In this document: positions 1 through 64,000 of the stretch, piece after piece
How positions within the stretch are numbered: position 1 is the first letter of the stretch
Layout: each line of letters starts with the position of its first letter
Assembly: GCA_017404985.1 (NCBI GenBank)
Contig: JAFRBK010000039.1
Location: forward strand, 60,325 to 124,324
Direction: 5' to 3'
Source of the DNA: Clostridia bacterium
GTDB taxonomy: Bacteria; Bacillota; Clostridia; Christensenellales; Aristaeellaceae
DNA: 64,000 nt
The notes under the pieces: model-generated
Seen by the model: the letters and a program-made list of their open reading frames with translations, nothing else
What the model was told of the DNA's origin: nothing
Databases searched by the model: none
Program-made: the position numbers and the translations under genes

Positions 1-231
1 CTTGTTTTCGGATGCGAGACCAGAGGCCTTCCGGAATCCCTGCTGAAAAACTGTTACGACCGTTGCATCCGGATTCCGATGAGGAGCGAAGCCAGAAGCC
101 TGAACCTGGCCAATTCTGTTGCTGTTGTCCTGTTTGAAGCACTGCGCCAGAACGGCTTTCCGGGCATGCAGTCCGGAGGGCAACTGACAGGGCGCGAAGA
201 GGAACAGCCGGCCTGGCTGGATTATGTATAG
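1..231 (+). CDS. trmL: tRNA (cytidine(34)-2'-O)-methyltransferase TrmL, C-terminal part
   Basis: This is the 3' end of a gene that starts before the window; 76 codons remain. The readable motifs are VFGCETRGLP near the start and IPMRSEARSLNLANSVAVVL, which are SPOUT methyltransferase motifs 2 and 3 that build the SAM-binding trefoil knot. TrmL methylates the ribose of the wobble base of tRNA-Leu isoacceptors. After the knot there is a Gln/Glu-rich tail of about 25 residues ending WLDYV. The next gene starts 18 bases downstream with its own GGAG site, so co-transcription is likely. Other SPOUT ribose methyltransferases cannot be fully excluded without the N-terminus. Confidence 0.85.
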   Translation, partial: LVFGCETRGLPESLLKNCYDRCIRIPMRSEARSLNLANSVAVVLFEALRQNGFPGMQSGGQLTGREEEQPAWLDYV

Positions 232-249
232 ATACAGGAGGCAGCCTTC

Positions 250-600
250 ATGGCATATTTTCAGAACAACCGACAATATACAGATCCGCAGCAGGATCCC
301 CGGGTTTCGCCCGAGGAATACAGCAGGGATTCCTATGGGGAAAGCCTTTCGGATGAACCCGACTATGACGACGGGTTTGACGAATTGCTGGATTCTGAGA
401 CGGAGGATGAAGAAGACGGGGAAATGGACCCTGAACAGGTACGGAGCCGGTTCCGCTTTGCCATGGGTGCCGGAAACCTGGTGTCTGTCATTGTCGGGAC
501 AGCGGCTTTCCTGATTCTGCTTACGCTGCTCCTGAGCATGATCAATTTCCTGAAGACAGACCTGTCCCGCAACCTGACTTTATTCCAGACCAAGTTCTGA
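250..600 (+). CDS. Small acidic single-pass membrane protein, unknown function
   Basis: This 116-residue protein is not recognised. Residues 1-70 are very acidic and polar (a run of Asp/Glu around 50-60). One hydrophobic segment lies at about 77-100 (SVIVGTAAFLILLTLLLSM), followed by a short polar tail. With no signal peptide and one late transmembrane helix, a cytoplasmic N-terminus with a C-terminal anchor is the simplest reading. The start is supported by CAGGAGGCAG seven bases upstream. It sits 18 bases after trmL and 18 before the cysteine desulfurase, so all three probably share a transcript. The position is the only hint of a role. Confidence 0.75.
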   Translation: MAYFQNNRQYTDPQQDPRVSPEEYSRDSYGESLSDEPDYDDGFDELLDSETEDEEDGEMDPEQVRSRFRFAMGAGNLVSVIVGTAAFLILLTLLLSMINFLKTDLSRNLTLFQTKF

Positions 601-618
601 TTTCTGCGAGGCTTCTTT

Positions 619-1770
619 ATGACCAACCGAATCTATCTGGACAATGCAGCCACTACCTGCCTGGCGGAACCTGTGCGGGAGGCGATGATGCCCTGGCTGA
701 CGGCACAGTATGGAAATCCATCCAGCATTCACGGCACAGGGAGGGAAGCCCAGAAAGCGATTCATCTGGCCCGGTGCAAGGCAGCGGAAGCGATCGGGGC
801 TGAGCCCAGGGAGATTTTTTTTACTTCCGGCGGAAGTGAAAGCGATAACTGGGCACTGAAAGGATATGCGTTTGCCCACCGGACGGAAGGAAACCATATT
901 ATCACATCCTCCGTCGAGCACCATGCGGTGCTGCACACCTGCCGATGGCTGGAAAAACAGGGATTCCGGGTGACTTATCTCCCGACAGACGCGGAAGGAA
1001 GGGTGGACCCTGATACCGTGGAGAAGGCTATCACGGACCAGACCATCCTGATCAGCATTATGGCGGCCAACAATGAAATCGGCACCATGGAACCGGTTTC
1101 CCAGATCGGGGAAACGGCCGGGAAGCATGGCATTGCCTTTCATACGGATGCCGTCCAGGCGATCGGCGCGATGCCGCTGAACGTCAAGAAACTGCACGCT
1201 GACATGCTGAGCCTGAGCGCTCACAAATTTCACGGGCCGAAAGGAACCGGGCTTCTTTATATCCGGTCGGGAACCGTTTTGCAGCCCCTGATCCACGGAG
1301 GAGCGCAGGAAAGAGGCATGCGCGCCGGCACAGAAAATACAGCCGGCATCGTTGGGCTTGGGGAAGCGATCGCGCTTTGTACGAAAGACATGGAAGAAAA
1401 GAACCGGCGCATTGCCTGCCTCCGGGATGAGCTGACGGAAGGCCTGCTGCGGCGCATTCCGGATTCCTGCCTGAACGGGCCGCGCCGGGACCGGCTTCCC
1501 GGAAACTGCCATTTGTCCTTCCGGGGCATTGAAGGGGAAGCGCTGCTGCTTCGGCTGGATTTGGCCGGAATTGCCGCTTCCGGCGGGAGCGCCTGTACAT
1601 CCGGCAGCCCGGAGCCGAGCCATGTCATGCGGGCCATCGGCGCCGATGACGAAAGGACAAAGGGAAGCGTCCGGTTTACGCTCAGCGACGAAACGAAAAA
1701 AGAAGAGCTGGATGAAGTGCTGCGCATATTGCCGCCGCTGGTGGAAGAAATGAGGCGCTTAAGAACATAA
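619..1770 (+). CDS. Cysteine desulfurase (NifS/IscS class)
   Basis: A PLP enzyme of 383 residues that moves sulfur from cysteine to its own Cys persulfide for Fe-S clusters or tRNA thiolation. The start MTNRIYLDNAATT is the family signature. The PLP lysine lies in SAHKFHGPKGTG (about residue 200), His/Asp contacts in FHTDAVQA, and the sulfur-carrying cysteine in GGSACTSGSPEPSHVM (about 325), within a long IscS-like loop. The length matches the family. No iscU, mnmA or thiI is adjacent, so the acceptor cannot be named. A GCGAGG site precedes the ATG. Probably transcribed with trmL and the small membrane gene. Confidence 0.93.
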   Translation: MTNRIYLDNAATTCLAEPVREAMMPWLTAQYGNPSSIHGTGREAQKAIHLARCKAAEAIGAEPREIFFTSGGSESDNWALKGYAFAHRTEGNHIITSSVEHHAVLHTCRWLEKQGFRVTYLPTDAEGRVDPDTVEKAITDQTILISIMAANNEIGTMEPVSQIGETAGKHGIAFHTDAVQAIGAMPLNVKKLHADMLSLSAHKFHGPKGTGLLYIRSGTVLQPLIHGGAQERGMRAGTENTAGIVGLGEAIALCTKDMEEKNRRIACLRDELTEGLLRRIPDSCLNGPRRDRLPGNCHLSFRGIEGEALLLRLDLAGIAASGGSACTSGSPEPSHVMRAIGADDERTKGSVRFTLSDETKKEELDEVLRILPPLVEEMRRLRT

Positions 1771-1838
1771 TCCGGCCGGACAATGGGCGGGAAGGGGTTC
1801 CTCTACGCACGCATCAGCCGGCCGGGAAAAAGGACTGT

Positions 1839-3998
1839 TTATTTCACCCGGAAATGAAGGACCTCACTGGAAAAATCACTGCGCAGGTGGACGCTGTACC
1901 CCTGCTGCATCAGGAAAGCGCCGGAGAAGCTCCGGCCTTTTTCGTCGGTATATGTTTTTTCGGGATCCAGGCCATGCAGGCGCACCCGTACGGGAGGCAT
2001 GTTCGGCACTGTGAGCACCCGGTAAGCGCAGAACAGAACATCGCTCCTGTCCTCCGATACGAAGGACCAGGCAGCAAATGAATTTTCAAAAGGAGAAACC
2101 AGGCGCCAGAAGGTTCCCTTCTGTGTCAGCGAACGGATTCCCTTTATTTTTTTCACCATTTCCGCACAGGCATCCAGCTCTTCCGAAGAAAGCCTGGTCA
2201 GGTCCAGTTCAAAACCGAAATTGCCGCCGAGGGCCACATCGCCGCGCATGCTGATGCTGACGGAACGGCCGGTCTGGTGATTCGGGACTGCGCTGACATG
2301 GGCGCCCATCGCGGAAGCCGGATACACGATTGAAGTGCCGTACTGCAGCTTCAGCCGCTCAATGGCATCCGTGTCGTCACTGGTCCAGGTCTGGGGCATA
2401 TAGAAGAGCATGCCGGGGTCAAAACGCCCGCCGCCGCCGGAGCAGGACTCAAACAGAATCTGCGGGAAGGCGGAGGTAATGGTTTCCAGCACTCGGTACA
2501 GGCCGAGCATATAGCGGTGCATCGTTTCTCCCTTCCGGTCCTGCGGGAGGATCAGGGAGACCGCTTCGGTCATATTCCGGTTCATGTCCCATTTGACATA
2601 GTCGATTCCGGCGGAGGAAAGCACATCCGATACTGCGCGGATGACGTATTCCTGGACTTCAGGGCGCCCCATATCCAGAATCAGCTGGTTGCGGCTTTCT
2701 GTGCGGGTGCGGCCGGGAACATGCAGGCACCAGTCAGGATGCGTCCGGTACAGGTCACTGTCCGGCGAGACCATTTCCGGCTCGAACCAGAGCCCGAACC
2801 GGAGCCCCAACGCGTGAATCCGATCCGAAAGGCCGGAAAGGCCGTGGGGGAGCTTTTCTGTATTGACAATCCAGTCCCCGAGAGAACAGTTATCCAGGTT
2901 GCGTTTGCCGAACCAGCCGTCATCGAGGACGAAGAGCTCGATGCCCAGCTTCTGCGCTTCGGCAGCAATGGCCAGGAGGCGGTCCTCATTAAAATCAAAA
3001 TAGGTGCCTTCCCAGTTATTAATCAGGATCGGACGCTCCCGGTCCCGCCAGGTTCCGCGGGCCAGCCGGGTGCGGTAGAGCCGGTGATAAAGCTGGGACA
3101 TGCCGTTTAGCCCATGCGAAGAGAATACCATGACCGCTTCCGGCCCGGTAAAGGACTCACCGGGATTCAGCTTCCAGGTAAACACATCGGGATTCAGGCC
3201 GATGCTCAGCCGGGCATGGCCCGCGTTATCAACGGAGCCGGAAGCCGCGAAGCTGCCGCTGTACACCAGGCTCAGGGCCCAGACTCCGCCGGAGAATTCA
3301 TCCGCCTTCGGATCGCAGAAAGCGATAAAGGGGTTTTCCTCATGGCCGGAGGCGCCGCGGCGGGACGCAATCCGGTATTCCCCCTGGCCCAGCGGAGAGC
3401 GGACGACCGAACGCTCCCGGGCCCAGGCCCCTTTGAGATGCAGGACGTCGAAATCAGAAGACCAGAAGGGAACGGAGGCGGACTGGAGGCCGGTCAGGAA
3501 GACCGGAGCGGCGGATGCGTTTTCCACCGTCAGGCTCCGGGTGACCGCGCCGCTTTCCGAAAAGACGGAATAGACAGCTTTCACAAGCACGCCGGTATCC
3601 GGATCCTGCAGGCAGACAATCAGGGAATCCGCTTCGGCATCCTTTTCCGTATAGGTGGCCGGCAGGCCGGGCAGGGGAGCTTTTCCGGCCTGCGTGTACC
3701 AATCGGTGACCCGGAGATCCACCACATCATCCCCGGCGGAATTCAGGAGGCCGACCGCTGGCGTTCCGTTCCAGCCGCGGCCGCAGACAGGAATCTCATG
3801 CGGAATCAGAGAGAGAGGAAGGTCAAAACTGGCGAAAGGCATATAGTCCGCCGGATCATAGGAAAGGGAACCGTTCGGAACAGCGGGGCCCCAGTACAGA
3901 TTCAGCAGATGGTTTTCATCATCCCGGAAAAGGACATAACTGACATCGCCACCGGAAAGATAAGCGGTTCTGTTTTCGTTATCATACCAGACAGACAT
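1839..3998 (-). CDS. Alpha-galactosidase, glycoside hydrolase family 36
   Basis: This 719-residue cytoplasmic enzyme has no signal peptide. It should remove terminal alpha-1,6-galactose from melibiose, raffinose-type sugars or galactomannan fragments. GH36 features are FVLDDGWFGKRN in the barrel, the nucleophile Asp in YVKWDMNRN, and the acid/base region FESCSGGGGRFDPG followed by WTSDDTDA. An N-terminal beta-sandwich and C-terminal beta domain fill out the usual length. A GTG three codons earlier is open, but GAGGAGGTG sits eight bases before the ATG used here, so this start is preferred. It faces the cysteine desulfurase convergently and stands alone, with no sugar transporter or LacI regulator beside it. 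A GPH symporter at 51.8 kb could supply substrate, but that link is only inferred. Confidence 0.93.
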   Translation of the reverse strand: MSVWYDNENRTAYLSGGDVSYVLFRDDENHLLNLYWGPAVPNGSLSYDPADYMPFASFDLPLSLIPHEIPVCGRGWNGTPAVGLLNSAGDDVVDLRVTDWYTQAGKAPLPGLPATYTEKDAEADSLIVCLQDPDTGVLVKAVYSVFSESGAVTRSLTVENASAAPVFLTGLQSASVPFWSSDFDVLHLKGAWARERSVVRSPLGQGEYRIASRRGASGHEENPFIAFCDPKADEFSGGVWALSLVYSGSFAASGSVDNAGHARLSIGLNPDVFTWKLNPGESFTGPEAVMVFSSHGLNGMSQLYHRLYRTRLARGTWRDRERPILINNWEGTYFDFNEDRLLAIAAEAQKLGIELFVLDDGWFGKRNLDNCSLGDWIVNTEKLPHGLSGLSDRIHALGLRFGLWFEPEMVSPDSDLYRTHPDWCLHVPGRTRTESRNQLILDMGRPEVQEYVIRAVSDVLSSAGIDYVKWDMNRNMTEAVSLILPQDRKGETMHRYMLGLYRVLETITSAFPQILFESCSGGGGRFDPGMLFYMPQTWTSDDTDAIERLKLQYGTSIVYPASAMGAHVSAVPNHQTGRSVSISMRGDVALGGNFGFELDLTRLSSEELDACAEMVKKIKGIRSLTQKGTFWRLVSPFENSFAAWSFVSEDRSDVLFCAYRVLTVPNMPPVRVRLHGLDPEKTYTDEKGRSFSGAFLMQQGYSVHLRSDFSSEVLHFRVK

Positions 3999-4024
3999 AT
4001 TCGGCACCTCCTCAATATGTCTGT

Positions 4025-4030
4025 ATTATA
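4025..4030 (-). promoter_or_regulatory. Likely -10 box of the alpha-galactosidase promoter
   Basis: Read on the minus strand this is TATAAT preceded by TGG, 26 bases upstream of the ATG. The -35 region 17 bases further up (TTCCGG) is poor, which suggests activator control. Confidence 0.45.
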
Positions 4031-4109
4031 CCATAAGCCGGACTTGCCGGAAAAGCAGGAAATGAAGCATGAAGAATATAAAATCCTTTTCAATGTTACG
4101 GAAATGTGA

Positions 4110-4115
4110 TAAAAT
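4110..4115 (+). promoter_or_regulatory. Possible -10 box for the MATE-NRPS operon
   Basis: TAAAAT lies in an AT-rich stretch 36 bases before the MATE start, with a weak TTTCAA 16 bases upstream as -35. No operator or riboswitch-like fold was recognised. This is the only promoter-like signal before the two-gene locus. Confidence 0.35.
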
Positions 4116-4151
4116 ACAAATTGGAATTTAACAATTACCGGGAGAGCTTTT

Positions 4152-5480
4152 ATGAAGAAAATCCGGATTTCGGATCATTTCGGAATATCCACGATCCTGC
4201 TGTTCTCGCTTCCGAGCATCGGGATGCAAGTCGTCAACAATACCTACCAGTTGGCAGACGGGTATTTTATTTCCAATTATATCGGCAGTGCCGCCTTTGC
4301 GGCAGAGAATCTGATTTTTCCTCCGCTGATTGTGCTGGCCGGTGTCGGAATGATGTTCGGAAGCGGCGCGGCGGCCCTGATTTCCCATACGCTGGGAGAG
4401 GGGGACCAGGAGAAGGCAAACGGCCAGCTGAGCCTGGCGATAGGCTCCCTGGCGGTGACCGGAATCCTGCTTTCCCCGGCGGTGTTCCTGATGCTGCCAA
4501 CGATTGCCGGCTGGGTGGGGGCGCCGGAGGAACTGATTCCCCAGTGCGTTGAATACGGCAGGATTCTGACCGCATGTATGCCGTTTGCGATCATGAGCGC
4601 CGCGATGCGCCCCCTGCTGGTTACCGCGAACCGGCCGGGGCTGGGATTCAAGGTGTCTGTTGTGAATGCTTTCCTGAATATTCTGCTGGACTGGATCGCG
4701 GTGGCGAAGCTCGGATGGGGGCTGACCGGCGCGGCCCTGGCGACCGGGCTGGCCTGGGTCATCAGTGCATCCATTCCATTGTCTTTTTTTGCGAACAAGC
4801 GCAATCCGCTTCATTTCGGCCGTTTCAACCGGAACGGAAAGGTTCTGGGAAAGATCTGTTACAACGGCTCCTCTGAAATGGCGGGAACGGTATCCTATGC
4901 CCTGATCGCCATGCTGTATAACGGGCAGCTGCTCCGCTACATCGGAGCGGGAGGCGTTGACGCCTATGCTGTGACCGACTATGTGAGCGGGCTTTTCCTG
5001 GCAGTTTTCTACGGAATTGCCATGAGCATGACGCCGGTGGTCGGCTACCATCTGGGAGAGAACAACCGGGAGGAACTCAGGAACCTTCGGAAGAACGGTT
5101 TCATGCTGACGGGCGGCATCGGCCTTGTGATGGCGGCGACTGCCTTCGCTTTTGCCGAACCGATATCCCGGATCTTTGTCGGATATGATCCGGAACTGAC
5201 GGCGCTGTCCGTGGAGGCGCTGCGGATCATTTGCCTGTCCTATCTGCTGAGCGGAATCACGACCTATGCCTCCGCGTTCTTTACCGGCATGAATGACGGA
5301 ACGGCTTCCCTGGTTGTTTCGGTGATCAAGAGCTTTGCCGTTCCCCTGATTCTGCTGATGGCCCTGCCGCGGTGGATCGGCCGGACCGGCATCTGGATTG
5401 TGACCCCGCTGGCTGAAATCGCGGCGCTGGCGGCTGCCGTTTTCTTCTTTATGAAATACAGGAAAAAAGACATATTGTGA
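4152..5480 (+). CDS. MATE family multidrug/peptide exporter
   Basis: A 442-residue membrane protein with about 12 hydrophobic segments and the two-lobed MATE pattern. The N-lobe starts LLFSLPSIGMQVVNNTYQLADGYF and a similar block opens the C-lobe (MAGTVSYALIAMLYNGQLL). MATE proteins export organic cations or small peptides using Na+ or H+. The stop is 12 bases before the NRPS start with no terminator between, so the two are almost certainly one operon. The likely job is therefore export of, or self-protection from, the NRPS product. This is inferred from context. The start is set by GGGAGAG eight bases before the ATG. Confidence 0.9.
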   Translation: MKKIRISDHFGISTILLFSLPSIGMQVVNNTYQLADGYFISNYIGSAAFAAENLIFPPLIVLAGVGMMFGSGAAALISHTLGEGDQEKANGQLSLAIGSLAVTGILLSPAVFLMLPTIAGWVGAPEELIPQCVEYGRILTACMPFAIMSAAMRPLLVTANRPGLGFKVSVVNAFLNILLDWIAVAKLGWGLTGAALATGLAWVISASIPLSFFANKRNPLHFGRFNRNGKVLGKICYNGSSEMAGTVSYALIAMLYNGQLLRYIGAGGVDAYAVTDYVSGLFLAVFYGIAMSMTPVVGYHLGENNREELRNLRKNGFMLTGGIGLVMAATAFAFAEPISRIFVGYDPELTALSVEALRIICLSYLLSGITTYASAFFTGMNDGTASLVVSVIKSFAVPLILLMALPRWIGRTGIWIVTPLAEIAALAAAVFFFMKYRKKDIL

Positions 5481-5492
5481 GGTGACTGCCAC

Positions 5493-8400
5493 ATGCTGAA
5501 TGAGCTGCTGAAGAAAACCATCATCGATGTGTTTCTGGAAAATGTCCGGCTGTATCCGGAAAACCCGGCCGTGATGGACGCGCGCGGTGCTTATACCTAT
5601 GACAGGCTGAACCGGCGCAGCGCCCTGCTGGCCCGGAAAATCCTGGACGCCATCGGGGACGGTGACCGGGGTAACCGGCGGGTCGCCGTGCTGCTTCCGC
5701 GCAGCCGCGAATACATGACCGGCATGCTGGCCGTCATCCGGGCCGGATGCGCCCTCGTGCCGCTGGACTCAGAATACCCGACAGAACGAATCCAGGCAAT
5801 TCAGGAGGATTCCGAATTTCGCCTCTTTGTGACCACTGCCGGCCTGGCGGAAAAAACCGGCGGGATTCCGAAGCTTCTGATCGAGGAAGCAATCGACGAA
5901 AAAGAAGAAAAAGAGGCTGAGATTGAACTGAACCTTTCCAGGCCGGAGCTGGAAGGCCTGCTGGTCTATACCTCCGGATCCACCGGGAAACCGAAGGGCG
6001 TCGTGCACCGGCAATCCGTTTTTTGCCATTATTTTGCCCTGAACAAACTGGCCAACCGCCCGCTGCCGACGGAGGCCATTCACCTTTGCATGGCCGGCTT
6101 TACGTTTATCGCTGCGCTGTTTGACCTGACCATTCCGATTATGACGGGGGCGCAGGTTTATATCGCAGATGAAAAGGAACGCCAGAATATGGACCTGCTT
6201 TGGGCAATCATCCAGAAAAGGCATGTTACCAGCATGTTCCTGCCGCCGAAGATGTTCATGGTGATGCGGGAGCTGTACGGCCGGCTTCCGCTCCGGAATG
6301 TGGAACTCGGCGGTGAAAAAGCAAGCCCGAAATATGCTGATGACGGCAATCTCTTTGAGGCATTTGCTTCCAGTGAAACATTCTGCATGTTGTTCCGACA
6401 GATTCATACGGGAGACCAGCGGGAACTGGGAAAACCCGCGGCCGGCTCCAGGGTTTATCTGATCGACGACGACGGCACCCTGATTACGGAACCCGGAAAG
6501 CTGGGCGAGATGTGCGTCGCCAGCCCGTGGCTCGCGAACGGATATAACAAGCTTCCGGAAGATACCGCAGCGAAATTCACAGACTGTCCTTTCGAGCCGG
6601 GCCAGCGCATGTACCGCACCGGAGACTATATGGCTTTTGATGCGGAAGGAAACTATTATTACCACGGCCGGAAAGACCGGATGATTAAACTGCGTGGGTT
6701 CCGGGTGGAACTGGGCGAAATTGAAAATGTGATGCGCAGGAAGGAGGGAATCTCCGAACTGGCCTGTATCACCGTCAAAGTGAACGGCGGGGACAAGCTG
6801 TGCTGCTATTATGCCGGCGAGAAGATGGATTCCTCTGTACTGAAAGAGCATGCGGCCTCGTTCCTCCCGTACTATATGGTGCCGGATTATTTTGTCTGGA
6901 TGGACGCGCTGCCGAGAAATGAGCGCAACAAGGTGAATTATCTGGCGCTGAAGGCCATGGACCCGCCGACGGAGGAAGGGGACTATGCTCCCCCGGAAAC
7001 AGAAACAGAGAAAAAGGTCTGCGAAGCCTTCGAAACAGCACTGAACCTGACGCGTGTCAGCGTGACCGCCGATTTCTTCGCGCTGGGCGGCACATCCCTG
7101 AGCGTGGCGGTCCTGGTGGCCGCGCTGACAGATGTGTATGCCGGCCTTTCCTTCCAGGATGTGGTGAGGCATCCCACGCCGCGCTCCCTTGCCGCCTATA
7201 TTCTGGAAGCGCCGGAAAAGGAACGGGATCTCCTGAAGATGGACCGGGATTTCTATCCGTTGACCAAAACCCAGATGGGAATTTATCTGGAAGGCCTGAC
7301 CGGCGGAAACAATGCCACCTATACGATTCCTTTCCTGATCCGGACCGATTCCTCCGTTACCGCGGATTCGCTGGCCGCGGCAGTGAAAAAAGTGGTGGCA
7401 GCCCATCCGTCCATGAAATATATGATCCGGGCGGGCGCTGACGGAATTCCCCATATGTTTATGGTGCCGACAGCTCCGGTGGATATTACCGTCACCGATG
7501 GGACGGAAGACGGCCGCCTGGCCTTCATGGAACATTTCATGCCGGTGGTCCCGATGATGGATCAGCTGCTGTTCCATTTCGCGGTGTACCGCACGCCGGA
7601 ACGCTGCTATCTGGCTGTAAAGACCCATCTGATCTTTCTGGACGGCACATCCGTCAGTCTGATGATTGAAGAACTGAACAAAGCCCTGGCCGGAGAAGCG
7701 CTGCAGCCGGAAGCATTCACCATCCAGCAGGCTGCGATGCGCGAGGAACAGATGATGCGCGACGGCTCCTATGAGACCGCCAAGCTGTATCATACAGAGC
7801 TGTTTAAAGCCATGGACGGAATCCCCTCCATGGCCGGGGACCGGGATGGGGCGCTGACGCCGGGCGTCAGCGAAAACATGCGTTATGAGCCGCATACCCT
7901 GAGCGCCGAACGCGTGAAGGCCTTCTGCGAAAAGAACCAGGTGACGGAGAGCAGCTTTTTCATGGGCGCTATGGCGCTGCTGCTCAGCAAATACCTGAAC
8001 AGCAGTCACGTATCCTTTTCCACCGTATACAACGGACGGGCTCAGGCCGGTATGGAAACCACGATCGGCACGCTGATCAAACGGATTCCCGTATACGGTG
8101 ACCTGTCGAGAGACCTGCCTGTGGCAGAGTACCTCCAGAACATGGGGAAACAGATTCTTTCCAACATGAGCCATGACATCTATTCCTTCGATGAGGTGCT
8201 GAAGGAATGCCCGGTGAACGAAGAGGTTGAGTTTATTTATCAGGGGAACCAGTTTACCGACCATCCGGAGGCGGAAACAGCCCTTGCGGAAGGTGATAAA
8301 TGGTTCATTGAACACTATCATACCGGGATGGTGACCGGATGCTTCTCCATTCAGTTCTTCTCGACAGACGGCTGGTACAATATGACCATCGAATACCGGA

Positions 8401-11400
8401 ACGAGCGGTTCTCCCCGGAATGGGTCAGGCGCTTTGCCGGATATCTGTTCACCATTGCCGAAGGGCTTCTGACAAAGGAAACCATCGGGCAGATTGCCAT
8501 GCTGACGGACGAAGACCGGGAGATGTTGGACAAATTCAATGATACGCGGGTTCCGACGGCATTTGTGCCCGTGCACGAGCAGATTCATCGGCACGCCCTG
8601 AAGACTCCGGAGCGGATGGCGGTCACCGCGGCCGGAAAAACGCTGACTTTCCGGGAGCTGGACCTTCTGTCCGGCCGGATCGCGGCGGCACTGAAAACTT
8701 TCGGGGTGAAGGCGGAAACGCTGGTCGGCGTGCTCTTTGACCGGGAAGTCTGGGCTTACGCGGCGGAGATCGGTATTCTGAAGGCCGGCGGTGCTTTTGT
8801 GCCCTTTATTCCGGAATACCCGGATGAGCGGATTGATTTCTGCATGAAGGACGGGCAGATCCCGCTCCTTTTGACCACCGCAGCGCTGAAAGCAGGCCGG
8901 GAAGGGCTGAACGGCGGAGGCTACCGGATCGTTACCCTGGAGGACATCTTCGGTACCGCCTCCCTGGATGAGATCAGGGCGGAAGACGAAGAACCTGTTG
9001 CTGAAGATGCATTCGCCGCAGCCGGCGCCGGATCGCTGGCCTACTGTATCTATACTTCCGGAACGACGGGACGGCCCAAGGGCGTCATGATTGAGCACGG
9101 CAACATCGCCAACTATGTGCTGCGGAATGAAAAGTCCGTGGAAATCATACATTATGCGGAGCCGGGAAGAATCTGCCTGGCCCTGGCGTCATTTTCCTTT
9201 GATGTTTCTGTCGTCGAGGAATTCGTTCCGCTATGCAACGGAAACGGCGTTGTGATTGCTACGGAGCAGGAAATCCATACGCCTTCGGACCTGGCTGCCC
9301 TGATCAAAAAAACCGGCGTAACCGGCATAACCTGCACGCCGACCTATCTGCTGAGCCTGCTGGATATTCCTGAGACGCGCGAAGCCATTAAACAGCTGAC
9401 ATTCTTCGATATCGGCGCGGAAGCGTTCCCCGCCCAGCTGTACGGCCGGCTGCGTGAACTGAATCCGGAAAGTGTCATCCTGAATGTTTACGGACCGACG
9501 GAAGCCACCATGGGCTGCGCCGCCGAAGTGATGACCGGCAGCGAGGAAGTGACCATCGGGAAGCCCATTGCCAATACGGTTTTCCAGATTGCCGATTCCT
9601 TCGGAAACGGGCTGCCTGTCGGGATCCGCGGAGAGCTGGTGATCTGCGGGGACCAGGTGGGCCGCGGATACATCAACCTGCCGGACAAGACCGCTGCCGC
9701 CTTCTTCAGGTGGAACGGAATGCGGGCCTACCACAGCGGCGATCTGGCGGCCTGGACCCCGAACGGAACCGTCCGGCTGTTCGGCCGGGTGGACAACCAG
9801 ATCAAACTCCGGGGCTTCCGGATCGAGCTGGACGAAATCGAGAAGGTCATGTCCGAATACCCGGGCATCAAGACGGTTGCCGCCGCAGTCAAAAAAGCCA
9901 ACGGAACGGAATACCTGGTTGGTTATTATACAGCCCGGAAGGAAGCGGATCCAAACGCGCTGAAACAGTATATGCACGGGAAACTGCCTGACTATATGGT
10001 TCCGACCGTTCTGATGCAGGTGGAAGCCATGCCGATGACCTCCAGCGGCAAGGTGGACCGGAGGGTGTTGCCGATGCCGGACTTCTCCGTCCTCCGGGCG
10101 GAATATGTTGCACCGGCAAACGAAGCAGAGGTAAAAATCTGCCATGCCTTTGCACAGGCATTGAACCTGCCTGAAAACCAGGTGGGTGCCCTGGATGACT
10201 TCTTTGAACTGGGTGGGGATTCGCTCAAGGCCATGAGCGCCATGGCGGAAGCTGAACTGGAAGGGTTGACCGCGGCGGATATTTTCCAGAAACGGACACC
10301 GCGGGCCATTGCCGCCGCCGTGGCGGAACGGAGCGGCATGGGCAGCCTGGACGAGCGGGAGGAGGCTGCGAGAAAAGTGCCGCATGCCCTGACGCCGCTG
10401 CAGCTTCAGATGGTCGATACTCAAATGTTCCGCCCCGGCTCCACCATGTGGAGCAATACCCATTTTCTGGTCCGGTTTGATCCGGAAGAAGTGAATGCAG
10501 ACCGCCTTTGCAAAGCAGTCAATGAGGCGCTTGCCAACCATCCCGCCCTTTCTTCAGCCATCAGGTTCAGCGACGAAGGGGAACTGGTCCAGCAGTATGT
10601 TCCCGGGCTGCTTCCGGAGGTTAAGGTTCGGGAAATCATGCAGGAAACGGCGGACGCGCTTCCGGACGTCCTGGTCCTGCCCTTTGACCGGATCTTTGAT
10701 TCCTGCCTGTGCCGGGTTGGCGTTTTCCGTTCCCCGAAGCATACCTATCTGTTTATGGATGTTCATCATATGCTGATGGACGGTGCATCGCTGGGCATTC
10801 TGCTGGCTGACATCACCAACGCATTCTATGGACGGCCCCTGAGCAGGGATTACTTCTACGCCATGCTGGAAGAGGAAGAAAAACGGATTGCCGCCGGCAG
10901 CCGGGAGCAGGATCACGACTGGTTCCGGGAACGCTACGGCGATGAGGTATGGTGCAATATGCCGCCGGCCCAAAAGGGCGGAAACCACATCAACCAGGCC
11001 GGCAGGGAAAAACGGCTGCAGATTACCGCGGAGCAGGTGAAGGCGGCGGAAGATTTCTGGGGTGTTTCCCATTCCGTGATGGCCATCACCGCGGCCCTGA
11101 TCACCCTGAACCGGACGACAGGGAAACAGCATGTCATGATCAACTGGATTTTTAACAACCGGCTTGCACCGGAATCGGAAGGCGCCGTGGGCATGCTGAT
11201 CAAGAACCTGCCGGCCGCGGCCAGGATGGAGGAATTCAGCAGCGTTCGGGAACTCCTTCAGGATGTGAAGAGCCAGGTGGCGGAAGGCATCGCACACTGC
11301 ACATATGATTTCATGACGGAGAATTACCGGGCATATCTGGATGATTGCATGGAAGTGAACCTGCAGCTGGGAATCAACGGCAACGAATTGGAAGTGCTGC

Positions 11401-11606
11401 ATCCGAAGCTCGTGGAACTGAACGACGTGTTTAAGGCCGCAGGCGCCCGGCTGGAGCTGGAACTGCTGGAAAATGAATACCGGGACGGCGGATTTGATTC
11501 CGAAATGGAGTACGCCGAAGGGCTGTTTGACCCGAAGGAAATGGAGAAGTTCCACGACCTGTATATTCAAATTCTGGAGGACCTGGTCCATCAGAAAGAG
11601 CCCTGA
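5493..11606 (+). CDS. Nonribosomal peptide synthetase, A-T-C-A-T-C
   Basis: A 2037-residue two-module synthetase. A1 (about 10-490): YTSGSTGKPKG at 159, YRTGD at 374, but Ile206 replaces the usual A4 aspartate and FASSETF replaces the YGPTE motif. T1 (505-570): LGGTSL with Ser535 as phosphopantetheine site. C1 (588-1010): the HHxxxDG motif reads HLIFLDG, so the catalytic second His is Leu713. A2 (1020-1530): canonical YTSGTTGRPKG, Asp1237 in FSFDVSV, NVYGPTE, YHSGD. T2: LGGDSL with Ser1577. C2 (1628-2035): intact HHMLMDG at 1758. There is no thioesterase, reductase or epimerase, and no 4'-phosphopantetheinyl transferase in the window. It follows a MATE exporter by 12 bases and ends at a hairpin. 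The product cannot be predicted; a dipeptide or an amide released by the terminal C domain is one option. Confidence 0.93.
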   Translation: MLNELLKKTIIDVFLENVRLYPENPAVMDARGAYTYDRLNRRSALLARKILDAIGDGDRGNRRVAVLLPRSREYMTGMLAVIRAGCALVPLDSEYPTERIQAIQEDSEFRLFVTTAGLAEKTGGIPKLLIEEAIDEKEEKEAEIELNLSRPELEGLLVYTSGSTGKPKGVVHRQSVFCHYFALNKLANRPLPTEAIHLCMAGFTFIAALFDLTIPIMTGAQVYIADEKERQNMDLLWAIIQKRHVTSMFLPPKMFMVMRELYGRLPLRNVELGGEKASPKYADDGNLFEAFASSETFCMLFRQIHTGDQRELGKPAAGSRVYLIDDDGTLITEPGKLGEMCVASPWLANGYNKLPEDTAAKFTDCPFEPGQRMYRTGDYMAFDAEGNYYYHGRKDRMIKLRGFRVELGEIENVMRRKEGISELACITVKVNGGDKLCCYYAGEKMDSSVLKEHAASFLPYYMVPDYFVWMDALPRNERNKVNYLALKAMDPPTEEGDYAPPETETEKKVCEAFETALNLTRVSVTADFFALGGTSLSVAVLVAALTDVYAGLSFQDVVRHPTPRSLAAYILEAPEKERDLLKMDRDFYPLTKTQMGIYLEGLTGGNNATYTIPFLIRTDSSVTADSLAAAVKKVVAAHPSMKYMIRAGADGIPHMFMVPTAPVDITVTDGTEDGRLAFMEHFMPVVPMMDQLLFHFAVYRTPERCYLAVKTHLIFLDGTSVSLMIEELNKALAGEALQPEAFTIQQAAMREEQMMRDGSYETAKLYHTELFKAMDGIPSMAGDRDGALTPGVSENMRYEPHTLSAERVKAFCEKNQVTESSFFMGAMALLLSKYLNSSHVSFSTVYNGRAQAGMETTIGTLIKRIPVYGDLSRDLPVAEYLQNMGKQILSNMSHDIYSFDEVLKECPVNEEVEFIYQGNQFTDHPEAETALAEGDKWFIEHYHTGMVTGCFSIQFFSTDGWYNMTIEYRNERFSPEWVRRFAGYLFTIAEGLLTKETIGQIAMLTDEDREMLDKFNDTRVPTAFVPVHEQIHRHALKTPERMAVTAAGKTLTFRELDLLSGRIAAALKTFGVKAETLVGVLFDREVWAYAAEIGILKAGGAFVPFIPEYPDERIDFCMKDGQIPLLLTTAALKAGREGLNGGGYRIVTLEDIFGTASLDEIRAEDEEPVAEDAFAAAGAGSLAYCIYTSGTTGRPKGVMIEHGNIANYVLRNEKSVEIIHYAEPGRICLALASFSFDVSVVEEFVPLCNGNGVVIATEQEIHTPSDLAALIKKTGVTGITCTPTYLLSLLDIPETREAIKQLTFFDIGAEAFPAQLYGRLRELNPESVILNVYGPTEATMGCAAEVMTGSEEVTIGKPIANTVFQIADSFGNGLPVGIRGELVICGDQVGRGYINLPDKTAAAFFRWNGMRAYHSGDLAAWTPNGTVRLFGRVDNQIKLRGFRIELDEIEKVMSEYPGIKTVAAAVKKANGTEYLVGYYTARKEADPNALKQYMHGKLPDYMVPTVLMQVEAMPMTSSGKVDRRVLPMPDFSVLRAEYVAPANEAEVKICHAFAQALNLPENQVGALDDFFELGGDSLKAMSAMAEAELEGLTAADIFQKRTPRAIAAAVAERSGMGSLDEREEAARKVPHALTPLQLQMVDTQMFRPGSTMWSNTHFLVRFDPEEVNADRLCKAVNEALANHPALSSAIRFSDEGELVQQYVPGLLPEVKVREIMQETADALPDVLVLPFDRIFDSCLCRVGVFRSPKHTYLFMDVHHMLMDGASLGILLADITNAFYGRPLSRDYFYAMLEEEEKRIAAGSREQDHDWFRERYGDEVWCNMPPAQKGGNHINQAGREKRLQITAEQVKAAEDFWGVSHSVMAITAALITLNRTTGKQHVMINWIFNNRLAPESEGAVGMLIKNLPAAARMEEFSSVRELLQDVKSQVAEGIAHCTYDFMTENYRAYLDDCMEVNLQLGINGNELEVLHPKLVELNDVFKAAGARLELELLENEYRDGGFDSEMEYAEGLFDPKEMEKFHDLYIQILEDLVHQKEP

Positions 11607-11629
11607 ACTGCAGACAGAAGGAAAAATGA

Positions 11630-11680
11630 AGCGAACGAATGGAGATGGTCCGGGAACCATCTCCATTTGTTCGCTTTATC
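11630..11680 (+). terminator. Terminator-like hairpin after the NRPS
   Basis: A 20-bp stem with one mismatch: AGCGAACGAATGGAGATGGT pairs with the arm ending at 11675, around a six-base loop. An A-rich stretch precedes it and TTTAT follows. The U-tract is weak, but the stem is long, and it separates the NRPS from priA, which has its own promoter. Confidence 0.65.
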
Positions 11681-11798
11681 GCGCAATCCTCCGCTCCATC
11701 TTGCAGGCTGCCGCATCCATCAACAGCCAAAAACAGAAACTGGCCGGGGATACAGCCAATGCATACAGCCAATGCCACCAACCAATGATGACTTTTTC

Positions 11799-11827
11799 TT
11801 GTCAGGCCCCTTCAAAAAAGATATAAT
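11799..11827 (+). promoter_or_regulatory. Sigma-A type promoter for priA and the following genes
   Basis: TTGTCA (11799-11804) and TATAAT (11822-11827) are separated by exactly 17 bases. This is a near-consensus housekeeping promoter 39 bases before the priA ATG and probably drives the priA-def-fmt-rsmB-rlmN run. Confidence 0.8.
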
Positions 11828-11865
11828 AATACTGGTATTTTTTGCTCGGGAGGAAGGTGAAGGCC

Positions 11866-14106
11866 ATGTTCTGCCAGGTCGTGATCGATATCGTTCACCA
11901 GAATGTGGCAAAACCTTTCACTTACGCAGTCCCCGAGGGCATGCGCCTGGAACCCGGCCATCGGGTGGCTGTTCCCTTCGGCCCCGGGAAGAAAGAGGGC
12001 ATTGTGGTTTCCCTTCAGGAGGAGGCGCCGTCGGACCTTGCTCCCGAAAAGATCCGGGCCGTGATCACACCGCTGGAGGATTATGCCGCCATTCCCCCGG
12101 AACTGATGAGGCTGGCGCAGGACATGGCGGAGGAGGCGCACTGCCCGCTGGCGGAGACGCTGCGGCTGATGATCCCGGCCCAGATGAGGGGCGGACGCGT
12201 GCATGTCAAGACGGAGAAACGTGTCCGACTGACTGTTTCCCGGGAACAGGCAGAGGCTGAAATTGCCGCGGATAAGCGCGGCACAAAACGGTCCCGGCTG
12301 CTTTCACTCCTTCTGGATGGGAGCGAAATCCCGGTTTCCGAGCTGGCGAAACAGGTCAAAGATCCCCGGGAAGCAATGAAGAAACTGGAGGCAGAAGGCC
12401 TCATCAGCGTCTGTGAAGGTGAAGTCCTCCGCATCCCGGGATCGGAAAACATTGCGCCCGACCCGGACTTTCTCCTGACCCCGGGGCAGCAGGAAGCCCT
12501 GGAAGAAATCCTTCCGTCCCTGACCGGAAAACCGGGAAAATTTCTCCTTCACGGGGTGACCGGGAGCGGAAAAACCGAAGTATTCATGGCAGCTGTCCGC
12601 AGGACGCTGGCGATCGGGAAAAGCGCGATTATTCTTGTGCCGGAGATTGCGCTGACGCCGCAGATGGTCGCCTGGTTCCGAAACCGGTTCGGCCCCGTGG
12701 CCGCCGTGATCCATTCCAGGCTGAGCGCGGGAGAACGCTATGACGAATGGCGGAGAATCCGCAGAGGGGACGCACGGGTCGTGATCGGCGCCAGAAGCGC
12801 TGTTTTCTCCCCGGTGAACAAACTGGGGCTGATCGTGGTTGACGAGGAGCACGAGGGAAGCTATTACAGCGATCGCCATCCCCGGTACGACGCCAGGGAC
12901 ATCGCTTCCGACCGCTGCAGCCATGAATCAGCCACCCTGCTTCTGGCCAGCGCGACGCCCAGCATCCTCAGCTTTGCCCGGGCGAGAAGAGGGGACTATG
13001 TTCTGCTCGAAATGCCCGACCGGGTGAACCACCGCGCCCTGCCGGAGGTAAAACTCGTGGATATGCGGGAGGAACTGGAAAACGGCAACCGCTCCATTTT
13101 CAGCCGGGCTCTGACCGCATCGATGAGGGAATGCCTGCGCAGGGGAGAGCAGGCGATGCTGCTGATCAACCGCAGGGGATACCATTCCTTCGTATCCTGC
13201 CGGAGCTGCGGCGCCGTGATCCGATGCCCGCACTGCGATATCAGCCTGACGTATCATTCCGACCGGCCCGGAGGCCTGCTGAAGTGCCATTACTGCGGTT
13301 TTCAGTCCGCGACGCCGGATACCTGCCCGGCCTGCGGAAGCCGGTATATCCGCTTTTTCGGAACCGGAAGCCAGCAGGTGGAAGCGGAAATTCATAAACT
13401 GTTTCCGGAAACGTCCACGATCCGGATGGATGCGGATACCACCACCGGAAAGGATGACCACAGAAAGATCCTGGAAACTTTCCGAAGCGGGAAAGCCCGT
13501 GTGCTGGTCGGCACGCAGATGATCGCCAAGGGCCTGGATTTTCCGCAGGTAACCCTGGTTGGGATCATCGCGGCGGACATGTCCCTGAACCTGCCTGACT
13601 ACAGAAGCAGGGAAAGGACGTTTCAGCTGCTGACGCAGGCGGCCGGAAGAGCCGGGCGGGGAACCATGCCGGGCGAGGTGATTATCCAGACCTACAAGCC
13701 GGAGGACCCGGTGCTGCAGTATGCGGCGAGGCAGGATTTCCGGGCGTTCTTTGAGGATGAGTTCCGACGCAGGAGAAACGGCCTCTATCCGCCGTTCACG
13801 ATTATGGCCAGGATCCTGGCGGAAAGCGATCGGGAGGAAGAGGCGGAACAGATTTCCCTGAAACTGGAAAAAGCCGTTCAGGAGCTGCTTGAGAAAGAGA
13901 CCGGATGGAAACGGAAAACGCTGCTGATGAAGCGGGATATTCCCCCCGTAAAGATGCTTCGCGGCCGGTACCGGCGCCAGATCCTGATGAAGCTGCTGGT
14001 CGGACCGGAAACGGACGCGCTGCTGGCAGCGCTGACAGACCTTTGCAAGGATCATTTCACGGAAACCGAAGCCTGGCTGGAAGTCAATCCGGCCAATATG
14101 ATGTGA
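11866..14106 (+). CDS. priA: Primosomal protein N' (replication restart helicase PriA)
   Basis: A 746-residue superfamily 2 DNA helicase that reloads the replisome at stalled forks. The N-terminal 3'-DNA-binding domain begins FCQVVIDIVHQNVAKPFTYAVP. Walker A is GVTGSGKTEVF and the helicase box is VVDEEHEGSYY. The zinc-binding insert has CRSCGAVIRCPHC and CHYCG...CPACG. Motifs V and VI include VLVGTQMIAKGLDFP and LTQAAGRAGRG. An upstream in-frame TTG (11842) is open, but GGGAGGAAGG sits just before this ATG, so the ATG start is preferred. def follows after 16 bases, an arrangement common in Bacillota. Confidence 0.96.
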   Translation: MFCQVVIDIVHQNVAKPFTYAVPEGMRLEPGHRVAVPFGPGKKEGIVVSLQEEAPSDLAPEKIRAVITPLEDYAAIPPELMRLAQDMAEEAHCPLAETLRLMIPAQMRGGRVHVKTEKRVRLTVSREQAEAEIAADKRGTKRSRLLSLLLDGSEIPVSELAKQVKDPREAMKKLEAEGLISVCEGEVLRIPGSENIAPDPDFLLTPGQQEALEEILPSLTGKPGKFLLHGVTGSGKTEVFMAAVRRTLAIGKSAIILVPEIALTPQMVAWFRNRFGPVAAVIHSRLSAGERYDEWRRIRRGDARVVIGARSAVFSPVNKLGLIVVDEEHEGSYYSDRHPRYDARDIASDRCSHESATLLLASATPSILSFARARRGDYVLLEMPDRVNHRALPEVKLVDMREELENGNRSIFSRALTASMRECLRRGEQAMLLINRRGYHSFVSCRSCGAVIRCPHCDISLTYHSDRPGGLLKCHYCGFQSATPDTCPACGSRYIRFFGTGSQQVEAEIHKLFPETSTIRMDADTTTGKDDHRKILETFRSGKARVLVGTQMIAKGLDFPQVTLVGIIAADMSLNLPDYRSRERTFQLLTQAAGRAGRGTMPGEVIIQTYKPEDPVLQYAARQDFRAFFEDEFRRRRNGLYPPFTIMARILAESDREEEAEQISLKLEKAVQELLEKETGWKRKTLLMKRDIPPVKMLRGRYRRQILMKLLVGPETDALLAALTDLCKDHFTETEAWLEVNPANMM

Positions 14107-14122
14107 GGAGAAATGACAGACC

Positions 14123-14623
14123 ATGGGAACCAGAAAAATAGTGACACTCGGAGACGATACGCTGCGGAAACACTGCAAACCCCAGGAGAAATTTGACCGC
14201 AGGCTGGAAACCCTTCTGAAAGATATGGCAGATACAATGTACAAAGCGGAAGGCGTCGGCCTGGCCGGGCCCCAGGTCGGAATTCTGCGGCGCGTGGCTG
14301 TCATCGACGTTACGGAGGACCACAGCGGGCTTCTGGAGCTGATTAATGCGGAAATCGTCTGGAAGGAAGGCGAGCAAACCGGTCGGGAAGGGTGCCTGAG
14401 CGTTCCCGGACGGCAGGGGGTCGTCCGCCGCCCGATGAAGGTGAAAGTCCGGTACCAGGACCGCACCGGCGCCTGGCGGGAAAAGATTGCTGAGGGATTT
14501 GAAGCGCGGGCAGTCTGCCATGAACTGGACCATCTGGACGGAACGCTGTATATCGACAAAATGGACCGCGAACTGACGGAAGAGGAAATCCAGGGGCATA
14601 TTCCGGAGGATGACCAGCCATGA
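14123..14623 (+). CDS. def: Peptide deformylase
   Basis: A metalloenzyme of 166 residues that removes the formyl group from new protein N-termini. All three signature motifs are present: GVGLAGPQVG (about 45-54), EGCLSVPG (the Cys metal ligand), and CHELDHLDG (the HExxH metal site). It overlaps fmt by four bases (ATGA). Fmt adds the formyl group that this enzyme later removes, so the pairing fits function. AGGAGAAATG lies upstream of the chosen ATG. Confidence 0.97.
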   Translation: MGTRKIVTLGDDTLRKHCKPQEKFDRRLETLLKDMADTMYKAEGVGLAGPQVGILRRVAVIDVTEDHSGLLELINAEIVWKEGEQTGREGCLSVPGRQGVVRRPMKVKVRYQDRTGAWREKIAEGFEARAVCHELDHLDGTLYIDKMDRELTEEEIQGHIPEDDQP

Positions 14624-15555
14624 GAATTGTTTTTATGGGAACGCCGGAATTCGCGGTTCCCTCCCTGGAAGCCTTGATCCGGAACGGATATGAAATCGCC
14701 GGGGTTTTTACGCAGCCGGACCGCCCGAAGGGACGGGGCAACAAACTGGCGGCGAGCCCGGTCAAGGAAGCGGCCGTCAAAGCCGGGATTCCCGTGTATC
14801 AGCCTGAACGCATCCGCAAAGACGGAATTGATTCCCTGAAGGCGTTAAAACCCGATTTGTGCGTGACCGCTGCCTTCGGCCAGATTCTGAGCCAGGAAGT
14901 GCTGGACATTCCCCCGATGGGAAATATCAATGTTCATGCGTCGCTGCTGCCGAGGCACCGGGGCGCCGCGCCCATTGCCCATATGATCATGGAAGGAGAC
15001 AGCGAAGCCGGCGTCACCACCATGATGATGGATGCCGGCATTGATACCGGGGATATCCTGCTGCAGGAAAAAACGGCGATCGGGGAAACGGAAACCTGCG
15101 GGGAGCTGACCGCGCGGCTGAGCACCATCGGAGCGGATTTGCTGCTTCGTACGCTGAAACAGATGGCGGAGGGGACCCTGAAACGGATTCCGCAGGACCA
15201 CAGCCGGATGACCTATGATCCGATGCTGAGGAAAGAGATGGGCGTCATCGATTTCAGGAAGGAAGCCCGCCTGGTCAGAGGGCAGATTAACGGCCTGAAT
15301 CCCTGGCCCTGCGCGTCGGTCTTGTTTGACGGCCAGCGGATCAAACTGCTTCGGGCCGCCGCTGCCGAAGAAAGCGGAATTCCGGGAACCATGCTGTACG
15401 CGGATCCGAAAAAGGGCCTGGCCATCGCATGCGGCACGGGTTCAGTCCGGATTCTGGAGCTGCAGGCGCCCGGCGGAAAACCCATGCGCGCGGAAGATTA
15501 CCTGCGCGGACACGCAATACCTGCAGGCGCTGACCTGAACGAGGAGACCGTATGA
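14620..15555 (+). CDS. fmt: Methionyl-tRNA formyltransferase
   Basis: A 311-residue enzyme that formylates initiator Met-tRNA with 10-formyl-THF. It opens MRIVFMGTPEFAVPSLEAL. The active-site block is NVHASLLPRHRGAAP, followed by DAGIDTGDIL. The C-terminal OB-like domain contains NGLNPWPCASVL. The start overlaps the def stop and the stop overlaps the rsmB start by four bases each, so translation is probably coupled across the three genes. Confidence 0.97.
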   Translation: MRIVFMGTPEFAVPSLEALIRNGYEIAGVFTQPDRPKGRGNKLAASPVKEAAVKAGIPVYQPERIRKDGIDSLKALKPDLCVTAAFGQILSQEVLDIPPMGNINVHASLLPRHRGAAPIAHMIMEGDSEAGVTTMMMDAGIDTGDILLQEKTAIGETETCGELTARLSTIGADLLLRTLKQMAEGTLKRIPQDHSRMTYDPMLRKEMGVIDFRKEARLVRGQINGLNPWPCASVLFDGQRIKLLRAAAAEESGIPGTMLYADPKKGLAIACGTGSVRILELQAPGGKPMRAEDYLRGHAIPAGADLNEETV

Positions 15556-17057
15556 ACAAACCGGAAGCGAATCACCATCCAAACGGCGGATCCCGCCGGC
15601 CCGGCAACGGAAGCACCTCCTTCCGCCGGCCGGCCAATGACAGAAAACGTTTCAGCCGGCCTGAGCCATCTTTAAAGAGAACCGGGGAGAAGAAATCCGT
15701 CCCTCCGGTGACCGAAGGCATGCCCGCCCGGAGAATCGCCCTGGAGGTGATCCGGAAGGTGACGGAAGAAGGGGCTTATGCCTCCCTGGCCCTGGATGCT
15801 GCGCTGCGCGGATGCGGGCTGATCGCCGCCGACCGGCGGCTGGCATCGCGGCTGGCCTATGATACCTTGGACCATCTGATCTGGCTGGATTACGTGCTGT
15901 CCCAGGTAATGGCCCGGGAGGACACGGATATAAAACTGCGGAATATTCTCCGCCTCGGCGCCTGCCAGATTCTGCTGGAAGACCGGATTCCGGAGAGCGC
16001 AGCCACAAACACAAGCGTGGCGCTCTGTACGGAGCTCGGCATGAGCGGGCTGAAGGGCGTCTGCAACGGAATCCTGCGGAACATCGTCCGCAGGAAGGAT
16101 GAATTCGTTTTTCCGGATCCTGAACTGGAACCGGATAAAGCTGCGGCCCTCCGCCACAGCATTCCGGAATGGCTGTGGATGGAAATCAGGAACGATTACG
16201 GAGCAAATGCCGACGATGTGGCCGGATTCCGTCACAGGGAGGACGGATGGGTTCTCCGCCCGAATCTGACCCGGCTCACGGATGATGAATTCGAGGCCCT
16301 GCTGGAGAAAAAGGTCTGGCAGCACGAAAAGACGATCCTGCCGCACGCATGGCGGGTTCGCGGCGCCATGGATATCGGCGCGGACGCGGATTTTCTGGCG
16401 GGGAATTATTCCATCCAGACGCCCGGCAGCATGATGGCCTGCCTGGCCATGGATGCGAAGCGGGGCCAGACGATTCTGGACTGCTGTGCCGCGCCAGGCG
16501 GAAAGAGCTGCTATCTGGCGGAAATCATGGGCGGAACGGGCCGGGTGCAGGCCTGGGACCTGCATGAGCACCGGACTGCGCTGATCGCCGCACAGGCCAG
16601 GCGGCTTGGGCTGGAAAACATCCGGCCGATGACCCGGGACGCTTCGAAACCGCGGGAGGACCTGGCCGGAACCCTGGACGGGGTTTTGCTGGACGCGCCC
16701 TGTACCGGGACCGGCATGATGGCCGAAAAACCGGATATCAAACTGCGTGTGACCATGGAAAGCCTGCAGGAGCTGCAGAACCTGCAGGCGCTGCTGCTGG
16801 AAACCGTTTCGGAATACGTGCGGCCCGGAGGAACACTGGTGTACAGCACCTGCTCCCTGCTGAAAAAGGAGAATACGGAGCAGGTAAAGCGTTTCCTGAA
16901 GGCCCATCCGGATTTTGAAGCCGCCGGCCTGCCGGACACCATTCCGGAGGCTTACCGGCAGCATTCCGGAGGGGAAGAGGAACCCGGTCTCCAGCTGCTG
17001 CCCTGCAGGGACGGCACGGAGGGGTTCTATCTCTGCCGCATGACAAGAAAGGCATAA
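15552..17057 (+). CDS. rsmB: 16S rRNA (cytosine(967)-C5)-methyltransferase
   Basis: A 501-residue protein with a basic, low-complexity leader of about 55 residues, then a NusB-like RNA-binding domain (about 60-200) and a SAM methyltransferase domain. Motif I reads CCAAPGGKSCYLAE. The proline-cysteine motif IV is LLDAPCTGTGMM, and the catalytic cysteine is in VYSTCSLLKKENT. An RNA m5C methyltransferase with the NusB fusion is RsmB (Fmu/Sun). The leader (Arg/Pro/Asn-rich) is longer than in many homologues and may be unstructured. It overlaps fmt and is followed four bases later by rlmN. Confidence 0.93.
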   Translation: MNKPEANHHPNGGSRRPGNGSTSFRRPANDRKRFSRPEPSLKRTGEKKSVPPVTEGMPARRIALEVIRKVTEEGAYASLALDAALRGCGLIAADRRLASRLAYDTLDHLIWLDYVLSQVMAREDTDIKLRNILRLGACQILLEDRIPESAATNTSVALCTELGMSGLKGVCNGILRNIVRRKDEFVFPDPELEPDKAAALRHSIPEWLWMEIRNDYGANADDVAGFRHREDGWVLRPNLTRLTDDEFEALLEKKVWQHEKTILPHAWRVRGAMDIGADADFLAGNYSIQTPGSMMACLAMDAKRGQTILDCCAAPGGKSCYLAEIMGGTGRVQAWDLHEHRTALIAAQARRLGLENIRPMTRDASKPREDLAGTLDGVLLDAPCTGTGMMAEKPDIKLRVTMESLQELQNLQALLLETVSEYVRPGGTLVYSTCSLLKKENTEQVKRFLKAHPDFEAAGLPDTIPEAYRQHSGGEEEPGLQLLPCRDGTEGFYLCRMTRKA

Positions 17058-17061
17058 AGGC

Positions 17062-18129
17062 ATGACAGAATTGACCGGGATGTTCCGCGACGAACTGGCG
17101 TCATGGGTAAAGGAACAGGGATATCCTGCTTTCCGGGGCGCCCAGATTTTCAGGTGGATCCATCAGGGGCGGGATTTTGACGAGATGAGCAACCTTCCGC
17201 TGGCCATGCGTGAACAGCTGAAGGATAAGGCCGTGGCCCAGCCGGTTCAGATCCGCCTGCAGCGGGAAAGCAGCCTGGACGGAACGGTGAAATTCCTGTT
17301 CGCGCTCCGGGACGGTAACTGTGTGGAAGGCGTGTTGATGCAGTATAAATACGGCCTGACCCTATGCATCAGCACCCAGGTCGGCTGCCGTATGGGCTGC
17401 CGCTTCTGTGCTTCCACCCTGGAGGGGCTGGTCCGAAACCTGACTGCCGGGGAGATGCTGGGGGAAATCCTTGCTGCCAACCGCTGGCTGGAGGCATCGG
17501 GCCGTTCGGAAAGAATCAGCCATGTGGTGCTGATGGGAAGCGGAGAACCCCTGGACAATTATGATGAAGTCATCCGTTTTCTGAAACTGCTGAGGGAAGA
17601 GGACGGCGTCCGCATCGGGCTGAGAAATGTGAGCCTTTCCACATGCGGGCTGGTACCGAAAATCTATCAGCTGGCGGATGAAAACCTTCCGGTCACCCTA
17701 TGCATCTCGCTTCACGCGCCGAACGACGAGGCGCGGAAACGGACCATGCCGGTGGCGGAAGCGTATCGGATCGGGGACATTCTGAAGGCGTGCCGGTATA
17801 TGATTCAAAAAACCGGCAGAAGGATCATCTTCGAATATGCACTGTCTGAAGGGCAAAACGCTTCGGTGCAGGATGCGGCGGAACTGGCGAATCTTTTGCG
17901 GGGCATGCAGTGCCACGTGAACCTGATTCCCCTGAACCCTGTGCCGGAGAGGGGAATGAAGGGCGTTGACGAGGAGACGGTGGCCCGTTTTATGCAGGTG
18001 CTGGAAAATCACCATGTTTCTGTAACCAGGCGCCGTGAAATGGGAGACGACATCGAAGGCGCCTGCGGGCAGCTTCGGAGAAAAACGATCAACAATGCTA
18101 CAGGAGAGTTGACAAATGCGGAAGTTTAA
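17062..18129 (+). CDS. rlmN: Dual-specificity 23S rRNA/tRNA adenine-C2 methyltransferase
   Basis: A 355-residue radical SAM enzyme that methylates C2 of A2503 in 23S rRNA and A37 in some tRNAs. The 4Fe-4S motif is CRMGCRFC (CxxxCxxC). MGSGEPLDNYDEV is the SAM-binding block. The C-terminal GACGQL contains the cysteine that forms the covalent RNA adduct. The length is normal. It overlaps the PP2C gene by 14 bases, continuing the tightly packed operon. Confidence 0.96.
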   Translation: MTELTGMFRDELASWVKEQGYPAFRGAQIFRWIHQGRDFDEMSNLPLAMREQLKDKAVAQPVQIRLQRESSLDGTVKFLFALRDGNCVEGVLMQYKYGLTLCISTQVGCRMGCRFCASTLEGLVRNLTAGEMLGEILAANRWLEASGRSERISHVVLMGSGEPLDNYDEVIRFLKLLREEDGVRIGLRNVSLSTCGLVPKIYQLADENLPVTLCISLHAPNDEARKRTMPVAEAYRIGDILKACRYMIQKTGRRIIFEYALSEGQNASVQDAAELANLLRGMQCHVNLIPLNPVPERGMKGVDEETVARFMQVLENHHVSVTRRREMGDDIEGACGQLRRKTINNATGELTNAEV

Positions 18130-19009
18130 GCTGAAAGGAACCGTAGCGCAGAAACTGATGGAATTCGAACAGGCGGATGCACGGGAAAAGGGCGCCCGCC
18201 CGGCCGGGGAACCGGCATCGGAATCCGTCTGCCCGGAAGCAAAACCGGACTGTTCCGGCCTGAAGGTTTCCTGGCGGACGGACACCGGAAAGATCAGAAA
18301 AAGCAACCAGGATGCTGTGATCCTCGCAGACGGGCTCTTTGGAATTGCGGACGGAATGGGCGGCCATAACGGCGGAGAAACGGCGTCCAGGGGCCTGCGC
18401 GACGGCCTGGTCCGGGAACTTCAGGGAAAACCTGCCTCCATGCAGGGCTTGGAGGAAGCGGTGCGCAAAGTCAATCTTGAGCTTTGGGAACAGCAGGAGG
18501 CGGACGCCTCTCTGACCGGCATGGGAACGACGCTGACGGCCATCTGGATGGCTGAGCGGGACATGCTGATTGCCCAGGTCGGGGACAGCCGGGCTTATCT
18601 GCTCCGGAACGGCGAAATGAAGCAGATGACTGAGGACCACAGCATGGTGGCCGACATGGTGCGGAGGGGAATCCTAACGGAAGACCAGGCTGCCTGCCAT
18701 CCGATGCGGAATTATATTACGCGTGCGATCGGTACTGAGGACACCATTGAAATTGACGGCTATACGGTTCGCAGGCAGCAGGGGGACAGATGGCTGATCT
18801 GTTCCGACGGCCTGTACGGACAGATGCCGAAGACCGTGCTGAATACCCTTTCCGCCATTGAGGATCCGGAGGAAGCGGCGGATGCCCTGCTGAACGAGGC
18901 CCTGACCAACGGCGGCCGCGACAATATCTCCCTGATTCTGATTGATGATCTGAATGAGACGGCTCCGGAAACCGAGGCCGATGAGGATCGCCGGGAGGAC
19001 GCCGAATGA
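18116..19009 (+). CDS. PP2C-type serine/threonine phosphatase (PrpC/Stp)
   Basis: A 297-residue protein that should dephosphorylate targets of the adjacent PASTA kinase. PP2C motifs are SWRTDTGKIRKSNQDAV, GIADGMGGHNGGE (metal-binding Asp), MGTTLTAIW, VGDSRAYLL, TRAIG, and GGRDNISLILI near the end. It carries an N-terminal extension of about 55 residues, and a short acidic tail follows the catalytic core. CAGGAGAG eight bases upstream fixes the start inside rlmN. It overlaps the kinase by four bases (ATGA), so phosphatase and kinase are translationally coupled. Confidence 0.93.
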   Translation: MRKFKLKGTVAQKLMEFEQADAREKGARPAGEPASESVCPEAKPDCSGLKVSWRTDTGKIRKSNQDAVILADGLFGIADGMGGHNGGETASRGLRDGLVRELQGKPASMQGLEEAVRKVNLELWEQQEADASLTGMGTTLTAIWMAERDMLIAQVGDSRAYLLRNGEMKQMTEDHSMVADMVRRGILTEDQAACHPMRNYITRAIGTEDTIEIDGYTVRRQQGDRWLICSDGLYGQMPKTVLNTLSAIEDPEEAADALLNEALTNGGRDNISLILIDDLNETAPETEADEDRREDAE

Positions 19010-20907
19010 GTGAACGAATTCTGGCGAACCGTTACCGGCTGACGGAGCAGATCGGCATGGGCGGCATGGCCATTGTTTACAAGGCGATCGATATGCGAAC
19101 CGGGCATAACGTCGCCGTAAAAGTGCTCCGCCCGGAATTCAATGAAGACATTGAATTTATCAGCCGTTTCCAGCGGGAAGCCGAAGCGGCAAGCAAAATG
19201 ACCCATCACAATATCGTCAATCTGCTGGATGTCGGCATGGATAACGACAACCGGTATCTTGTGATGGAATATGTCCAGGGAAAGACCCTGAAGGAAGTGA
19301 TCCAGGAGCGGGGAAAGCTGACTTCGCCGCTGGCCTGCCAGATCACGATCCGTATCCTGAGCGCCCTCGAGCATGCCCACCGGAACGGGATTGTCCACCG
19401 GGACATCAAGCCGCAGAATATTCTGGTGCATGCCGACGGGCATATCAAAGTGGCTGATTTCGGCATTGCGCGGATCGCGAACAGCTCCACCCTGACCCGC
19501 GGAGACAATGTCATGGGCTCTGTGCATTACTTCTCCCCCGAACAGGCCAGGGGAGAAAATGCCCAGGCAACCAGCGATATTTATTCCACAGGCGTGGTGC
19601 TCTATGAAATGCTGACCGGACGGGTTCCCTTTGACGGCGATAATCCGGTGGCCGTTGCCATGCAGCATCTGCATGCCCAGCCCGTGCCGATCCAGAGCCT
19701 GGCGCCGGATGTGCCGCAGTCGGTTTCCAATGTCTGCCTGAAAGCCATGGAGAAAAACCCCGCCATGCGCTACCAAAGCGCCCGGGATATGGCCCAGGAC
19801 CTGAGGCAGGCCCTGGAGGAAAGGGGAGAGCGCGGCAAGGGACAGGGATCGGAACTGGAAATCAAACAACCGAAACCGCAGTTCAAGGAAGACGGCACCA
19901 CGCCCTCCCGGAAAACAACCCGGAATACCGGTATTCCGGGAGATAACAGAAAGCGCTGGCAGACCGTCGTGCTGATCTTCCTGCTGAGCGCAGCGATCCT
20001 GACCGGCATGGTGTTCGGCGGTATCGCGATTTACCGCCAGGTAATGACCAGCGTCAAGGTGCCGGAAGTCATCGGCATGACCCTCGAAGAGGCATTGAAT
20101 TACCTGAGCAGGGAAGGCCTGAGCGCAAACCCGGTCTATGTCAGCAATGAGGAATATGAGGCCGGCGTCGTCTTTCTGCAGAATCCCCTGCCGGATGCCA
20201 CAACGCGGAAAGGGGACACGGTCCTGCTGACGGTGTCCAGCGGCCCCTCCTCCATTCCCATGCCAGACCTGATGGGCAAAACTTACAATGACGCCGTGAC
20301 GGCCCTGAAATCCATCGGGATCACCCAGATTACCGTTGAAAAGGTCGCAACGAGCGAATATCCTCCGGATACCGTCGTCAGCCATCAGCCGGAAGCGGAA
20401 GCATCCATTACAAAAGATACCGTGGTTACGCTTTCCGTCAGCGGGGGCGAGATCGTTGTGCCGGACCTGACGGGCATGACCCTGGAAGCGGCGGAACAGA
20501 TGCTGATTGACAACAACCTGGTGCTGAGCCCGCAGCTCCAGTATGCCGACACGGAAAGCGAAGAGGAACACGGCTATGTCTCCGCCCAGTCTCCGGAGGC
20601 TGACAGCCGCGTGGTGCAGGGAAAATCCATTTCCCTTCAGGTTTTCCGCTGCGCGAAAATGAACCCCTACACAGAGATTACCGTGACGATTCCGGAAAGC
20701 GATAAGGATGTGACGGTCAGGATCATGATTCATGCTGCCGGGTCCAGCTTTGAGTACGAGGATGCGACGATTCTGTGGACTTCCGATGCGGACCGGAGCC
20801 GGAAAATCAGCGTCAAAAAACCGGACAACCGGAACTATACCTATACGGTTTATATGGACGGCGTACAGCTTGAACAGAAAGAACTGAAGGAAACCGGCGG
20901 AGACTGA
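19006..20907 (+). CDS. prkC: PASTA-domain serine/threonine protein kinase (PrkC/Stk)
   Basis: A 633-residue single-pass membrane kinase that senses peptidoglycan fragments or lipid II. The Hanks kinase domain (about 10-270) has GMGGMAIVYKA, VAVKVL, HRDIKPQN and DFGIA. A charged linker leads to one transmembrane helix (about 322-347, VLIFLLSAAILTGMVFGGIA). Outside are three PASTA repeats: VPEVIGMTLEEA, MPDLMGKTYNDA and VPDLTGMTLEAA. A C-terminal beta-rich segment of about 85 residues after the last PASTA is not a PASTA repeat and may be a lineage-specific cap. It follows its phosphatase and precedes rsgA, the standard Bacillota order. Confidence 0.96.
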   Translation: MSERILANRYRLTEQIGMGGMAIVYKAIDMRTGHNVAVKVLRPEFNEDIEFISRFQREAEAASKMTHHNIVNLLDVGMDNDNRYLVMEYVQGKTLKEVIQERGKLTSPLACQITIRILSALEHAHRNGIVHRDIKPQNILVHADGHIKVADFGIARIANSSTLTRGDNVMGSVHYFSPEQARGENAQATSDIYSTGVVLYEMLTGRVPFDGDNPVAVAMQHLHAQPVPIQSLAPDVPQSVSNVCLKAMEKNPAMRYQSARDMAQDLRQALEERGERGKGQGSELEIKQPKPQFKEDGTTPSRKTTRNTGIPGDNRKRWQTVVLIFLLSAAILTGMVFGGIAIYRQVMTSVKVPEVIGMTLEEALNYLSREGLSANPVYVSNEEYEAGVVFLQNPLPDATTRKGDTVLLTVSSGPSSIPMPDLMGKTYNDAVTALKSIGITQITVEKVATSEYPPDTVVSHQPEAEASITKDTVVTLSVSGGEIVVPDLTGMTLEAAEQMLIDNNLVLSPQLQYADTESEEEHGYVSAQSPEADSRVVQGKSISLQVFRCAKMNPYTEITVTIPESDKDVTVRIMIHAAGSSFEYEDATILWTSDADRSRKISVKKPDNRNYTYTVYMDGVQLEQKELKETGGD

Positions 20908-20913
20908 AGAAGC

Positions 20914-21807
20914 ATGCAGGAAAGATCAATGAAGCAGGGCACCCTGATTCGCGGAATCGGCAGTTTTTACACGGTACGGGAGGAACAGGGAACAGAATAC
21001 ACGCTGCGCTGCAAAAAGAAATTCCGCCGGGAGAAAAAGACGCCGCTGGTCGGCGACGAGGTGCTCTTTACACCGGGAACCGGAGAGGAGCACGGGTGGG
21101 TCGAATGCATCCTGGAACGGAAAAATGAGTTTATCCGGCCGCCTGTTTCGAATATCACCCAGCTGGTGCTGGTGCTGGCGCCGGTGCCGGAAACGGACTT
21201 CCTGCTGGCGGACCGGATGATCGCCCGGGCCTTCAGCCAGGGGATCAAGGTTGTGATCGCGGTGAATAAAGCAGACATGGATTCCGGAATGGCGGGGCGC
21301 GTCCGCGAGCAATACGCGGCGGCCGGGATTCCGGTCATCAGCGTCAGCGCCGCCAGCGGTGATGGGCTGGATGAACTGAAGGAGCTCCTGAAGGGGGAAA
21401 CCAGCTGCCTGGCCGGGCAGAGCGGGGCGGGGAAAAGCTCCCTGTTGAATGCCATGCTGGGGCTCCAACGGGAGACAGGGGAAATCTCCGAAAGAATCAA
21501 CCGCGGAAAAAACACGACCCGAACGGTGGAACTGCTGGAGAAGGACGGCATCCGCATCATGGACACCGCCGGCTTTAACCTGCTGGAGCCGGAAAAAGGG
21601 CTGGACCCGAAGGAACTGAAAGAGCGGTATCCGGAGTTCCTGCCCTATGAGGGAAAATGCCGGTTCAGGGAGTGCCTCCACAACCGGGAACCCGGATGCG
21701 CGGTTTATCAGGCGGCGGAGGAAGGCCTGGTCAGCAAAGAACGGCTGGAACGGTACCGCGTGCTGCTGGATGAAACCCGGGCCGAATGGGAAAACCGGTA
21801 TCAATAA
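20914..21807 (+). CDS. rsgA: Ribosome small-subunit biogenesis GTPase RsgA
   Basis: A 297-residue circularly permuted GTPase that checks late 30S maturation. An N-terminal OB fold is followed by G4 (AVNKADM) and G5 (SVSAASGDG), then G1 (GQSGAGKSSLLNA) and G3 (DTAGFN). The C-terminal zinc knuckle is CRFRECLHNREPGCAV. Order G4-G5-G1-G2-G3 is the hallmark of the permutation. Two ATGs seven codons apart are both possible; the first is used. It lies six bases after prkC; rpe follows 20 bases after its stop. Confidence 0.96.
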   Translation: MQERSMKQGTLIRGIGSFYTVREEQGTEYTLRCKKKFRREKKTPLVGDEVLFTPGTGEEHGWVECILERKNEFIRPPVSNITQLVLVLAPVPETDFLLADRMIARAFSQGIKVVIAVNKADMDSGMAGRVREQYAAAGIPVISVSAASGDGLDELKELLKGETSCLAGQSGAGKSSLLNAMLGLQRETGEISERINRGKNTTRTVELLEKDGIRIMDTAGFNLLEPEKGLDPKELKERYPEFLPYEGKCRFRECLHNREPGCAVYQAAEEGLVSKERLERYRVLLDETRAEWENRYQ

Positions 21808-21827
21808 ACGGAAAAGGGGGAAGACCG

Positions 21828-22475
21828 ATGGTGAAGCTTGCACCAAGCATTCTGGCTGCCGATCCGCTGAATCTTGAACGGGAGATCAGGCGGATGGAAC
21901 AGGAAGGGTGCGACTGGATCCATGTGGATGTGATGGACGGGCATTTTGTGCCGAACCTGGCTTACGGGCCGGATGTGGTGCGCCACCTGAAGCGGGTCAC
22001 GAAGCTGCCGCTGGATGTCCATCTGATGATGGAGTATCCGGAGACGCTGCTGGATACGTTTCTGGAGGCCGGAGCGGATATTCTGACGATTCATGCGGAA
22101 ATCAGCGGGGACCGGCCGGGGCTGATCAGGCGGATTCATGAATACGGCGCGAAAGCCGGCGTCGCCCTGAAACCCGAAACCGGCCTGGAGGCCGTTCAGG
22201 ACCTGCTGCAGGATGTTGACCTGGTGCTCTGCATGACGGTCGAGCCGGGATTCGGAGGGCAGGAACTGCATCCGGAAGTGATGGAAAAGATCCGGCAGCT
22301 GCGCAGCAGCGGCTGGCCCGGACTGATTGAGGCGGACGGCGGTATCCGGGAGGACAACCTGAAGGACCTGGTGGACAGCGGCCTGGACGTGGCCGTCATG
22401 GGGACCGCCCTTTTTCATAATACCGAAGGGGAAACGGCCGTCCGGAGAATGCACAGCATAGGAGCGGGCCGATGA
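21828..22475 (+). CDS. rpe: Ribulose-phosphate 3-epimerase
   Basis: A 215-residue TIM-barrel enzyme that interconverts ribulose-5-phosphate and xylulose-5-phosphate. It begins VKLAPSILAADPLNL. The motifs HVDVMDGHFVPN, VHLMMEYPE, MTVEPGFGGQ and EADGGI hold the metal-binding His/Asp residues. An upstream in-frame ATG at 21786 would overlap rsgA, but AAAAGGGGG just before the ATG at 21828 and the normal family length favour this start. It overlaps mnmE by four bases. Confidence 0.96.
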   Translation: MVKLAPSILAADPLNLEREIRRMEQEGCDWIHVDVMDGHFVPNLAYGPDVVRHLKRVTKLPLDVHLMMEYPETLLDTFLEAGADILTIHAEISGDRPGLIRRIHEYGAKAGVALKPETGLEAVQDLLQDVDLVLCMTVEPGFGGQELHPEVMEKIRQLRSSGWPGLIEADGGIREDNLKDLVDSGLDVAVMGTALFHNTEGETAVRRMHSIGAGR

Positions 22476-23821
22476 AACCGGATACGATTGTCGCAGCCGC
22501 GACCCCGCCGGGAACGGGAGGAATCGGCATTATCCGCCTCAGCGGTCCGGAAGCAGGCCCGATCCTGAAATCTGTTTTCCGCCTGCCATCCGGACACCCC
22601 TGTGCCTTTGAAAGCCACCGGCTCTATTACGGCCGGATGATGGACGGGGAACGCCAGATGGATGAGTGCATGGCGGTGCTCATGGTTTCGCCGAAGAGCT
22701 ATACCCGGGAAGATGTGGCGGAAATCCACGTTCACGGCGGCGGCTGGCTGGTCCAGGAAGGGATCCGGCTCTGCCTGCGCCGCGGCGCCCGCCTTGCGGA
22801 ACCCGGCGAGTTTACCCGCAGGGCGTTTCTGAACGAAAGGATTGACCTGAGCCAGGCAGAGGCTGTGATGAGCCTGATCTCCGCGGAAAGCAGGGAGGAG
22901 CAGGATGCTGCTGTCCGCCAGATCAACGGCGGCGCCGCCAGTTTTGTCAAACCCATGTCCGACGAACTGACGTCCCTGCAGGCGGGCCTGGCCGCCTGCA
23001 TTGATTATCCGGAAGAGATTTCCGAAGAAGAGGGAACGGGCATGCTGATTCCCGGAATCAGGAAGCTGCACGCGGCCCTTCTCGAAGCGATCGACGAGCG
23101 TTCCTCCCGCCTGATCTGGCATGGTCTGCAGGTGACGCTTTTCGGGCGGCCCAATGTAGGGAAAAGCAGCATTCTGAACGCGCTGCTCGGAGAAGACAAG
23201 GCGATTGTGACCAGCATTCCCGGAACGACACGGGATGTGATCCAGGGCCATCTGACGCTGAACGGCGTGAAGGTGGTCATTACGGATACCGCAGGAATCC
23301 GGCAGACGGAGGATCCGGTGGAGAAAATCGGCGTTGCGCGTTCCGAAAAGGCCATGCGGGAAGCAGACATCCGTCTGCTTGTACTGGACGGATCAGAGGA
23401 ACTGACAGAAGAAGACCGAAGTCTGCTGGCAAAACTGGATGCCGAGGATGCTGTCGTCATCAACAAGTCGGATTTACCGCAGAAGGTCCGGGAAGAGGAC
23501 CTTCTCAGGATGGGTTTCACAGTCCCGTGCCTGACCGTTTCAGCGGATGAGCCGGATACCCTGGAGCGGATCCGGGAACTGATCCGGGAAAGGGCGGCGG
23601 TCCGTACCGGCCTGGCCGTGACGCAGCCGCGCCATCTGGATGCGCTGCAGCGGGCGGCGGACCACCTTCAGGATGCGCTGGAAACTGCGGAGAACCTGAC
23701 GCTGGATATGGTCTCTGTGGATCTGCAGGCCGCACAGGCAGCCCTGTGCGAAATCACCGGTGAGCGGGCGGATGAAGCCCTGCTGGACCGGGTTTTCTCC
23801 CAGTTCTGCGTCGGAAAATAA
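22472..23821 (+). CDS. mnmE: tRNA uridine-5-carboxymethylaminomethyl modification GTPase
   Basis: A 449-residue GTPase that works with MnmG on wobble uridine 34. The N-terminal tetrahydrofolate-binding domain starts DTIVAAATPPGTGGIGIIRLSG. The G domain has GRPNVGKSSILNALLG, TTRDV, DTAGIR and NKSD. The protein ends FCVGK, the conserved C-[ILV]-G-K tail. Its usual partner mnmG is not in the window, although rsmG, often next to mnmG, lies 2.5 kb downstream. The ATG overlaps the rpe stop. Confidence 0.97.
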   Translation: MKPDTIVAAATPPGTGGIGIIRLSGPEAGPILKSVFRLPSGHPCAFESHRLYYGRMMDGERQMDECMAVLMVSPKSYTREDVAEIHVHGGGWLVQEGIRLCLRRGARLAEPGEFTRRAFLNERIDLSQAEAVMSLISAESREEQDAAVRQINGGAASFVKPMSDELTSLQAGLAACIDYPEEISEEEGTGMLIPGIRKLHAALLEAIDERSSRLIWHGLQVTLFGRPNVGKSSILNALLGEDKAIVTSIPGTTRDVIQGHLTLNGVKVVITDTAGIRQTEDPVEKIGVARSEKAMREADIRLLVLDGSEELTEEDRSLLAKLDAEDAVVINKSDLPQKVREEDLLRMGFTVPCLTVSADEPDTLERIRELIRERAAVRTGLAVTQPRHLDALQRAADHLQDALETAENLTLDMVSVDLQAAQAALCEITGERADEALLDRVFSQFCVGK

Positions 23822-23843
23822 TCACAGGAAAGCAGGAAATGAC

Positions 23844-24983
23844 ATGAGCGACTTTCAGAGAATGGCCTCCGGGCGGGGGAGCCTGAAAAAACTCCCGGAG
23901 CTAGCGGAGAAACTGGCGATGCGGCGTCCGATGCTGGTCGGGTCCTCGCTGACAGGCCGGGTGCTGAGAAGCGCGCCGGGCCTGTTGAACGCGCCGGTTT
24001 TTACCGGATATCACGCGAACCCGGATCTGGAGGACCTGGCAAAAGGCGCAGAACTGTTCCGGAAGGAACAGTGCGACGGGCTGATTTCCGTCGGCGGCGG
24101 GTCTGCGATGGATACGGCCAAGGGAATCAAAGCCCTGCTGGCGGAAGGCTCCCTGGAGAATGTTGCCGCCGGAAGGCTTCCGGAAGCCATGCCGCTTCCG
24201 CACCTGGCCATTCCGGGCACCGCGGGCAGCGGCGCGGAAGCCACGCAGTTTGCCGTTCTGTATATGAACGGAAAGAAACTCAGCCTTTCCCATCCCGACC
24301 TGAGGCCGGACGGCGTCATCCTGGATGCGTCCCTGCTGGAATCCCTGCCGGCTTACCATCGGAAATCCTGTGCGCTGGATGCGCTCAGCCAGGGCATTGA
24401 AAGCTACTGGAGCGTTTCCGCCACGGAGGAAAGCAAAGTGCATGCGTTTCTGGCTGTGATCGGCGTGCTGGACAATCTGAAAGCTTATCTTGCCGGCGAT
24501 CCCCATGCAGCGGAAGAAATGCTGGACGCCAGCTATCAGAGCGGAAAAGCCATTCAGATGACGCGAACCACAGCGGCCCACGCGATGTCCTATCAGCTGA
24601 CCAAGACCTTCGGCATCGCCCACGGGCACGCCTGCATGCTGACCCTGCCGATCCTGTGGGAGGACATGCTGAACGATCAGGAGATGGCAGGGACGCTCAC
24701 GGAACTGAGCAGCATCATGCGGCTCGGAAGCCCGCTGATTGTCCCCAGGCTGCTGAAGGGCATTCTGTACAGCCTGGAGATGGAAATCCCCGCTCCTCCG
24801 GAGGAATCGGTGATTGCCCGCCTGGCGGAAACCGTCAATCCCGAGCGGCTCGGGAACCATCCGGTAAAACTGTCGGCAGAAGAAATCCGGTCCGTGTACC
24901 GGCGGGCGTTTCTGCCGCTGAGCGGGCAGGAGAAGCAGGCCTGCATGGATATCTGGAAGTATTACGGGGAGGACAGGGCATGA
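23844..24983 (+). CDS. Iron-type alcohol dehydrogenase family protein
   Basis: A 379-residue member of the group III (Fe) alcohol dehydrogenase superfamily. NAD(P) binding is shown by SVGGGSAMDTAKGI, with a second block GTAGSGAEATQF. The metal region has DALSQGIESYWS and, later, HAMSYQLTKTFGIAHGHACM. In the usual motif DALxH the His is a metal ligand; here it is Gln, so metal binding may differ. The pattern (DAL-x-Q-xIESYWS) recalls phosphonoacetaldehyde reductase-like members, from memory only. The substrate is unknown. The ATG at 23844 is preferred over 23760 because the latter overlaps mnmE and AGCAGGAAATG precedes this one. It overlaps radC (ATGA). Confidence 0.85.
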   Translation: MSDFQRMASGRGSLKKLPELAEKLAMRRPMLVGSSLTGRVLRSAPGLLNAPVFTGYHANPDLEDLAKGAELFRKEQCDGLISVGGGSAMDTAKGIKALLAEGSLENVAAGRLPEAMPLPHLAIPGTAGSGAEATQFAVLYMNGKKLSLSHPDLRPDGVILDASLLESLPAYHRKSCALDALSQGIESYWSVSATEESKVHAFLAVIGVLDNLKAYLAGDPHAAEEMLDASYQSGKAIQMTRTTAAHAMSYQLTKTFGIAHGHACMLTLPILWEDMLNDQEMAGTLTELSSIMRLGSPLIVPRLLKGILYSLEMEIPAPPEESVIARLAETVNPERLGNHPVKLSAEEIRSVYRRAFLPLSGQEKQACMDIWKYYGEDRA

Positions 24984-25687
24984 GCGAACATGCGGAACTT
25001 CATGCCGGGCATCGGGAGAAGCTTCGGCAGCGGTTTATTCAGGAGAAAGGCTTCGAGCATTTTGCGGACCATCAGATTCTGGAGCTCCTGCTGTTTTATG
25101 CCAATTCCCGGAGCGATACCAATCCGATCGCACACCGGCTGCTGGATGAATTCGGTTCGCTCAAGGGCGTTCTGGAAGCCCGCCCGGAGCAGCTGATGAA
25201 TGTTCCGGGAATTGGGCCGCAGGCCGCCACCCTGATTTCCATGGTGGTTCCGCTGACCCGGGTCTGGCACCGTTGCGCGATGGCGGAACCCGAAAAAATC
25301 GGAAACAGCCGGGAAGCGGAAAACTATTGCATGTCCATTCTCGCGGGAGAACGGACAGAAGGGTTTTATGTGGTTTCCCTGAACGCGCAGTGCAAGGTGC
25401 TGGGCAGAAGGAAAATCTCCGAGGGCTCCCTGAGCGAGGTATCTGCCTATCCCCGGATGGTGATGGAAACTGCCCTGAATTACAATGCCCACAGCGTCCT
25501 TTTATGCCATAACCACCCCGGCGGCACCTGCGCCCCTTCCGCGGAGGACATTGCCTCCACAGTGCAGCTTCAGCGGCTTCTGAACGGCGTGGGCATTCTG
25601 GTGCTGGACCATATTATTGTTGCGGGCGATAAAACCTACAGCATGATCCAGCATGGGGATATCGACTATCGGATCAGGGGAAGATAA
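24980..25687 (+). CDS. radC: RadC/JAMM domain protein
   Basis: A 235-residue protein. An N-terminal helix-hairpin-helix region (VPGIGPQAATLISM) precedes a JAB1/MPN-like metallopeptidase fold with LLCHNHPGGTCAPSAED, the His-x-His...Asp zinc motif of RadC. The cellular role remains uncertain: a DNA repair role was claimed and then questioned. The open frame extends far upstream inside the dehydrogenase gene, but the ATG at 24980 gives normal length and a four-base overlap. The DUF218 gene begins two bases after the stop. Confidence 0.93.
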   Translation: MSEHAELHAGHREKLRQRFIQEKGFEHFADHQILELLLFYANSRSDTNPIAHRLLDEFGSLKGVLEARPEQLMNVPGIGPQAATLISMVVPLTRVWHRCAMAEPEKIGNSREAENYCMSILAGERTEGFYVVSLNAQCKVLGRRKISEGSLSEVSAYPRMVMETALNYNAHSVLLCHNHPGGTCAPSAEDIASTVQLQRLLNGVGILVLDHIIVAGDKTYSMIQHGDIDYRIRGR

Positions 25688-25689
25688 TC

Positions 25690-26298
25690 ATGAAAATACT
25701 GTTTAAATCCATTCGGGCCCTGGTGATTATTATTCTGGTCATCACGGTTGTGGCGCTCATCGCGTTATGCATCGCGGAGGGAAATGTGGCAAAGGAAATC
25801 AAGCCGGACCAGCAATATGACGCAATCATTGTCCTCGGCGCCCAGGTGAAGGCGGACGGAGAGCCCAGCGTACAGCTGCAGTGGCGGCTGGACGCCGCGA
25901 AGTCCGCCTGGGACCGGCATCCTGTGCCCATTGTTGTCTGCGGGGCGCAGGGAAAAGACGAGCCGGCGCCGGAAGGCGTTGTCATGAAAGATTACCTTGT
26001 TAAGGCAGGGATCCCGGAAGACAGCATTCTTGTAGACCCGGATTCCTTCAATACCCGCCAGAACCTGGAAAACGCCAAAAAACTCCTGGGAAAATATGAG
26101 GGCGTTTCTTCCGTCCTGGTCGTGACCAGCGACTATCATGTGCCCCGTTCCCTGGCGCTGGCCCGGGACCAGGGGTTTCAGGCAACCGGCCTGGGAAGCC
26201 CCTGCAAGCAGGAGTACTGGATCAAGAACCACGGCAGGGAACTGCTGGCCTGGGCCAAGTACCTCGGCATGAAATACCTGCATCTTCCGCTGGAGTGA
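25690..26298 (+). CDS. DUF218 (YdcF/SanA/ElyC-like) membrane-anchored protein
   Basis: A 202-residue protein with one N-terminal transmembrane helix (about 10-32, ALVIIILVITVVALIAL) and an extracytoplasmic Rossmann-like DUF218 domain. Family markers are AIIVLGAQVKADG, ESVNT-like DSFNTRQNLENAKKLL, and VTSDYHVPRSLALAR. Relatives act in cell-envelope integrity (SanA, ElyC), but the biochemical activity is not settled. It lies between radC and rsmG with gaps of two and four bases, so it is part of the same transcript. Confidence 0.88.
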   Translation: MKILFKSIRALVIIILVITVVALIALCIAEGNVAKEIKPDQQYDAIIVLGAQVKADGEPSVQLQWRLDAAKSAWDRHPVPIVVCGAQGKDEPAPEGVVMKDYLVKAGIPEDSILVDPDSFNTRQNLENAKKLLGKYEGVSSVLVVTSDYHVPRSLALARDQGFQATGLGSPCKQEYWIKNHGRELLAWAKYLGMKYLHLPLE

Positions 26299-26302
26299 TA
26301 CG

Positions 26303-27019
26303 ATGAACAGCACAGAACTGATCCGGGAAAAACTGACAGCCAACGACATCCCTGTTTCGCCGGAAACGGCGGAGAAGCTGGGCCTGTATATGGACCTGCT
26401 GGAAACATGGAACCAGAAGATGGACCTGACGGCTGTGACCGATCCGGAGGAGACCGCCGACCGGCATTTTGTTGACAGCCTGGCCATCCTCAGAACGCCG
26501 CTGCTGAAGGACGTTTCCAGCCTGATCGATGTCGGTACCGGCGCCGGGTTTCCCGGCCTTGTTCTGGCAATCGCCTGTCCGCAGATTTCCGTGACGCTGA
26601 TGGATGCGCAAAAAAAGCGCCTGGATTTTCTGCAGGCCGTCTGCGAAGCCACGGGAACGGCCAATACGGTGCTGGTTCACGCGAGGGCGGAGGACGGCGG
26701 AAAAAACCGCCTCTACCGGGAACAGTTTGACGCGGCTGCCGCCCGGGCGGTCGCCCCGCTGAACACCCTCTGCGAGTACCTGCTTCCGTTTGCTAAAATC
26801 GGAGGAAGAGCCCTGTGCTGGAAAGGCCCTGCCCTGAAAAACGAGCTGGAAGCCGGAAGAAAGGCAGCACACCTGCTGGGCGGGCGCCTGGAAATGCCGG
26901 TATCCAGTTCGATTGCCGGAAGGGACTGGGAACACCGGATCCTTCCTATCCTCAAGGTTCAAAGGACGCCCGCGCAATATCCCCGAAAAGCGGGAACCCC
27001 GAAAAGCAAACCTTTATAA
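26303..27019 (+). CDS. rsmG: 16S rRNA (guanine(527)-N7)-methyltransferase
   Basis: A 238-residue Rossmann methyltransferase acting on the 530 loop of 16S rRNA. The key blocks are LLETWNQKMDLTAVTDPEE, SLIDVGTGAGFPGLVLAIA (SAM motif I), and ARAVAPLNTLCEYLLP. Loss of this gene gives low-level streptomycin resistance in other bacteria. It is the last gene of the long plus-strand run; a new promoter for tRNA-Leu begins five bases after its stop. Confidence 0.95.
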   Translation: MNSTELIREKLTANDIPVSPETAEKLGLYMDLLETWNQKMDLTAVTDPEETADRHFVDSLAILRTPLLKDVSSLIDVGTGAGFPGLVLAIACPQISVTLMDAQKKRLDFLQAVCEATGTANTVLVHARAEDGGKNRLYREQFDAAAARAVAPLNTLCEYLLPFAKIGGRALCWKGPALKNELEAGRKAAHLLGGRLEMPVSSSIAGRDWEHRILPILKVQRTPAQYPRKAGTPKSKPL

Positions 27020-27023
27020 CACC

Positions 27024-27053
27024 TTGACGCTTCTTCCAGCCGGATGATATAAT
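27024..27053 (+). promoter_or_regulatory. Promoter for tRNA-Leu
   Basis: TTGACG (27024-27029), an 18-base spacer and TATAAT (27048-27053) place a start site just ahead of the tRNA. Confidence 0.75.
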
Positions 27054-27065
27054 ATCCGCGTATTC

Positions 27066-27148
27066 GCGGCTGTGGTGAAATGGCAGACACTGCGGACTTA
27101 AAATCCGCTGACTTAACCGTCGTGCGGGTTCGAATCCCGCCAGCCGCA
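27066..27148 (+). tRNA. tRNA-Leu (anticodon UAA)
   Basis: The acceptor stem GCGGCTG/CAGCCGC closes an 83-base gene with a class II variable arm. The anticodon loop CTTAAAA between GCGGA and TCCGC gives TAA. The T arm GCGGGTTCGAATCCCGC is canonical. CCA is not encoded. Confidence 0.95.
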
Positions 27149-27193
27149 CTGCCTTGTATCTCATCAGGTACAGGGCTTTTACATTGAACAAAA

Positions 27194-27225
27194 AGGCGCC
27201 TTTTTCAGGCGCTTGCGGTTTTTTT
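27194..27225 (+). terminator. Rho-independent terminator after tRNA-Leu
   Basis: AGGCGCCT and AGGCGCTT form an eight-bp stem (one G-U) around a five-base loop, then GCGG and seven T. It ends directly before the GAGGTGG site of the MATE gene, so that gene may be fed by read-through. Confidence 0.75.
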
Positions 27226-27236
27226 GAGGTGGCCAG

Positions 27237-28652
27237 ATGGACAGGACACAATTCCCGTGGAAAGCCTTTTTGACCAAAATCGCTGTCATCGCGGTGCCTG
27301 TGGCGCTGCAGAACCTTCTTTCCACTACCGGTTCGATGGTGGATACCATGATGATTGCGTCCCTGGGCCAGACAGAAGTCGGCGCGGTGGGGCTCTGCGC
27401 ACAGTTTTCCTCCCTGATGTTTTCCGGATACTGGGGGTTTGTGGGCGGCGGCATGCTGTTCTTTTCCCAATACTGGGGAGCAAAGGATGACGACGGTATC
27501 AACCGGGCCTATGGGCTGACGCTGACCTGCATGATGACTGTCGGCCTGATCTTCGGGCTGATGGGCGTCTGCTTTCCGGAAACCGTCATGCGCCTGTATA
27601 CAGATAAAGAGAACATTCAGAAGATCGGTGCGGAATACCTGCGGATCGCAGGGTTCGGGTATCCGCTGATGGTTTTTTCCATGGCAATGGCAGCCCTTCT
27701 GAGATGTACCGGCAAGGTCCGGATCCCGCTGTGGGGATCCATCGCCAGCGTTGGAACCAACATTTTCATGAACTGGGTGCTGATTTTCGGGCATCTCGGC
27801 GCTCCCGCCTTGGGCGTCCGCGGCGCGGCCCTGGCAACGGTGATTGCCCAGGCTGTGAACTGCTCCGTGATTATCATCGCCGCCCGCCGCAGCGGCCATG
27901 CATATCTGCTGGCGATCCGGCGGCACTTCCGATGGAGCCGGCTTTTTATCAGAACTTATCTGAGGAAATGCTTCCCGATCATCTGCAATGAGGTGCTGAT
28001 CGGGGTCGGAAATATGGTCATCAACATTGTTCTGGGGAGGCAGCCGGAGGAGGCTATCGCCGCCCTGGCCGTTTTCCGTACGATTGAAGGCCTGGTAATC
28101 GGCTTTTTTGCCGGGTTCTCCAACGCATCCTCGGTTCTGGTCGGAACAGAGGTCGGCGCCGGCAGGCTGGACCGGGCTTTCGGCCGCGCCTGGCGCCTGG
28201 TATACCTCTGCCAGGGGTTTATTGCGGTCCTCGGTGTAATCCTGATCTCCCTGCATACGCCGATCCTGAATATGATGGGCATGAAGGGAGAAAGCTTCCG
28301 GCTGGCATTCGGAATGATGGCCATCTATTTGTCTTTCGGGATCATCCGGATGGGCAACTGGACGCAGAACGACACCTTCCGCGCGGCCGGAGACGCCACT
28401 TACGGCACCGTTCTGGAGATTGTGTTTATGTGGGCCATGCTGATTCCCCTTGTCTGCGTTTCGGGCCTGGTGCTGAAATGGCCGACCCTTGTGGTTTTCG
28501 CCTTCTGCTATGCGGATGAACCGATCCGGTACATCCTGATGCAGATCCATCTTCACAACGGAAAATGGATCCGTCCGGTGACGCCGGAAGGGAAGGAGGC
28601 CCTGAAGGGCTGGAAACCGAACCGGAAGCTGATTGACGAACCGGACAGGTAA
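27237..28652 (+). CDS. MATE family efflux transporter (second copy)
   Basis: A 471-residue membrane protein with about 12 helices and MATE repeats: IAVPVALQNLLSTTGSMVDTMM in the N-lobe and FPIICNEVLIGVGNMVINIVLG in the C-lobe. It is clearly diverged from the MATE gene at 4.15 kb, so it is not a recent duplicate. No biosynthetic gene is adjacent, hence a general drug or metabolite exporter is the neutral reading. GAGGTGG lies just before the ATG at the end of the tRNA-Leu terminator. Confidence 0.9.
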   Translation: MDRTQFPWKAFLTKIAVIAVPVALQNLLSTTGSMVDTMMIASLGQTEVGAVGLCAQFSSLMFSGYWGFVGGGMLFFSQYWGAKDDDGINRAYGLTLTCMMTVGLIFGLMGVCFPETVMRLYTDKENIQKIGAEYLRIAGFGYPLMVFSMAMAALLRCTGKVRIPLWGSIASVGTNIFMNWVLIFGHLGAPALGVRGAALATVIAQAVNCSVIIIAARRSGHAYLLAIRRHFRWSRLFIRTYLRKCFPIICNEVLIGVGNMVINIVLGRQPEEAIAALAVFRTIEGLVIGFFAGFSNASSVLVGTEVGAGRLDRAFGRAWRLVYLCQGFIAVLGVILISLHTPILNMMGMKGESFRLAFGMMAIYLSFGIIRMGNWTQNDTFRAAGDATYGTVLEIVFMWAMLIPLVCVSGLVLKWPTLVVFAFCYADEPIRYILMQIHLHNGKWIRPVTPEGKEALKGWKPNRKLIDEPDR

Positions 28653-28890
28653 CGACGGTTTCCCCGCGGAGAAAACAACGGAACGATTCCTGCGTCCGGA
28701 CGATGAACGGGATGAAATCTATTGCACGGACTGACATCATGGCCTTATGGTACGTATCAACAGACGGTCCGGAAAAACGGGCCGGCCGCCGGCACAGGTT
28801 GTTCCCCTGTTTCGGGAAGAATTGTGCCGCATGAACCGTTTATATCACAGGAGGCCGGAAAGGCCTTCCGCAGAAAGAGAGGGTATCTGA

Positions 28891-29901
28891 ATGAAAAAAT
28901 GTATTGCCTGGGTGGTTGCCTTGCTGCTTGCGATGACGGCGTTTTCGGCCTGTGCGGAGCAGGGAGAGAACTTTTTTGAGAGGCTGAAAGGGCTGGAATG
29001 GACGTTCTCCAGCGGCGCCGGCGGATGGTCCACGGACATGCGGATCCTTCCGGACGGGTCCTTCAGCGGCGAATACCATGACAGCGAAATGGGGGAAACC
29101 GGGGAGGGCTATCCTGACGGCACCGTTTACGGCTGCTCCTTTACCGGGAAGATGTCCCTCGTGGAGCAGGTGAATGAAAACACCTGGAAAATCCGCGTAG
29201 ATGAACTGAAAACGGATGAAACCGCGGAAAAAGAATCCATCGCGGACGGAATCCGCTTCGTCCTCGCTCCCCCTTACGGCCTCAGCGAAGGGGACGAAAT
29301 GCTGCTGTACCGGCCGGGAACCCCGGTGGAAGGGTTTACGGAGGAAATGCTGTTCTGGGCCCACCTAATGGAAATGGAAGGGACTCCCACGGAGCTGCCG
29401 ACCTGGTTCCTGAGCAGTGAAAAGAACGACAGCGGGTTTGTGGCTTTCCAGGCGGAAAGCGGCATGGCCCTTGCCAATCCCTGGACGGACATGACAGCCG
29501 AACAGATGAAGGAGGTTTCCGGACTGGCACTCAACGTGCCGGAAGGCGCTGAAAATGTCCTGTACCGCTGGCTGGCGGAAGAAAAGATGGCGGAGATGCA
29601 GTTTACATGGGAAAACGGGGACTATTGCTTCCGTGCCATGCCCGCATCCCTGAAAAAGGGAGAACTGCAGGATATCTCCGGCATGTATTTCAGCTGGGAG
29701 AACGTGGAAGAGGTCACGATCAACGGGTGTCCCGGAACCATCGGCCAGGCGAATACCGGAAGCGAAGACAAGGTGGAACGCTGCCTGTGGTATGATGAAG
29801 CGAAGGGAATCATGTACTCCCTGTCCGTCATCGATACAGATCTGGACGGCCTGGACCTGACCGCGATAGCAGAACAGATCACCGCCGCCAAAACAAACTG
29901 A
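28891..29901 (+). CDS. Secreted protein of unknown function
   Basis: 336 residues with a clear signal peptide (MKKCIAWVVALLLAMTAFSA). The Cys in FSACAEQ could make a weak lipobox, but cleavage after SACA by signal peptidase I is equally likely. The mature protein is acidic and soluble. It appears to have two parts: about 25-150 (beta-rich, WTFSSGAGGWSTDMRI) and about 185-335, which begins NPWTDMTAEQMKEVSGLALN and ends in a beta-rich region with DISGMYFSW. I recognise no catalytic motif. AGAGAGGG precedes the start. It is flanked by an unassigned 238-base gap upstream and a terminator downstream, so it is probably monocistronic. Confidence 0.8.
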   Translation: MKKCIAWVVALLLAMTAFSACAEQGENFFERLKGLEWTFSSGAGGWSTDMRILPDGSFSGEYHDSEMGETGEGYPDGTVYGCSFTGKMSLVEQVNENTWKIRVDELKTDETAEKESIADGIRFVLAPPYGLSEGDEMLLYRPGTPVEGFTEEMLFWAHLMEMEGTPTELPTWFLSSEKNDSGFVAFQAESGMALANPWTDMTAEQMKEVSGLALNVPEGAENVLYRWLAEEKMAEMQFTWENGDYCFRAMPASLKKGELQDISGMYFSWENVEEVTINGCPGTIGQANTGSEDKVERCLWYDEAKGIMYSLSVIDTDLDGLDLTAIAEQITAAKTN

Positions 29902-29921
29902 ACCTCAATATAATATCCCCC

Positions 29922-29959
29922 AAAAAACGAAGCCGGCCCCCAGTCCTGCTTCGTTTTTT
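29922..29959 (+). terminator. Bidirectional-type terminator hairpin
   Basis: AAAAAACGAAGC and GCTTCGTTTTTT are perfect 12-base inverted arms around a 14-base loop, ending in six T. It closes the secreted-protein gene. Confidence 0.8.
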
Positions 29960-29960
29960 C

Positions 29961-30030
29961 ACTCTCTACTCTAAACTCTCCACTCTGAACTCTGAACTCT
30001 CCACTCTGAACTCTGAACTCTCCACTCTGA
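29961..30030. repeat. Tandem CTCTGAA/CTCCA repeat array
   Basis: Short units of the form ACTCT(GA)A and ACTCTCC recur head to tail; the composite unit ACTCTGAACTCTGAACTCTCC (21 bases here split as ACTCTGAACTCTGA + ACTCTCC) occurs about twice after a degenerate start. The array sits between a terminator and an MBL-fold gene. Related units recur on the opposite strand at 61598-61650 and 62297-62311. Confidence 0.8.
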
Positions 30031-30119
30031 AAAGGAAATCCCTCTGCCCATATCGAATTATCCAACTCAGCAGAAAAAATCCGCCTGCGATTCCGAATAA
30101 AGAGGGGAAAGAGACCATC

Positions 30120-30908
30120 ATGGAAAAAGAACTGTTTATCAAGGAAATACGGCCCGGCATCTATCTGATGGATGAAGCGCACGAAGCAACGGGGTACCTG
30201 GTCATCGGCCGGGAAAAGGCCTGCGTGATCGATACCATGAACGGATACAATGATCTGTACAAGGCCGTCCGAAAGCTGACGGACCTGCCGCTGACGGTGG
30301 TCAACACCCATGGGCATCCGGACCATATCTTCGGCAATATGTATTTCGAGGAAGCCTATATCAATCCGGAGGACCTGGCGCTGGCCCGCGAATTCACGGA
30401 GGATCCTGAGTTCTTGAAAATGTGCAGGGAGAAGAACCGGACCATGCCGCCTTTTCTGGAGATCCGCCCCGGGGATATCGTGGACCTGGGCGGCAGAACC
30501 CTGGAGGTGTTTGCCCTGCCGGGCCACACGCCCGGAAGCATCCTGCTCCTGCTCCGGGAGGACCGGGTCCTGTTTACCGGTGATGCCGTGAACCACCATC
30601 TCTGGATGCAGCTGGACGGGTGCCTTCCCATGGCGGCGTTCCTGAAGGAAATGGACCGGGTAATGTTCCTGGAGGAGAAAGCGGACATCATTCTGCACGG
30701 GCATGCGCATGATCCGGACGATATTTCCCTTCTTCATTGCCTGCGGAACGGCGTGAAGGAAATCTGCGACGGGCAAACGAGACAGGATATGCCGTACAAA
30801 TGGTTCGGCGGCACCGACCTGCAGCATCCCTTCCGGTGTGAGCCGGACAAACCATACCAGCAGGACGACCATGTGATTTGTTACCGGGCTTCGAACATCA
30901 CGGAATGA
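30120..30908 (+). CDS. Metallo-beta-lactamase fold hydrolase (copy 1)
   Basis: 262 residues without a signal peptide. The metal-site motif is NTHGHPDHIFGN (HxHxDH), with later ligands in LPGHTPGSI, FTGDAV and LHGHAHDPDD. This is a complete MBL core, but the substrate is unknown; relatives include glyoxalase II-like and lactonase-like enzymes. A paralogue lies at 60849-61613: both share HLW[ML]QL after the GD motif, a similar start, and a nearby short-repeat array. AGAGGGG precedes the ATG. Confidence 0.87.
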   Translation: MEKELFIKEIRPGIYLMDEAHEATGYLVIGREKACVIDTMNGYNDLYKAVRKLTDLPLTVVNTHGHPDHIFGNMYFEEAYINPEDLALAREFTEDPEFLKMCREKNRTMPPFLEIRPGDIVDLGGRTLEVFALPGHTPGSILLLLREDRVLFTGDAVNHHLWMQLDGCLPMAAFLKEMDRVMFLEEKADIILHGHAHDPDDISLLHCLRNGVKEICDGQTRQDMPYKWFGGTDLQHPFRCEPDKPYQQDDHVICYRASNITE

Positions 30909-30923
30909 AAGCCGGAATACGGC

Positions 30924-31970
30924 TTACATGAGAATCTCCATATACCTTCTGTAGGTTGAAAAGCCCGCGGATTCATAAAAGGCGAGGGCGCCGCGGTTGA
31001 ACTCCCACATATTCAGCTCCAGGCGACGGAAGCCATTTGCTTCCGCATACTCCCGGATAAAGCGAACCATGGCGGACGCAACGCCCCGGCGGCGGAAGGC
31101 TTCATCCACGCAAAACTCATCCACATCCAGATAATCCCGCTCAAACATGAAGGGATTCTCCGGGCGGACGATATGGTTCAGCACCGCAAATCCGCAAACG
31201 GTTCCTTCCGTTTCCGCCACGACAATTTCCATGGCCGGATTCTTCATGATTACGTAAATGTAGTCCCGCAGTTCGCCGCAGAATCCGGGTTTGAAGACTT
31301 CCGGCTTTCCGGCCACATGCAGGGCATTAACCTGCATGCGCAATTCGTTCACCCGTTCCAGGTCCCCTTCCTGTGCAAACCGAACCGTAATCTCGGCCGG
31401 GGCTTTCTTTTCCGCCTCCGGCTTTCTTTCTTCACGCAAAAGCACATACCAGGCCACGTCGCAGATGCCCTGGTTGTTTCTTCCCATGCTGCGCAGCGTG
31501 CCCGCCAAAGCCATTCCGGCTTTCGCCATCACCCGGCCTGAATTCGGGTTGTTCAGGTCGTGCCCCGCGGTAATACGCTGCAGGCCCGCTGTATCAAACA
31601 GATACCGGATGACGGCCCGCAGCGCTTCCGGCATGATGCCCCTGCCCCAGAATGACCGGCCCAGACAGTAGCCGATTTCCGCTGATTCCCCCTGCTCATC
31701 CAGGCTTACCACCGAAATGTTTCCGATCGCCTTCCCGGATTCTTTCCATTCAATGGCCCAGTTGAAATATCCGCCGTCCGCGTATCGGGGAATCCAGTCC
31801 GCGAGCACAGCACAGCTCACATCGACGGATTGGTGGGTCGGCCAGGTCAGGTATTTTGTCACTTCCGGATCCGAAGCCCAGTTGACGAACATGTCCTCCG
31901 CGTCCTCCGGCTCAAACGGGCGCAAAACCAGCCTGTGGGTTTCGATCCGCTGCGTTCCTGTTTTATTCAT
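30924..31970 (-). CDS. Protein with two GNAT acetyltransferase domains
   Basis: 348 residues from the preferred start. The N-terminal half (about 5-170) is a RimJ/RimL-like GNAT: ETHRLVLRPFEPEDAEDMF and GYCLGRSFWGRGIMPEAL are the substrate and acetyl-CoA regions. The C-terminal half (about 195-348) is a second GNAT: VDEFCVDEAFRRRGVASAMV is the pyrophosphate loop. Both loops look intact, so both sites may work. The targets are unknown; amino-sugar, protein N-terminus or antibiotic substrates are all possible. AAAGGA nine bases upstream supports this ATG. The frame stays open to 32075 with another possible site, and a terminator-like hairpin lies in that extension. Confidence 0.82.
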   Translation of the reverse strand: MNKTGTQRIETHRLVLRPFEPEDAEDMFVNWASDPEVTKYLTWPTHQSVDVSCAVLADWIPRYADGGYFNWAIEWKESGKAIGNISVVSLDEQGESAEIGYCLGRSFWGRGIMPEALRAVIRYLFDTAGLQRITAGHDLNNPNSGRVMAKAGMALAGTLRSMGRNNQGICDVAWYVLLREERKPEAEKKAPAEITVRFAQEGDLERVNELRMQVNALHVAGKPEVFKPGFCGELRDYIYVIMKNPAMEIVVAETEGTVCGFAVLNHIVRPENPFMFERDYLDVDEFCVDEAFRRRGVASAMVRFIREYAEANGFRRLELNMWEFNRGALAFYESAGFSTYRRYMEILM

Positions 31971-31992
31971 AATATCCCATCCTTTCCCGAGA

Positions 31993-32025
31993 AAACAAAA
32001 ACCACTTATCCGGAAGAGACAAGTG
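31993..32025 (-). terminator. Attenuator-like hairpin in the GNAT leader
   Basis: On the minus strand CACTTGTC and GATAAGTG form eight pairs (one G-U) around a seven-base loop, followed by GTTTTTGTTTT. It lies between the promoter at 32104-32133 and the preferred GNAT start at 31970, so it would stop transcription unless overcome. Confidence 0.5.
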
Positions 32026-32103
32026 ACCATCTGAAGCGAAGCAGCATCGATGGGAAGTGTTTTTTCATCCCGCATGAAGCCCTTTCCGCCCAGGATTGGA
32101 GAA

Positions 32104-32133
32104 AGTATACTCTTGGAAAAGGGATCCCGTCAA
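32104..32133 (-). promoter_or_regulatory. Promoter of the GNAT gene
   Basis: Minus-strand TTGACG (32128-32133), an 18-base spacer and TATACT (32104-32109). The implied start near 32097 leaves a leader of about 125 bases before the preferred ATG. Confidence 0.7.
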
Positions 32134-32211
32134 GGGCATGCCGCAACCCCGCCCGGGCCTGTGAAGCGTGCACGGTGGATACCCATCAGGCTGCAGCATC
32201 GAAAAAAAGAC

Positions 32212-32240
32212 TTGAACAATCCCCGAATGCAACGTAAAAT
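32212..32240 (+). promoter_or_regulatory. Promoter of the NhaC-type antiporter
   Basis: TTGAAC (32212-32217), a 17-base spacer and TAAAAT (32235-32240). It is divergent from the GNAT promoter; the 300-base region between the two genes is otherwise accounted for only by leaders. Confidence 0.7.
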
Positions 32241-32273
32241 AGTGCATCATCAATCGAAAGAGGTGTGAATCCG

Positions 32274-33887
32274 GTGAAATCAAGAAGAAGGATGCTGTTT
32301 GCCATTCTGGCAGCTATGCTGCTGCTCATCTGTGCCGCGACGGTGTGGGCGGAGGGCGCGGATGCGGAGGCGGCAGCGGAAAACGGCCCGTTTATGAACA
32401 CGTTCTGGTCCCTTGTTCCGTCCATTGTTGCGATCCTGCTGGCGCTGATCACCAAGGAGGTTTATTCCTCCCTGTTCATCGGGATCGTGGCAGGCGCGCT
32501 GCTGAAAACCAACTTCCAGCTGGAAGAAACGATGAACCGCGTTTTTTCCGGCGGATTTATTCAGTCCGCAGCGGATACCTATAATCTGGGGATTCTGGTG
32601 TTCCTGGTGCTGCTGGGCATGATGGTTGCCCTGATGAACAAGGCCGGCGGCAGCGCCGCGTTCGGGCGGTGGGCGGAAACGCACATTCATTCCCGGGTCG
32701 GCGCCCAGCTGGCAACTGTGCTTCTGGGCGTGCTGATCTTCATCGACGATTATTTCAACTGCCTGACGGTCGGCAGCGTCATGCGCCCCGTGACGGATAA
32801 GCATAAGATTTCCAGGGCCAAGCTGGCTTACCTGATTGACGCGACCGCCGCGCCGGTCTGTATCATTGCCCCGATCAGCTCCTGGGCGGCGGCAGTGGCC
32901 GGCTTTGCGGAAGACGGCGTCGGCCTGAAGCTGTTTATCAGCGCCATTCCCTTCAACTTTTATGCGTTGCTGACGATTATCATGATGGTTTCCATGGCAG
33001 TACTGAAGGTGGATTTCGGCCCGATGGCCCGGCATGAGAAGAATGCCCTGAAGGGGGACCTGTTCTCCGGAAAAAATCCATATACTACCGGGACGAACGA
33101 AAACCGCAAAGAGGGCAACGGAACGGTCCTCCACCTGGTGATTCCCGTGATCTGCCTGATTGTGTTCTGCACTATCGGCATGATTTACACCGGCGGATTT
33201 TTCAGCGGGACAGATTTCATCACCGCGTTCTCCAATTCGGACGCGTCCGTCGGACTGATGCTCGGCTCCTTCTTCGCAATTGTCGTCACGACTATATACT
33301 ATCTGGCGAGCGGGGTCATGAAATTCAAGGATATCATGGAATCCCTGCCCGACGGCTTCAAGGCAATGGTGCCGGCGATCCTGATTCTGTTCTTTGCCTG
33401 GACCCTGAAGGGAATCACGATGGACCTCGGTGCGGAAGCCTATGTGAACAGCGTGGTGACAGGCAGCGCCGCCGGGTTCCGGAATTTCCTGCCGGCGATC
33501 ATCTTTGCCATCGGATGCCTGCTTTCCTTCGCGACGGGAACCAGCTGGGGAACCTTCGGCCTGCTGATTCCGATCGTCCAAAGCGTATTCCCGATGGATA
33601 ACCCGCTGGCGATCGTCTGCATTTCCGCCTGCATGGCCGGCGCCGTGTGCGGTGACCACTGCTCTCCGATTTCCGATACGACGATCATGTCCTCAGCCGG
33701 CGCCCAGTGTGACCACGTGAACCATGTCAACACCCAACTGCCATACGCGGTGACCTGTGCGGTGGTGTCCATGCTCACATATGTCCTGGCGGGCTTTGTC
33801 CCGAACGCCTGGGTGGCGCTTCCGGCGGGGATCGTTCTGATGCTGGGGGTTGTCTTCTCGATCAAGCTTGCTCAGAAGAAAGCCTGA
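32274..33887 (+). CDS. NhaC-type Na+/H+ antiporter family protein
   Basis: 537 residues with an N-terminal signal-like helix and about 11 further membrane segments. Family features include the long block FIDDYFNCLTVGSVMRPVTD, LIDATAAPVCIIAPISSW, and GAVCGDHCSPISDTTIMSS, all typical of the NhaC/ArsB-like antiporters. It should exchange Na+ (or an organic substrate) for H+. GTG at 32274 is chosen over GTG at 32265 because AAAGAGGTG overlaps the latter and is correctly spaced for the former. A strong terminator follows. It is monocistronic with its own promoter. Confidence 0.88.
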   Translation: MKSRRRMLFAILAAMLLLICAATVWAEGADAEAAAENGPFMNTFWSLVPSIVAILLALITKEVYSSLFIGIVAGALLKTNFQLEETMNRVFSGGFIQSAADTYNLGILVFLVLLGMMVALMNKAGGSAAFGRWAETHIHSRVGAQLATVLLGVLIFIDDYFNCLTVGSVMRPVTDKHKISRAKLAYLIDATAAPVCIIAPISSWAAAVAGFAEDGVGLKLFISAIPFNFYALLTIIMMVSMAVLKVDFGPMARHEKNALKGDLFSGKNPYTTGTNENRKEGNGTVLHLVIPVICLIVFCTIGMIYTGGFFSGTDFITAFSNSDASVGLMLGSFFAIVVTTIYYLASGVMKFKDIMESLPDGFKAMVPAILILFFAWTLKGITMDLGAEAYVNSVVTGSAAGFRNFLPAIIFAIGCLLSFATGTSWGTFGLLIPIVQSVFPMDNPLAIVCISACMAGAVCGDHCSPISDTTIMSSAGAQCDHVNHVNTQLPYAVTCAVVSMLTYVLAGFVPNAWVALPAGIVLMLGVVFSIKLAQKKA

Positions 33888-33904
33888 CCGGGCGCCCCTT
33901 TCCT

Positions 33905-33932
33905 GCAGCTCTGAAACAGAGCTGCTTTTTTT
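33905..33932 (+). terminator. Rho-independent terminator
   Basis: GCAGCTCTG and CAGAGCTGC form a perfect nine-bp stem with an AAA loop, followed by seven T. It closes the NhaC-type gene. Confidence 0.9.
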
Positions 33933-33970
33933 GACAAAAAGTTACACGAACAACACATGAAAAAAGCCTG

Positions 33971-33999
33971 TTGTCATTTTGATGTAATTATACTATAAT
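33971..33999 (+). promoter_or_regulatory. Promoter of the sensor-GGDEF gene
   Basis: TTGTCA (33971-33976), 17 bases, TATAAT (33994-33999). The leader to the ATG is about 109 bases; no known riboswitch pattern was recognised in it. Confidence 0.8.
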
Positions 34000-34114
34000 A
34001 ATACAGAAATGATTCATTCATAGAATTTGATGGCTGTCTCTGCTGCTTTCGGGCATCGGGAATACTATCCGAACCCGTCTGCGGAAGAAAACAGAAAGAT
34101 TCCGGAGGGGCGGA

Positions 34115-36007
34115 ATGGGCAGAAAACGGATTGCGGTACTGGTAGCAAGCATTGACCGGGAATACCAGCAGGATTTCGCGCGCGGGCTCATGTCTGCCGG
34201 CGAGCAGTACAACGTGGATATTTGTATTTTCAACAGCCAGGGACATATGAATGAAGCCATCTCCACCAGTGAAACCGGAGAAAGCATGATTTATGATTTG
34301 CCCGACCTGAGCCAGTTTGACGGGATTATTTCCATGCTGGCAACCCTGGGTAATGAATATGCGTATAAAAAGGTTCTGGAACTTCTGAAACCCCTGAAAG
34401 GGAAACCTCATGTATCTGTCGATGTGCCGATAGACGGCGCTGTCATGCTCAGTTTTAATGACCGGGTCAGCGTGCAGAATATGACAGAACACCTGATCAA
34501 TGAGCATGGCGTTCGGAGAATGGCTTTTGTCAGCGGTCCCCTGAACCACAGCGTGGCCCTGGAACGGCTCAATGCCTGCAAGGAAACGCTGAAACGGCAT
34601 GGGCTTTCGCTGGATGACAATTTGATTTTTGACGGGGAGTGGACCCGGGTCGGCGGCAGAAGGGCGGCAGAGCATATTCTGGAGATGGGCGGCGAACTGC
34701 CGGATGCCATTATGTGCGCCAATGACGATATGGCGCTCAGCGTGATTGAGTATTTCAAGGAGCAGGGAATCCGGGTTCCAAGGGATATTGCCGTGACCGG
34801 TTTTGATGCACTGCGGGAAGCCGTGATGAGAGGATTAACCACCATCTGCCGCCCGATCGACAAAAGCGCCCGGAAAGCCGTCGAAATCCTGTATCAATGG
34901 ATGAATGGCGAGGTTCCGGAATTATATGAATGCATCCTTCCCACCACCCCGATCTACAGCGAAAGCTGCGGATGCATCCAGAGCCTGGAATACATGAATG
35001 AAAAGCTGCGGGGACTCAGCACGGACCGCAGGAATATGGAAACGATTCTGACCCGTGTCAGTATGTTCTCCAGCGCGATGGCCGGCGTCGGCGACGAAAA
35101 GGAAGCAGGAGAACGAATCAGGGAATTTGCCGACAGCTGGAATATCCGGGAGCTTTTTCTCTGCGTCAATCCGACGATCTGCCGGGATCTGCCCGGAAAA
35201 GCAATGCCGGAGGATACTTCCTCCTATCCGGAGGAAATGCTGCTTCTGTATGGCGCGAAGGATGGCAAGCAGTATCCCTGTGAGCTTTTCCAGACAAGAG
35301 ACCTTGTACCCCTGCTGGAGGATATGCGGAAAAACCCGGTATGCCTCGTGTTCTGCCCGCTGTATTATCGGAACAGCAGCCTGGGCTATGTGGCGATGAA
35401 CCTTGGGGAGGGAACCGGTTCCGCGCTGTATTCCGTGCTGATGCTGCTGAACGGCGCGATGATGAGCCTGTACCTGCAAACCAATATCAAGCGCTATGCG
35501 GAAACAATTGCCAACATGGCCATTCATGATATTATGACAGGCATGCTGAACCGGAGGGGCTTTATGGAGCAGGCGCCGGCGATGCTGGAGGATGCCCGGA
35601 AACGCGGAAAAGTCTTTGTAATGATCAGTGCCGATATGGACCATATGAAGATGATCAATGACCAATACGGCCATCTGGTCGGCGACGAGGCAATCTGCCG
35701 GATGGGAAGGGGAATGAATATCCTTCGCGAGTCCGGCTATATCCCGGTCCATATCAGCGGGGATGAGTTCCTGGCCTACGGGATCGCGGAAAGCATGGAG
35801 GAAGCCAAATCGCTGATCGGCAGCATCAATCAGGAGCTGGATAAGATCAATAAAAACGAACCGTGGATCAGTGAGATCAGCGCCAGCTTCGGGCTGTATG
35901 CTGCCGTGCCGGGGGAATGGGACGAAATCGATGACTTCCTGACGAAGGCGGACAGGGCCATGTATGAGGAGAAAAACCGGAAAAAATCCGCCCGGGCCCA
36001 TTCATAA
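34115..36007 (+). CDS. LacI-like sugar-binding fold fused to a GGDEF domain
   Basis: 630 residues, cytoplasmic: no signal peptide or membrane helix is visible. Residues about 4-290 match the ligand-binding fold of LacI/GalR regulators (MAFVSGPLNHSVALERL, ANDDMALSVIEYFKEQGIRVPRDIAVTGFD) but without the helix-turn-helix. Residues about 290-460 form a linker with a GAF-like region. Residues about 465-625 are a GGDEF domain: NMAIHDIMTGMLNRRGF, the metal-binding ADMDHMKMINDQYGH, and the signature ISGDEF (SGDEF in place of GGDEF, a variant found in active cyclases). It should make c-di-GMP in response to a small ligand, perhaps a sugar. No EAL domain or c-di-GMP riboswitch is nearby. GGAGGGGCGG precedes the ATG. 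Confidence 0.88.
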   Translation: MGRKRIAVLVASIDREYQQDFARGLMSAGEQYNVDICIFNSQGHMNEAISTSETGESMIYDLPDLSQFDGIISMLATLGNEYAYKKVLELLKPLKGKPHVSVDVPIDGAVMLSFNDRVSVQNMTEHLINEHGVRRMAFVSGPLNHSVALERLNACKETLKRHGLSLDDNLIFDGEWTRVGGRRAAEHILEMGGELPDAIMCANDDMALSVIEYFKEQGIRVPRDIAVTGFDALREAVMRGLTTICRPIDKSARKAVEILYQWMNGEVPELYECILPTTPIYSESCGCIQSLEYMNEKLRGLSTDRRNMETILTRVSMFSSAMAGVGDEKEAGERIREFADSWNIRELFLCVNPTICRDLPGKAMPEDTSSYPEEMLLLYGAKDGKQYPCELFQTRDLVPLLEDMRKNPVCLVFCPLYYRNSSLGYVAMNLGEGTGSALYSVLMLLNGAMMSLYLQTNIKRYAETIANMAIHDIMTGMLNRRGFMEQAPAMLEDARKRGKVFVMISADMDHMKMINDQYGHLVGDEAICRMGRGMNILRESGYIPVHISGDEFLAYGIAESMEEAKSLIGSINQELDKINKNEPWISEISASFGLYAAVPGEWDEIDDFLTKADRAMYEEKNRKKSARAHS

Positions 36008-36041
36008 TTTTCTTTCCGGAAATGAAAACCATGTCCATGAG

Positions 36042-36073
36042 AAACCCCCGGAACCAAAGCGGTTCCGGGGGTT
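36042..36073. terminator. Bidirectional terminator hairpin
   Basis: AACCCCCGGAACC and GGTTCCGGGGGTT form a 13-bp perfect stem with a short loop between the convergent GGDEF and DUF1292 genes. Both flanks carry short T/A runs. Confidence 0.85.
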
Positions 36074-36095
36074 TGCCGTGATGCAGGGGACAGTT

Positions 36096-36413
36096 TTATT
36101 CTGCCGTGTCCTCCACAAGCTTCAAAAATTCTTCGAAAACTTCGTCGGCAACCTTATCGTCAGGCGTGGTGTAATAATCCTCGCCGTTTTCATCGGTTTC
36201 GATCTTCAGGAAGAAAACCTCGAGGCTGTCCTTCTCCTCATCCTCATCCTCATCCTCATTCTCCGGCTCGCAGAGCGCCAGATAGGTGTCTCCCTTGTAT
36301 TCCAGTGTGGCCAGGTGCTCGAAGAAGGTGGATTCCCCGTCTTCATCCACGAGCTCAATCAGGTCCTCGTCTTCTTCGCCGTTTTCTTCAAAGGGCTTGT
36401 TTTCATCTGCCAT
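36096..36413 (-). CDS. DUF1292 acidic protein
   Basis: 105 residues, strongly acidic, with an Asp/Glu run of about 14 residues near the middle. The pattern DEDGESTFFEHLATLEYKGDTYLAL and later EVFFLKIE fits the DUF1292 family (YrzB in Bacillus), which is typically encoded next to ruvX in Bacillota, as here. No biochemical role is established. The ATG at 36413 is preferred over one 14 codons earlier because AGAAAGGAG lies just upstream. Confidence 0.85.
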   Translation of the reverse strand: MADENKPFEENGEEDEDLIELVDEDGESTFFEHLATLEYKGDTYLALCEPENEDEDEDEEKDSLEVFFLKIETDENGEDYYTTPDDKVADEVFEEFLKLVEDTAE

Positions 36414-36435
36414 GGTGTTTTTCTCCTTTCTGTTT

Positions 36436-36855
36436 TCATTGGTTGGGATGTTCATTCAGCCACTGGCGCAGAATGACTGCTGCAGCGACTTTGTCGACCC
36501 GTTTTTTCCGGTCTGCCCGCGACAGATTGCCTTCCAGCAGGGAATCTTCCGCTGAAACCGTGGAGAGGCGTTCATCCTGAAACTGAACCTGCAGGCCCGC
36601 TTTCTCCAGCTGGGCACAGAAGTCCCGGACTTTTTTTGCCTGAAAGCCTTCCGTGCCGTCCATATTCAGGGGGAGGCCGGAGACAATCCGGGTGGTTTCA
36701 TACCGGCGGCAGATTTCGGCAATGCGCCGGGTATCCGGTCCCCAGCCGACACGGGTTACCACTTCCACCGGTGTCGCGATGGTTCCTGAAGGGTCCGATA
36801 CCGCCACGCCGATCCGGACATCGCCGATATCCAGGCAGATGATCCTTTCATCCAT
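36436..36855 (-). CDS. ruvX: RuvX/YqgF family nuclease
   Basis: 139 residues with an RNase H-like fold. It opens IICLDIGDVRIGVAVSDPSG, has VSGLPLNMDGTEGFQAKKV, and the acidic motif FQDERLSTVSAEDSLL followed by DKVAAAVILRQWL. Homologues are proposed Holliday junction resolvases or nucleases for 16S rRNA 5'-end processing (YqgF in E. coli). The start uses AGGAAGG before the ATG at 36855; an open extension overlaps the pnp terminator. It is followed 22 bases later by the DUF1292 gene. Confidence 0.93.
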   Translation of the reverse strand: MDERIICLDIGDVRIGVAVSDPSGTIATPVEVVTRVGWGPDTRRIAEICRRYETTRIVSGLPLNMDGTEGFQAKKVRDFCAQLEKAGLQVQFQDERLSTVSAEDSLLEGNLSRADRKKRVDKVAAAVILRQWLNEHPNQ

Positions 36856-36880
36856 TCCATTCGCCTTCCTGAGAAGAAAC

Positions 36881-36913
36881 GGGCTGCCGGCGGAAAACGG
36901 ATGCCGGCAGCCC
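36881..36913 (-). terminator. Terminator-like hairpin after pnp
   Basis: GGGCTGCCGGC and GCCGGCAGCCC form an 11-bp perfect stem just beyond the pnp stop; the minus-strand flank is T-rich (GTTTCTTCTC) but not a pure U-tract. Confidence 0.65.
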
Positions 36914-36923
36914 GGGTTTATCA

Positions 36924-39080
36924 TCAGTCGCCGGAGCTGTTCCTGCGGGGAGGACGACGGTTTCCGCCCTCGCTGTGCCGGGCAGGCTCACGGTTGGTAT
37001 ATTCGATGTCATTGCGAATCAGGTTGATCCGGCCCTGCGCATCGATTTCGTTCACCTTGACTTCCAGCTCATCGCCGATATTCACAACATCCTCCACCTT
37101 CTCCACGCGCCTGTTGTCCAGCTTGGAGATGTGAATCATGCCGTCTTTTCCGGGAGCCAGCTCCACAAAGGCGCCGAAGTTCATGATCCGGACCACTTTC
37201 CCGGTGAATACATCGCCCACTTCGATATCTTTCGCGATGCCTTCGATGATGCGGCGGGCCTTATCGGCAGCGTCCTGATCGGGTGTGGAAATGAACACAC
37301 GGCCGTCATCTTCGATATCGATCTTGACGCCGGTTTCGGCAATGATCTTGTTAATCATCTTTCCGCCAGGTCCGATGACTTCACGGATCTTTTCGGGATT
37401 AATCGTGAAGCGGACAATCTTCGGAGCGTAGGGGCTCAGTTCCTCCCTGGGCTGGCCGAGCGTATCCAGCATGATCTTCAGGATATACAGGCGGCCTTCA
37501 AGCGCCTGGCGCAGGGCCTGCTGCAGAATCTGGCGGTTGATTCCGGCAATCTTGATGTCCATCTGCAGGGCGGTGATGCCGTTCATGGAACCGGCCACTT
37601 TGAAGTCCATATCGCCCAGGAAGTCTTCAATGCCCTGTATATCAGTCAGCACAGCGAGCTTGCCGCTTTCCTTGTCCGTGATCAGACCCATGGCAACACC
37701 CGCTACCGGGGCGTGGATCGGGACGCCGGCGTCCATCAGGCTCAGCGTGGAGCCGCAGACGGAAGCCATGGAGGAAGAACCGTTCGACGACAGGATCTCG
37801 CTGACCAGGCGAAGCGCGTAGGGGAACTCATCCTCATCGGGGATGACGGGCAGCAGGGCCCGCTCCGCCAGGGCGCCGTGGCCGATTTCGCGGCGTCCGG
37901 GGCTCTTCAGGCGTCCGGCTTCCCCCGTCGCATAGGGGGGCATGTTGTAATGATGGATATACCGTTTGAAGTCCTCGTTGCTCAGCCCGTCCAGGATCTG
38001 GCCTTCGCTGACGGTGCCGAGGGTGGTCACGGTCAGGGCCTGGGTCTGGCCGCGGGTAAAGATGGCGCTGCCGTGGGTCCTGGGAAGCACGCCGACGTCA
38101 CACCAGATGGGGCGGATTTCCGTCACTTTCCGGCCGTCGGGGCGGATGCCTTCGTTCAGGATTTTCGCGCGCATGACTTCCTTGTTCAGGTAATACAGCG
38201 CGTCTTCAATTTCGCTCTGCCGCTCCGGGAACTTTTCAACCAGGGCAGCCAGGGTTTCTTCCTTGGTTTTCTCCTCCCGGTCCTGGCGCTCATTGCGGTC
38301 GAAGGTATCGAAGGCCCAAACGCACTTGTCATAGGCGAATTCCCGCACGGCGGCTTTGATGTCGTCCCCGGTGGTGATCAGCGGAACGACCTTCTTTTCC
38401 TTGCCGATTTCGGCGACGATCTGCTTCTGGAAAGCGACCAGCTTTTTAATTTCCTCATGGCCGAAGAGAATCGCGTCGAGCATGGTGTCCTCGGAGAGCT
38501 CTTTCGCGCCCGCTTCCACCATCATGATCGCTTCTTCCGTACCGGCGACATAGAGGCTCAGGTCGCTCCTGGCGCGCTGCGCCTCGTCGGGGCAGATTAC
38601 AAACCGGCCGTCGACACGGCCAACCAGAACGGCACCGGTCGGGCCGTTCCACGGAATATCGCTGACCGCCAGCGCGATGGAGGAGCCGATCATGGCAGGG
38701 ATTTCCGGGGGAACATCCTGTTCCACGCTCAGAATGGTCACAACAACCTGGACGTCATTCCGCATACCCTTGTCGAACAGGGGGCGGAGAGGACGGTCGA
38801 TCAGGCGGCAGGTCAGGGTCGCCTTTTCAGAGGGGCGGCCTTCGCGCTTGATGAATCCGCCGGGAATCTTGCCGACGGAATACTGTTTTTCCTCAACGTC
38901 CACGGCGAGAGGGAAGAAATCCACGCCTTCCCGGGGAGCGGGAGCCATGGTCGCATTTACCATCACGACGGTGTCGCCGAGATGCACCCAGACTGAACCG
39001 TTCGCCTGTTCGCAGTACCTGCCGAATTCGAGGGTCAGCGGACGGCCTGCAAAATCCATTGTGAATTTTTTCGATTCCAT
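36924..39080 (-). CDS. pnp: Polyribonucleotide nucleotidyltransferase (PNPase)
   Basis: 718 residues, the 3'-5' phosphorolytic exoribonuclease of mRNA turnover. Two RNase PH-like cores are present: the N-terminal [21 protein letters not shown] and the C-terminal with [22 protein letters not shown] and the metal-binding [18 protein letters not shown]. Then come the KH domain ([20 protein letters not shown]) and the S1 domain ([20 protein letters not shown]). A basic tail [11 protein letters not shown] ends the protein. The ATG at 39080 has AAGGAG upstream; the longer frame would start inside a leader hairpin. It follows rpsO, the classic order. Confidence 0.97.
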
Positions 39081-39120
39081 ACATTTTCTCCTTTTTTTAT
39101 TTTTTCGGTTCCGGAGAAAA

Positions 39121-39172
39121 CGTATGCTATCATATGAAAACCCCACCGGGGATTTTCAAGGGATAACATACG
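39121..39172 (-). promoter_or_regulatory. Long stem-loop in the pnp 5' leader
   Basis: CGTATGCTATC (39121-39131) pairs with GATAACATACG (39162-39172) in 11 pairs with one G-U, enclosing an inner hairpin made by AAAACCCC and GGGGATTTT. In other bacteria PNPase represses its own mRNA through processing of a leader stem-loop by RNase III; a similar role here is inferred. Confidence 0.55.
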
Positions 39173-39193
39173 CCGTTTCATCCGGAACCCTTT

Positions 39194-39226
39194 AAAAAAC
39201 CGCCGGAAGGAACTGCCTTCCGGCGG
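39194..39226 (-). terminator. Rho-independent terminator of rpsO
   Basis: On the minus strand CCGCCGGAAGG and CCTTCCGGCGG form an 11-bp stem with a five-base loop followed by six T, 30 bases after the rpsO stop. Confidence 0.88.
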
Positions 39227-39259
39227 CTTATAAAGCGTCTTTGAACACCGGGAAGAACC

Positions 39260-39514
39260 TTATTTACGAAGGTTCAACTTGGCGATCAGGGTACGATACC
39301 GCTCGATATCCGTCTTTTTCAGATACTCAAGCATGTTGCGGCGGCGGCCGACCATCAGCAGCAGGCCGCGGTTGGAGTGGTGGTCATTCTTGTTGAGCTT
39401 CAGATGCTCGTTCAGGTGGTTGATCCGTTCCGTCAGAAGCGCAATCTGCACTTCGGGGGAACCGGTGTCGCCTTCGTGCTGGGCATAGGCGGCGATAATC
39501 TCGGACTTCGTCAT
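39260..39514 (-). CDS. rpsO: 30S ribosomal protein S15
   Basis: 84 residues, slightly shorter at the N-terminus than the usual 88-89. The conserved core is [19 protein letters not shown], then [20 protein letters not shown] and [21 protein letters not shown]. It binds the 16S central domain early in 30S assembly. GGAGG precedes the ATG at 39514; five extra codons upstream are open but badly placed for this site. It has its own promoter and terminator, followed by pnp. Confidence 0.97.
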
Positions 39515-39635
39515 GGGAAAAGCCTCCATTTCATATTTCCCGCTGTGCGGGTCATTCGGCCTGAATCGCCGCTGGCTCAGAGAAGCGTCGGAGAATCGAC
39601 ATCCCGGGCGAACGGTTCATAAAAGACCGATGATC

Positions 39636-39664
39636 ATTCTACCAGAAGACAGGAGATTTGTAAA
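39636..39664 (-). promoter_or_regulatory. Promoter of rpsO
   Basis: Minus-strand TTTACA (39659-39664), 17 bases, TAGAAT (39636-39641). The leader of about 115 bases contains short hairpins (for example CCGC-ACA-GCGG near the RBS), room for S15 autoregulation, which is known in several phyla. Confidence 0.65.
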
Positions 39665-39736
39665 CTGTTTTTTCTGTGCATTTCATCCCGAAACCGACCA
39701 TCGGACCAGCCTCAGCCCCAATCCTCTGGGCAACGG

Positions 39737-40279
39737 TCAGGCATCCTGCTGGTACAGGGCCACGCCGACTTTTCCGTCATATTCCGGAACCATCACGGAG
39801 ACCACCTCGGAATGGCTGGTAGGAATGTTTTTCCCGACGTAATCGGGCCGGATCGGCAGTTCCCTGTGGCCGCGGTCAATCAGAACCGCCAGCTGGATCG
39901 AGCGGGGACGCCCGTAATGGAAGATGGCGTCAATGGCGGCGCGGACGGTTCTCCCGGTGTAGATGACGTCGTCCACCAGGATCACGGTTTTCCCGTTCAG
40001 GCTGCAGGGCCATTCGGTTTTTCCCGTTTCCGGCAGATCGCTGACTTCGGTCAGGTCATCCCGGTACAGGGAGATGTCAATGCTGCCGAGGGGAAGACTC
40101 CGGCCTTCAAACTTTTCGATGTTTTCCTTCAGCATCGCGGCCAGGGGCATCCCCCTGCGGTGAATGCCGAGCAGCACTAGGTTTTCGGTTCCGCTGTTCT
40201 TTTCGATGATTTCATGGGTGATCCGGATCATGCTGCGGTAAACAGCGGCTTCATCCATAATCATTGATTTCAGTTTCAT
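39737..40279 (-). CDS. pyrR: Bifunctional pyr operon regulator / uracil phosphoribosyltransferase
   Basis: 180 residues with a type I PRTase fold. The PRPP motif is VILVDDVIYTGRTVRAA. LLGIHRRGMPLA and the C-terminal LIDRGHRELPIRPDYVGKN are typical of PyrR. It binds pyr leader RNAs in the presence of UMP and causes termination; it also has weak UPRTase activity. It is encoded 11 bases after uraA, whose leader holds a terminator and a PyrR-site-like hairpin, so it probably regulates its own operon. Confidence 0.95.
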   Translation of the reverse strand: MKLKSMIMDEAAVYRSMIRITHEIIEKNSGTENLVLLGIHRRGMPLAAMLKENIEKFEGRSLPLGSIDISLYRDDLTEVSDLPETGKTEWPCSLNGKTVILVDDVIYTGRTVRAAIDAIFHYGRPRSIQLAVLIDRGHRELPIRPDYVGKNIPTSHSEVVSVMVPEYDGKVGVALYQQDA

Positions 40280-40290
40280 GAACCCAACCT

Positions 40291-41670
40291 TTATTCTTTC
40301 TTCGCGGGGCGGTTGAACAGAAGGTTCACGATGACGCCGAGGATCAGCGCGCAGGCGACTTCCGTCAGCGTGACGGAGCCGATGTTCATCGTCATGCCGC
40401 CGATGCCGGCAATCAGGATGACCGACGCGGTGAACAGGTTCCGGTTGTCATTCAGGTCCACAGGCTGCAGCATCTTCAGGCCGGAGACGGCGATGAAGCC
40501 GTACAGCGTGATGCAGACGCCGCCCATGACGCAGGTGGGGATAGTGCTCAGGAAAGTTACGAAGGGGCCGCAGAAGCTGGCGGCGATGGCCAGAATCGCG
40601 GTGGCCAGAATCGTGATGACGGAAGCGTTGCCGGTGATCGCGACGCAGCCGACAGATTCGCCGTAGGTCGTGTTGGGGCAGCCGCCGAAGAAAGCGCCGG
40701 CCATGGAGCCGATGCCGTCGCCCAGCAGGGTGCAGTGCAGGCCTGGATCCTCGAGCAGGTCGTGGCCGATGATGGAGGACAGGTTTTTATGGTCGGCAAT
40801 GTGCTCCGCGAAAACCACGAACGCCACCGGCACATAGGCTACAGCGATGGAAGCGATATACTGGCCGTTGACATCCTTGAAGCCCTTGAACGCTTCGGTG
40901 AAGGTGAATTCGGGCACCCACTTCATGGAAGAGAACGCGCTGAAGTCCAGGACCTTCAGCATGTCATTGTTGGTCGCCCTGCCAATCAGGGTGAAGGCCA
41001 GGGCCGCCAGATACCCGGCGATGATGCCGAGAATGAAGGGGATCAGCTTAAACATTTTCTTTCCCCTGACAGAGAAGAAAATGACCGTCAGCAGCGTAAT
41101 CACGGCGCAGACCAGATTCACCCACATGGCGCCGTTCATGGTGTAGGAAGCCTGGGGAGAGCTGAAGCCGAAGGAATTGCCGATGGCGTTTCCGGCCAGG
41201 GACAGACCGATGATGGCGACCGTGGGGCCGATGACAACCGGGGGCATGAGCTTGCTGACCCATTTCACGCCGGCCGCTTTCACAACAATCGCGATGATCA
41301 CATACACCAGCCCGGCAAATACGGAGCCGATGATCAGACCGGCAAAACCAAGGCTTTCCGTGGCGCCCGCGGTTGCCGCGCCCGTGAAGGCAGCGCCCAT
41401 GGAGCCGAGGAAGGCGAAGCTGGAACCGAGGAACACAGGGCTTCTGAATTTCGTGAAGAGCAGATAGACAATCGTTCCGACACCGGCGCCGAAGAGCGCA
41501 GCGCTCTGGCTCATCATCACGGCGGATTCGCCAAAGACGGTTACGACTGTCCCGTTCGTGATCGCGGGAACCGCGATGGTCGCAGCCAGGATGGCCAGCA
41601 ACTGCTGGAAAGCAAAGATAATCAGCTGACCAAACTTCGGTTTGTCCTTGACATTGTAAACAAGATTCAT
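40291..41670 (-). CDS. uraA: Uracil permease (nucleobase:cation symporter-2)
   Basis: 459 residues with about 14 membrane segments. The uracil/xanthine permease signature lies in ASIAVAYVPVAFVVFAEHIADHKN, which carries the conserved Glu and His, and in CPNTTYGESVGCVAITGNAS, the conserved NCS2 Q/E-N-x-G-like region. Pairing with pyrR argues for uracil rather than xanthine. The ATG at 41670 is chosen because GAAGGGGGT lies seven bases before it; the upstream ATG is within the RBS region. The promoter and attenuator lie upstream. Confidence 0.92.
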   Translation of the reverse strand: MNLVYNVKDKPKFGQLIIFAFQQLLAILAATIAVPAITNGTVVTVFGESAVMMSQSAALFGAGVGTIVYLLFTKFRSPVFLGSSFAFLGSMGAAFTGAATAGATESLGFAGLIIGSVFAGLVYVIIAIVVKAAGVKWVSKLMPPVVIGPTVAIIGLSLAGNAIGNSFGFSSPQASYTMNGAMWVNLVCAVITLLTVIFFSVRGKKMFKLIPFILGIIAGYLAALAFTLIGRATNNDMLKVLDFSAFSSMKWVPEFTFTEAFKGFKDVNGQYIASIAVAYVPVAFVVFAEHIADHKNLSSIIGHDLLEDPGLHCTLLGDGIGSMAGAFFGGCPNTTYGESVGCVAITGNASVITILATAILAIAASFCGPFVTFLSTIPTCVMGGVCITLYGFIAVSGLKMLQPVDLNDNRNLFTASVILIAGIGGMTMNIGSVTLTEVACALILGVIVNLLFNRPAKKE

Positions 41671-41708
41671 ACCCAGGACCCCCTTCATTTATTTACGGTG
41701 GGCAGGGC

Positions 41709-41748
41709 AAAACAAAAAGCCTGCCGGCCGGCAACGCCAGGGCAAGCT
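41709..41748 (-). terminator. Attenuator terminator in the uraA-pyrR leader
   Basis: On the minus strand AGCTTGCC (41741-41748) pairs with GGCAGGCT (41718-41725), eight pairs including one G-U, followed by TTTTTGTTTT. It lies about 40 bases before the uraA ATG and within the transcribed leader. Confidence 0.65.
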
Positions 41749-41777
41749 ACGCACACAACATGAACCAGCGCATCTTG

Positions 41778-41812
41778 TCGGTATCCCGTACCGCCTTAAA
41801 GACCCACCTCGA
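41778..41812 (-). promoter_or_regulatory. Possible PyrR-binding hairpin
   Basis: On the minus strand CGGTA-CGGGA-TACCG forms a small hairpin with a purine-rich loop, flanked on its 3' side by ACAAGA and enclosed by TCTT/AAGA. PyrR sites have an NGNGA-type loop and a purine-rich 3' bulge, so the match is fair, not exact. Confidence 0.4.
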
Positions 41813-41814
41813 AT

Positions 41815-41843
41815 ACTATATCATGCGTTCCGGAGTGAAACAA
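41815..41843 (-). promoter_or_regulatory. Promoter of uraA-pyrR
   Basis: Minus-strand TTGTTT (41838-41843), 17 bases, TATAGT (41815-41820). The start near 41808 gives a leader of about 138 bases. Confidence 0.65.
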
Positions 41844-41921
41844 CTACATAATAATTACAATTTTGTGACGAATAATCCATCTGCCTGAAAACAGCAAACA
41901 GAAAAAACCGGAAAAAAGTTC

Positions 41922-41950
41922 TTGACAAATGGTTTTGGTTGAGATATAGT
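41922..41950 (+). promoter_or_regulatory. Promoter of the tRNA operon
   Basis: TTGACA (41922-41927), 17 bases, TATAGT (41945-41950), just upstream of five tRNA genes. Confidence 0.85.
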
Positions 41951-41999
41951 AAACAAGCCGTCTGCGAGACAGCGTCCTTCTGAAGGAGCGACGGTATCC

Positions 42000-42075
42000 G
42001 GGAGCATAGCTCAGCTGGGAGAGCATTTGCCTTACAAGCAAAGGGTCACAGGTTCGAGCCCTGTTGTTCCCACCA
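42000..42075 (+). tRNA. tRNA-Val (anticodon UAC)
   Basis: Acceptor GGGAGCA/TGTTCCC, anticodon loop CTTACAA between TTTGC and GCAAA. CCA is encoded (42073-42075). Confidence 0.95.
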
Positions 42076-42082
42076 AACACTT

Positions 42083-42159
42083 GGCCCGGTAGCTCAGTTG
42101 GTTAGAGCGCCAGCCTGTCACGCTGGAGGTCGAGGGTTCGAGCCCCTTCCGGGTCGCCA
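42083..42159 (+). tRNA. tRNA-Asp (anticodon GUC)
   Basis: Acceptor GGCCCGG/CCGGGTC (one G-U), anticodon loop CTGTCAC, discriminator G as expected for Asp, CCA encoded. Confidence 0.95.
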
Positions 42160-42166
42160 TATATCC

Positions 42167-42241
42167 TGCCTTGGTAGCTCAGTCGGTAGAGCATGTGACT
42201 GAAAATCACAGTGTCGGTGGTTCGATTCCGCCCCAAGGCAC
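42167..42241 (+). tRNA. tRNA-Phe (anticodon GAA)
   Basis: Acceptor TGCCTTG/CAAGGCA, anticodon loop CTGAAAA. Unlike its four neighbours no CCA is encoded, so CCA must be added enzymatically. Confidence 0.93.
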
Positions 42242-42246
42242 ATTGT

Positions 42247-42322
42247 GCGGTAGTAGCTCAGTTGGTAGAGTGCCACCTTGCCAAGGTGGATGTCGCGGGT
42301 CCGAGTCCCGTCTACCGCTCCA
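42247..42322 (+). tRNA. tRNA-Gly (anticodon GCC)
   Basis: Acceptor GCGGTAG/CTACCGC, anticodon loop TTGCCAA between CACC and GGTG, CCA encoded. Confidence 0.95.
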
Positions 42323-42329
42323 TTTTATT

Positions 42330-42404
42330 GGTGCCATAGCCAAGCGGTAAGGCGAAGGTCTGCAAAACCTTTATTCTCCGGTTCGAATCCGGATGGCACC
42401 TCCA
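42330..42404 (+). tRNA. tRNA-Cys (anticodon GCA)
   Basis: Acceptor GGTGCCA/TGGCACC, anticodon loop CTGCAAA between AGGT and ACCT, discriminator U typical for Cys, CCA encoded. Confidence 0.95.
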
Positions 42405-42407
42405 TCA

Positions 42408-42433
42408 AACCTGCTTTCACAGCAGGTTTTTTT
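42408..42433 (+). terminator. Terminator of the tRNA operon
   Basis: AACCTGCT and AGCAGGTT form an eight-bp stem with a TTCAC-type loop, followed by a T run. Confidence 0.88.
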
Positions 42434-42477
42434 GTTGGCCAAATCAGCGGAAAAATGAAAAAAATGGTAAAAAATGC

Positions 42478-42506
42478 TGTACAAATGAAAAACATCATGT
42501 TATAAT
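42478..42506 (+). promoter_or_regulatory. Promoter of the zinc-ribbon gene
   Basis: TGTACA (42478-42483), 17 bases, TATAAT (42501-42506). The leader to the ATG is about 128 bases and has no recognised regulatory fold. Confidence 0.6.
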
Positions 42507-42640
42507 TCTCAAGTCGCCCAACCCCTGGTATTAACTGCGGTTCATTCCTCCATGGTTGTTTCTCATAACCATTGTCGGGAACGGGGCTCTATTCATCACC
42601 AATGGCGCGGGTAAACAACATTTTAAGGAGGAATCATCCC

Positions 42641-42931
42641 ATGTACGAAGACAAGACCCTGACCTGCCGTGACTGCGGCAACGAATTCGTTTTCTCTGCC
42701 AGTGAGCAGGAGTTTTTTGCGCAGAAAGGCTTCCAGAATGAGCCCAGCCGCTGCCCTGCCTGCCGTGCTGCCCGCCGTGCCCAGAACGGCGGCGGAAATG
42801 GCCCCCGCCAGATGTACACTGTGATCTGCGATGGCTGCGGCTGCGAGACCCAGGTGCCCTTCCAGCCCCGCGGAGATCGGCCCGTGTACTGCCGTGAGTG
42901 CTTCGAAGCGCAGCGCCAGAACCGGTTCTGA
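42641..42931 (+). CDS. Two-zinc-ribbon protein (zf-trcl type)
   Basis: 96 residues built from two zinc ribbons. Ribbon 1 (about 7-50): LTCRDCGNEFVF...PSRCPACRAARRAQ, the probable zinc-ribbon family seen in many Clostridia. Ribbon 2 (about 65-90): VICDGCGCETQVPF...RPVYCRECF. The eight cysteines in four CxxC knuckles are complete. The linker is Gly/Asn-rich and the protein basic, which suits nucleic-acid or ribosome binding, but the role is unknown. Such genes are often highly expressed; here a good promoter, a TAAGGAGGA site and a terminator surround a single gene. Confidence 0.88.
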   Translation: MYEDKTLTCRDCGNEFVFSASEQEFFAQKGFQNEPSRCPACRAARRAQNGGGNGPRQMYTVICDGCGCETQVPFQPRGDRPVYCRECFEAQRQNRF

Positions 42932-42946
42932 TTCAGGAAGACAAAC

Positions 42947-42976
42947 AAAACCCGCCGAGAGATCGGCGGGCTTTTT
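42947..42976 (+). terminator. Rho-independent terminator
   Basis: AACCCGCCGA and TCGGCGGGCTT arms with a GAGA loop, then TTTTT, directly after the zinc-ribbon gene and facing phosphoglucomutase. Confidence 0.85.
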
Positions 42977-42995
42977 CTGTTGGGGCGCCGGGAAA

Positions 42996-44657
42996 TCAGG
43001 ATTTCATCAGCAGGGCCCCGACAGCGGTTTCCATTTCGCCCAGGACAGATTCCGCCTCCGGCAGGGCCTGAGCGTTTGCAAAGAGGTACACTTTGATTTT
43101 GGGCTCGGTTCCCGAAGGGCGAATAACCAGTTTCGCCCCGTTCTGCATCCGGAACTCCAGCACATCGGCGGGCGGAAGAAGGCCGATTCCCTGCGCATAA
43201 TCCGTTCGGGAGGCAACTCCCGGGAGCGGGCAGGCAGACAGATCGCCGGGTGTACGGAGGCTTTCCATGATCGCCTGCATTTTCTGGGATCCGTCCTCCC
43301 CGTCGTATTCGAAGGTCAGGAGGCGCTGGGCATAACAACCGAACTCCTGCCGGAGCTCCTCCAGCCGGTCCAGCAGCGTTTTCCCTTCCGCTTTCAGGGA
43401 GGAAGCCATTTCACACAAAAGAAGCGCCGCGTTCACAGCATCCTTGTCCCGGACATCCGTGCCGGACAGATAGCCATAGCTTTCTTCAAAGCCGAAGAGA
43501 AAACGATCCTCTTCGTGCTGTTTTTCGAGGAAGCCGATCTGCTCTCCGATGAACTTGAAGCCGGTCAGCACATTCCGCAGCTCCGCCCCGGCTTTTTCGC
43601 ACAGGGCAGCCGCCATTTCCGTGGTGACAATCGTTTTGACCACTACAAAGGGCGCTTTTCCGGCAGCTTTGTTCCGGAGCAGGTAGTCCAGCATGAGAAT
43701 GCCCATGTCATTGCCGCTGATCAGGACCACCTCTTTCCCGACGCGGATGCCGGCGCCCATCCGGTCACAGTCCGGATCCGTGGCGAAGCAGAGATCCGCT
43801 TCCACAGCGACGGTTTTTTCGATGGCCAGGGCCATCGCTTCCCGGATTTCCGGATTCGGATAAGGACAGGTGGGGAAGTGCCCGTCCGGAAGTTCCTGCT
43901 CCGGCACAACATCCACCTTCACATAGCCCAGGCGGCGCATCATTTCACGCACCGGCAGGTTGCCGGTGCCGTTCAGCGGGGAATAGACCAGGTGCAGCGG
44001 GCAGCCCGCGGGATGCACGCGCAGCTTCATGATATCCCGGTAGTAGGCTTCCACCGTTTCATCCGGGATATACTGAATCATTCCTTCGGACAGATACGTA
44101 CGGAAATCCGGCAGGGAATCCGCAAGGTCCGGCTGGGCTTCAATGCTGGAGAGAATGGCTTTTGCAGCATCCAGGGTAATCTGGCAACCATCCGCCCCGT
44201 ACACTTTATACCCGTTGTATTTTGCAGGATTATGGGAAGCTGTGACCATCACGCCAGCCGAGGCGTGATGATGGCGGACAGCGTAGCTGAGCATCGGTGT
44301 GGGAGACAGGGAGGAATAAAGCCAGACCTGAATGCCCATTTCCGCCAGCGCGGCGGCGGTGAGCTCCGCGAAATCCCGGCTGTGAATGCGGCTGTCATAG
44401 CTGACAGCGCAGGACGGACGGGAAGAAACGGCTTTCAGATACTGCCCGAGGCCGCGGGTGGCTTTCAGCACCGTAAACACATTCATCCGGTTGGTGCCGG
44501 CGCCGAGAACGCCCCGGAGGCCTCCGGTCCCGAATGCCAGGTCCCGATAGAAACAATCGTCCGTTTCTTTTTCATTCATGTTGCCCAGTTCAGCCAGCAG
44601 CTCTTCAGGCATGGCAGGACAACTGAGCCAGGCCAGGCGATTTTCTTCATTCGTCAT
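42996..44657 (-). CDS. Phosphoglucomutase/phosphomannomutase (alpha-D-phosphohexomutase)
   Basis: 553 residues with the four-domain phosphohexomutase layout. The phosphoserine loop is VTASHNPAKYNGYKVYG, the Mg2+ loop ATDPDCDRMG, the sugar loop FEESYGYLSG, and the phosphate-binding loop IRPSGTEPKIK near the C-terminus. FGTGGLRG near the start is also typical. It interconverts hexose-1- and hexose-6-phosphates for glycogen, cell-wall and nucleotide-sugar synthesis. The length fits the PgcA type of Bacillota. AGAAAGGA precedes the ATG. It is followed convergently by the zinc-ribbon gene. Confidence 0.94.
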   Translation of the reverse strand: MTNEENRLAWLSCPAMPEELLAELGNMNEKETDDCFYRDLAFGTGGLRGVLGAGTNRMNVFTVLKATRGLGQYLKAVSSRPSCAVSYDSRIHSRDFAELTAAALAEMGIQVWLYSSLSPTPMLSYAVRHHHASAGVMVTASHNPAKYNGYKVYGADGCQITLDAAKAILSSIEAQPDLADSLPDFRTYLSEGMIQYIPDETVEAYYRDIMKLRVHPAGCPLHLVYSPLNGTGNLPVREMMRRLGYVKVDVVPEQELPDGHFPTCPYPNPEIREAMALAIEKTVAVEADLCFATDPDCDRMGAGIRVGKEVVLISGNDMGILMLDYLLRNKAAGKAPFVVVKTIVTTEMAAALCEKAGAELRNVLTGFKFIGEQIGFLEKQHEEDRFLFGFEESYGYLSGTDVRDKDAVNAALLLCEMASSLKAEGKTLLDRLEELRQEFGCYAQRLLTFEYDGEDGSQKMQAIMESLRTPGDLSACPLPGVASRTDYAQGIGLLPPADVLEFRMQNGAKLVIRPSGTEPKIKVYLFANAQALPEAESVLGEMETAVGALLMKS

Positions 44658-44684
44658 AAAGATGATTCCTTTCTCCGTAAATAA

Positions 44685-44720
44685 AAAAAGGCATTATGGC
44701 CCTCGCGGGTCAGATAACGC
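44685..44720 (-). terminator. Terminator of the 44.7 kb hypothetical gene
   Basis: Minus-strand arms AGGCGTTAT and ATAATGCCT form a stem with further inner pairs (GACCC/GGGCC-like), followed by seven T. It overlaps the last codons and stop of the gene. Confidence 0.7.
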
Positions 44721-45237
44721 CTTGCTGGCTGGAATAACCGATCTGGCACTTCCGGAAAGGACGGATCTGGTTACTGTCCCAGGTGAAACCGTCCAGGGAA
44801 AGCCGAACCCCGTTCTCCGCGAAAAGGTTCGCCACATCCTCAAACAGGACATACAGATGACGGGCGAAGAAGCCGGCTTCGGAACCCGTGGGTTCACACA
44901 GCAGCTGATTAATCCCCCAGATCCGGATCGGATCATACCCGTCAAAGGCGAAGGAGGAAGCATAGGGCGTCAGCGCCGAACCCCGCAGGTCACAGGGGGA
45001 AGCGCCGAGCCAGCTGCTCGCATTCCGCAACAGGCTGTAGAAGCATTGCATGACACGGCCGGGGAGGGAAAAACAAAGCTCATCCACGAAGGCGCCGTTC
45101 ACATCATAGGTGCTGAAGGAAAGAATTCGGTTTTCATATAAAATGACGCAGAACCCGCCGTCCGCCGCGCGATTGTCAGCCATCAGAGGGCGAAACTTGT
45201 ACTGAAAAACCGGCTTGCACCCATATCCGGCAATCAT
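44710..45237 (-). CDS. Hypothetical protein
   Basis: 175 residues, not recognised. No signal peptide or membrane segment. It is rich in aromatic residues and Cys, and looks beta-rich in its first half (QYKFRPLMADNRAADGGFCVILYENRILSFSTYD, two stretches) with a helical second half (LYVLFEDVANLFAENG). The ATG at 45237 has AAGGGGGT seven bases upstream; an open extension of 21 codons lacks such a site. The gene has its own promoter (45272-45300) and terminator, so it is monocistronic and probably real. Role unknown. Confidence 0.72.
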   Translation of the reverse strand: MIAGYGCKPVFQYKFRPLMADNRAADGGFCVILYENRILSFSTYDVNGAFVDELCFSLPGRVMQCFYSLLRNASSWLGASPCDLRGSALTPYASSFAFDGYDPIRIWGINQLLCEPTGSEAGFFARHLYVLFEDVANLFAENGVRLSLDGFTWDSNQIRPFRKCQIGYSSQQGVI

Positions 45238-45271
45238 ACGCGTACCCCCTTTCAGGATTCCATATACACAT

Positions 45272-45300
45272 ATGATATCTATATATGCTGTCGGCGTCAA
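45272..45300 (-). promoter_or_regulatory. Promoter of the hypothetical gene
   Basis: Minus-strand TTGACG (45295-45300), 17 bases, TATCAT (45272-45277). Confidence 0.6.
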
Positions 45301-45345
45301 TAGGATAGCACTATATCTTGTAATTAAATAAGTGTGACAATTCTG

Positions 45346-46485
45346 TTAAAATTCTTTCAGAAAGGACATGAACGCATCCCGGTTCTGGATCGGCGTGGTG
45401 GTGGGGCGCCCCAGGTCCAGCCGGGCACCGCAGGCACAACGCACAGCAAGCAGGGAAGGGCCCGCTGCAGGTTCGCTGCACAGGGCAGCCACCCGTTCCG
45501 CTAGGCCTTCCTCCGTGGAAACGGATGCGGCCTGCCTGTATCCGGAAGCCAGGGCAATGGCTGTCAGGTCCAGATGGCCGGAACAAACCGGCATGCCGCC
45601 GACCGTTTCATGGGCGGCGTTATCGATGACAACATGGTAAAAATTGCGGACGCCGCTGTTGGCAATGACCGGCAGGGATCCCATATGCATCAGGAAGGCG
45701 CCGTCGCCATCGATGCACCAGACCGGGCGGTCCGGCTTTTCCCGGGCGATGCCCAGGGCGATCATGGAAGCATGGCCCATGGACCCGACCGTCAGGAAAT
45801 CCCGTTGGTGGCCTTCGCCGCAGCGTTCCCGAATTTCAAAGATCTCCCGGGAAAGCTTGCCGGTCGTGGAAACGACGATGCTTTCCTCCGGCAGAAGGGA
45901 CAGGATGACTTCCGCGGCCCTTTCCCGCGGCAGGCAGTTTCCGTTGCCGTAATCCGGCGATGCATCGGTTTTCAGCGCGCCTTTCCGGACCACCACCGCC
46001 GCAGGCCGCCCCCGGTTCATGGCTTCACGCAGGGCAAAAAAACCGTCCAGAAAATCCTGGTCAGATGTCTCGGGGCCCAGAACCAAATAAGGAATACCCA
46101 TCAGGTCCAGCTGGCCGAGGGTAATCTGCCCCTGCTTCACGTGCTGCGGTTCATCCTTCGTTCCCGGTTCGCCGCGCCATCCGATGACCAGCAGGCAGGG
46201 AATGGCATAGACGGCCGGATCCATCAGGGAAGCCAGGGGATTGACCGCATTGCCGAGACCGCTGTTCTGCATATAGCAGAGGGCAGGTTTTCCCGTGGAC
46301 AGGTAATGGCCGGCGCACAGGCCGATGGCGCCGCCTTCATTTGCGGCGACAAGATGGTGCTTTCCGTCTGTCCCGTAACGGGAAAAGAGTTCGTCACAAA
46401 GGCCGCGAAGAAAAGAATCCGGGACACCGGTATAGAAGTTGATTCCGGCCGCCCGGCACGCGTCCAGGAAAAAAGAAGCCTGCAT
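45346..46485 (-). CDS. Phosphonopyruvate decarboxylase-like ThDP enzyme
   Basis: 379 residues, the length of phosphonopyruvate decarboxylase (AepY/Ppd). The N-terminal PYR domain has FYTGVPDSFLRGLCDEL and the activating Glu in VAANEGGAIGLCAGHY. The PP domain has the ThDP-Mg motif IDGDGAFLMHMGSL...NFYHVVIDNAAHE. This enzyme makes phosphonoacetaldehyde from phosphonopyruvate; a sulfopyruvate decarboxylase (ComDE-like) is the main alternative. PEP mutase (aepX), which makes phosphonopyruvate, is not adjacent or in the window. It lies 15 bases after the CapA-like gene on the same strand. Confidence 0.85.
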   Translation of the reverse strand: MQASFFLDACRAAGINFYTGVPDSFLRGLCDELFSRYGTDGKHHLVAANEGGAIGLCAGHYLSTGKPALCYMQNSGLGNAVNPLASLMDPAVYAIPCLLVIGWRGEPGTKDEPQHVKQGQITLGQLDLMGIPYLVLGPETSDQDFLDGFFALREAMNRGRPAAVVVRKGALKTDASPDYGNGNCLPRERAAEVILSLLPEESIVVSTTGKLSREIFEIRERCGEGHQRDFLTVGSMGHASMIALGIAREKPDRPVWCIDGDGAFLMHMGSLPVIANSGVRNFYHVVIDNAAHETVGGMPVCSGHLDLTAIALASGYRQAASVSTEEGLAERVAALCSEPAAGPSLLAVRCACGARLDLGRPTTTPIQNRDAFMSFLKEF

Positions 46486-46500
46486 CAGAGATCCCTCCGT

Positions 46501-47625
46501 TTATCTCCACTCCATCGGGTATTGCTGTACGGCATATTCGAGTTTTTTCCCGTTTGACCGAAGAACCGTCAGGATGGAGTCGGTTTTCGTGGATGCTTTT
46601 TCGATGGTCGGAATGCAGTCGTTGGTATCTTCCCGGGAGGAAATGCTGATCGGAACTATCCGGAAATCACGGCTCAGAATATTCCCGTCCTTTATGCGGA
46701 AACGGGTCTGGAAGATATAGGAGGACATATCGCTCGGCTTTCCGTTTCCGGAGAAGCAGAAATTGCCCAGGGAATAGCAAATATACACGCCGTTGTACTG
46801 CTCGATCGGATTGATCCGGTGCGAATGGTGCCCGATGACCAGGTCCGCCCCCGCATCCACCGCCAGGTGGCCCATTTTGATCTGGTTGGAAGTCGGAGAA
46901 TAATCCAGCTCCCGGCCCCAGTGGAAGGAGACGATCAGCACGGGATACTTTTCCTTGATCGCCTTGATATCGGCTTCCACTTTTTCATACAGGTTGCTGT
47001 AGCCGTCCACCGGCTTGTCATAGCGGTCGATGCACAGATAGCTCATCATGGCGATCTGGATGCCTTCCACATCATACACGCCCATATGGGTGGAATTGGA
47101 ATAGACAACGCCCGCCTCCTGCAGGGTGTTCATCGTATCCTCATAGCCTTCCTCGCCGAAGTCCATCACGTGGTTGTTCTCCAGGGAAACGGCTTCGATG
47201 CCGTTGTCCGTGAGCACATTCACATAGCGGGGGGCCATTTTGAAGAGGAAATCGTTTTCTTTCTTATTGGAAGGAATATTCTTCGTCTCCGTCAGGGTTC
47301 CCTCAAAATTGACCAGGGTCAGCTGGTCCGAGAGGAAGAGCTCGCGGGTATTCTTCATGGTGAAATTGATGTCATCATTGTGTTTTTTCAGCAGATCCGT
47401 GAAGAAATTGATTTTTTTCCGCCCGTAGCTCTGCCCGATGGTGAAGTCTCCGGTGCAGGTGACGGTGATCTGGGCAACTCCGTTTGCGTCATAAATGCTC
47501 TCGGCCCTTTTCTCCGGAACGGATTCAATGACTTCTTCGATCAGGAGATCATCATCGTCTTCTGCGCAGCAGGCGCAGGGAAGCAGCAGGCAGAAAAGCA
47601 GGAGCAGAGCAGTCAGCCTTTTCAT
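46501..47625 (-). CDS. CapA-family secreted protein
   Basis: 374 residues with an N-terminal signal sequence rich in Leu and Cys (LLLLFCLLLPCACC); a lipoprotein cannot be ruled out. The mature domain is CapA-like (PGA_cap, a calcineurin-type phosphoesterase fold): CTGDFTIGQ, VNFEGTLTE, LENNHVMDFGEEG, VSFHWGRELD and VIGHHSHRINPIEQYNG. CapA-type proteins occur in poly-gamma-glutamate synthesis and as stand-alone surface enzymes; no capB/capC is nearby, so a stand-alone role is more likely. It lies 23 bases after the aminotransferase and 15 before the AepY-like gene. Confidence 0.88.
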   Translation of the reverse strand: MKRLTALLLLFCLLLPCACCAEDDDDLLIEEVIESVPEKRAESIYDANGVAQITVTCTGDFTIGQSYGRKKINFFTDLLKKHNDDINFTMKNTRELFLSDQLTLVNFEGTLTETKNIPSNKKENDFLFKMAPRYVNVLTDNGIEAVSLENNHVMDFGEEGYEDTMNTLQEAGVVYSNSTHMGVYDVEGIQIAMMSYLCIDRYDKPVDGYSNLYEKVEADIKAIKEKYPVLIVSFHWGRELDYSPTSNQIKMGHLAVDAGADLVIGHHSHRINPIEQYNGVYICYSLGNFCFSGNGKPSDMSSYIFQTRFRIKDGNILSRDFRIVPISISSREDTNDCIPTIEKASTKTDSILTVLRSNGKKLEYAVQQYPMEWR

Positions 47626-47648
47626 CAGAATGGTTCTCCTTTTCAGAA

Positions 47649-48830
47649 TCAGGTGTTCTCCGCGACAAAACCGGCAATGCGGTCCAGCGCAATGTTCAGC
47701 TTATCGACGGCGGTGGCGTAGCAGCAGCGGATGAACCCTTCCCCGCAGGAACCGAAGGCGTTGCCGGGAACGGCCGCGACATTTTTCTCCTTTAACAGGC
47801 GGGAACAGAATTCCTCGCTGGTCAAACCGGTTTTCGCAATCGAGGGGAAAACGTAGAACGCCCCGTAGGGTTCAAAGCAGGAAAGGCCCATTCCCCGGAA
47901 AGCGCTGACCATCAGGCGGCGCCGCTGGTCATAGCTTTCCCGCATGCGTTCCACATCCTCGTAGTTGTTTTCCCGGCCGGTTTTCAGCGCCTCATAGGCG
48001 GCGATCTGGCCCTGGCGGGGAGCGCACATAATGCTGTACTGATGGATCTTGTTCATCACGGAAACCAGTTCCGGCGCGCCGCAGACATATCCCACGCGCC
48101 ACCCGGTCATGGCGAACGCCTTGCTGAAGCCGTTGATGGTGACCACCAGGGGATACAGATCCTGGATGGACGCGACGGAAACATGGCGGCGGCCGTCATA
48201 CACCAGCTCGGCATAAATCTCATCGGAAAGGACGATCAGCTGATGCTTCCGGATCACGGGGGCGATGGCTTCCAGGTCTTCCTTTTCCATGATGCCGCCG
48301 GTGGGATTGTTCGGGTAGGGAAGGATCAGCAGTTTGGTTCGCGGCGTGATGCAGGCTTCCAGATCCTCCGGCTGCAGCCGGAAACTGTGCTCCTCCCGGG
48401 TCGGCACGCCGACAGGGGTTCCGCCGGCGAAAATAACGCCGGGGGCATAAGAAACATAGCTGGGTTCCGGAACCAGCGCTTCATCGCCGGGGGAAAGAAG
48501 CGTCCGCAGGGCGATATCAATGGCTTCGGACGCGCCGATGGTGACCAGAATCTGGTCCTCGGGGCGGTACTGGATGCCAAACCGCCCGTTCAGATACAGG
48601 GAGATTTCCCGTCTCAGCTCCGGAAGGCCGCGGTTGGCCGTATACTGGGTTTCCCCGTCCACAATCGAGTTGATAGCCGCGTTGCGGATATGGTACGGGG
48701 TTTTGAAGTCGGGCTCGCCGACGCCGAGGGAGATGGCATCCTTCATGGTGGAAGCCATGTCAAAGAACCGCCGGATCCCGCTGGGCGGCACGGCCGCAAT
48801 GGCCGGGTTAATATAGCGATCGTAATTCAA
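47649..48830 (-). CDS. Class I/II aminotransferase
   Basis: 393 residues, fold type I PLP enzyme of the aspartate/aromatic aminotransferase group. PLP lysine motif: TINGFSKAFAMTGWRVGY. Other conserved residues: LPYPNNPTGG, SDEIYAELVYDG, and the C-terminal Arg in GFIRCCYAT. The substrate is not certain (Asp, aromatic or Ala-type). It overlaps the Lrp regulator gene by four bases, a common pair in Bacillota, and could supply amino acids under Lrp control. Confidence 0.92.
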   Translation of the reverse strand: MNYDRYINPAIAAVPPSGIRRFFDMASTMKDAISLGVGEPDFKTPYHIRNAAINSIVDGETQYTANRGLPELRREISLYLNGRFGIQYRPEDQILVTIGASEAIDIALRTLLSPGDEALVPEPSYVSYAPGVIFAGGTPVGVPTREEHSFRLQPEDLEACITPRTKLLILPYPNNPTGGIMEKEDLEAIAPVIRKHQLIVLSDEIYAELVYDGRRHVSVASIQDLYPLVVTINGFSKAFAMTGWRVGYVCGAPELVSVMNKIHQYSIMCAPRQGQIAAYEALKTGRENNYEDVERMRESYDQRRRLMVSAFRGMGLSCFEPYGAFYVFPSIAKTGLTSEEFCSRLLKEKNVAAVPGNAFGSCGEGFIRCCYATAVDKLNIALDRIAGFVAENT

Positions 48831-49318
48831 GGTGAAATCACCAGCCTGTGGTCAGCTTCATCTTCGTCGAAGACGACGCCTTCCTCTTTATAGCGCTTGA
48901 GGACAAAGCTGGTGGCCGTCCCGGTGACGGTCTCCAGCGTGGAAAGCTTGCTTGCCACAAACATGGCCAGGTCTTTCAGGGTGCGCGCCTCCACCAGCAC
49001 AAGCAGGTCATAGGAGCCGGACATCAGGTAAACGCTTTTCACCTCGTCAAAGCGGTAGATCCGCTTGGCCACGGCGTCAAAGCCCATATCCCGCTGCGGC
49101 GTTACCCGCACTTCAATCATGGCTTCCACCCGTTCCCGGTCCGTCAGATCCCAGTTGATCATGGGGCTGTAACGAAGAATAATATGACGTTTTTCCATCT
49201 CCGAGATCGCGTCCGCAACCTCCTCAATGGTTGCGCCGGTCATCACTGCCATTTTTTCCAGCGGCAGGCGGCAGTCCTCCTTTAAAAGGTTCAGCAGGGA
49301 CATTTCCAGTTTCGTCAC
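48827..49318 (-). CDS. Lrp/AsnC family transcriptional regulator
   Basis: 163 residues: an N-terminal winged helix-turn-helix (about 1-50, LLKEDCRLPLEKMAVMTGA) and a C-terminal RAM domain (about 70-150, VRVTPQRDMGFDAVAKRI...VYLMSGSYDLLVLVEA) that binds amino acids and assembles octamers. It probably controls the overlapping aminotransferase gene and itself. The start is GTG with AAGGA upstream. Confidence 0.9.
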   Translation of the reverse strand: MTKLEMSLLNLLKEDCRLPLEKMAVMTGATIEEVADAISEMEKRHIILRYSPMINWDLTDRERVEAMIEVRVTPQRDMGFDAVAKRIYRFDEVKSVYLMSGSYDLLVLVEARTLKDLAMFVASKLSTLETVTGTATSFVLKRYKEEGVVFDEDEADHRLVISP

Positions 49319-49399
49319 CCGTCAGCACATCCTTCCTGAGACAATCAAAAATCAATGGATATTTTACAACAGAAGGGAAATGAAGGCAAGGGGACCGGA

Positions 49400-50899
49400 T
49401 TACTCCCGGGCCATGTTCTCCAGTTCCCTGATCACGGCAGGGATGCAGGAGACGGTATCGCTGGCAATCATGCCGGCGGTTCCCATTTTTTCCTGGGCCA
49501 TTTCGCCGGCTTTGCCGTTGATCCAGGCCGCGGCAGCGGTTCCGCAGAGCAGGTCTTTCGTATAGGCCGCCACAGCGGCAAGAATCCCGGAAAGGACGTC
49601 CCCGCTTCCCGCGGTTGCCATGCCGGCGCAGCCGGAGTCCGTCAGATAAGTCGTTTCCCCGTCCGTGATGATCGTGGCGGGCCCCTTCAGCAGGAGAATG
49701 ACATGGTTTGCGGAGGCGTAGCCTTCCGCCGCCTGCACCGGGTTTGCCAGGATTTCCTCCGTGCTGAAGCCTGTGAGCCTGGAAAACTCCTTCAGGTGCG
49801 GTGTCAGAATCAGGGAGCAGGACGGGTTCCGGAGGACAGCCTGTTCCATGCGGGAAAGCAGCGTCAGCCCGTCGGCATCGACGATCAGGGTTCCTTTGTA
49901 ATGCCCGAGGAGGTATTCCAGGGTTTTCCGGGCGCCCTCCCCGGTCCCGATCCCCATGCCGAAGGCAACCGTTTTCACATTGGATATGAGTTCGGCAATC
50001 TCGTTTTCGGAAAAAACAATCCCGTTTCCGTCATCGCTCAGCGGGAAGAGGGTGCTTTCCAGCACAGCGGAGGCGACCTCCTGCCGGATGGCCCCCGGAA
50101 CCGCTACTTTCACCACGCCGACGCCGGCCCGCATCGCCGCATTAGCCATCCAGGCCAGCCGGACAGCGCCGCTGTACCGGACAGAGCCGCCGATCAGGGC
50201 AACATAGCCGTAGGTGCCCTTGTTGGAAAAATTCTTCCGCGGGGCAAAGAGCCCGGCCAGGTCTTTCGCCTCCATTAGCCGGTAAGGCCGGTCGGCCGGC
50301 GATATTCCAATATCAATGTTCTGCTTTTTTCGGATCACGTCCTTGGCCATGTTCAGAAAATGCCCGGCCTTGTATCCGCCGATGGAAAGGGTCAGGTCGG
50401 AGCAAACGCACAGGTCCGCCATCCCGCTGTCGCCGTTCAGGCCGCTGTTGATATCCGCCGATACCACGTAGGCGCCGCTTTCGTTGATTGCCTGAATAGC
50501 CTCCAGGGCCGGCCCGTAGACGGCGCCGCGGAATCCGGTTCCGAAAATGCAGTCCAGAACCGTTCCGAAGCCTTTCAGATCCCTTCCCGGGGCCCACAGG
50601 CTGACGGGAACGCCGGCCTCCCGGCATTGGCGGAGATAAAAGCCGCCGTCCTCGGAGGTTTTTTCCGAAAGCAGGATGACCTCGCACGGGATGCCTTCCT
50701 GCTGAAGCAAAAAGGCGCACACATAGCCGTCGCCCGCGTTGTTGCCGCTTCCGCAGACAATGGCGACGGGCGGCTTCCAGTCCGTCAGGCCGACAATTCC
50801 CCGGCCGGCCCGGAACATCAGTTCCCGGCCGGGAATGCCGCCAGCGATGGTTTGGGCGTCGCTTTTCCGCATATTTTCCACAGACAAAACCTGAATCAT
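49400..50899 (-). CDS. Bifunctional NAD(P)HX epimerase / ADP-dependent dehydratase
   Basis: 499 residues. The N-terminal YjeF_N domain (about 5-205) epimerises hydrated NAD(P)H: VCGSGNNAGDGYVCAFLL and ADINSGLNGDSG. The C-terminal ribokinase-like domain (about 225-495) dehydrates it: GFGMG-like AFGMGIGTGEGA, LTPHLKEFSRL and AGSGDVLSGILAA. It repairs damaged nicotinamide cofactors. Two start codons three apart are possible; the downstream ATG is better spaced from GGAAGGG. The preceding Nudix gene, 30 bases upstream, also fits a house-cleaning theme. Confidence 0.93.
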   Translation of the reverse strand: MIQVLSVENMRKSDAQTIAGGIPGRELMFRAGRGIVGLTDWKPPVAIVCGSGNNAGDGYVCAFLLQQEGIPCEVILLSEKTSEDGGFYLRQCREAGVPVSLWAPGRDLKGFGTVLDCIFGTGFRGAVYGPALEAIQAINESGAYVVSADINSGLNGDSGMADLCVCSDLTLSIGGYKAGHFLNMAKDVIRKKQNIDIGISPADRPYRLMEAKDLAGLFAPRKNFSNKGTYGYVALIGGSVRYSGAVRLAWMANAAMRAGVGVVKVAVPGAIRQEVASAVLESTLFPLSDDGNGIVFSENEIAELISNVKTVAFGMGIGTGEGARKTLEYLLGHYKGTLIVDADGLTLLSRMEQAVLRNPSCSLILTPHLKEFSRLTGFSTEEILANPVQAAEGYASANHVILLLKGPATIITDGETTYLTDSGCAGMATAGSGDVLSGILAAVAAYTKDLLCGTAAAAWINGKAGEMAQEKMGTAGMIASDTVSCIPAVIRELENMARE

Positions 50900-50929
50900 G
50901 GTTTCCATCCCTTCCTGCTATGCTTCTTT

Positions 50930-51385
50930 CTATGCTTCTTCGGAGGCGGAAGCAGCGGAGCCTTTCTTTTCGAAGCGACAGACCAGGAAATCGTTCGCAT
51001 CACGGAACAGTTCCCGCGTTCCTTCGTGGTCGAAAAGCGGCAATGCTTCCTCAAAGGGAATCACCAGGATCCTGCGGATCTCTCCCGGCCGGGGAACAAG
51101 GGGCTCCCCGCCGTATTCCGCCAGGAAATAGGTCACCCGTTTCCGGGTTCCCGGCTTCTCCTTCAGGTCATACTCGTCCGTCCGGCGGAAACCCGCCAGA
51201 AACTGCGGGTTCAGGCCGATTTCCTCAAAAACCTCCCGGGCTGCCGTTTCTTCTTCCGTTTCGCTGCCCTCCATATGGCCCTTCGGAAAGCTGTATGCGC
51301 CTTCCATTTCCTGGACAACCACATACCGGAGCCCGCCGTCTTTCCTGGTAAACACGACAGCGCCGCAGGAGTATTCCATATCCAT
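50930..51385 (-). CDS. Nudix hydrolase
   Basis: 151 residues with a complete Nudix box: GHMEGSETEEETAAREVFEEIGL matches Gx5Ex7REUxEExGU. It begins YSCGAVVFTRKDGG and has SFPKGHMEG, as in Ap4A hydrolase-like or MutT-like enzymes. The substrate is not deducible. The C-terminus is rich in Ser/Ala/Glu. GGAGG lies ten bases before the ATG. It precedes the NAD(P)HX repair gene on the same strand and follows tRNA-Pro. Confidence 0.9.
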   Translation of the reverse strand: MDMEYSCGAVVFTRKDGGLRYVVVQEMEGAYSFPKGHMEGSETEEETAAREVFEEIGLNPQFLAGFRRTDEYDLKEKPGTRKRVTYFLAEYGGEPLVPRPGEIRRILVIPFEEALPLFDHEGTRELFRDANDFLVCRFEKKGSAASASEEA

Positions 51386-51431
51386 TGCTTTTTTCCTCCG
51401 TCAGCAGGTTTTTCAAAGGGTAAAAAAAAAA

Positions 51432-51460
51432 CCCGGAACCTTGATTTTCAAGGTTCCGGG
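51432..51460 (-). terminator. Terminator after tRNA-Pro
   Basis: CCCGGAACCTTGA and TCAAGGTTCCGGG form a 13-bp perfect stem with an AAA loop, then ten T on the minus strand. Confidence 0.92.
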
Positions 51461-51464
51461 AGCG

Positions 51465-51538
51465 TCTGGGTGAGAAGATTCGAACTTCCGGCCTCTTGAA
51501 CCCCATTCAAGCACGCTACCAAACTGCGCCACACCCAG
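51465..51538 (-). tRNA. tRNA-Pro (anticodon GGG)
   Basis: Acceptor CTGGGTG/CACCCAG, D arm GGCGCAGTTTGGTAGCGTG typical for Pro, anticodon loop ATGGGGT between CTTGA and TCAAG. CCA is not encoded. A strong terminator follows. Confidence 0.93.
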
Positions 51539-51702
51539 ATATCCGCTGTCCGCCGGGAAGGGCTCCCTCGCGAACAAAAGTTATTATACTATGATGAATT
51601 CCAAATGTCAAGAACGAAAATTGAGGTTCAGAAAGTTTCGGCGATCAGGGCCCAAAGATGAGGGAAGGCTGAAGGAGGCAACCCGACGGGGGAATCTTTC
51701 CC

Positions 51703-51730
51703 TTGCTTTTTGCCCCTGTTGCTGTATACT
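51703..51730 (+). promoter_or_regulatory. Promoter of the GPH symporter
   Basis: TTGCTT (51703-51708), 16 bases, TATACT (51725-51730), 50 bases before the ATG. Upstream, 51540-51700 carries no recognised element. Confidence 0.55.
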
Positions 51731-51780
51731 GTTATGGTATGGAAAAAATCCAAAAATAACGCAAAGGGCGGGATTTTCTG

Positions 51781-53172
51781 ATGAAAACAAGAAGGCTCAC
51801 CAAAAAAGAAATGTGGATTTTCGCTGTCGGACAGCTGGGCTGGTCCATTCTCGGCGGGATCATCAATACCTGGCTGGTCACCTTTTATCTGCCGACCAAT
51901 GAAAAGGCCACCTTCTATATTCCGACCGGCCTCGTCGTCTTCGGCGTGCTGACGGTCCTGGGCATTATCACCTTTGTCTGCCGGATCTTCGACGCGGTCA
52001 CCGACCCCTGGATTGCCTCCCTCTCCGACAGGAGCAGGAATCCCAAGGGGCGCAGGATTCCTTTCATGCAGAAGGCCGCCATTCCCTTCGCCATTGTGAC
52101 CGTGCTGGTTTTCTTTGCCCCGGTGGAAGCCATCAGTACGATCAATATCATCTGGATCCTGGTTTTCCTGATTCTGTTCTATCTGTTCATGACGATGTAC
52201 TGCACGCCGTACAACGCCCTGATTTCCGAGTTCGGCAAAACCCAGGAAGACCGGATGTTTATTTCCACGGCGATTTCGCTGACCTTCTTCTTCGGCACCC
52301 TGATCGCTTACCTTCCCTTCATCTTTGCCGGGCCGCTGCAGGCGTCCGTCAGCTATGCCTGGAGCTACCGGATCTGGTTCATCATTCTCGCGGTCATTGC
52401 GCTGGTCTGCCTGCTGGTGCCCTGCTTCAAGCTGAAGGAAAAGGACTTTGTGGACGCCAAGCCCAGCGAGAGCAATGCCCTGAACAGCCTGACCAACACG
52501 TTCAAGAACAGGGACTTCCGCAGATTCGCCGCGTCCGATATCGCCTATTGGATCGGGCTGACGCTTTTCCAGACGGGCCTGCCGTTTTTTGTCAAGGTTT
52601 CCATGCAGCTGGATGAGTTCTATACCACCGTGTTTCTCGGCGGGATGACGGTGCTCTCCGCCTGCTTCTATCCGTTCGTTTCCAAGCTGGTTGCCAAACA
52701 CGGCAAAAAGAAACTGGTCATCATCGGCTTCCTGGGCCTGGCCCTGGCGTACGTGATCACCGCTCTGATCGGCGTGATTCCGGGACTGACCGGCCTTGTC
52801 CCCGGCGCCCTGATTGTTGTCATTGCTGCTTTCCCGATGGCGCTGCTCGGCATTATCCCGCAGGCGATTGTTGCCGATGTGGCGGAGGAGGATGCCATTG
52901 TGACCGGTGAAAAGCGGGAAGGAATGTTCTTCGCAGCCCGCACCTTCGCCATGAAATTCGGCCAGTCCATCGCCATGCTGGTATTTACTTCCCTGGCTGT
53001 GCTCGGCACGGCCCAGGACCTGACCAGCAACGACCTGAAAGCTTCTCCGGAAGGGCTCCGGATCGTGGCCATCGTGGCGGTGTGCTTCTGCGTTCTCGGC
53101 GCAGTGATCCTGACCGCCTATGACGAGAAGAAAGTTCTGTCCACGATTCAGTCCAACGAAAACAAAGAATAA
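51781..53172 (+). CDS. Glycoside-pentoside-hexuronide:cation symporter (MFS/GPH)
   Basis: 463 residues, about 12 membrane helices. The GPH signature is FDAVTDPWIASLSDRSRNPKGRRIPFM, which carries the cation-site Asp residues found in MelB. Other helices include TMYCTPYNALISEFGKTQEDR. It should import a sugar, glycoside or uronide with Na+ or H+. Which sugar is unknown; alpha-galactosides would match the GH36 enzyme at 1.8 kb. It is followed after three bases by the MscS-like gene. Confidence 0.88.
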   Translation: MKTRRLTKKEMWIFAVGQLGWSILGGIINTWLVTFYLPTNEKATFYIPTGLVVFGVLTVLGIITFVCRIFDAVTDPWIASLSDRSRNPKGRRIPFMQKAAIPFAIVTVLVFFAPVEAISTINIIWILVFLILFYLFMTMYCTPYNALISEFGKTQEDRMFISTAISLTFFFGTLIAYLPFIFAGPLQASVSYAWSYRIWFIILAVIALVCLLVPCFKLKEKDFVDAKPSESNALNSLTNTFKNRDFRRFAASDIAYWIGLTLFQTGLPFFVKVSMQLDEFYTTVFLGGMTVLSACFYPFVSKLVAKHGKKKLVIIGFLGLALAYVITALIGVIPGLTGLVPGALIVVIAAFPMALLGIIPQAIVADVAEEDAIVTGEKREGMFFAARTFAMKFGQSIAMLVFTSLAVLGTAQDLTSNDLKASPEGLRIVAIVAVCFCVLGAVILTAYDEKKVLSTIQSNENKE

Positions 53173-53175
53173 AGT

Positions 53176-56127
53176 TTGATGATGAAGAAAAAGAAAATTC
53201 TCGTTTATTCGCTGCTGGCAGTGCTACTGGCAGCCGCCGGCCTGATTCTGTTTCTGACGGAGATTTCCGCGCTGAAGGACAAGGAGCACGCCCAGTGCCA
53301 GATGAAACTGGATACCGCGTGCGAAGTGCTCGAATCCGTCCAGGCGATGCGCACCTCTTCCAGGGCCCGGTTTGAAGAGCAGATTCAGGAGAACCTCCGT
53401 TTTATGACCACCACGCTGGCCGCGGATGTTACGAAGGAAGGATATACAGGCCCGAGGCTGTATGAAGACGGCGCTGTCGTGGAGGTTCGCGACGGGAAAG
53501 TCTCCTGGCCGGAAGGCTATCCGGAGGAGTACGCGGTCCTGGGCGCTGAAGAAATTCTGGCATCCAGCCGGGTTGAGAAAGCCGTTTCTTCTCCCGGTGC
53601 GGAGGATCCGGAGGCAAAGCAGCGGATGGTGTTCGTATCTGGACGGATTGCGGGCAGCTATTATTATGTGGACCGGACCGACATGGCCGAGATCCTTTAC
53701 GACCAGTATGCTTTTCTGGAAGATGAGCGCGTGCAGGAGATCACGGAAGGAACCTTCGGCGGATCGGTGATCATGGTGGCGGAAAAGGAGGATTCGCTTC
53801 CGCTGCTCAACCGGTTCAGCGGCAATCCGGGAGCGACCGATGCCACAGAGCTTGGATTCACAAAAGAAAACCTGCAGGAACGGCGCCGGACGCTGCAGGT
53901 GAACGGCGAGCACTGCCTGTGCGCCTATGCAGCGGTAAACGACGGCGCCGAAATGATGATTTACATCGAACCGACCCGGCATCTGTATGCCCGGGCGCTC
54001 ACGCATACAGGCGTGGCCCTGGCCTCCATCCTGATTATTCTGGTGACCATCACCGCCTATATCTTCTCCGTCCGGGAGTATGTGAAAAACAACCGGCTAT
54101 CCCCCCGGCTGGAAAACCGTTACAAGCCGGGAAATTTCCGGCGGATGCTGGTGATGGCCGGGATTACCGGGGCGATTATCATCTTTGTGTCCACGGCGGT
54201 TTACCAGAGCATGGATACGCTGCATGAGGAAAGCATTGTGAGCGCCGGATCCCTGAGCCGCCTGTATGAATACCTGCAGGAATCGCTGGCGGAGCGGGCA
54301 GCGTATGAAAAGAAGGACGACGAAAACTGGCGCGTGTACCAGGGCATACGGATCGCGGACCTGATCGCCAGGCATCCGGAGGCTGCCAGCCGGGAAAAGC
54401 TGCAGGAATACTGCGATCTGTACGGCATTGATTATTTGATGCTGTTTGATCCGGACGGGAAGGAGATTGCCACGAATTCCGGCTTTACCGGCCTGACCAT
54501 GAATACCGCTCTCGGGGAAAAGGCAGAGGACTTCAAACGGCTGCTGCACGGCGTGGAGAGCATCGTGCATGAACCCTACGAGAACCAGATGACCGGGCAG
54601 AAAAAGCAGATCGTCGGCGTGAGCATGCCGGAAACGTCCGGCTCGGCCAAAGCGCAGCACGGCGCGCTGATTCTGGCCATGGACCCGCAGGCGGACGCCC
54701 CGGGCCAAAGCGGCCCCTACAGGCAGATCCGCCTGCCGGACACCGCGGACCGCCTGATCTTCTTTACCGACCGGGACGAAGGCAGGATCCTGTATTCCGG
54801 AGACGAATCCATTATCGGAAGAACGGCAGCGTCCTGCGGCCTGCCAGAAAAAAGCCTGACAGAGAACGTGTTTACGGATTATGCCACCGTAAACGGCACG
54901 CCCAGCTATGTGACGATGATCCGCCAGAAGGAGATGAACTTCTTCTACGTTCTCTCCGACTCCTGGCTGTTCAGCAGCATGATTCCGTTTACCCTCGTCG
55001 CGCTGGCGGCCTACCTGGTGCTCCTGGCAGCCATGCTTCTGGCCGGCCTGAAGGGATACAACGCAAAAACCTTCGCGGCCTGTGCGTTGGAGAACGCCTC
55101 GAAGGAAGCGCTGCCGGAAGCCGCCATCAACGGGAAACCCGTCCGGGATGCCACGGAGCTGCTGGTCAGCAGCGGCAGGAAAAGCAGACTGGAGGGCGCA
55201 TCGCCGGAGAAAAAGGCGGGGCTTCTCCTTCGGTTTGACATCCTGCTGCTGGTGGTGATTCCGACGCTGATCCTGGTGCTGGGAAAAGGGGACAGCTTCA
55301 GCGGCACGTCGCTCCTGAACTTTATCCTGCTTGGAAAATGGACGCGGGGGCTGAATGCTTTCTCCATCAGCGCGAGCATTTTCATGGCGGCCATCGGCTT
55401 CCTCATCCTTCTTTTGTGCAACCTTCTTCTGTCCCTGATCTCCGGCTTTACGGGCCGGGGCGGGGAAACCCTCTGCCGGCTGCTTTACAGCCTTTGCCGC
55501 TATGTTGTCATCCTCACGGTGGTCTATTACATCTTTGAGTATTTCGGACTGTCCCTGGCCACCTATTTTGCCGGCCTGAGCATGGTTTCCATCGCGATTT
55601 CGCTGGGTTCCAAGGAGATGGTGGCGGATATCGTGAGCGGGCTCATGATCCTGTTTGAAAACCAGTTCCAGGTGGGGGATTATGTGGAGCTGGACGGATG
55701 CCGGGGGAAGGTCCTGGAAATGGGCATTCGTTCCACGAAGCTGCTGACCGCCAATAACGACATCCGGTATATCAGCAACAGCGGGATCCGCTCGATCGTC
55801 AACAAAACCAGAAATCTTTCCCCCTGCGATACGGAGATCACGGTTATTTCCGCAGAACCGCTTGAAACCATCGAGGAAACATTCCGCCGCGTGATTCCGG
55901 AGATCGAAAAGAAGAAACAGCTGATGATCGAAGGCCTGAAGCTGGAGGGAATTACCAGGGTCAGCGAAGAAGGCCGCATGGAAGGCGTCCGAATGGTTTC
56001 TGTCCGGATCAGCTGCGAATGCCTGGAGAAGGACCTGGGCGATGTCCGGGATTTCATCAACCGCGAGCTCTTCCTCTTCTGCGAACGCGAGCATATCCGA
56101 ATCTGCTCATCCGCCGGGATGAGGTAA
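53176..56127 (+). CDS. Large MscS-family channel with extracytoplasmic sensor regions
   Basis: 983 residues. Order: one N-terminal membrane helix (about 9-29), an extracytoplasmic region (about 30-270), two helices near 280-345, a second extracytoplasmic region (about 345-590) with Cache/PAS-like sequence (YGIDYLMLFDPDGKEIATNSG), then a group of helices ending in the MscS pore (about 780-830: YFGLSLATYFAGLSMVSIAI). The cytoplasmic beta domain follows: GLMILFENQFQVGDYVEL and the MscS motif ISNSGIRSIVNKTR. MscS channels release solutes on osmotic downshock. The two sensor-like regions suggest ligand or envelope input. The ribosome site is weak (AAAGTTTG), so it may be translated by coupling to the symporter. 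Confidence 0.87.
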   Translation: MMMKKKKILVYSLLAVLLAAAGLILFLTEISALKDKEHAQCQMKLDTACEVLESVQAMRTSSRARFEEQIQENLRFMTTTLAADVTKEGYTGPRLYEDGAVVEVRDGKVSWPEGYPEEYAVLGAEEILASSRVEKAVSSPGAEDPEAKQRMVFVSGRIAGSYYYVDRTDMAEILYDQYAFLEDERVQEITEGTFGGSVIMVAEKEDSLPLLNRFSGNPGATDATELGFTKENLQERRRTLQVNGEHCLCAYAAVNDGAEMMIYIEPTRHLYARALTHTGVALASILIILVTITAYIFSVREYVKNNRLSPRLENRYKPGNFRRMLVMAGITGAIIIFVSTAVYQSMDTLHEESIVSAGSLSRLYEYLQESLAERAAYEKKDDENWRVYQGIRIADLIARHPEAASREKLQEYCDLYGIDYLMLFDPDGKEIATNSGFTGLTMNTALGEKAEDFKRLLHGVESIVHEPYENQMTGQKKQIVGVSMPETSGSAKAQHGALILAMDPQADAPGQSGPYRQIRLPDTADRLIFFTDRDEGRILYSGDESIIGRTAASCGLPEKSLTENVFTDYATVNGTPSYVTMIRQKEMNFFYVLSDSWLFSSMIPFTLVALAAYLVLLAAMLLAGLKGYNAKTFAACALENASKEALPEAAINGKPVRDATELLVSSGRKSRLEGASPEKKAGLLLRFDILLLVVIPTLILVLGKGDSFSGTSLLNFILLGKWTRGLNAFSISASIFMAAIGFLILLLCNLLLSLISGFTGRGGETLCRLLYSLCRYVVILTVVYYIFEYFGLSLATYFAGLSMVSIAISLGSKEMVADIVSGLMILFENQFQVGDYVELDGCRGKVLEMGIRSTKLLTANNDIRYISNSGIRSIVNKTRNLSPCDTEITVISAEPLETIEETFRRVIPEIEKKKQLMIEGLKLEGITRVSEEGRMEGVRMVSVRISCECLEKDLGDVRDFINRELFLFCEREHIRICSSAGMR

Positions 56128-56340
56128 TAAAAAGCTTTTTCGCAATCTTCTGAAGAATCCGAATATCCACCTTCCTTGCCCCTCGTGCATCTGCGGTGCG
56201 GGGTAAAAGGACAGCATGGGCACTTAAGATCATTTCCCGTATACCACCATCGTCCGGCATTTTCAATCATTTTCTGGTTTCGGAGAAACGCCGGCGATGA
56301 AAAATTTTCCAGGGAGGATGTGGTTTTTCTCCCATATTTA

Positions 56341-56369
56341 TTGACAAGACGGAAACCGTAGAATATCTT
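56341..56369 (+). promoter_or_regulatory. Promoter of the 5'-nucleotidase gene
   Basis: TTGACA (56341-56346), 17 bases, TATCTT (56364-56369). The rest of the 289-base gap (56128-56340) shows no gene or clear repeat. Confidence 0.55.
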
Positions 56370-56416
56370 TAAATATGAAGAAAAATCATAACGGAATCAG
56401 GAACAGGGAGGGCATT

Positions 56417-58738
56417 ATGAAAGAATGGTTCAGAAAAATCATATCCATCCTGGCAGCTGCAATTCTCTGCATCACCCTGGCGATGCAGCCGGCTATGCAG
56501 ACGGCTTCCGCGGAGGCAGCGCAGACAGCAGCCAGTGCCCCTGAATCGGGCCATCCTGAGGAAAACAGCATTCTCGCGGAAAAGGTGGAATGGGCGCAGC
56601 TGCGGGAAGGCGACCGGTTCTATATTGTGATCCGGGCCGGGGACAGGGCGATTTCCCTGAACCAGAAGAAAACCCGGCTGGACTGGGCGGCAGTGACTGT
56701 CGGGCAGACGGCCACCCGCCAGGTGCTGACGGACGTCGGGGAAGGCGCGGCGCTGTTCGAAATTGCCCCGGCCGGCGACGGCAGCGTGTATTTCAAATGT
56801 GACAACGGCTACCTGACTACGTCGGAGGACGGGCGTTCGCTGTTCTATACCCAAACACCGGGCGCCGGCAGCCGCTGGCAGTCGGATGACGGCGAAATCC
56901 TGACCCACGCGGACATGCTGCGGGAAGGGATCAATGGGGGACTGCCCAACAGGGTGTACATTGAATACTATACCGGCGGCGGGTATTTCGGATCCTTCTG
57001 GTCCAACGGAACCACCGACGTGCCCATGCTGGTCATGGATTTTTACAGGGCAGGGAACAGCAAGCCGGAAGAGGCCGTCCTGAAGGAAAACCTGTATTAT
57101 CTGCCGGTGTTCGAAACATCGGACCTGCACGGCATTCTGGCAGACACAAACGGCGATAAACTGCAATACAGGGTCGCTTATATTTCCGACAAGGTGAAGG
57201 ACATCCGCGGATATGAACCGAACACCCGGAAGGAACTGGCCGTGCTGCTGGACGGAGGGGACATTTTCCAGGGAACGACCGTATCCAGCGTGACAAACGG
57301 GCATGCCCTTTCCGCCGCTTTTGATCTGATGGGGTATGATGCAGTGACGGTGGGCAACCATGAATTTGACTGGGGACTGGATACGGTGATCGATCCGGAC
57401 GGAACGCTGATGGACTACAGCGTGAAGCAGTTTGTCGGTGAAAACAAAACCCCTGTGGTGATTGCAAACCTGTACAAAAACGGGGAGAAGATTCCCGGCG
57501 TGAAGGACTACGTGATCCTGGACAAAACAGCCCGGGACGCCGAGGGCAACGAAATGCCGGTGAAGATCGGCGTCATCGGCATGGCCGACGATTATGAGGA
57601 AAGCGTCCTGTATGAGAGCTTCATCGGCGCAGGGTACAGCATTTCCCTGGATTACGATGCCATCAACGCACTGGCGGAAGAGCTGGAATCGGGCGGGCAG
57701 TGCGACGCCACCATTCTGCTGGCGCACGGCAAAGCGGTCAAAGCCGCGGAACGCCTGGGGGACAAGACTGCCATCGACCTGGTGCTGGGCGGGCACAAAC
57801 ACAGCGAAGAAAACTGGAGAACGACCGGCGGTTTGCTTTATATGGCTCCCGCCGGGAAAGCGGGAACCTATGAATACTGCGAAATGGCATTTGCGGAGGA
57901 AAACGGGAACCCGGTTTTCAGAAAGGCCTGCAACAACCGAAGCGTATACACCAAAACCGGGCTCGCGGAAATGACGGAAAAGGGCCGGGAAGCGGAAGAA
58001 CTGGACCCGGAAATCGTGATGCTGACCGATACAGCGATCCGGGCAGTGGATGATTTGCTTGGCGCAGAGGTCGGCTATATCACGGTAAGCGCGAAAAAGA
58101 ACGACTGGCTCCCTGGGAGCGGGGACCGTTCATCGGCGCTGGGCAACTGGGTTTGTTCCATCACTGCCAGAATCGGCGGGACTGAGATCGCCATGATGAA
58201 CAGCGGCGGCATTCGGACCGGGTTCCCGATTCCGGAGGGCAACGATTCCCGCATTATCACGCTGCAGGATATCTACGAGATGCTGGCGCTAAACAACGAG
58301 ATCTGTGTTTTTGAGATCACCTGGGATGAGCTGGAGAAGGTGCTTACTTATTCCCTGACAAAGCGAGGCGAAATGCTGTTCACGGAAGGAACAGGGTTCA
58401 CCTGCTATTATACGGACAAAACGGTGCAGGCCATTCTGAACAATGACGGGGAAACGATTTATGACCACGGCACCTGGAAGGATGGATGGAAGGAGAAAAA
58501 AGTCCGGATTGCCATTGTGGAATTCCTGGCCACCGCTGATCGGACGGATGCGGACAGCCACCTCGCCAATCCTTTCTGTGAATGGATCAATACCGACCGG
58601 TTCATCGGGAAAGCTGACACCCAGATCGAAGGGGCGATTCGCGTCCTGACGCAGGAGGCCATGGAGAACGACGGCCATCTGGCCATCGATACCAGGCCGC
58701 ATTTTATCAACAGGGATTATGAACCGGAGTCCAGATAA
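56417..58738 (+). CDS. Secreted 5'-nucleotidase/2',3'-cyclic phosphodiesterase family
   Basis: 773 residues with a signal peptide (ILAAAILCITLAMQPAM...ASA). Residues about 45-215 form a beta-rich N-terminal region without a recognised motif. Then a calcineurin-like metallophosphatase domain: FETSDLHGILADT, LDGGDIFQG, VGNHEFDWGLD, LAHGKAV and LGGHKHSEEN. The C-terminal nucleotide-binding domain has MNSGGIRTGFPIPEG. It would release nucleosides and phosphate from extracellular nucleotides. The N-terminal module is an unusual addition compared with UshA. The ATG at 56417 has GGGAGGG upstream; 14 earlier codons would spoil the signal peptide. Confidence 0.9.
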   Translation: MKEWFRKIISILAAAILCITLAMQPAMQTASAEAAQTAASAPESGHPEENSILAEKVEWAQLREGDRFYIVIRAGDRAISLNQKKTRLDWAAVTVGQTATRQVLTDVGEGAALFEIAPAGDGSVYFKCDNGYLTTSEDGRSLFYTQTPGAGSRWQSDDGEILTHADMLREGINGGLPNRVYIEYYTGGGYFGSFWSNGTTDVPMLVMDFYRAGNSKPEEAVLKENLYYLPVFETSDLHGILADTNGDKLQYRVAYISDKVKDIRGYEPNTRKELAVLLDGGDIFQGTTVSSVTNGHALSAAFDLMGYDAVTVGNHEFDWGLDTVIDPDGTLMDYSVKQFVGENKTPVVIANLYKNGEKIPGVKDYVILDKTARDAEGNEMPVKIGVIGMADDYEESVLYESFIGAGYSISLDYDAINALAEELESGGQCDATILLAHGKAVKAAERLGDKTAIDLVLGGHKHSEENWRTTGGLLYMAPAGKAGTYEYCEMAFAEENGNPVFRKACNNRSVYTKTGLAEMTEKGREAEELDPEIVMLTDTAIRAVDDLLGAEVGYITVSAKKNDWLPGSGDRSSALGNWVCSITARIGGTEIAMMNSGGIRTGFPIPEGNDSRIITLQDIYEMLALNNEICVFEITWDELEKVLTYSLTKRGEMLFTEGTGFTCYYTDKTVQAILNNDGETIYDHGTWKDGWKEKKVRIAIVEFLATADRTDADSHLANPFCEWINTDRFIGKADTQIEGAIRVLTQEAMENDGHLAIDTRPHFINRDYEPESR

Positions 58739-58784
58739 AGCCGGGACGGCTGAAAACATGACCTGAGGGGAGCAATACGAGCCT

Positions 58785-59159
58785 ATGTCCAAAAACCAAT
58801 GGGAAGATCGGCTTGCCGAACGGGAGAAAAACCAGCGCTGGCTTGAAGAACGGTTCTATGACCTTGACTATCCCGGGCTGTATCTCGGGGACGAGATGAA
58901 TACGTTCCACTTTGACTGGGACAGGGCCATCCGCGAAAACCGAATCGGGGAACATTTCCGCATTGCCCTGATGAACCTGTGCACATCCCAACTCACCTTT
59001 GCCGCGCCGGCTGTCATGCTGTTTTATGAACAGCTTCATGCGTATGATGCGAGCTGGGTCGTTGAGCGGTCCTTTTGCCCGCCCACAGCGAATAACCAAA
59101 AACGGATCAGATTTAACCCGCATAAAATCATCCTTGCAATTTTGCCGGAAATTGTGTAA
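58785..59159 (+). pseudogene. Truncated gene, resembles the N-terminus of a B12-type radical SAM protein
   Basis: 124 codons. Residues 1-103 read as the start of a larger enzyme: ERFYDLDYPGLYLGDEMNT, HFDWDRA, FRIALMNLCTSQLTFAAPAV and WVVERSFCPPTANN fit, from memory, the N-terminal domain of uncharacterised B12-binding-like radical SAM proteins. No CxxxCxxC cluster follows. From about 59095 the sequence turns AT-rich (RIRFNPHKIILAILPEIV) and stops. The break therefore looks like a recombination point. The stop overlaps the -10 box of the RNA gene that follows. It could still be expressed as a short protein. Upstream, the ribosome site GAGGGGAG is good. Confidence 0.55.
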
Positions 59160-59162
59160 AGT
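59134..59162 (+). promoter_or_regulatory. Promoter for the pseudoknotted RNA
   Basis: TTGCAA (59134-59139), 17 bases, TAAAGT (59157-59162). The predicted start at about 59169 falls two bases before the closing stem of the RNA. Confidence 0.55.
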
Positions 59163-59168
59163 GATTCA

Positions 59169-59301
59169 GTGAGAAGGGTGCGGCGCAAGCCGCGTTCCCA
59201 GCGGATCAGACAGGTCTTCCATGGAAAAGGCTTTGGGAACAGCCGAAGACTGAAGCTGATATTGTAACGCCAAGGCGTGAAAGACTCCCTTCTCATTTTT
59301 T
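59169..59301 (+). ncRNA. Candidate structured small RNA with a pseudoknot
   Basis: About 133 bases. GAGAAGGG (59171-59178) pairs with CCCTTCTC (59287-59294), which is followed by ATTTTTT, so the closing stem is also the terminator. Inside: a GCGGC-GCAA-GCCGC hairpin (59180-59193); a composite arm made by ATCAG/CTGAT (59205-59209 with 59256-59260), GTCTTC/GAAGAC (59214-59219 with 59245-59250) and GGCT/AGCC (59229-59232 with 59241-59244); and an ACGC-CAAG-GCGT hairpin (59267-59278). The apical loop TTGGGAAC is complementary over seven bases to GTTCCCA (59194-59200), giving a pseudoknot. There is no downstream gene on this strand, so it is not a leader. I do not recognise the family; it does not read as SRP, 6S, tmRNA, RNase P or a known riboswitch. 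Confidence 0.6.
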
Positions 59302-59314
59302 GATGCATGAAGAA

Positions 59315-59341
59315 ACGGCCCGCAGCATTCCTGCGGGCCGT
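59315..59341. terminator. Bidirectional hairpin between the RNA and the reverse transcriptase
   Basis: ACGGCCCGCAG and CTGCGGGCCGT form an 11-bp perfect stem around a five-base loop; TTTCTTC follows on the minus strand and TTTACC on the plus strand. It probably ends the reverse transcriptase transcript. Confidence 0.75.
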
Positions 59342-59374
59342 TTACCTTACACGCGTGTGTTCCGACGGGAAAAC

Positions 59375-60622
59375 TTACAGCCAGTGTTCGGGATCAACAT
59401 GGTAATATGCATGAACCAGGCTGCGGTACCCGAGAGCCTGCAGATCCTCATAGCGGACGTTGTACCTCCGCTTGTGCATGCTGCCGTTCATGACCAGGCG
59501 GATGGCATCCTGCACGTACCGGTCGACCTGGTTCAGCCCTTCCGTGGTGGTGATAATCGGGAAATACCAGCGGGCCCAGCACAGCTCATGGGGCAAAAAG
59601 GTTCCGAAGAAAACACGGTTACAGAATCTGACCATCTTTTCGCCGACAACCCTGTCTTCCAGATGCGCCCGCTTTTTGTAACGCAGGAGGCGGTTGGCCC
59701 GAATGCGGATTTTCCGCTTGATTTTTTCGACAGCATGGTCGGAAAGGTCCACCAGGCCGTTGGAAACCTGGAAGCCCAGGATTTCCACCGATCCACCGGG
59801 CTCGATCAGCTCGGTTTTGTTCGGATTGGTATAAAGCTGCTTTTCATCCAGAATCCCATAGAACTTTTTCAGGTAGGCTTCCGCTTCCTCCCTGTCCCTG
59901 GCCAGGATGACAATGTCATCGGAATACCGGCAGTAAAGCGGGGAACGCATATTGAAATACCAGTCCATCTCCATGAGATAGACATTCATGAAATAATTCG
60001 CTACCGGAAGGCCGCCCAGGCCGCCGGGCTCGCAGGCAACCACGGAGCCGTCCGGCTCGATGCATTCCCGGCGAAGGAGCAGGAATTTCAGCAGGCCGAG
60101 AAGGGCGGGGTCATTCGGCCACATCTCTTCCAGCCGGGGGATGATCTTTTCCGGCACAATGGAACCGACATAGTTGGACACATCTGTCTTGATGATCCAG
60201 AAACGGTCCAGGTTGTGGAAACTGCGGATCTTTTTCAGAAAATCCTTGGCATGCACATTCCGGCGGAAGGAATAAAGGCCGGGAGGGAACATGGTGCTGT
60301 CATAGTCATGCAGGATCCAGGAGACCATTCGGAGAATATACAGGTCCCGGCCCTTCAGGGCATACACATCCCTTTTTTTGCCGGAGGCATTTTTGGCAAT
60401 CCGGTAGTGAAAAGGCGCGGAGAAGAAATAATCTCCTTTTTTCAGCCGCTCGAGATCGGCCGGGTATTCTTCGCTGTACAGGTAGGCTTCCATTTCCGCA
60501 TGCTGGTCCGGGTCATGCTTCTGCTTGCCGGTTTCAACCTGATGAGCCAGGAAAGATGAAATTTTCTCCTTGTCGGCGGCAAGGTCGAGTACGCCGGGAG
60601 CGGGTGCCTGAATCTGAGTCAA
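59375..60622 (-). CDS. Orphan reverse transcriptase
   Basis: 415 residues. The polymerase core is clear: motif A WIIKTDVSNYVGSI (Asp147), motif B GGLGGLPVANYFMNVYL, motif C CRYSDDIVIL (Asp235, Asp236), motif D/E with EILGFQVSNG, and a basic thumb-like region (KRKIRIRANRLLRYKKR). Motif B lacks the usual QGxxxSP form. There is no maturase X or endonuclease domain, so it is not a standard group II intron protein. The first 90 residues (SAPFHYRIAKNASGKKRDVY) resemble the entry motif of retron, DGR and 'unknown group' enzymes. The start is TTG with a strong GGAGGTGA seven bases before it. It faces the candidate RNA convergently. The role is unknown; phage defence is one option. Confidence 0.88.
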   Translation of the reverse strand: MTQIQAPAPGVLDLAADKEKISSFLAHQVETGKQKHDPDQHAEMEAYLYSEEYPADLERLKKGDYFFSAPFHYRIAKNASGKKRDVYALKGRDLYILRMVSWILHDYDSTMFPPGLYSFRRNVHAKDFLKKIRSFHNLDRFWIIKTDVSNYVGSIVPEKIIPRLEEMWPNDPALLGLLKFLLLRRECIEPDGSVVACEPGGLGGLPVANYFMNVYLMEMDWYFNMRSPLYCRYSDDIVILARDREEAEAYLKKFYGILDEKQLYTNPNKTELIEPGGSVEILGFQVSNGLVDLSDHAVEKIKRKIRIRANRLLRYKKRAHLEDRVVGEKMVRFCNRVFFGTFLPHELCWARWYFPIITTTEGLNQVDRYVQDAIRLVMNGSMHKRRYNVRYEDLQALGYRSLVHAYYHVDPEHWL

Positions 60623-60684
60623 GGCGAATCACCTCCAGTATCATCTCTGTCGGAGCCGGAAGGCTTAAGCTCAAACAACAATAT

Positions 60685-60713
60685 ATAATACATTGAATTC
60701 AACGAAAATCCAA
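60685..60713 (-). promoter_or_regulatory. Promoter of the reverse transcriptase
   Basis: Minus-strand TTGGAT (60708-60713), 17 bases, TATTAT (60685-60690). The leader is about 55 bases, too short for a retron msr-msd in the usual upstream position. Confidence 0.5.
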
Positions 60714-60848
60714 CTAAAATATTTATGGAAACAGAGCAAGGAATCGCACGCGACAGGTCCCCCTGTTTCGTCGGGAGGATGCAGGCATGGGCGCATCGAA
60801 ATAAAGAAAGAGTGTTTTCAACATGATACAGGAAGGAAGCGTGACTGA

Positions 60849-61613
60849 ATGTTTGAACTGAGGAAACCGAACGTTATTCCGATCAATGACCATATCTGGC
60901 TGCTGGACGACAATCATGAGGCGACCTGTTATGTCGTGGCCGGGACGGAATACGCGGCCGTCATCGATACATCCATCGGCCTGAGCAACATCCGGGAAGC
61001 GGCTGAATCGCTGACATCGCTTCCGCTGATCTGCATCAATACCCATGGCCATGGAGACCATATGGGCGGAAACTGGAGCTTTGACAAAGCGTACATGAAT
61101 CTGGCGGATCTGCCCCTGGCCGAAGAACATTTCCATCATCCGGAGGTTCAGAAAGGGATAAAACAGCACGGCATCCACTATCCGCCTTTTGAGCATATTG
61201 AAGACGGGCGTGTTTTTGATCTTGGCGGCGTGAAACTGGAAGCGATCTATTTTCCCGGGCATACGGCAGGCGAAATTGTCCTGCTGGATCGGCAGGACCG
61301 GATTCTGTTCGCCGGGGACGGGATTATCCAGCATCTGTGGCTACAGCTGAAGGAATCCTTACCGGTCAGGACGCAGATTCAGAGCATGGAACGGCTGCTG
61401 CCGCTGCGGAATATCTTCGACATGATCCTGCACGGACATAATCAAACCCCAAATGGCATTGAACTGTTTGATACGCTGCTGGAAGCGCTGAAGGATCTGG
61501 AGGCGGGGAACACGGCGGATGATATTGATTATGAGTGGAACGGAAACATCAGCAAAGCCCATCCATATCAGCCGGAGGACCGACGGATTGTCTATAAAGA
61601 GAGTGGAGAGTGA
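60849..61613 (+). CDS. Metallo-beta-lactamase fold hydrolase (copy 2)
   Basis: 254 residues, cytoplasmic. The metal motif is NTHGHGDHMGGN (HxHxDH), with FPGHTAGEI, FAGDGI and LHGHNQTPNG supplying further ligands. It is a paralogue of the gene at 30120-30908: both start with a short strand then IYL/IWL-DDNHEAT-like sequence and share HLW[ML]QL, but the identity is moderate. The substrate is unknown. AGGAAGGAAG precedes the ATG. A short-repeat array follows the stop. Confidence 0.87.
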   Translation: MFELRKPNVIPINDHIWLLDDNHEATCYVVAGTEYAAVIDTSIGLSNIREAAESLTSLPLICINTHGHGDHMGGNWSFDKAYMNLADLPLAEEHFHHPEVQKGIKQHGIHYPPFEHIEDGRVFDLGGVKLEAIYFPGHTAGEIVLLDRQDRILFAGDGIIQHLWLQLKESLPVRTQIQSMERLLPLRNIFDMILHGHNQTPNGIELFDTLLEALKDLEAGNTADDIDYEWNGNISKAHPYQPEDRRIVYKESGE

Positions 61614-61650
61614 AGAGGGAAGAGTGAAGAGGGAAGAGTGAAGAGGGAAG
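61598..61650. repeat. Tandem GAGAGTGAAGAGGGA-type repeat array
   Basis: The unit AGAGTGAAGAGGGA recurs about three times after GAGTGGAGAGTGA, overlapping the last codons of the MBL gene. Read on the other strand the units are CACTCT/CCACTCTC, related to the array at 29961-30030. Confidence 0.75.
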
Positions 61651-61651
61651 T

Positions 61652-62261
61652 TTAGTTGTACCTGACCCGAACCTTAATGCGGAAGTTGTCGACCATTGGG
61701 ATTATGCCAAATTCGCTGTAAGCCGCTTTCTCTTCCAGGGTGCCGCCCACCAGCCCGGCGTCCTGCATCTCCTTCCAATCCTGCCATTCTCCGTTGTCTT
61801 TCATGAAGCTTTCTCCCGGATTGACAACGACGTTGGGCGGAAGCCGACATAACCGTCAGCTTCGGGATGGACCAGGTATCTTTCAGGACCCAGGACGAAG
61901 GCTGCATCCGGGCGGACTTTCCTTCCGTGTCCGGGATTGTCCAGTCATCCCCTGAATACCAGAGCAGGTAGTCTCCGGCTTCAATCATCGCCTGCTTTTT
62001 CTTCAGTTCCGCCTCCGCTTCCGCCCGGAGATCCTCCTCCGTGAAGCCCGGATCATCGCCATCCGCCGGAACAGTTTTATCCTCATTTTCCTGCATGTAG
62101 TCTTTGATCCATTGTTCCGGTTCCTTCTCAACCACCCAGGCTTCCGGCCGTGCTTCCCGGCCGTGATACGGATACGCGCTTTCGTCCACCGGGCCGCTGC
62201 CGGAAGAGAACAGGACGGGAACCATATCCGCGCCGCCGCTGGACATTGCTCCTCTTATCAT
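61652..62261 (-). pseudogene. Frameshifted acidic protein gene, function unknown
   Basis: The minus-strand frame from 62261 runs as MVPVLFSSGSGPVDESAY, then an acidic Glu-rich helix (about 60-95) and WYSGDDWTIPD until about 61845. There sense switches to another frame: RLPPNVVVNPGESFMKD, then EWQDWKEMQDAGLVGG and IIPMVDNFRIKVRVRYN with a stop at 61652. A single-base loss near 61840-61850 (around CAACGTCG) explains this. The reconstructed C-terminus looks like a well-formed protein, so this is a recent lesion or a sequencing error. No family was recognised. There is no good ribosome site, so the 5' end may also be missing. Confidence 0.6.
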
Positions 62262-62322
62262 TGTCTTTTATAGAGGAACAAACGTCAGAGGAGAAAGTGT
62301 GGAGAGTTTAGACAGGCGGAAT

Positions 62323-62469
62323 TTATGCTGCCTTTTCCTCTTCGGCATAGTCTTCAACAAGGTTGTCAAAAGCGTCGATGGCGGTCTGGAAACGGTTCAG
62401 AAGATCTTCTTCGGCAATCAGCCCATCCGCGTTGGTTTCCATTTCGTTGAAGCGGATTTCGCCTTTCAT
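62323..62469 (-). CDS. Small acidic protein (48 aa)
   Basis: Codes for 48 residues starting MKGEIRFNEMETNADGLI and ending DYAEEEKAA, amphipathic and acidic. Its ATG overlaps the stop of the truncated upstream reading frame (ATGA), the mark of translational coupling, so it was probably the second gene of a small operon. No ribosome site of its own is visible. Function unknown. Confidence 0.5.
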   Translation of the reverse strand: MKGEIRFNEMETNADGLIAEEDLLNRFQTAIDAFDNLVEDYAEEEKAA

Positions 62470-62563
62470 GGGCGGTTTTTCAAAGAAAGGAACTCACAGC
62501 CGCGCACCTGCTCCGTGCTCTGATAAACGATGCTGACGGAATACCAGGCTTTGCCGTCGGCGT
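62466..62563 (-). pseudogene. 3' remnant of a minus-strand gene
   Basis: About 31 codons remain, reading ADGKAWYSVSIVYQSTEQ, then VRGCEFLSLKNRP and a stop that overlaps the next start. The coding character (YxSTEQ, LSL) looks like a C-terminus of an enzyme, perhaps of a phosphatase type, but the family is not certain. The 5' part is replaced by the ATPase fragment at 62566. Confidence 0.45.
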
Positions 62564-62565
62564 CA

Positions 62566-63033
62566 AGATATCTTTCCGTTCAGGACTATGTGGCGGCACT
62601 GATGAAGGCATACATGTTTCAGGAAGTCAGGAGATTTGATGTAAAGGGAAATGAGCAGCTGAAAACGCTTGGAAAGTTTTATATAGCTGATATTGGACTT
62701 CGAAACTATCTGCTCGGTTTTTCCAACGCAGATCGGGGGAAACTGCTGGAAAATGTAGTCTATCTGGAGCTGATGAAGCGCGGATATGATGTATCTGTGG
62801 GAAAACTCAGAGACCGGGAAGTGGACTTCCGGGCTGTTCGGGCCGGCGAGATAATCTACTTCCAGATGACAGAAACCCTGAGTGATGAAAAGACCAGGAA
62901 ACGTGAATTGCTCCCGCTTCAGGAAATAGCGGACAATTATCCGAAAATCATACTATCCATGGATCCGGAAGCACCGAATACAATGAATGGTATTATTCAG
63001 AGAAACCTGATTCGCTGGCTCCTGGAGGAATGA
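62566..63033 (+). pseudogene. DUF4143 AAA-type ATPase, C-terminal remnant
   Basis: About 155 codons: YLSVQDYVAALMKAYMFQE, FDVKGNEQLKTLGKFYIAD, IGLRNYLLGF, LLENVVYLELMKRGYDVSVG and REVDFRAV (the PD-(D/E)xK-like DUF4143 nuclease fold). These proteins normally have about 400 residues with an N-terminal AAA domain, which is absent here. Codons before 62566 are antisense to the neighbouring remnant, so an ATG at 62530 is only formal. The gene was cut by recombination near 62565. Confidence 0.75.
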
Positions 63034-63127
63034 TATCTCCTTTTCGTTTACCTTTCCCCTCGCCCGATGAGAATTCGTATTGCGGCCATACGAAAAAGAA
63101 ACAAACCTGACAGACGTTTATAAGGAT

Positions 63128-63179
63128 GATCCTTCTCCCGCCTCCGTGTCGGCTTTGGCGCGGAGGCGGGAGAAGGATC
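63128..63179. repeat. 19-bp perfect inverted repeat
   Basis: GATCCTTCTCCCGCCTCCG (63128-63146) is the exact reverse complement of 63161-63179, with a 14-base loop. No U-tract follows, so it is not a normal terminator; a remnant of a small mobile or REP-like element is possible. Confidence 0.85.
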
Positions 63180-63194
63180 ACAAAAACGACAAAA

Positions 63195-63226
63195 ACGGAA
63201 CAAAATGGGTCGTCCCTCTGTTCCGT
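63195..63226. repeat. Short inverted repeat
   Basis: ACGGAACA (63195-63202) and TGTTCCGT (63219-63226), eight pairs with a 16-base loop. Confidence 0.6.
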
Positions 63227-63415
63227 GCAGAATGAGAATGCAATCGTTGTGCCCGGTACTACTGTCCCAAGATTGTCACTAAGGATACAGAATACAAAAA
63301 ACACACTTTGAACAAAAAAGCAATTTTGTTCCCCTTGATGTTCACCCCTATATCGGGTATCCTTTCACAGGAAGTTATGCCAGATATGGAAAAAATCTGA
63401 AAGAAGGGATCCGCC

Positions 63416-63541
63416 ATGCCAGAGGAAACGAAAACGCCGGAATACGATCCGAAAGACCATCCGTGGATCGAAATGCCGGAAGACGCTGATTCCCTGGACG
63501 AAGCCCTGCGTTTCAGCCTGGATGAGATCCGGATTGCATAA
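63416..63541 (+). CDS. Small acidic protein (41 aa)
   Basis: Reads MPEETKTPEYDPKDHPWIEM and ends SLDEALRFSLDEIRIA. GAAAGAAGGG lies about seven bases before the ATG and a good terminator follows eight bases after the stop, so a real short gene is likely. It is acidic with a C-terminal amphipathic helix. Function unknown. Its neighbourhood is accessory, which would suit an antitoxin-like or leader role, but nothing shows that. Confidence 0.55.
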   Translation: MPEETKTPEYDPKDHPWIEMPEDADSLDEALRFSLDEIRIA

Positions 63542-63548
63542 TAAATCG

Positions 63549-63574
63549 GACCGGTGGCTGCACCGGTCTTTTTT
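63549..63574 (+). terminator. Rho-independent terminator
   Basis: GACCGGTG and CACCGGTC form an eight-bp stem with a GCTG loop, followed by TTTTTTA. Confidence 0.9.
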
Positions 63575-63596
63575 ATTCGGAATGATGCTACTGAAA

Positions 63597-63644
63597 ACCA
63601 AAAAAGGACGGTTCCTAATGGTGCGCGTGCCATAGAAACCGTCC
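63597..63644 (-). terminator. Terminator of the Rpn-like gene
   Basis: On the minus strand GGACGGTTTCTATGG and the arm at 63606-63620 form a long stem with two mismatches around CACGCGCA, followed by six T. Confidence 0.75.
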
Positions 63645-63669
63645 CATTTGGTTCACCTTAATAGTGGAA

Positions 63670-64000
63670 TCAATTGATCTGGAATTCTTTGTAGAGCTTG
63701 TTACGGTAACGGGTATCGGAGGCGATTTTTGCTATATCTTCAGTTCGGTTGGCAGCAAGAAGTTTATTGATAAGATCGGTAACTTTCTTCTCGCCTTTCT
63801 TCTCGCCTTTCTTTTCGCCTCTGGCTTCAATACGGTCCAATGCTTCACACATGGTTTTGGGTTTGCCTCCTTTCTCGCTTTTCAGGGTCATTTCAAACCG
63901 GGGATCGTCCATCAGGACGGAGAAAAGCTTCAACAGTTCATCTGTGTGCCGGAATCTTTCCGGATCCGTCGGGCGGTAGTCCGGATCGGTGCGGTGATGC
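63670..64000 (-). CDS. Rpn/PD-(D/E)XK transposase-family protein, C-terminal part
   Basis: About 109 codons remain; the frame is open to the right edge, so the gene continues outside the window. HTDELLKLFSVLMDDPRFE and TMCEALDRIEARG are typical of the C-terminal half of Rpn-type (recombination-promoting nuclease, PDDEXK_2) proteins. Then a GEKKGEKKGEKK repeat from a 12-base tandem unit, and a helical tail with LINKLLAANRTEDIAKIASD. The catalytic N-terminal half is not visible. Such genes are common in accessory regions. Confidence 0.75.
   Translation of the reverse strand, partial: HHRTDPDYRPTDPERFRHTDELLKLFSVLMDDPRFEMTLKSEKGGKPKTMCEALDRIEARGEKKGEKKGEKKVTDLINKLLAANRTEDIAKIASDTRYRNKLYKEFQIN

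Follow-up and report, generated by a model that had tools for sequence, protein, structure and literature searches.

What is the small structured RNA that faces a reverse transcriptase gene in this 64,000-nucleotide stretch of a Clostridia bacterium genome (the whole of which we call the window), and does it work with that enzyme or only lie next to it? A sequence-only reading had taken it for a pseudoknotted RNA of no known class that could be either a template or partner of the reverse transcriptase or an independent regulator. We find that the RNA at positions 59170-59296 of the plus strand is real and folds as earlier described, 7-bp pseudoknot included, and that it belongs to a family of RNAs with conserved pairing that lie beside UG26 reverse transcriptase genes. 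Our overall explanation, to which we assign a probability of roughly three in four, is that this stretch encodes a non-coding RNA that is the dedicated partner of the UG26 enzyme next to it and provides a probable template for repeat DNA whose synthesis would be primed by a tyrosine of the protein.

The convergent neighbour (59375-60622, minus strand) encodes a protein of 415 amino acids with a YSDD active site and the C-terminus GYRSLVHAYY, and both Pfam RVT_1 and PADLOC RT_UG26 confirm the reverse transcriptase that had been noticed there. It is a UG26 reverse transcriptase, this being the best profile match across the whole protein (366 bits, E 5e-110; residues 11-409 of 415 against profile positions 3-395 of 398). 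The next PADLOC UG/DRT profiles are UG27 (96 bits), UG17, which is DRT10 (79), UG4 (74), DRT3a (59) and DRT9 (58), with generic RT (88) and Cas1_IIIb (70) profiles interspersed in that ranking. An AlphaFold2 model of the enzyme covers 405 of its 415 residues at a pLDDT of 91.6; submitted to Foldseek, it retrieved group II intron enzymes first and DRT9 chains at ranks 6 and 7. Two tyrosines at the C-terminus, Y396 and Y397, are near-invariant in an alignment of 19 UG26 proteins. UG26 genes are sparse at every level sampled: with the window's own genome counted, they occur in 4 of 45 genomes of the genus (E<=1e-40), 16 of 308 of the family (E<=1e-50), 13 of 396 sampled from the order and 2 of 348 sampled from the phylum (both E<=1e-60). 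A second UG26 gene is present in the window's own genome, at locus L008 (G000:C29:67580-71770). A single-protein search of genome contigs and viral contigs returned no relative of the enzyme; an alignment-based search of genome contigs yielded 542. UG26 is listed among the reverse transcriptases of cold-seep viruses in the available part of one report (PMC10504277).

The RNA, which we describe as the window type of UG26-associated ncRNA and a diverged relative of Rfam RT-5, extends over 59170-59301 on the plus strand. Positions 59170-59296 match covariance model R2 at 110.6 bits, a score that includes its own seed, as R2 was built only from the window RNA and six copies at loci L016-L018, making the window sequence one of seven. 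Folding brings the ends together in a closing stem, its 5' strand GAGAAGGG at 59171-59178 and its 3' strand CCCTTCTC at 59287-59294, the latter followed by an A and the six T of the U tract (59296-59301). The first internal hairpin, GCGGC-GCAA-GCCGC (59180-59193), is also predicted by folding, and 89% of the cells for its four outer pairs are paired in alignment A5. There follow the first pseudoknot strand, GTTCCCA (59194-59200, partner 59234-59240); the 5' strand of a lower helix, ATCAG (59205-59209, partner 59256-59260), in a position like that of a lower helix of Rfam RT-5; and the 5' strand of an upper helix, GGTCTTC (59213-59219, partner 59245-59251), with compensatory changes in A5 and A6. 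The signature hairpin GGCT-TTGGGAAC-AGCC (59229-59244) has an 8-nt loop whose last seven bases (59234-59240) form the second pseudoknot strand. A last hairpin, ACGC-CAAG-GCGT (59267-59278), predicted by folding and not conserved as such in L016-L018, stands immediately 5' of the proposed template loop GAAAGACT (59279-59286), which corresponds to nucleotides 110-117 if the RNA starts at 59170. The segments 59165-59301 and 59170-59298 fold with z scores of -3.28 and -2.86, each beating 200 of 200 dinucleotide shuffles; eight relatives folded likewise gave z scores from -1.81 to -3.46, and between 0 and 10 of 200 shuffles were equally good. The closing stem, the internal helices, the seven-base loop-to-upstream pseudoknot and the terminal stem ending in a U tract, all claimed from the letters of the window, are present where they had been placed.

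The promoter claimed for this RNA, TTGCAA (59134-59139) and TAAAGT (59157-59162) across a 17-nt spacer (together 59134-59162, plus strand), is likewise found in the sequence. It is weak by consensus, with 8 of 12 consensus bases by hand count, and a consensus promoter scan of 59000-59450 with a limit of 9 of 12 listed none; yet six homologous copies in three other genomes carry TTGCA[T/C]-17-TATAAT at the equivalent position. An open frame of 124 amino acids (58785-59159, plus strand), with no match in Pfam or PADLOC, ends just 5' of the RNA, and its end overlaps the RNA promoter. Between the convergent genes lies a GC-rich hairpin (59313-59343) that attracted several sub-threshold Rfam matches on both strands; it is probably the shared terminator of both genes, and the terminator scan did not list it. 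Further along, at 61610-61652, short tandem gaagaggg/gaagagt units are visible by eye directly after a metallo-beta-lactamase-fold gene.

The nearest UG26 enzymes found, judged by the tree, are those of L016, L017 and L018 in another genus, with 63% (L016) and 62% (L018) identity to that of the window. All three loci carry two tandem RNA homologues, which share 73-76% identity with the window RNA and lie downstream of the enzyme gene on the opposite strand, hence convergent as in the window. The pairs lie at about 1100-1217 and 1300-1422, each copy with its own promoter; a few bases before CUGAAAAU vary strongly among these copies, the remainder being well conserved. In L006 and L008 a diverged copy lies downstream and shares the strand of the gene (in L008 at 1261-1391, minus strand). 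A DNA search of 100 genomes gave two matches, the window itself and a 26-base match (E 0.009).

Conservation of pairing was assessed within and beyond this clade. The window clade alone varies little, with two-sided changes in 3 of 34 pairs; all seven closing-stem pairs of 59172-59178 are kept, invariant, in 7 of 7 aligned copies. Adding L006 and L008 raises the number with two-sided changes to 10 of 34, where shuffles give 4.6, and the pseudoknot accounts for three of these. A structured RNA is also found immediately upstream of the gene, on the same strand, at many other UG26 loci. In 20 such upstream RNAs 98% of cells pair, and two-sided changes occur in 26 of 46 pairs where shuffles give 9.3; their 7-bp pseudoknot is 100% paired, with two-sided changes in two pairs. 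A hairpin with an 8-nt loop, the last seven loop bases paired to the 5' linker, recurs in 26 of 28 members against 5.5 expected. The two outside this pattern are L017b, which has one mismatch, and L019, which the fixed pattern missed and in which an unguided search found a 7-bp pairing; in L015 the fixed pattern fell on a shifted site, and the canonical pairing is also present. The same unguided search chose other pairings in L010, L012, L022, L029 and L031; for L017b, L023 and L025 it returned no pairing. Within the single window sequence the pseudoknot is unremarkable, an equal being held by 9% of shuffles, and it is therefore conservation that constitutes the evidence for it. Base pairs are indeed conserved in the homologues, and the comparison indicates that compensatory changes maintain them, the pseudoknot included.

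Covariance model R1, built from 20 upstream RNAs, matches 75 of 80 UG26 loci, or 55 of 60 after removal of its 20 seeds. These 80 are the loci whose enzymes, among the 542 relatives, are most similar to one of the upstream type, an uneven sample that for this reason favours upstream RNAs, and some of them nearly duplicate one another or members of a separate 31-locus set (L034 and L027, for example). Three of the missed loci (L047, L075 and L107) have less than 160 nt upstream, cut by contig ends; L076 and L097 are genuine misses and, like L013 of the smaller set, possess UG26 with no RNA match in the available flanks. Among the 31 loci, 16 have the R1 RNA upstream on the gene's strand. Other R1 matches lie upstream and divergent in L005 (E 9e-5), downstream on the same strand in L006 and L008 (E 1.5e-4 and 2.1e-4), downstream and convergent in L007 (E 0.0065), and upstream on the same strand in L019 (E 0.021). 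R1 has no match in ten of the 31 (L004, L009, L013, L016, L017, L018, L020, L021, L026 and L033), and the window locus is one of these ten. L009, L020 and L021 encode distant enzymes (141-196 bits), L033 shows a similar RNA by eye only, and the genome of L026 has a sub-threshold RT-5 match 2.3 kb upstream that R1 also finds (E 0.0005).

The upstream UG26 RNA is Rfam RT-5 (RF03026), whose model matches it at 8 of 12 loci scanned with 48-100 bits, the curators' cut-off being 45.7 bits. The two share the signature hairpin, the upper and lower helices and the last hairpin. The printed model of 104 positions leaves out the 5' strand of the closing stem, beginning only beyond it, and stops within the first bases of the 3' strand; it is therefore without this long stem, which measures 9-21 bp at 24 loci sampled, and without the pseudoknot, which a covariance model cannot hold. 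The Rfam lower helix shows two-sided changes in 3 of 5 pairs, and a small UAC/GUA hairpin considered for the upstream RNAs was dropped; R1 still includes it. RT-5 scores fall under the cut-off in L005 (30.8 bits), L008 (26.3) and L006 (26.0), and L004, L007, L016, L018 and L019 have no RT-5 match at E<=5 (L017 lay outside the scan). The window RNA itself has no Rfam match at gathering score and no RT-5 match at E<=10. The Infernal search for a common housekeeping RNA gave none, the best of five matches at E<=10 within 59050-59400 being RsaE (E 0.067), mainly on the downstream hairpin. In ten chosen genomes RT-5 found nothing above its cut-off. At E<=1 it matched the UG26 loci of G003, G011 and G028 and the UG26 contig of G544; since two further matches lay away from UG26 (G283:C101 and G011:C6, E 0.27 and 0.57) and three of 14 control genomes also gave matches, matches of this strength prove little alone.

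The window type and the upstream type are joined through intermediates. R2 finds L008 (E 0.0002), L031 (0.0012), L007 (0.0028) and L006 (0.047), each time on the same stretch as R1, and the L031 RNA is of the upstream type; outside its seeds R2 returned nothing further at E<=10 in 182 kb. Because the two models meet on these four loci, the window RNA appears to share ancestry of sequence and structure with RT-5, the connection being an indirect one that runs through intermediates, several with E values of 0.0002-0.05. The window copy is thus a diverged RT-5 relative that stands outside the family by Rfam's cut-off, and it lies downstream and convergent, whereas RT-5-type RNA lies upstream of its gene. 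The earlier statement that the RNA fits no known class holds under Rfam's thresholds and gives way, by way of the intermediates, to a remote kinship with RT-5.

As to how such an RNA may work, we propose that its own promoter drives its transcription, that it takes up a closed fold of several helices which the loop-to-linker pseudoknot locks, and that it binds the UG26 reverse transcriptase. The short unpaired segment that separates the last hairpin from the closing stem would most likely be the template, copied repeatedly into short-repeat DNA, with priming probably by a conserved C-terminal tyrosine, as in DRT9 and DRT10. Judged from sequence, a partnership between RNA and enzyme is very probable; that the loop serves as template, a role suggested by the template positions of DRT10 and DRT9, is fairly likely. 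The locus has a trait of Class 2 DRT systems, a conserved structured RNA beside the enzyme, and the enzyme, which has profile similarity to UG17, DRT3a and DRT9, may fall in that class.

A close parallel in layout is DRT10 (UG17), for which the accessible parts of the source describe a 137-nt RNA beside the genes, a central stem with smaller stem-loops, and a 9-nt template near the 3' end, in a loop flanked by the last stem-loop and the closing stem; an A-B-A' repeat and protein priming from the C-terminus are also described (PMC12632851). The UG26 RNAs resemble it in RNA layout and in the place of the proposed template, and the UG26 systems may resemble it in an A-B-A' repeat (suggestive, in upstream RNAs) and in C-terminal priming. 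DRT10 differs in having a UG17 enzyme and a SLATT partner at the locus, whereas the window has UG26 and a convergent RNA, and the accessible text uses 'pseudoknot' of telomerase RNA only (PMC12632851). For DRT9 (UG28), the portion of the source at hand gives a short template, U4 at 123-126, about 8 Å from the active site, and implicates two C-terminal tyrosines as primers (PMC12483538). The proposed template position and the near-invariant C-terminal YY of UG26 are points of likeness; DRT9 has a conserved U4 template and a hexamer, whereas the window loop is without U4 and the L016-L018 loops have A4. DRT3a RNA, in the available text, carries its loop template, ACACAC, at a place comparable with that in DRT9 and DRT10 (PMC13174585). 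The window RNA is similar in the position of its proposed template and in lying downstream, and the system differs in that DRT3a works with a second, Class 1 enzyme, none of which was seen at the window. DRT2 likewise has a pseudoknotted RNA adjoining the enzyme and makes templated tandem repeats, but, according to the part of the source consulted, from a 280-nt RNA of other layout with a 120-nt template that builds a gene (PMC12039810).

Repeats within the loop bear on the template proposal. In the upstream RNAs the proposed loop begins [A/C]UUUAA, and its first bases often recur 8-9 nt on. Removal of 8 reverse-strand rows from the 83 of alignment A4 left 75 loops, of which 47 repeat at least three first bases, a count reached by 0 of 10,000 permutations (relatedness ignored), and 21 have no anchored repeat. 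Where the loop opens with C, the second copy has C in 23 of 23 cases; where it opens with A, the second copy has A in 30 of 51. Fisher's test of this A-A' coupling gave 8e-8 for all loops and 0.0056 for the 40 unique ones, or 5e-7 and 0.012 (34 unique) minus seven ambiguous loops. On the enzyme tree there are five joint changes (P 0.007), reduced to three (P 0.16) without those seven, and because of this fall in support we regard a DRT10-like A-B-A' repeat in the upstream RNAs as suggestive. The repeat in the window loop, GA-AA-GA, is of 2 nt only, with a chance of 0.41, and the L016-L018 loops have no anchored repeat and A4 instead; an A-B-A' repeat is not demonstrable in the window loop.

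This want of a convincing repeat in the window clade leaves room for another explanation, namely that the RNA is a required structural or regulatory cofactor, acting as assembly scaffold or inhibitor, and that the UG26 enzyme copies something else or works untemplated. Co-location and a conserved fold speak for partnership and not for templating, and a cofactor role would equally explain the conserved pseudoknot. We nevertheless consider it quite unlikely: DRT2, DRT3a, DRT9 and DRT10 all copy their RNA, as far as the available parts of the sources go (PMC12039810, PMC13174585, PMC12483538, PMC12632851), the loop 5' of the closing stem occupies the same relative place as the DRT9 and DRT10 templates, and the upstream RNAs do show repeat patterns in the loop. 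Extending the template reading, a bolder speculation is that RT-5 RNA and UG26 together form a telomerase-like adder of short repeats that works from a pseudoknot-anchored template loop. The window lineage would then be a two-component version that has no nuclease-like partner and in which the RNA gene has flipped to the far side of the enzyme gene, has been doubled in some genomes, and has swapped the UUUAA-type template for an A-rich one. The A-rich loops read GAAAGA in the window and GAAAAU in L016-L018, and in the telomerase-like reading such a template would give pyrimidine DNA such as (TTTC)n or poly-dT. We offer this extended scenario tentatively, with the odds against it.

In 84 of 111 loci the RNA is preceded by a gene of about 170 amino acids (tblastn), identified as PADLOC RTasCOG2852 in 15 of 15 tested. 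Among L034-L113, RTasCOG2852 lies beside the RT-5-like RNA and UG26, in most cases no more than 1.2 kb upstream of the latter gene. Its AlphaFold2 model (pLDDT 73.9) has a core of helix, three strands, helix, strand, helix, with an N-terminal part predicted at low confidence; Foldseek found no PDB match at E<=0.001, and a Pfam search of the partner protein gave nothing informative. By tblastn (E<=1e-3) there is no RTasCOG2852 in the window or in the available flanks of L004-L008 and L016-L019, that of L017 comprising 210 nt upstream only. As far as these flanks extend, the system of the window thus seems to have two components: it has the same enzyme as PADLOC's pairing of RT_UG26 with RTasCOG2852, and the partner was not found in the available flanks of window-clade loci. 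This absence could also be taken to mean that the system is decaying, its RNA and gene being remnants after loss of a nuclease-like partner gene. Such decay is very unlikely, given the open 415-aa frame with its YSDD and confident predicted fold, the conserved RNA pairing, the promoters conserved in relatives and the tandem copies kept in three genomes. Moreover, the missing gene need not signify decay, because seven other RNA-bearing loci (L015, L024, L029, L030, L032, L095 and L114) also show none in their available flanks.

The tie to UG26 was examined in genome samples under strict filters. R2 at E<=0.01 matched 4 of 308 family genomes, namely that of the window and those of L016-L018, in every case beside UG26. 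R1 at E<=0.001 matched 10 of 396 order genomes. Each of the ten belongs to the 13 that have UG26, and its match lies on the UG26 contig, within 1.4 kb of the gene. The three UG26 genomes without such a match are the window's own, G544 (a weak match 2.3 kb upstream) and G634 (a by-eye candidate only). The position and strand of the RNA relative to the gene vary among loci, yet adjacency is kept. Hence the partnership that the sequence-only reading had suggested is borne out by above-threshold matches confined to UG26-bearing genomes and contigs, the template role suggested alongside it being a prediction. An RNA antisense to the gene was considered and rejected, there being no overlap and a varying orientation. 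That the RNA acts independently, as a trans-acting or antisense small RNA and a chance neighbour of the reverse transcriptase with its own promoter, U tract and convergent orientation, is scarcely credible when above-threshold matches fall at UG26 loci only in both searches, the RNA does not overlap the gene and its orientation differs by clade; the independent regulator proposed earlier is accordingly disfavoured.

A limited literature search returned no functional study of UG26, no RNA described for UG26 and no paper naming RT-5. Within that scope, what is apparently new is the link between UG26 and RT-5, the closing stem together with the pseudoknot, and the clade that has diverged and moved. 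Defence reverse transcriptases of the DRT2, DRT3, DRT9 and DRT10 types write unusual DNA from small RNAs, and in one preprint the origin of telomerase is connected with DRT10 (PMC12632851). With regard to antiphage status, PADLOC files RT_UG26 under DRT, and an antiviral function for the present system is likely. Taken together, our findings tie UG26 to Rfam RT-5 and give the RNA a fuller anatomy, with an outer closing stem and a pseudoknot. This tie brings with it a predicted template loop and predicted priming tyrosines, and the diverged clade of the window can reveal which parts of the RNA matter.
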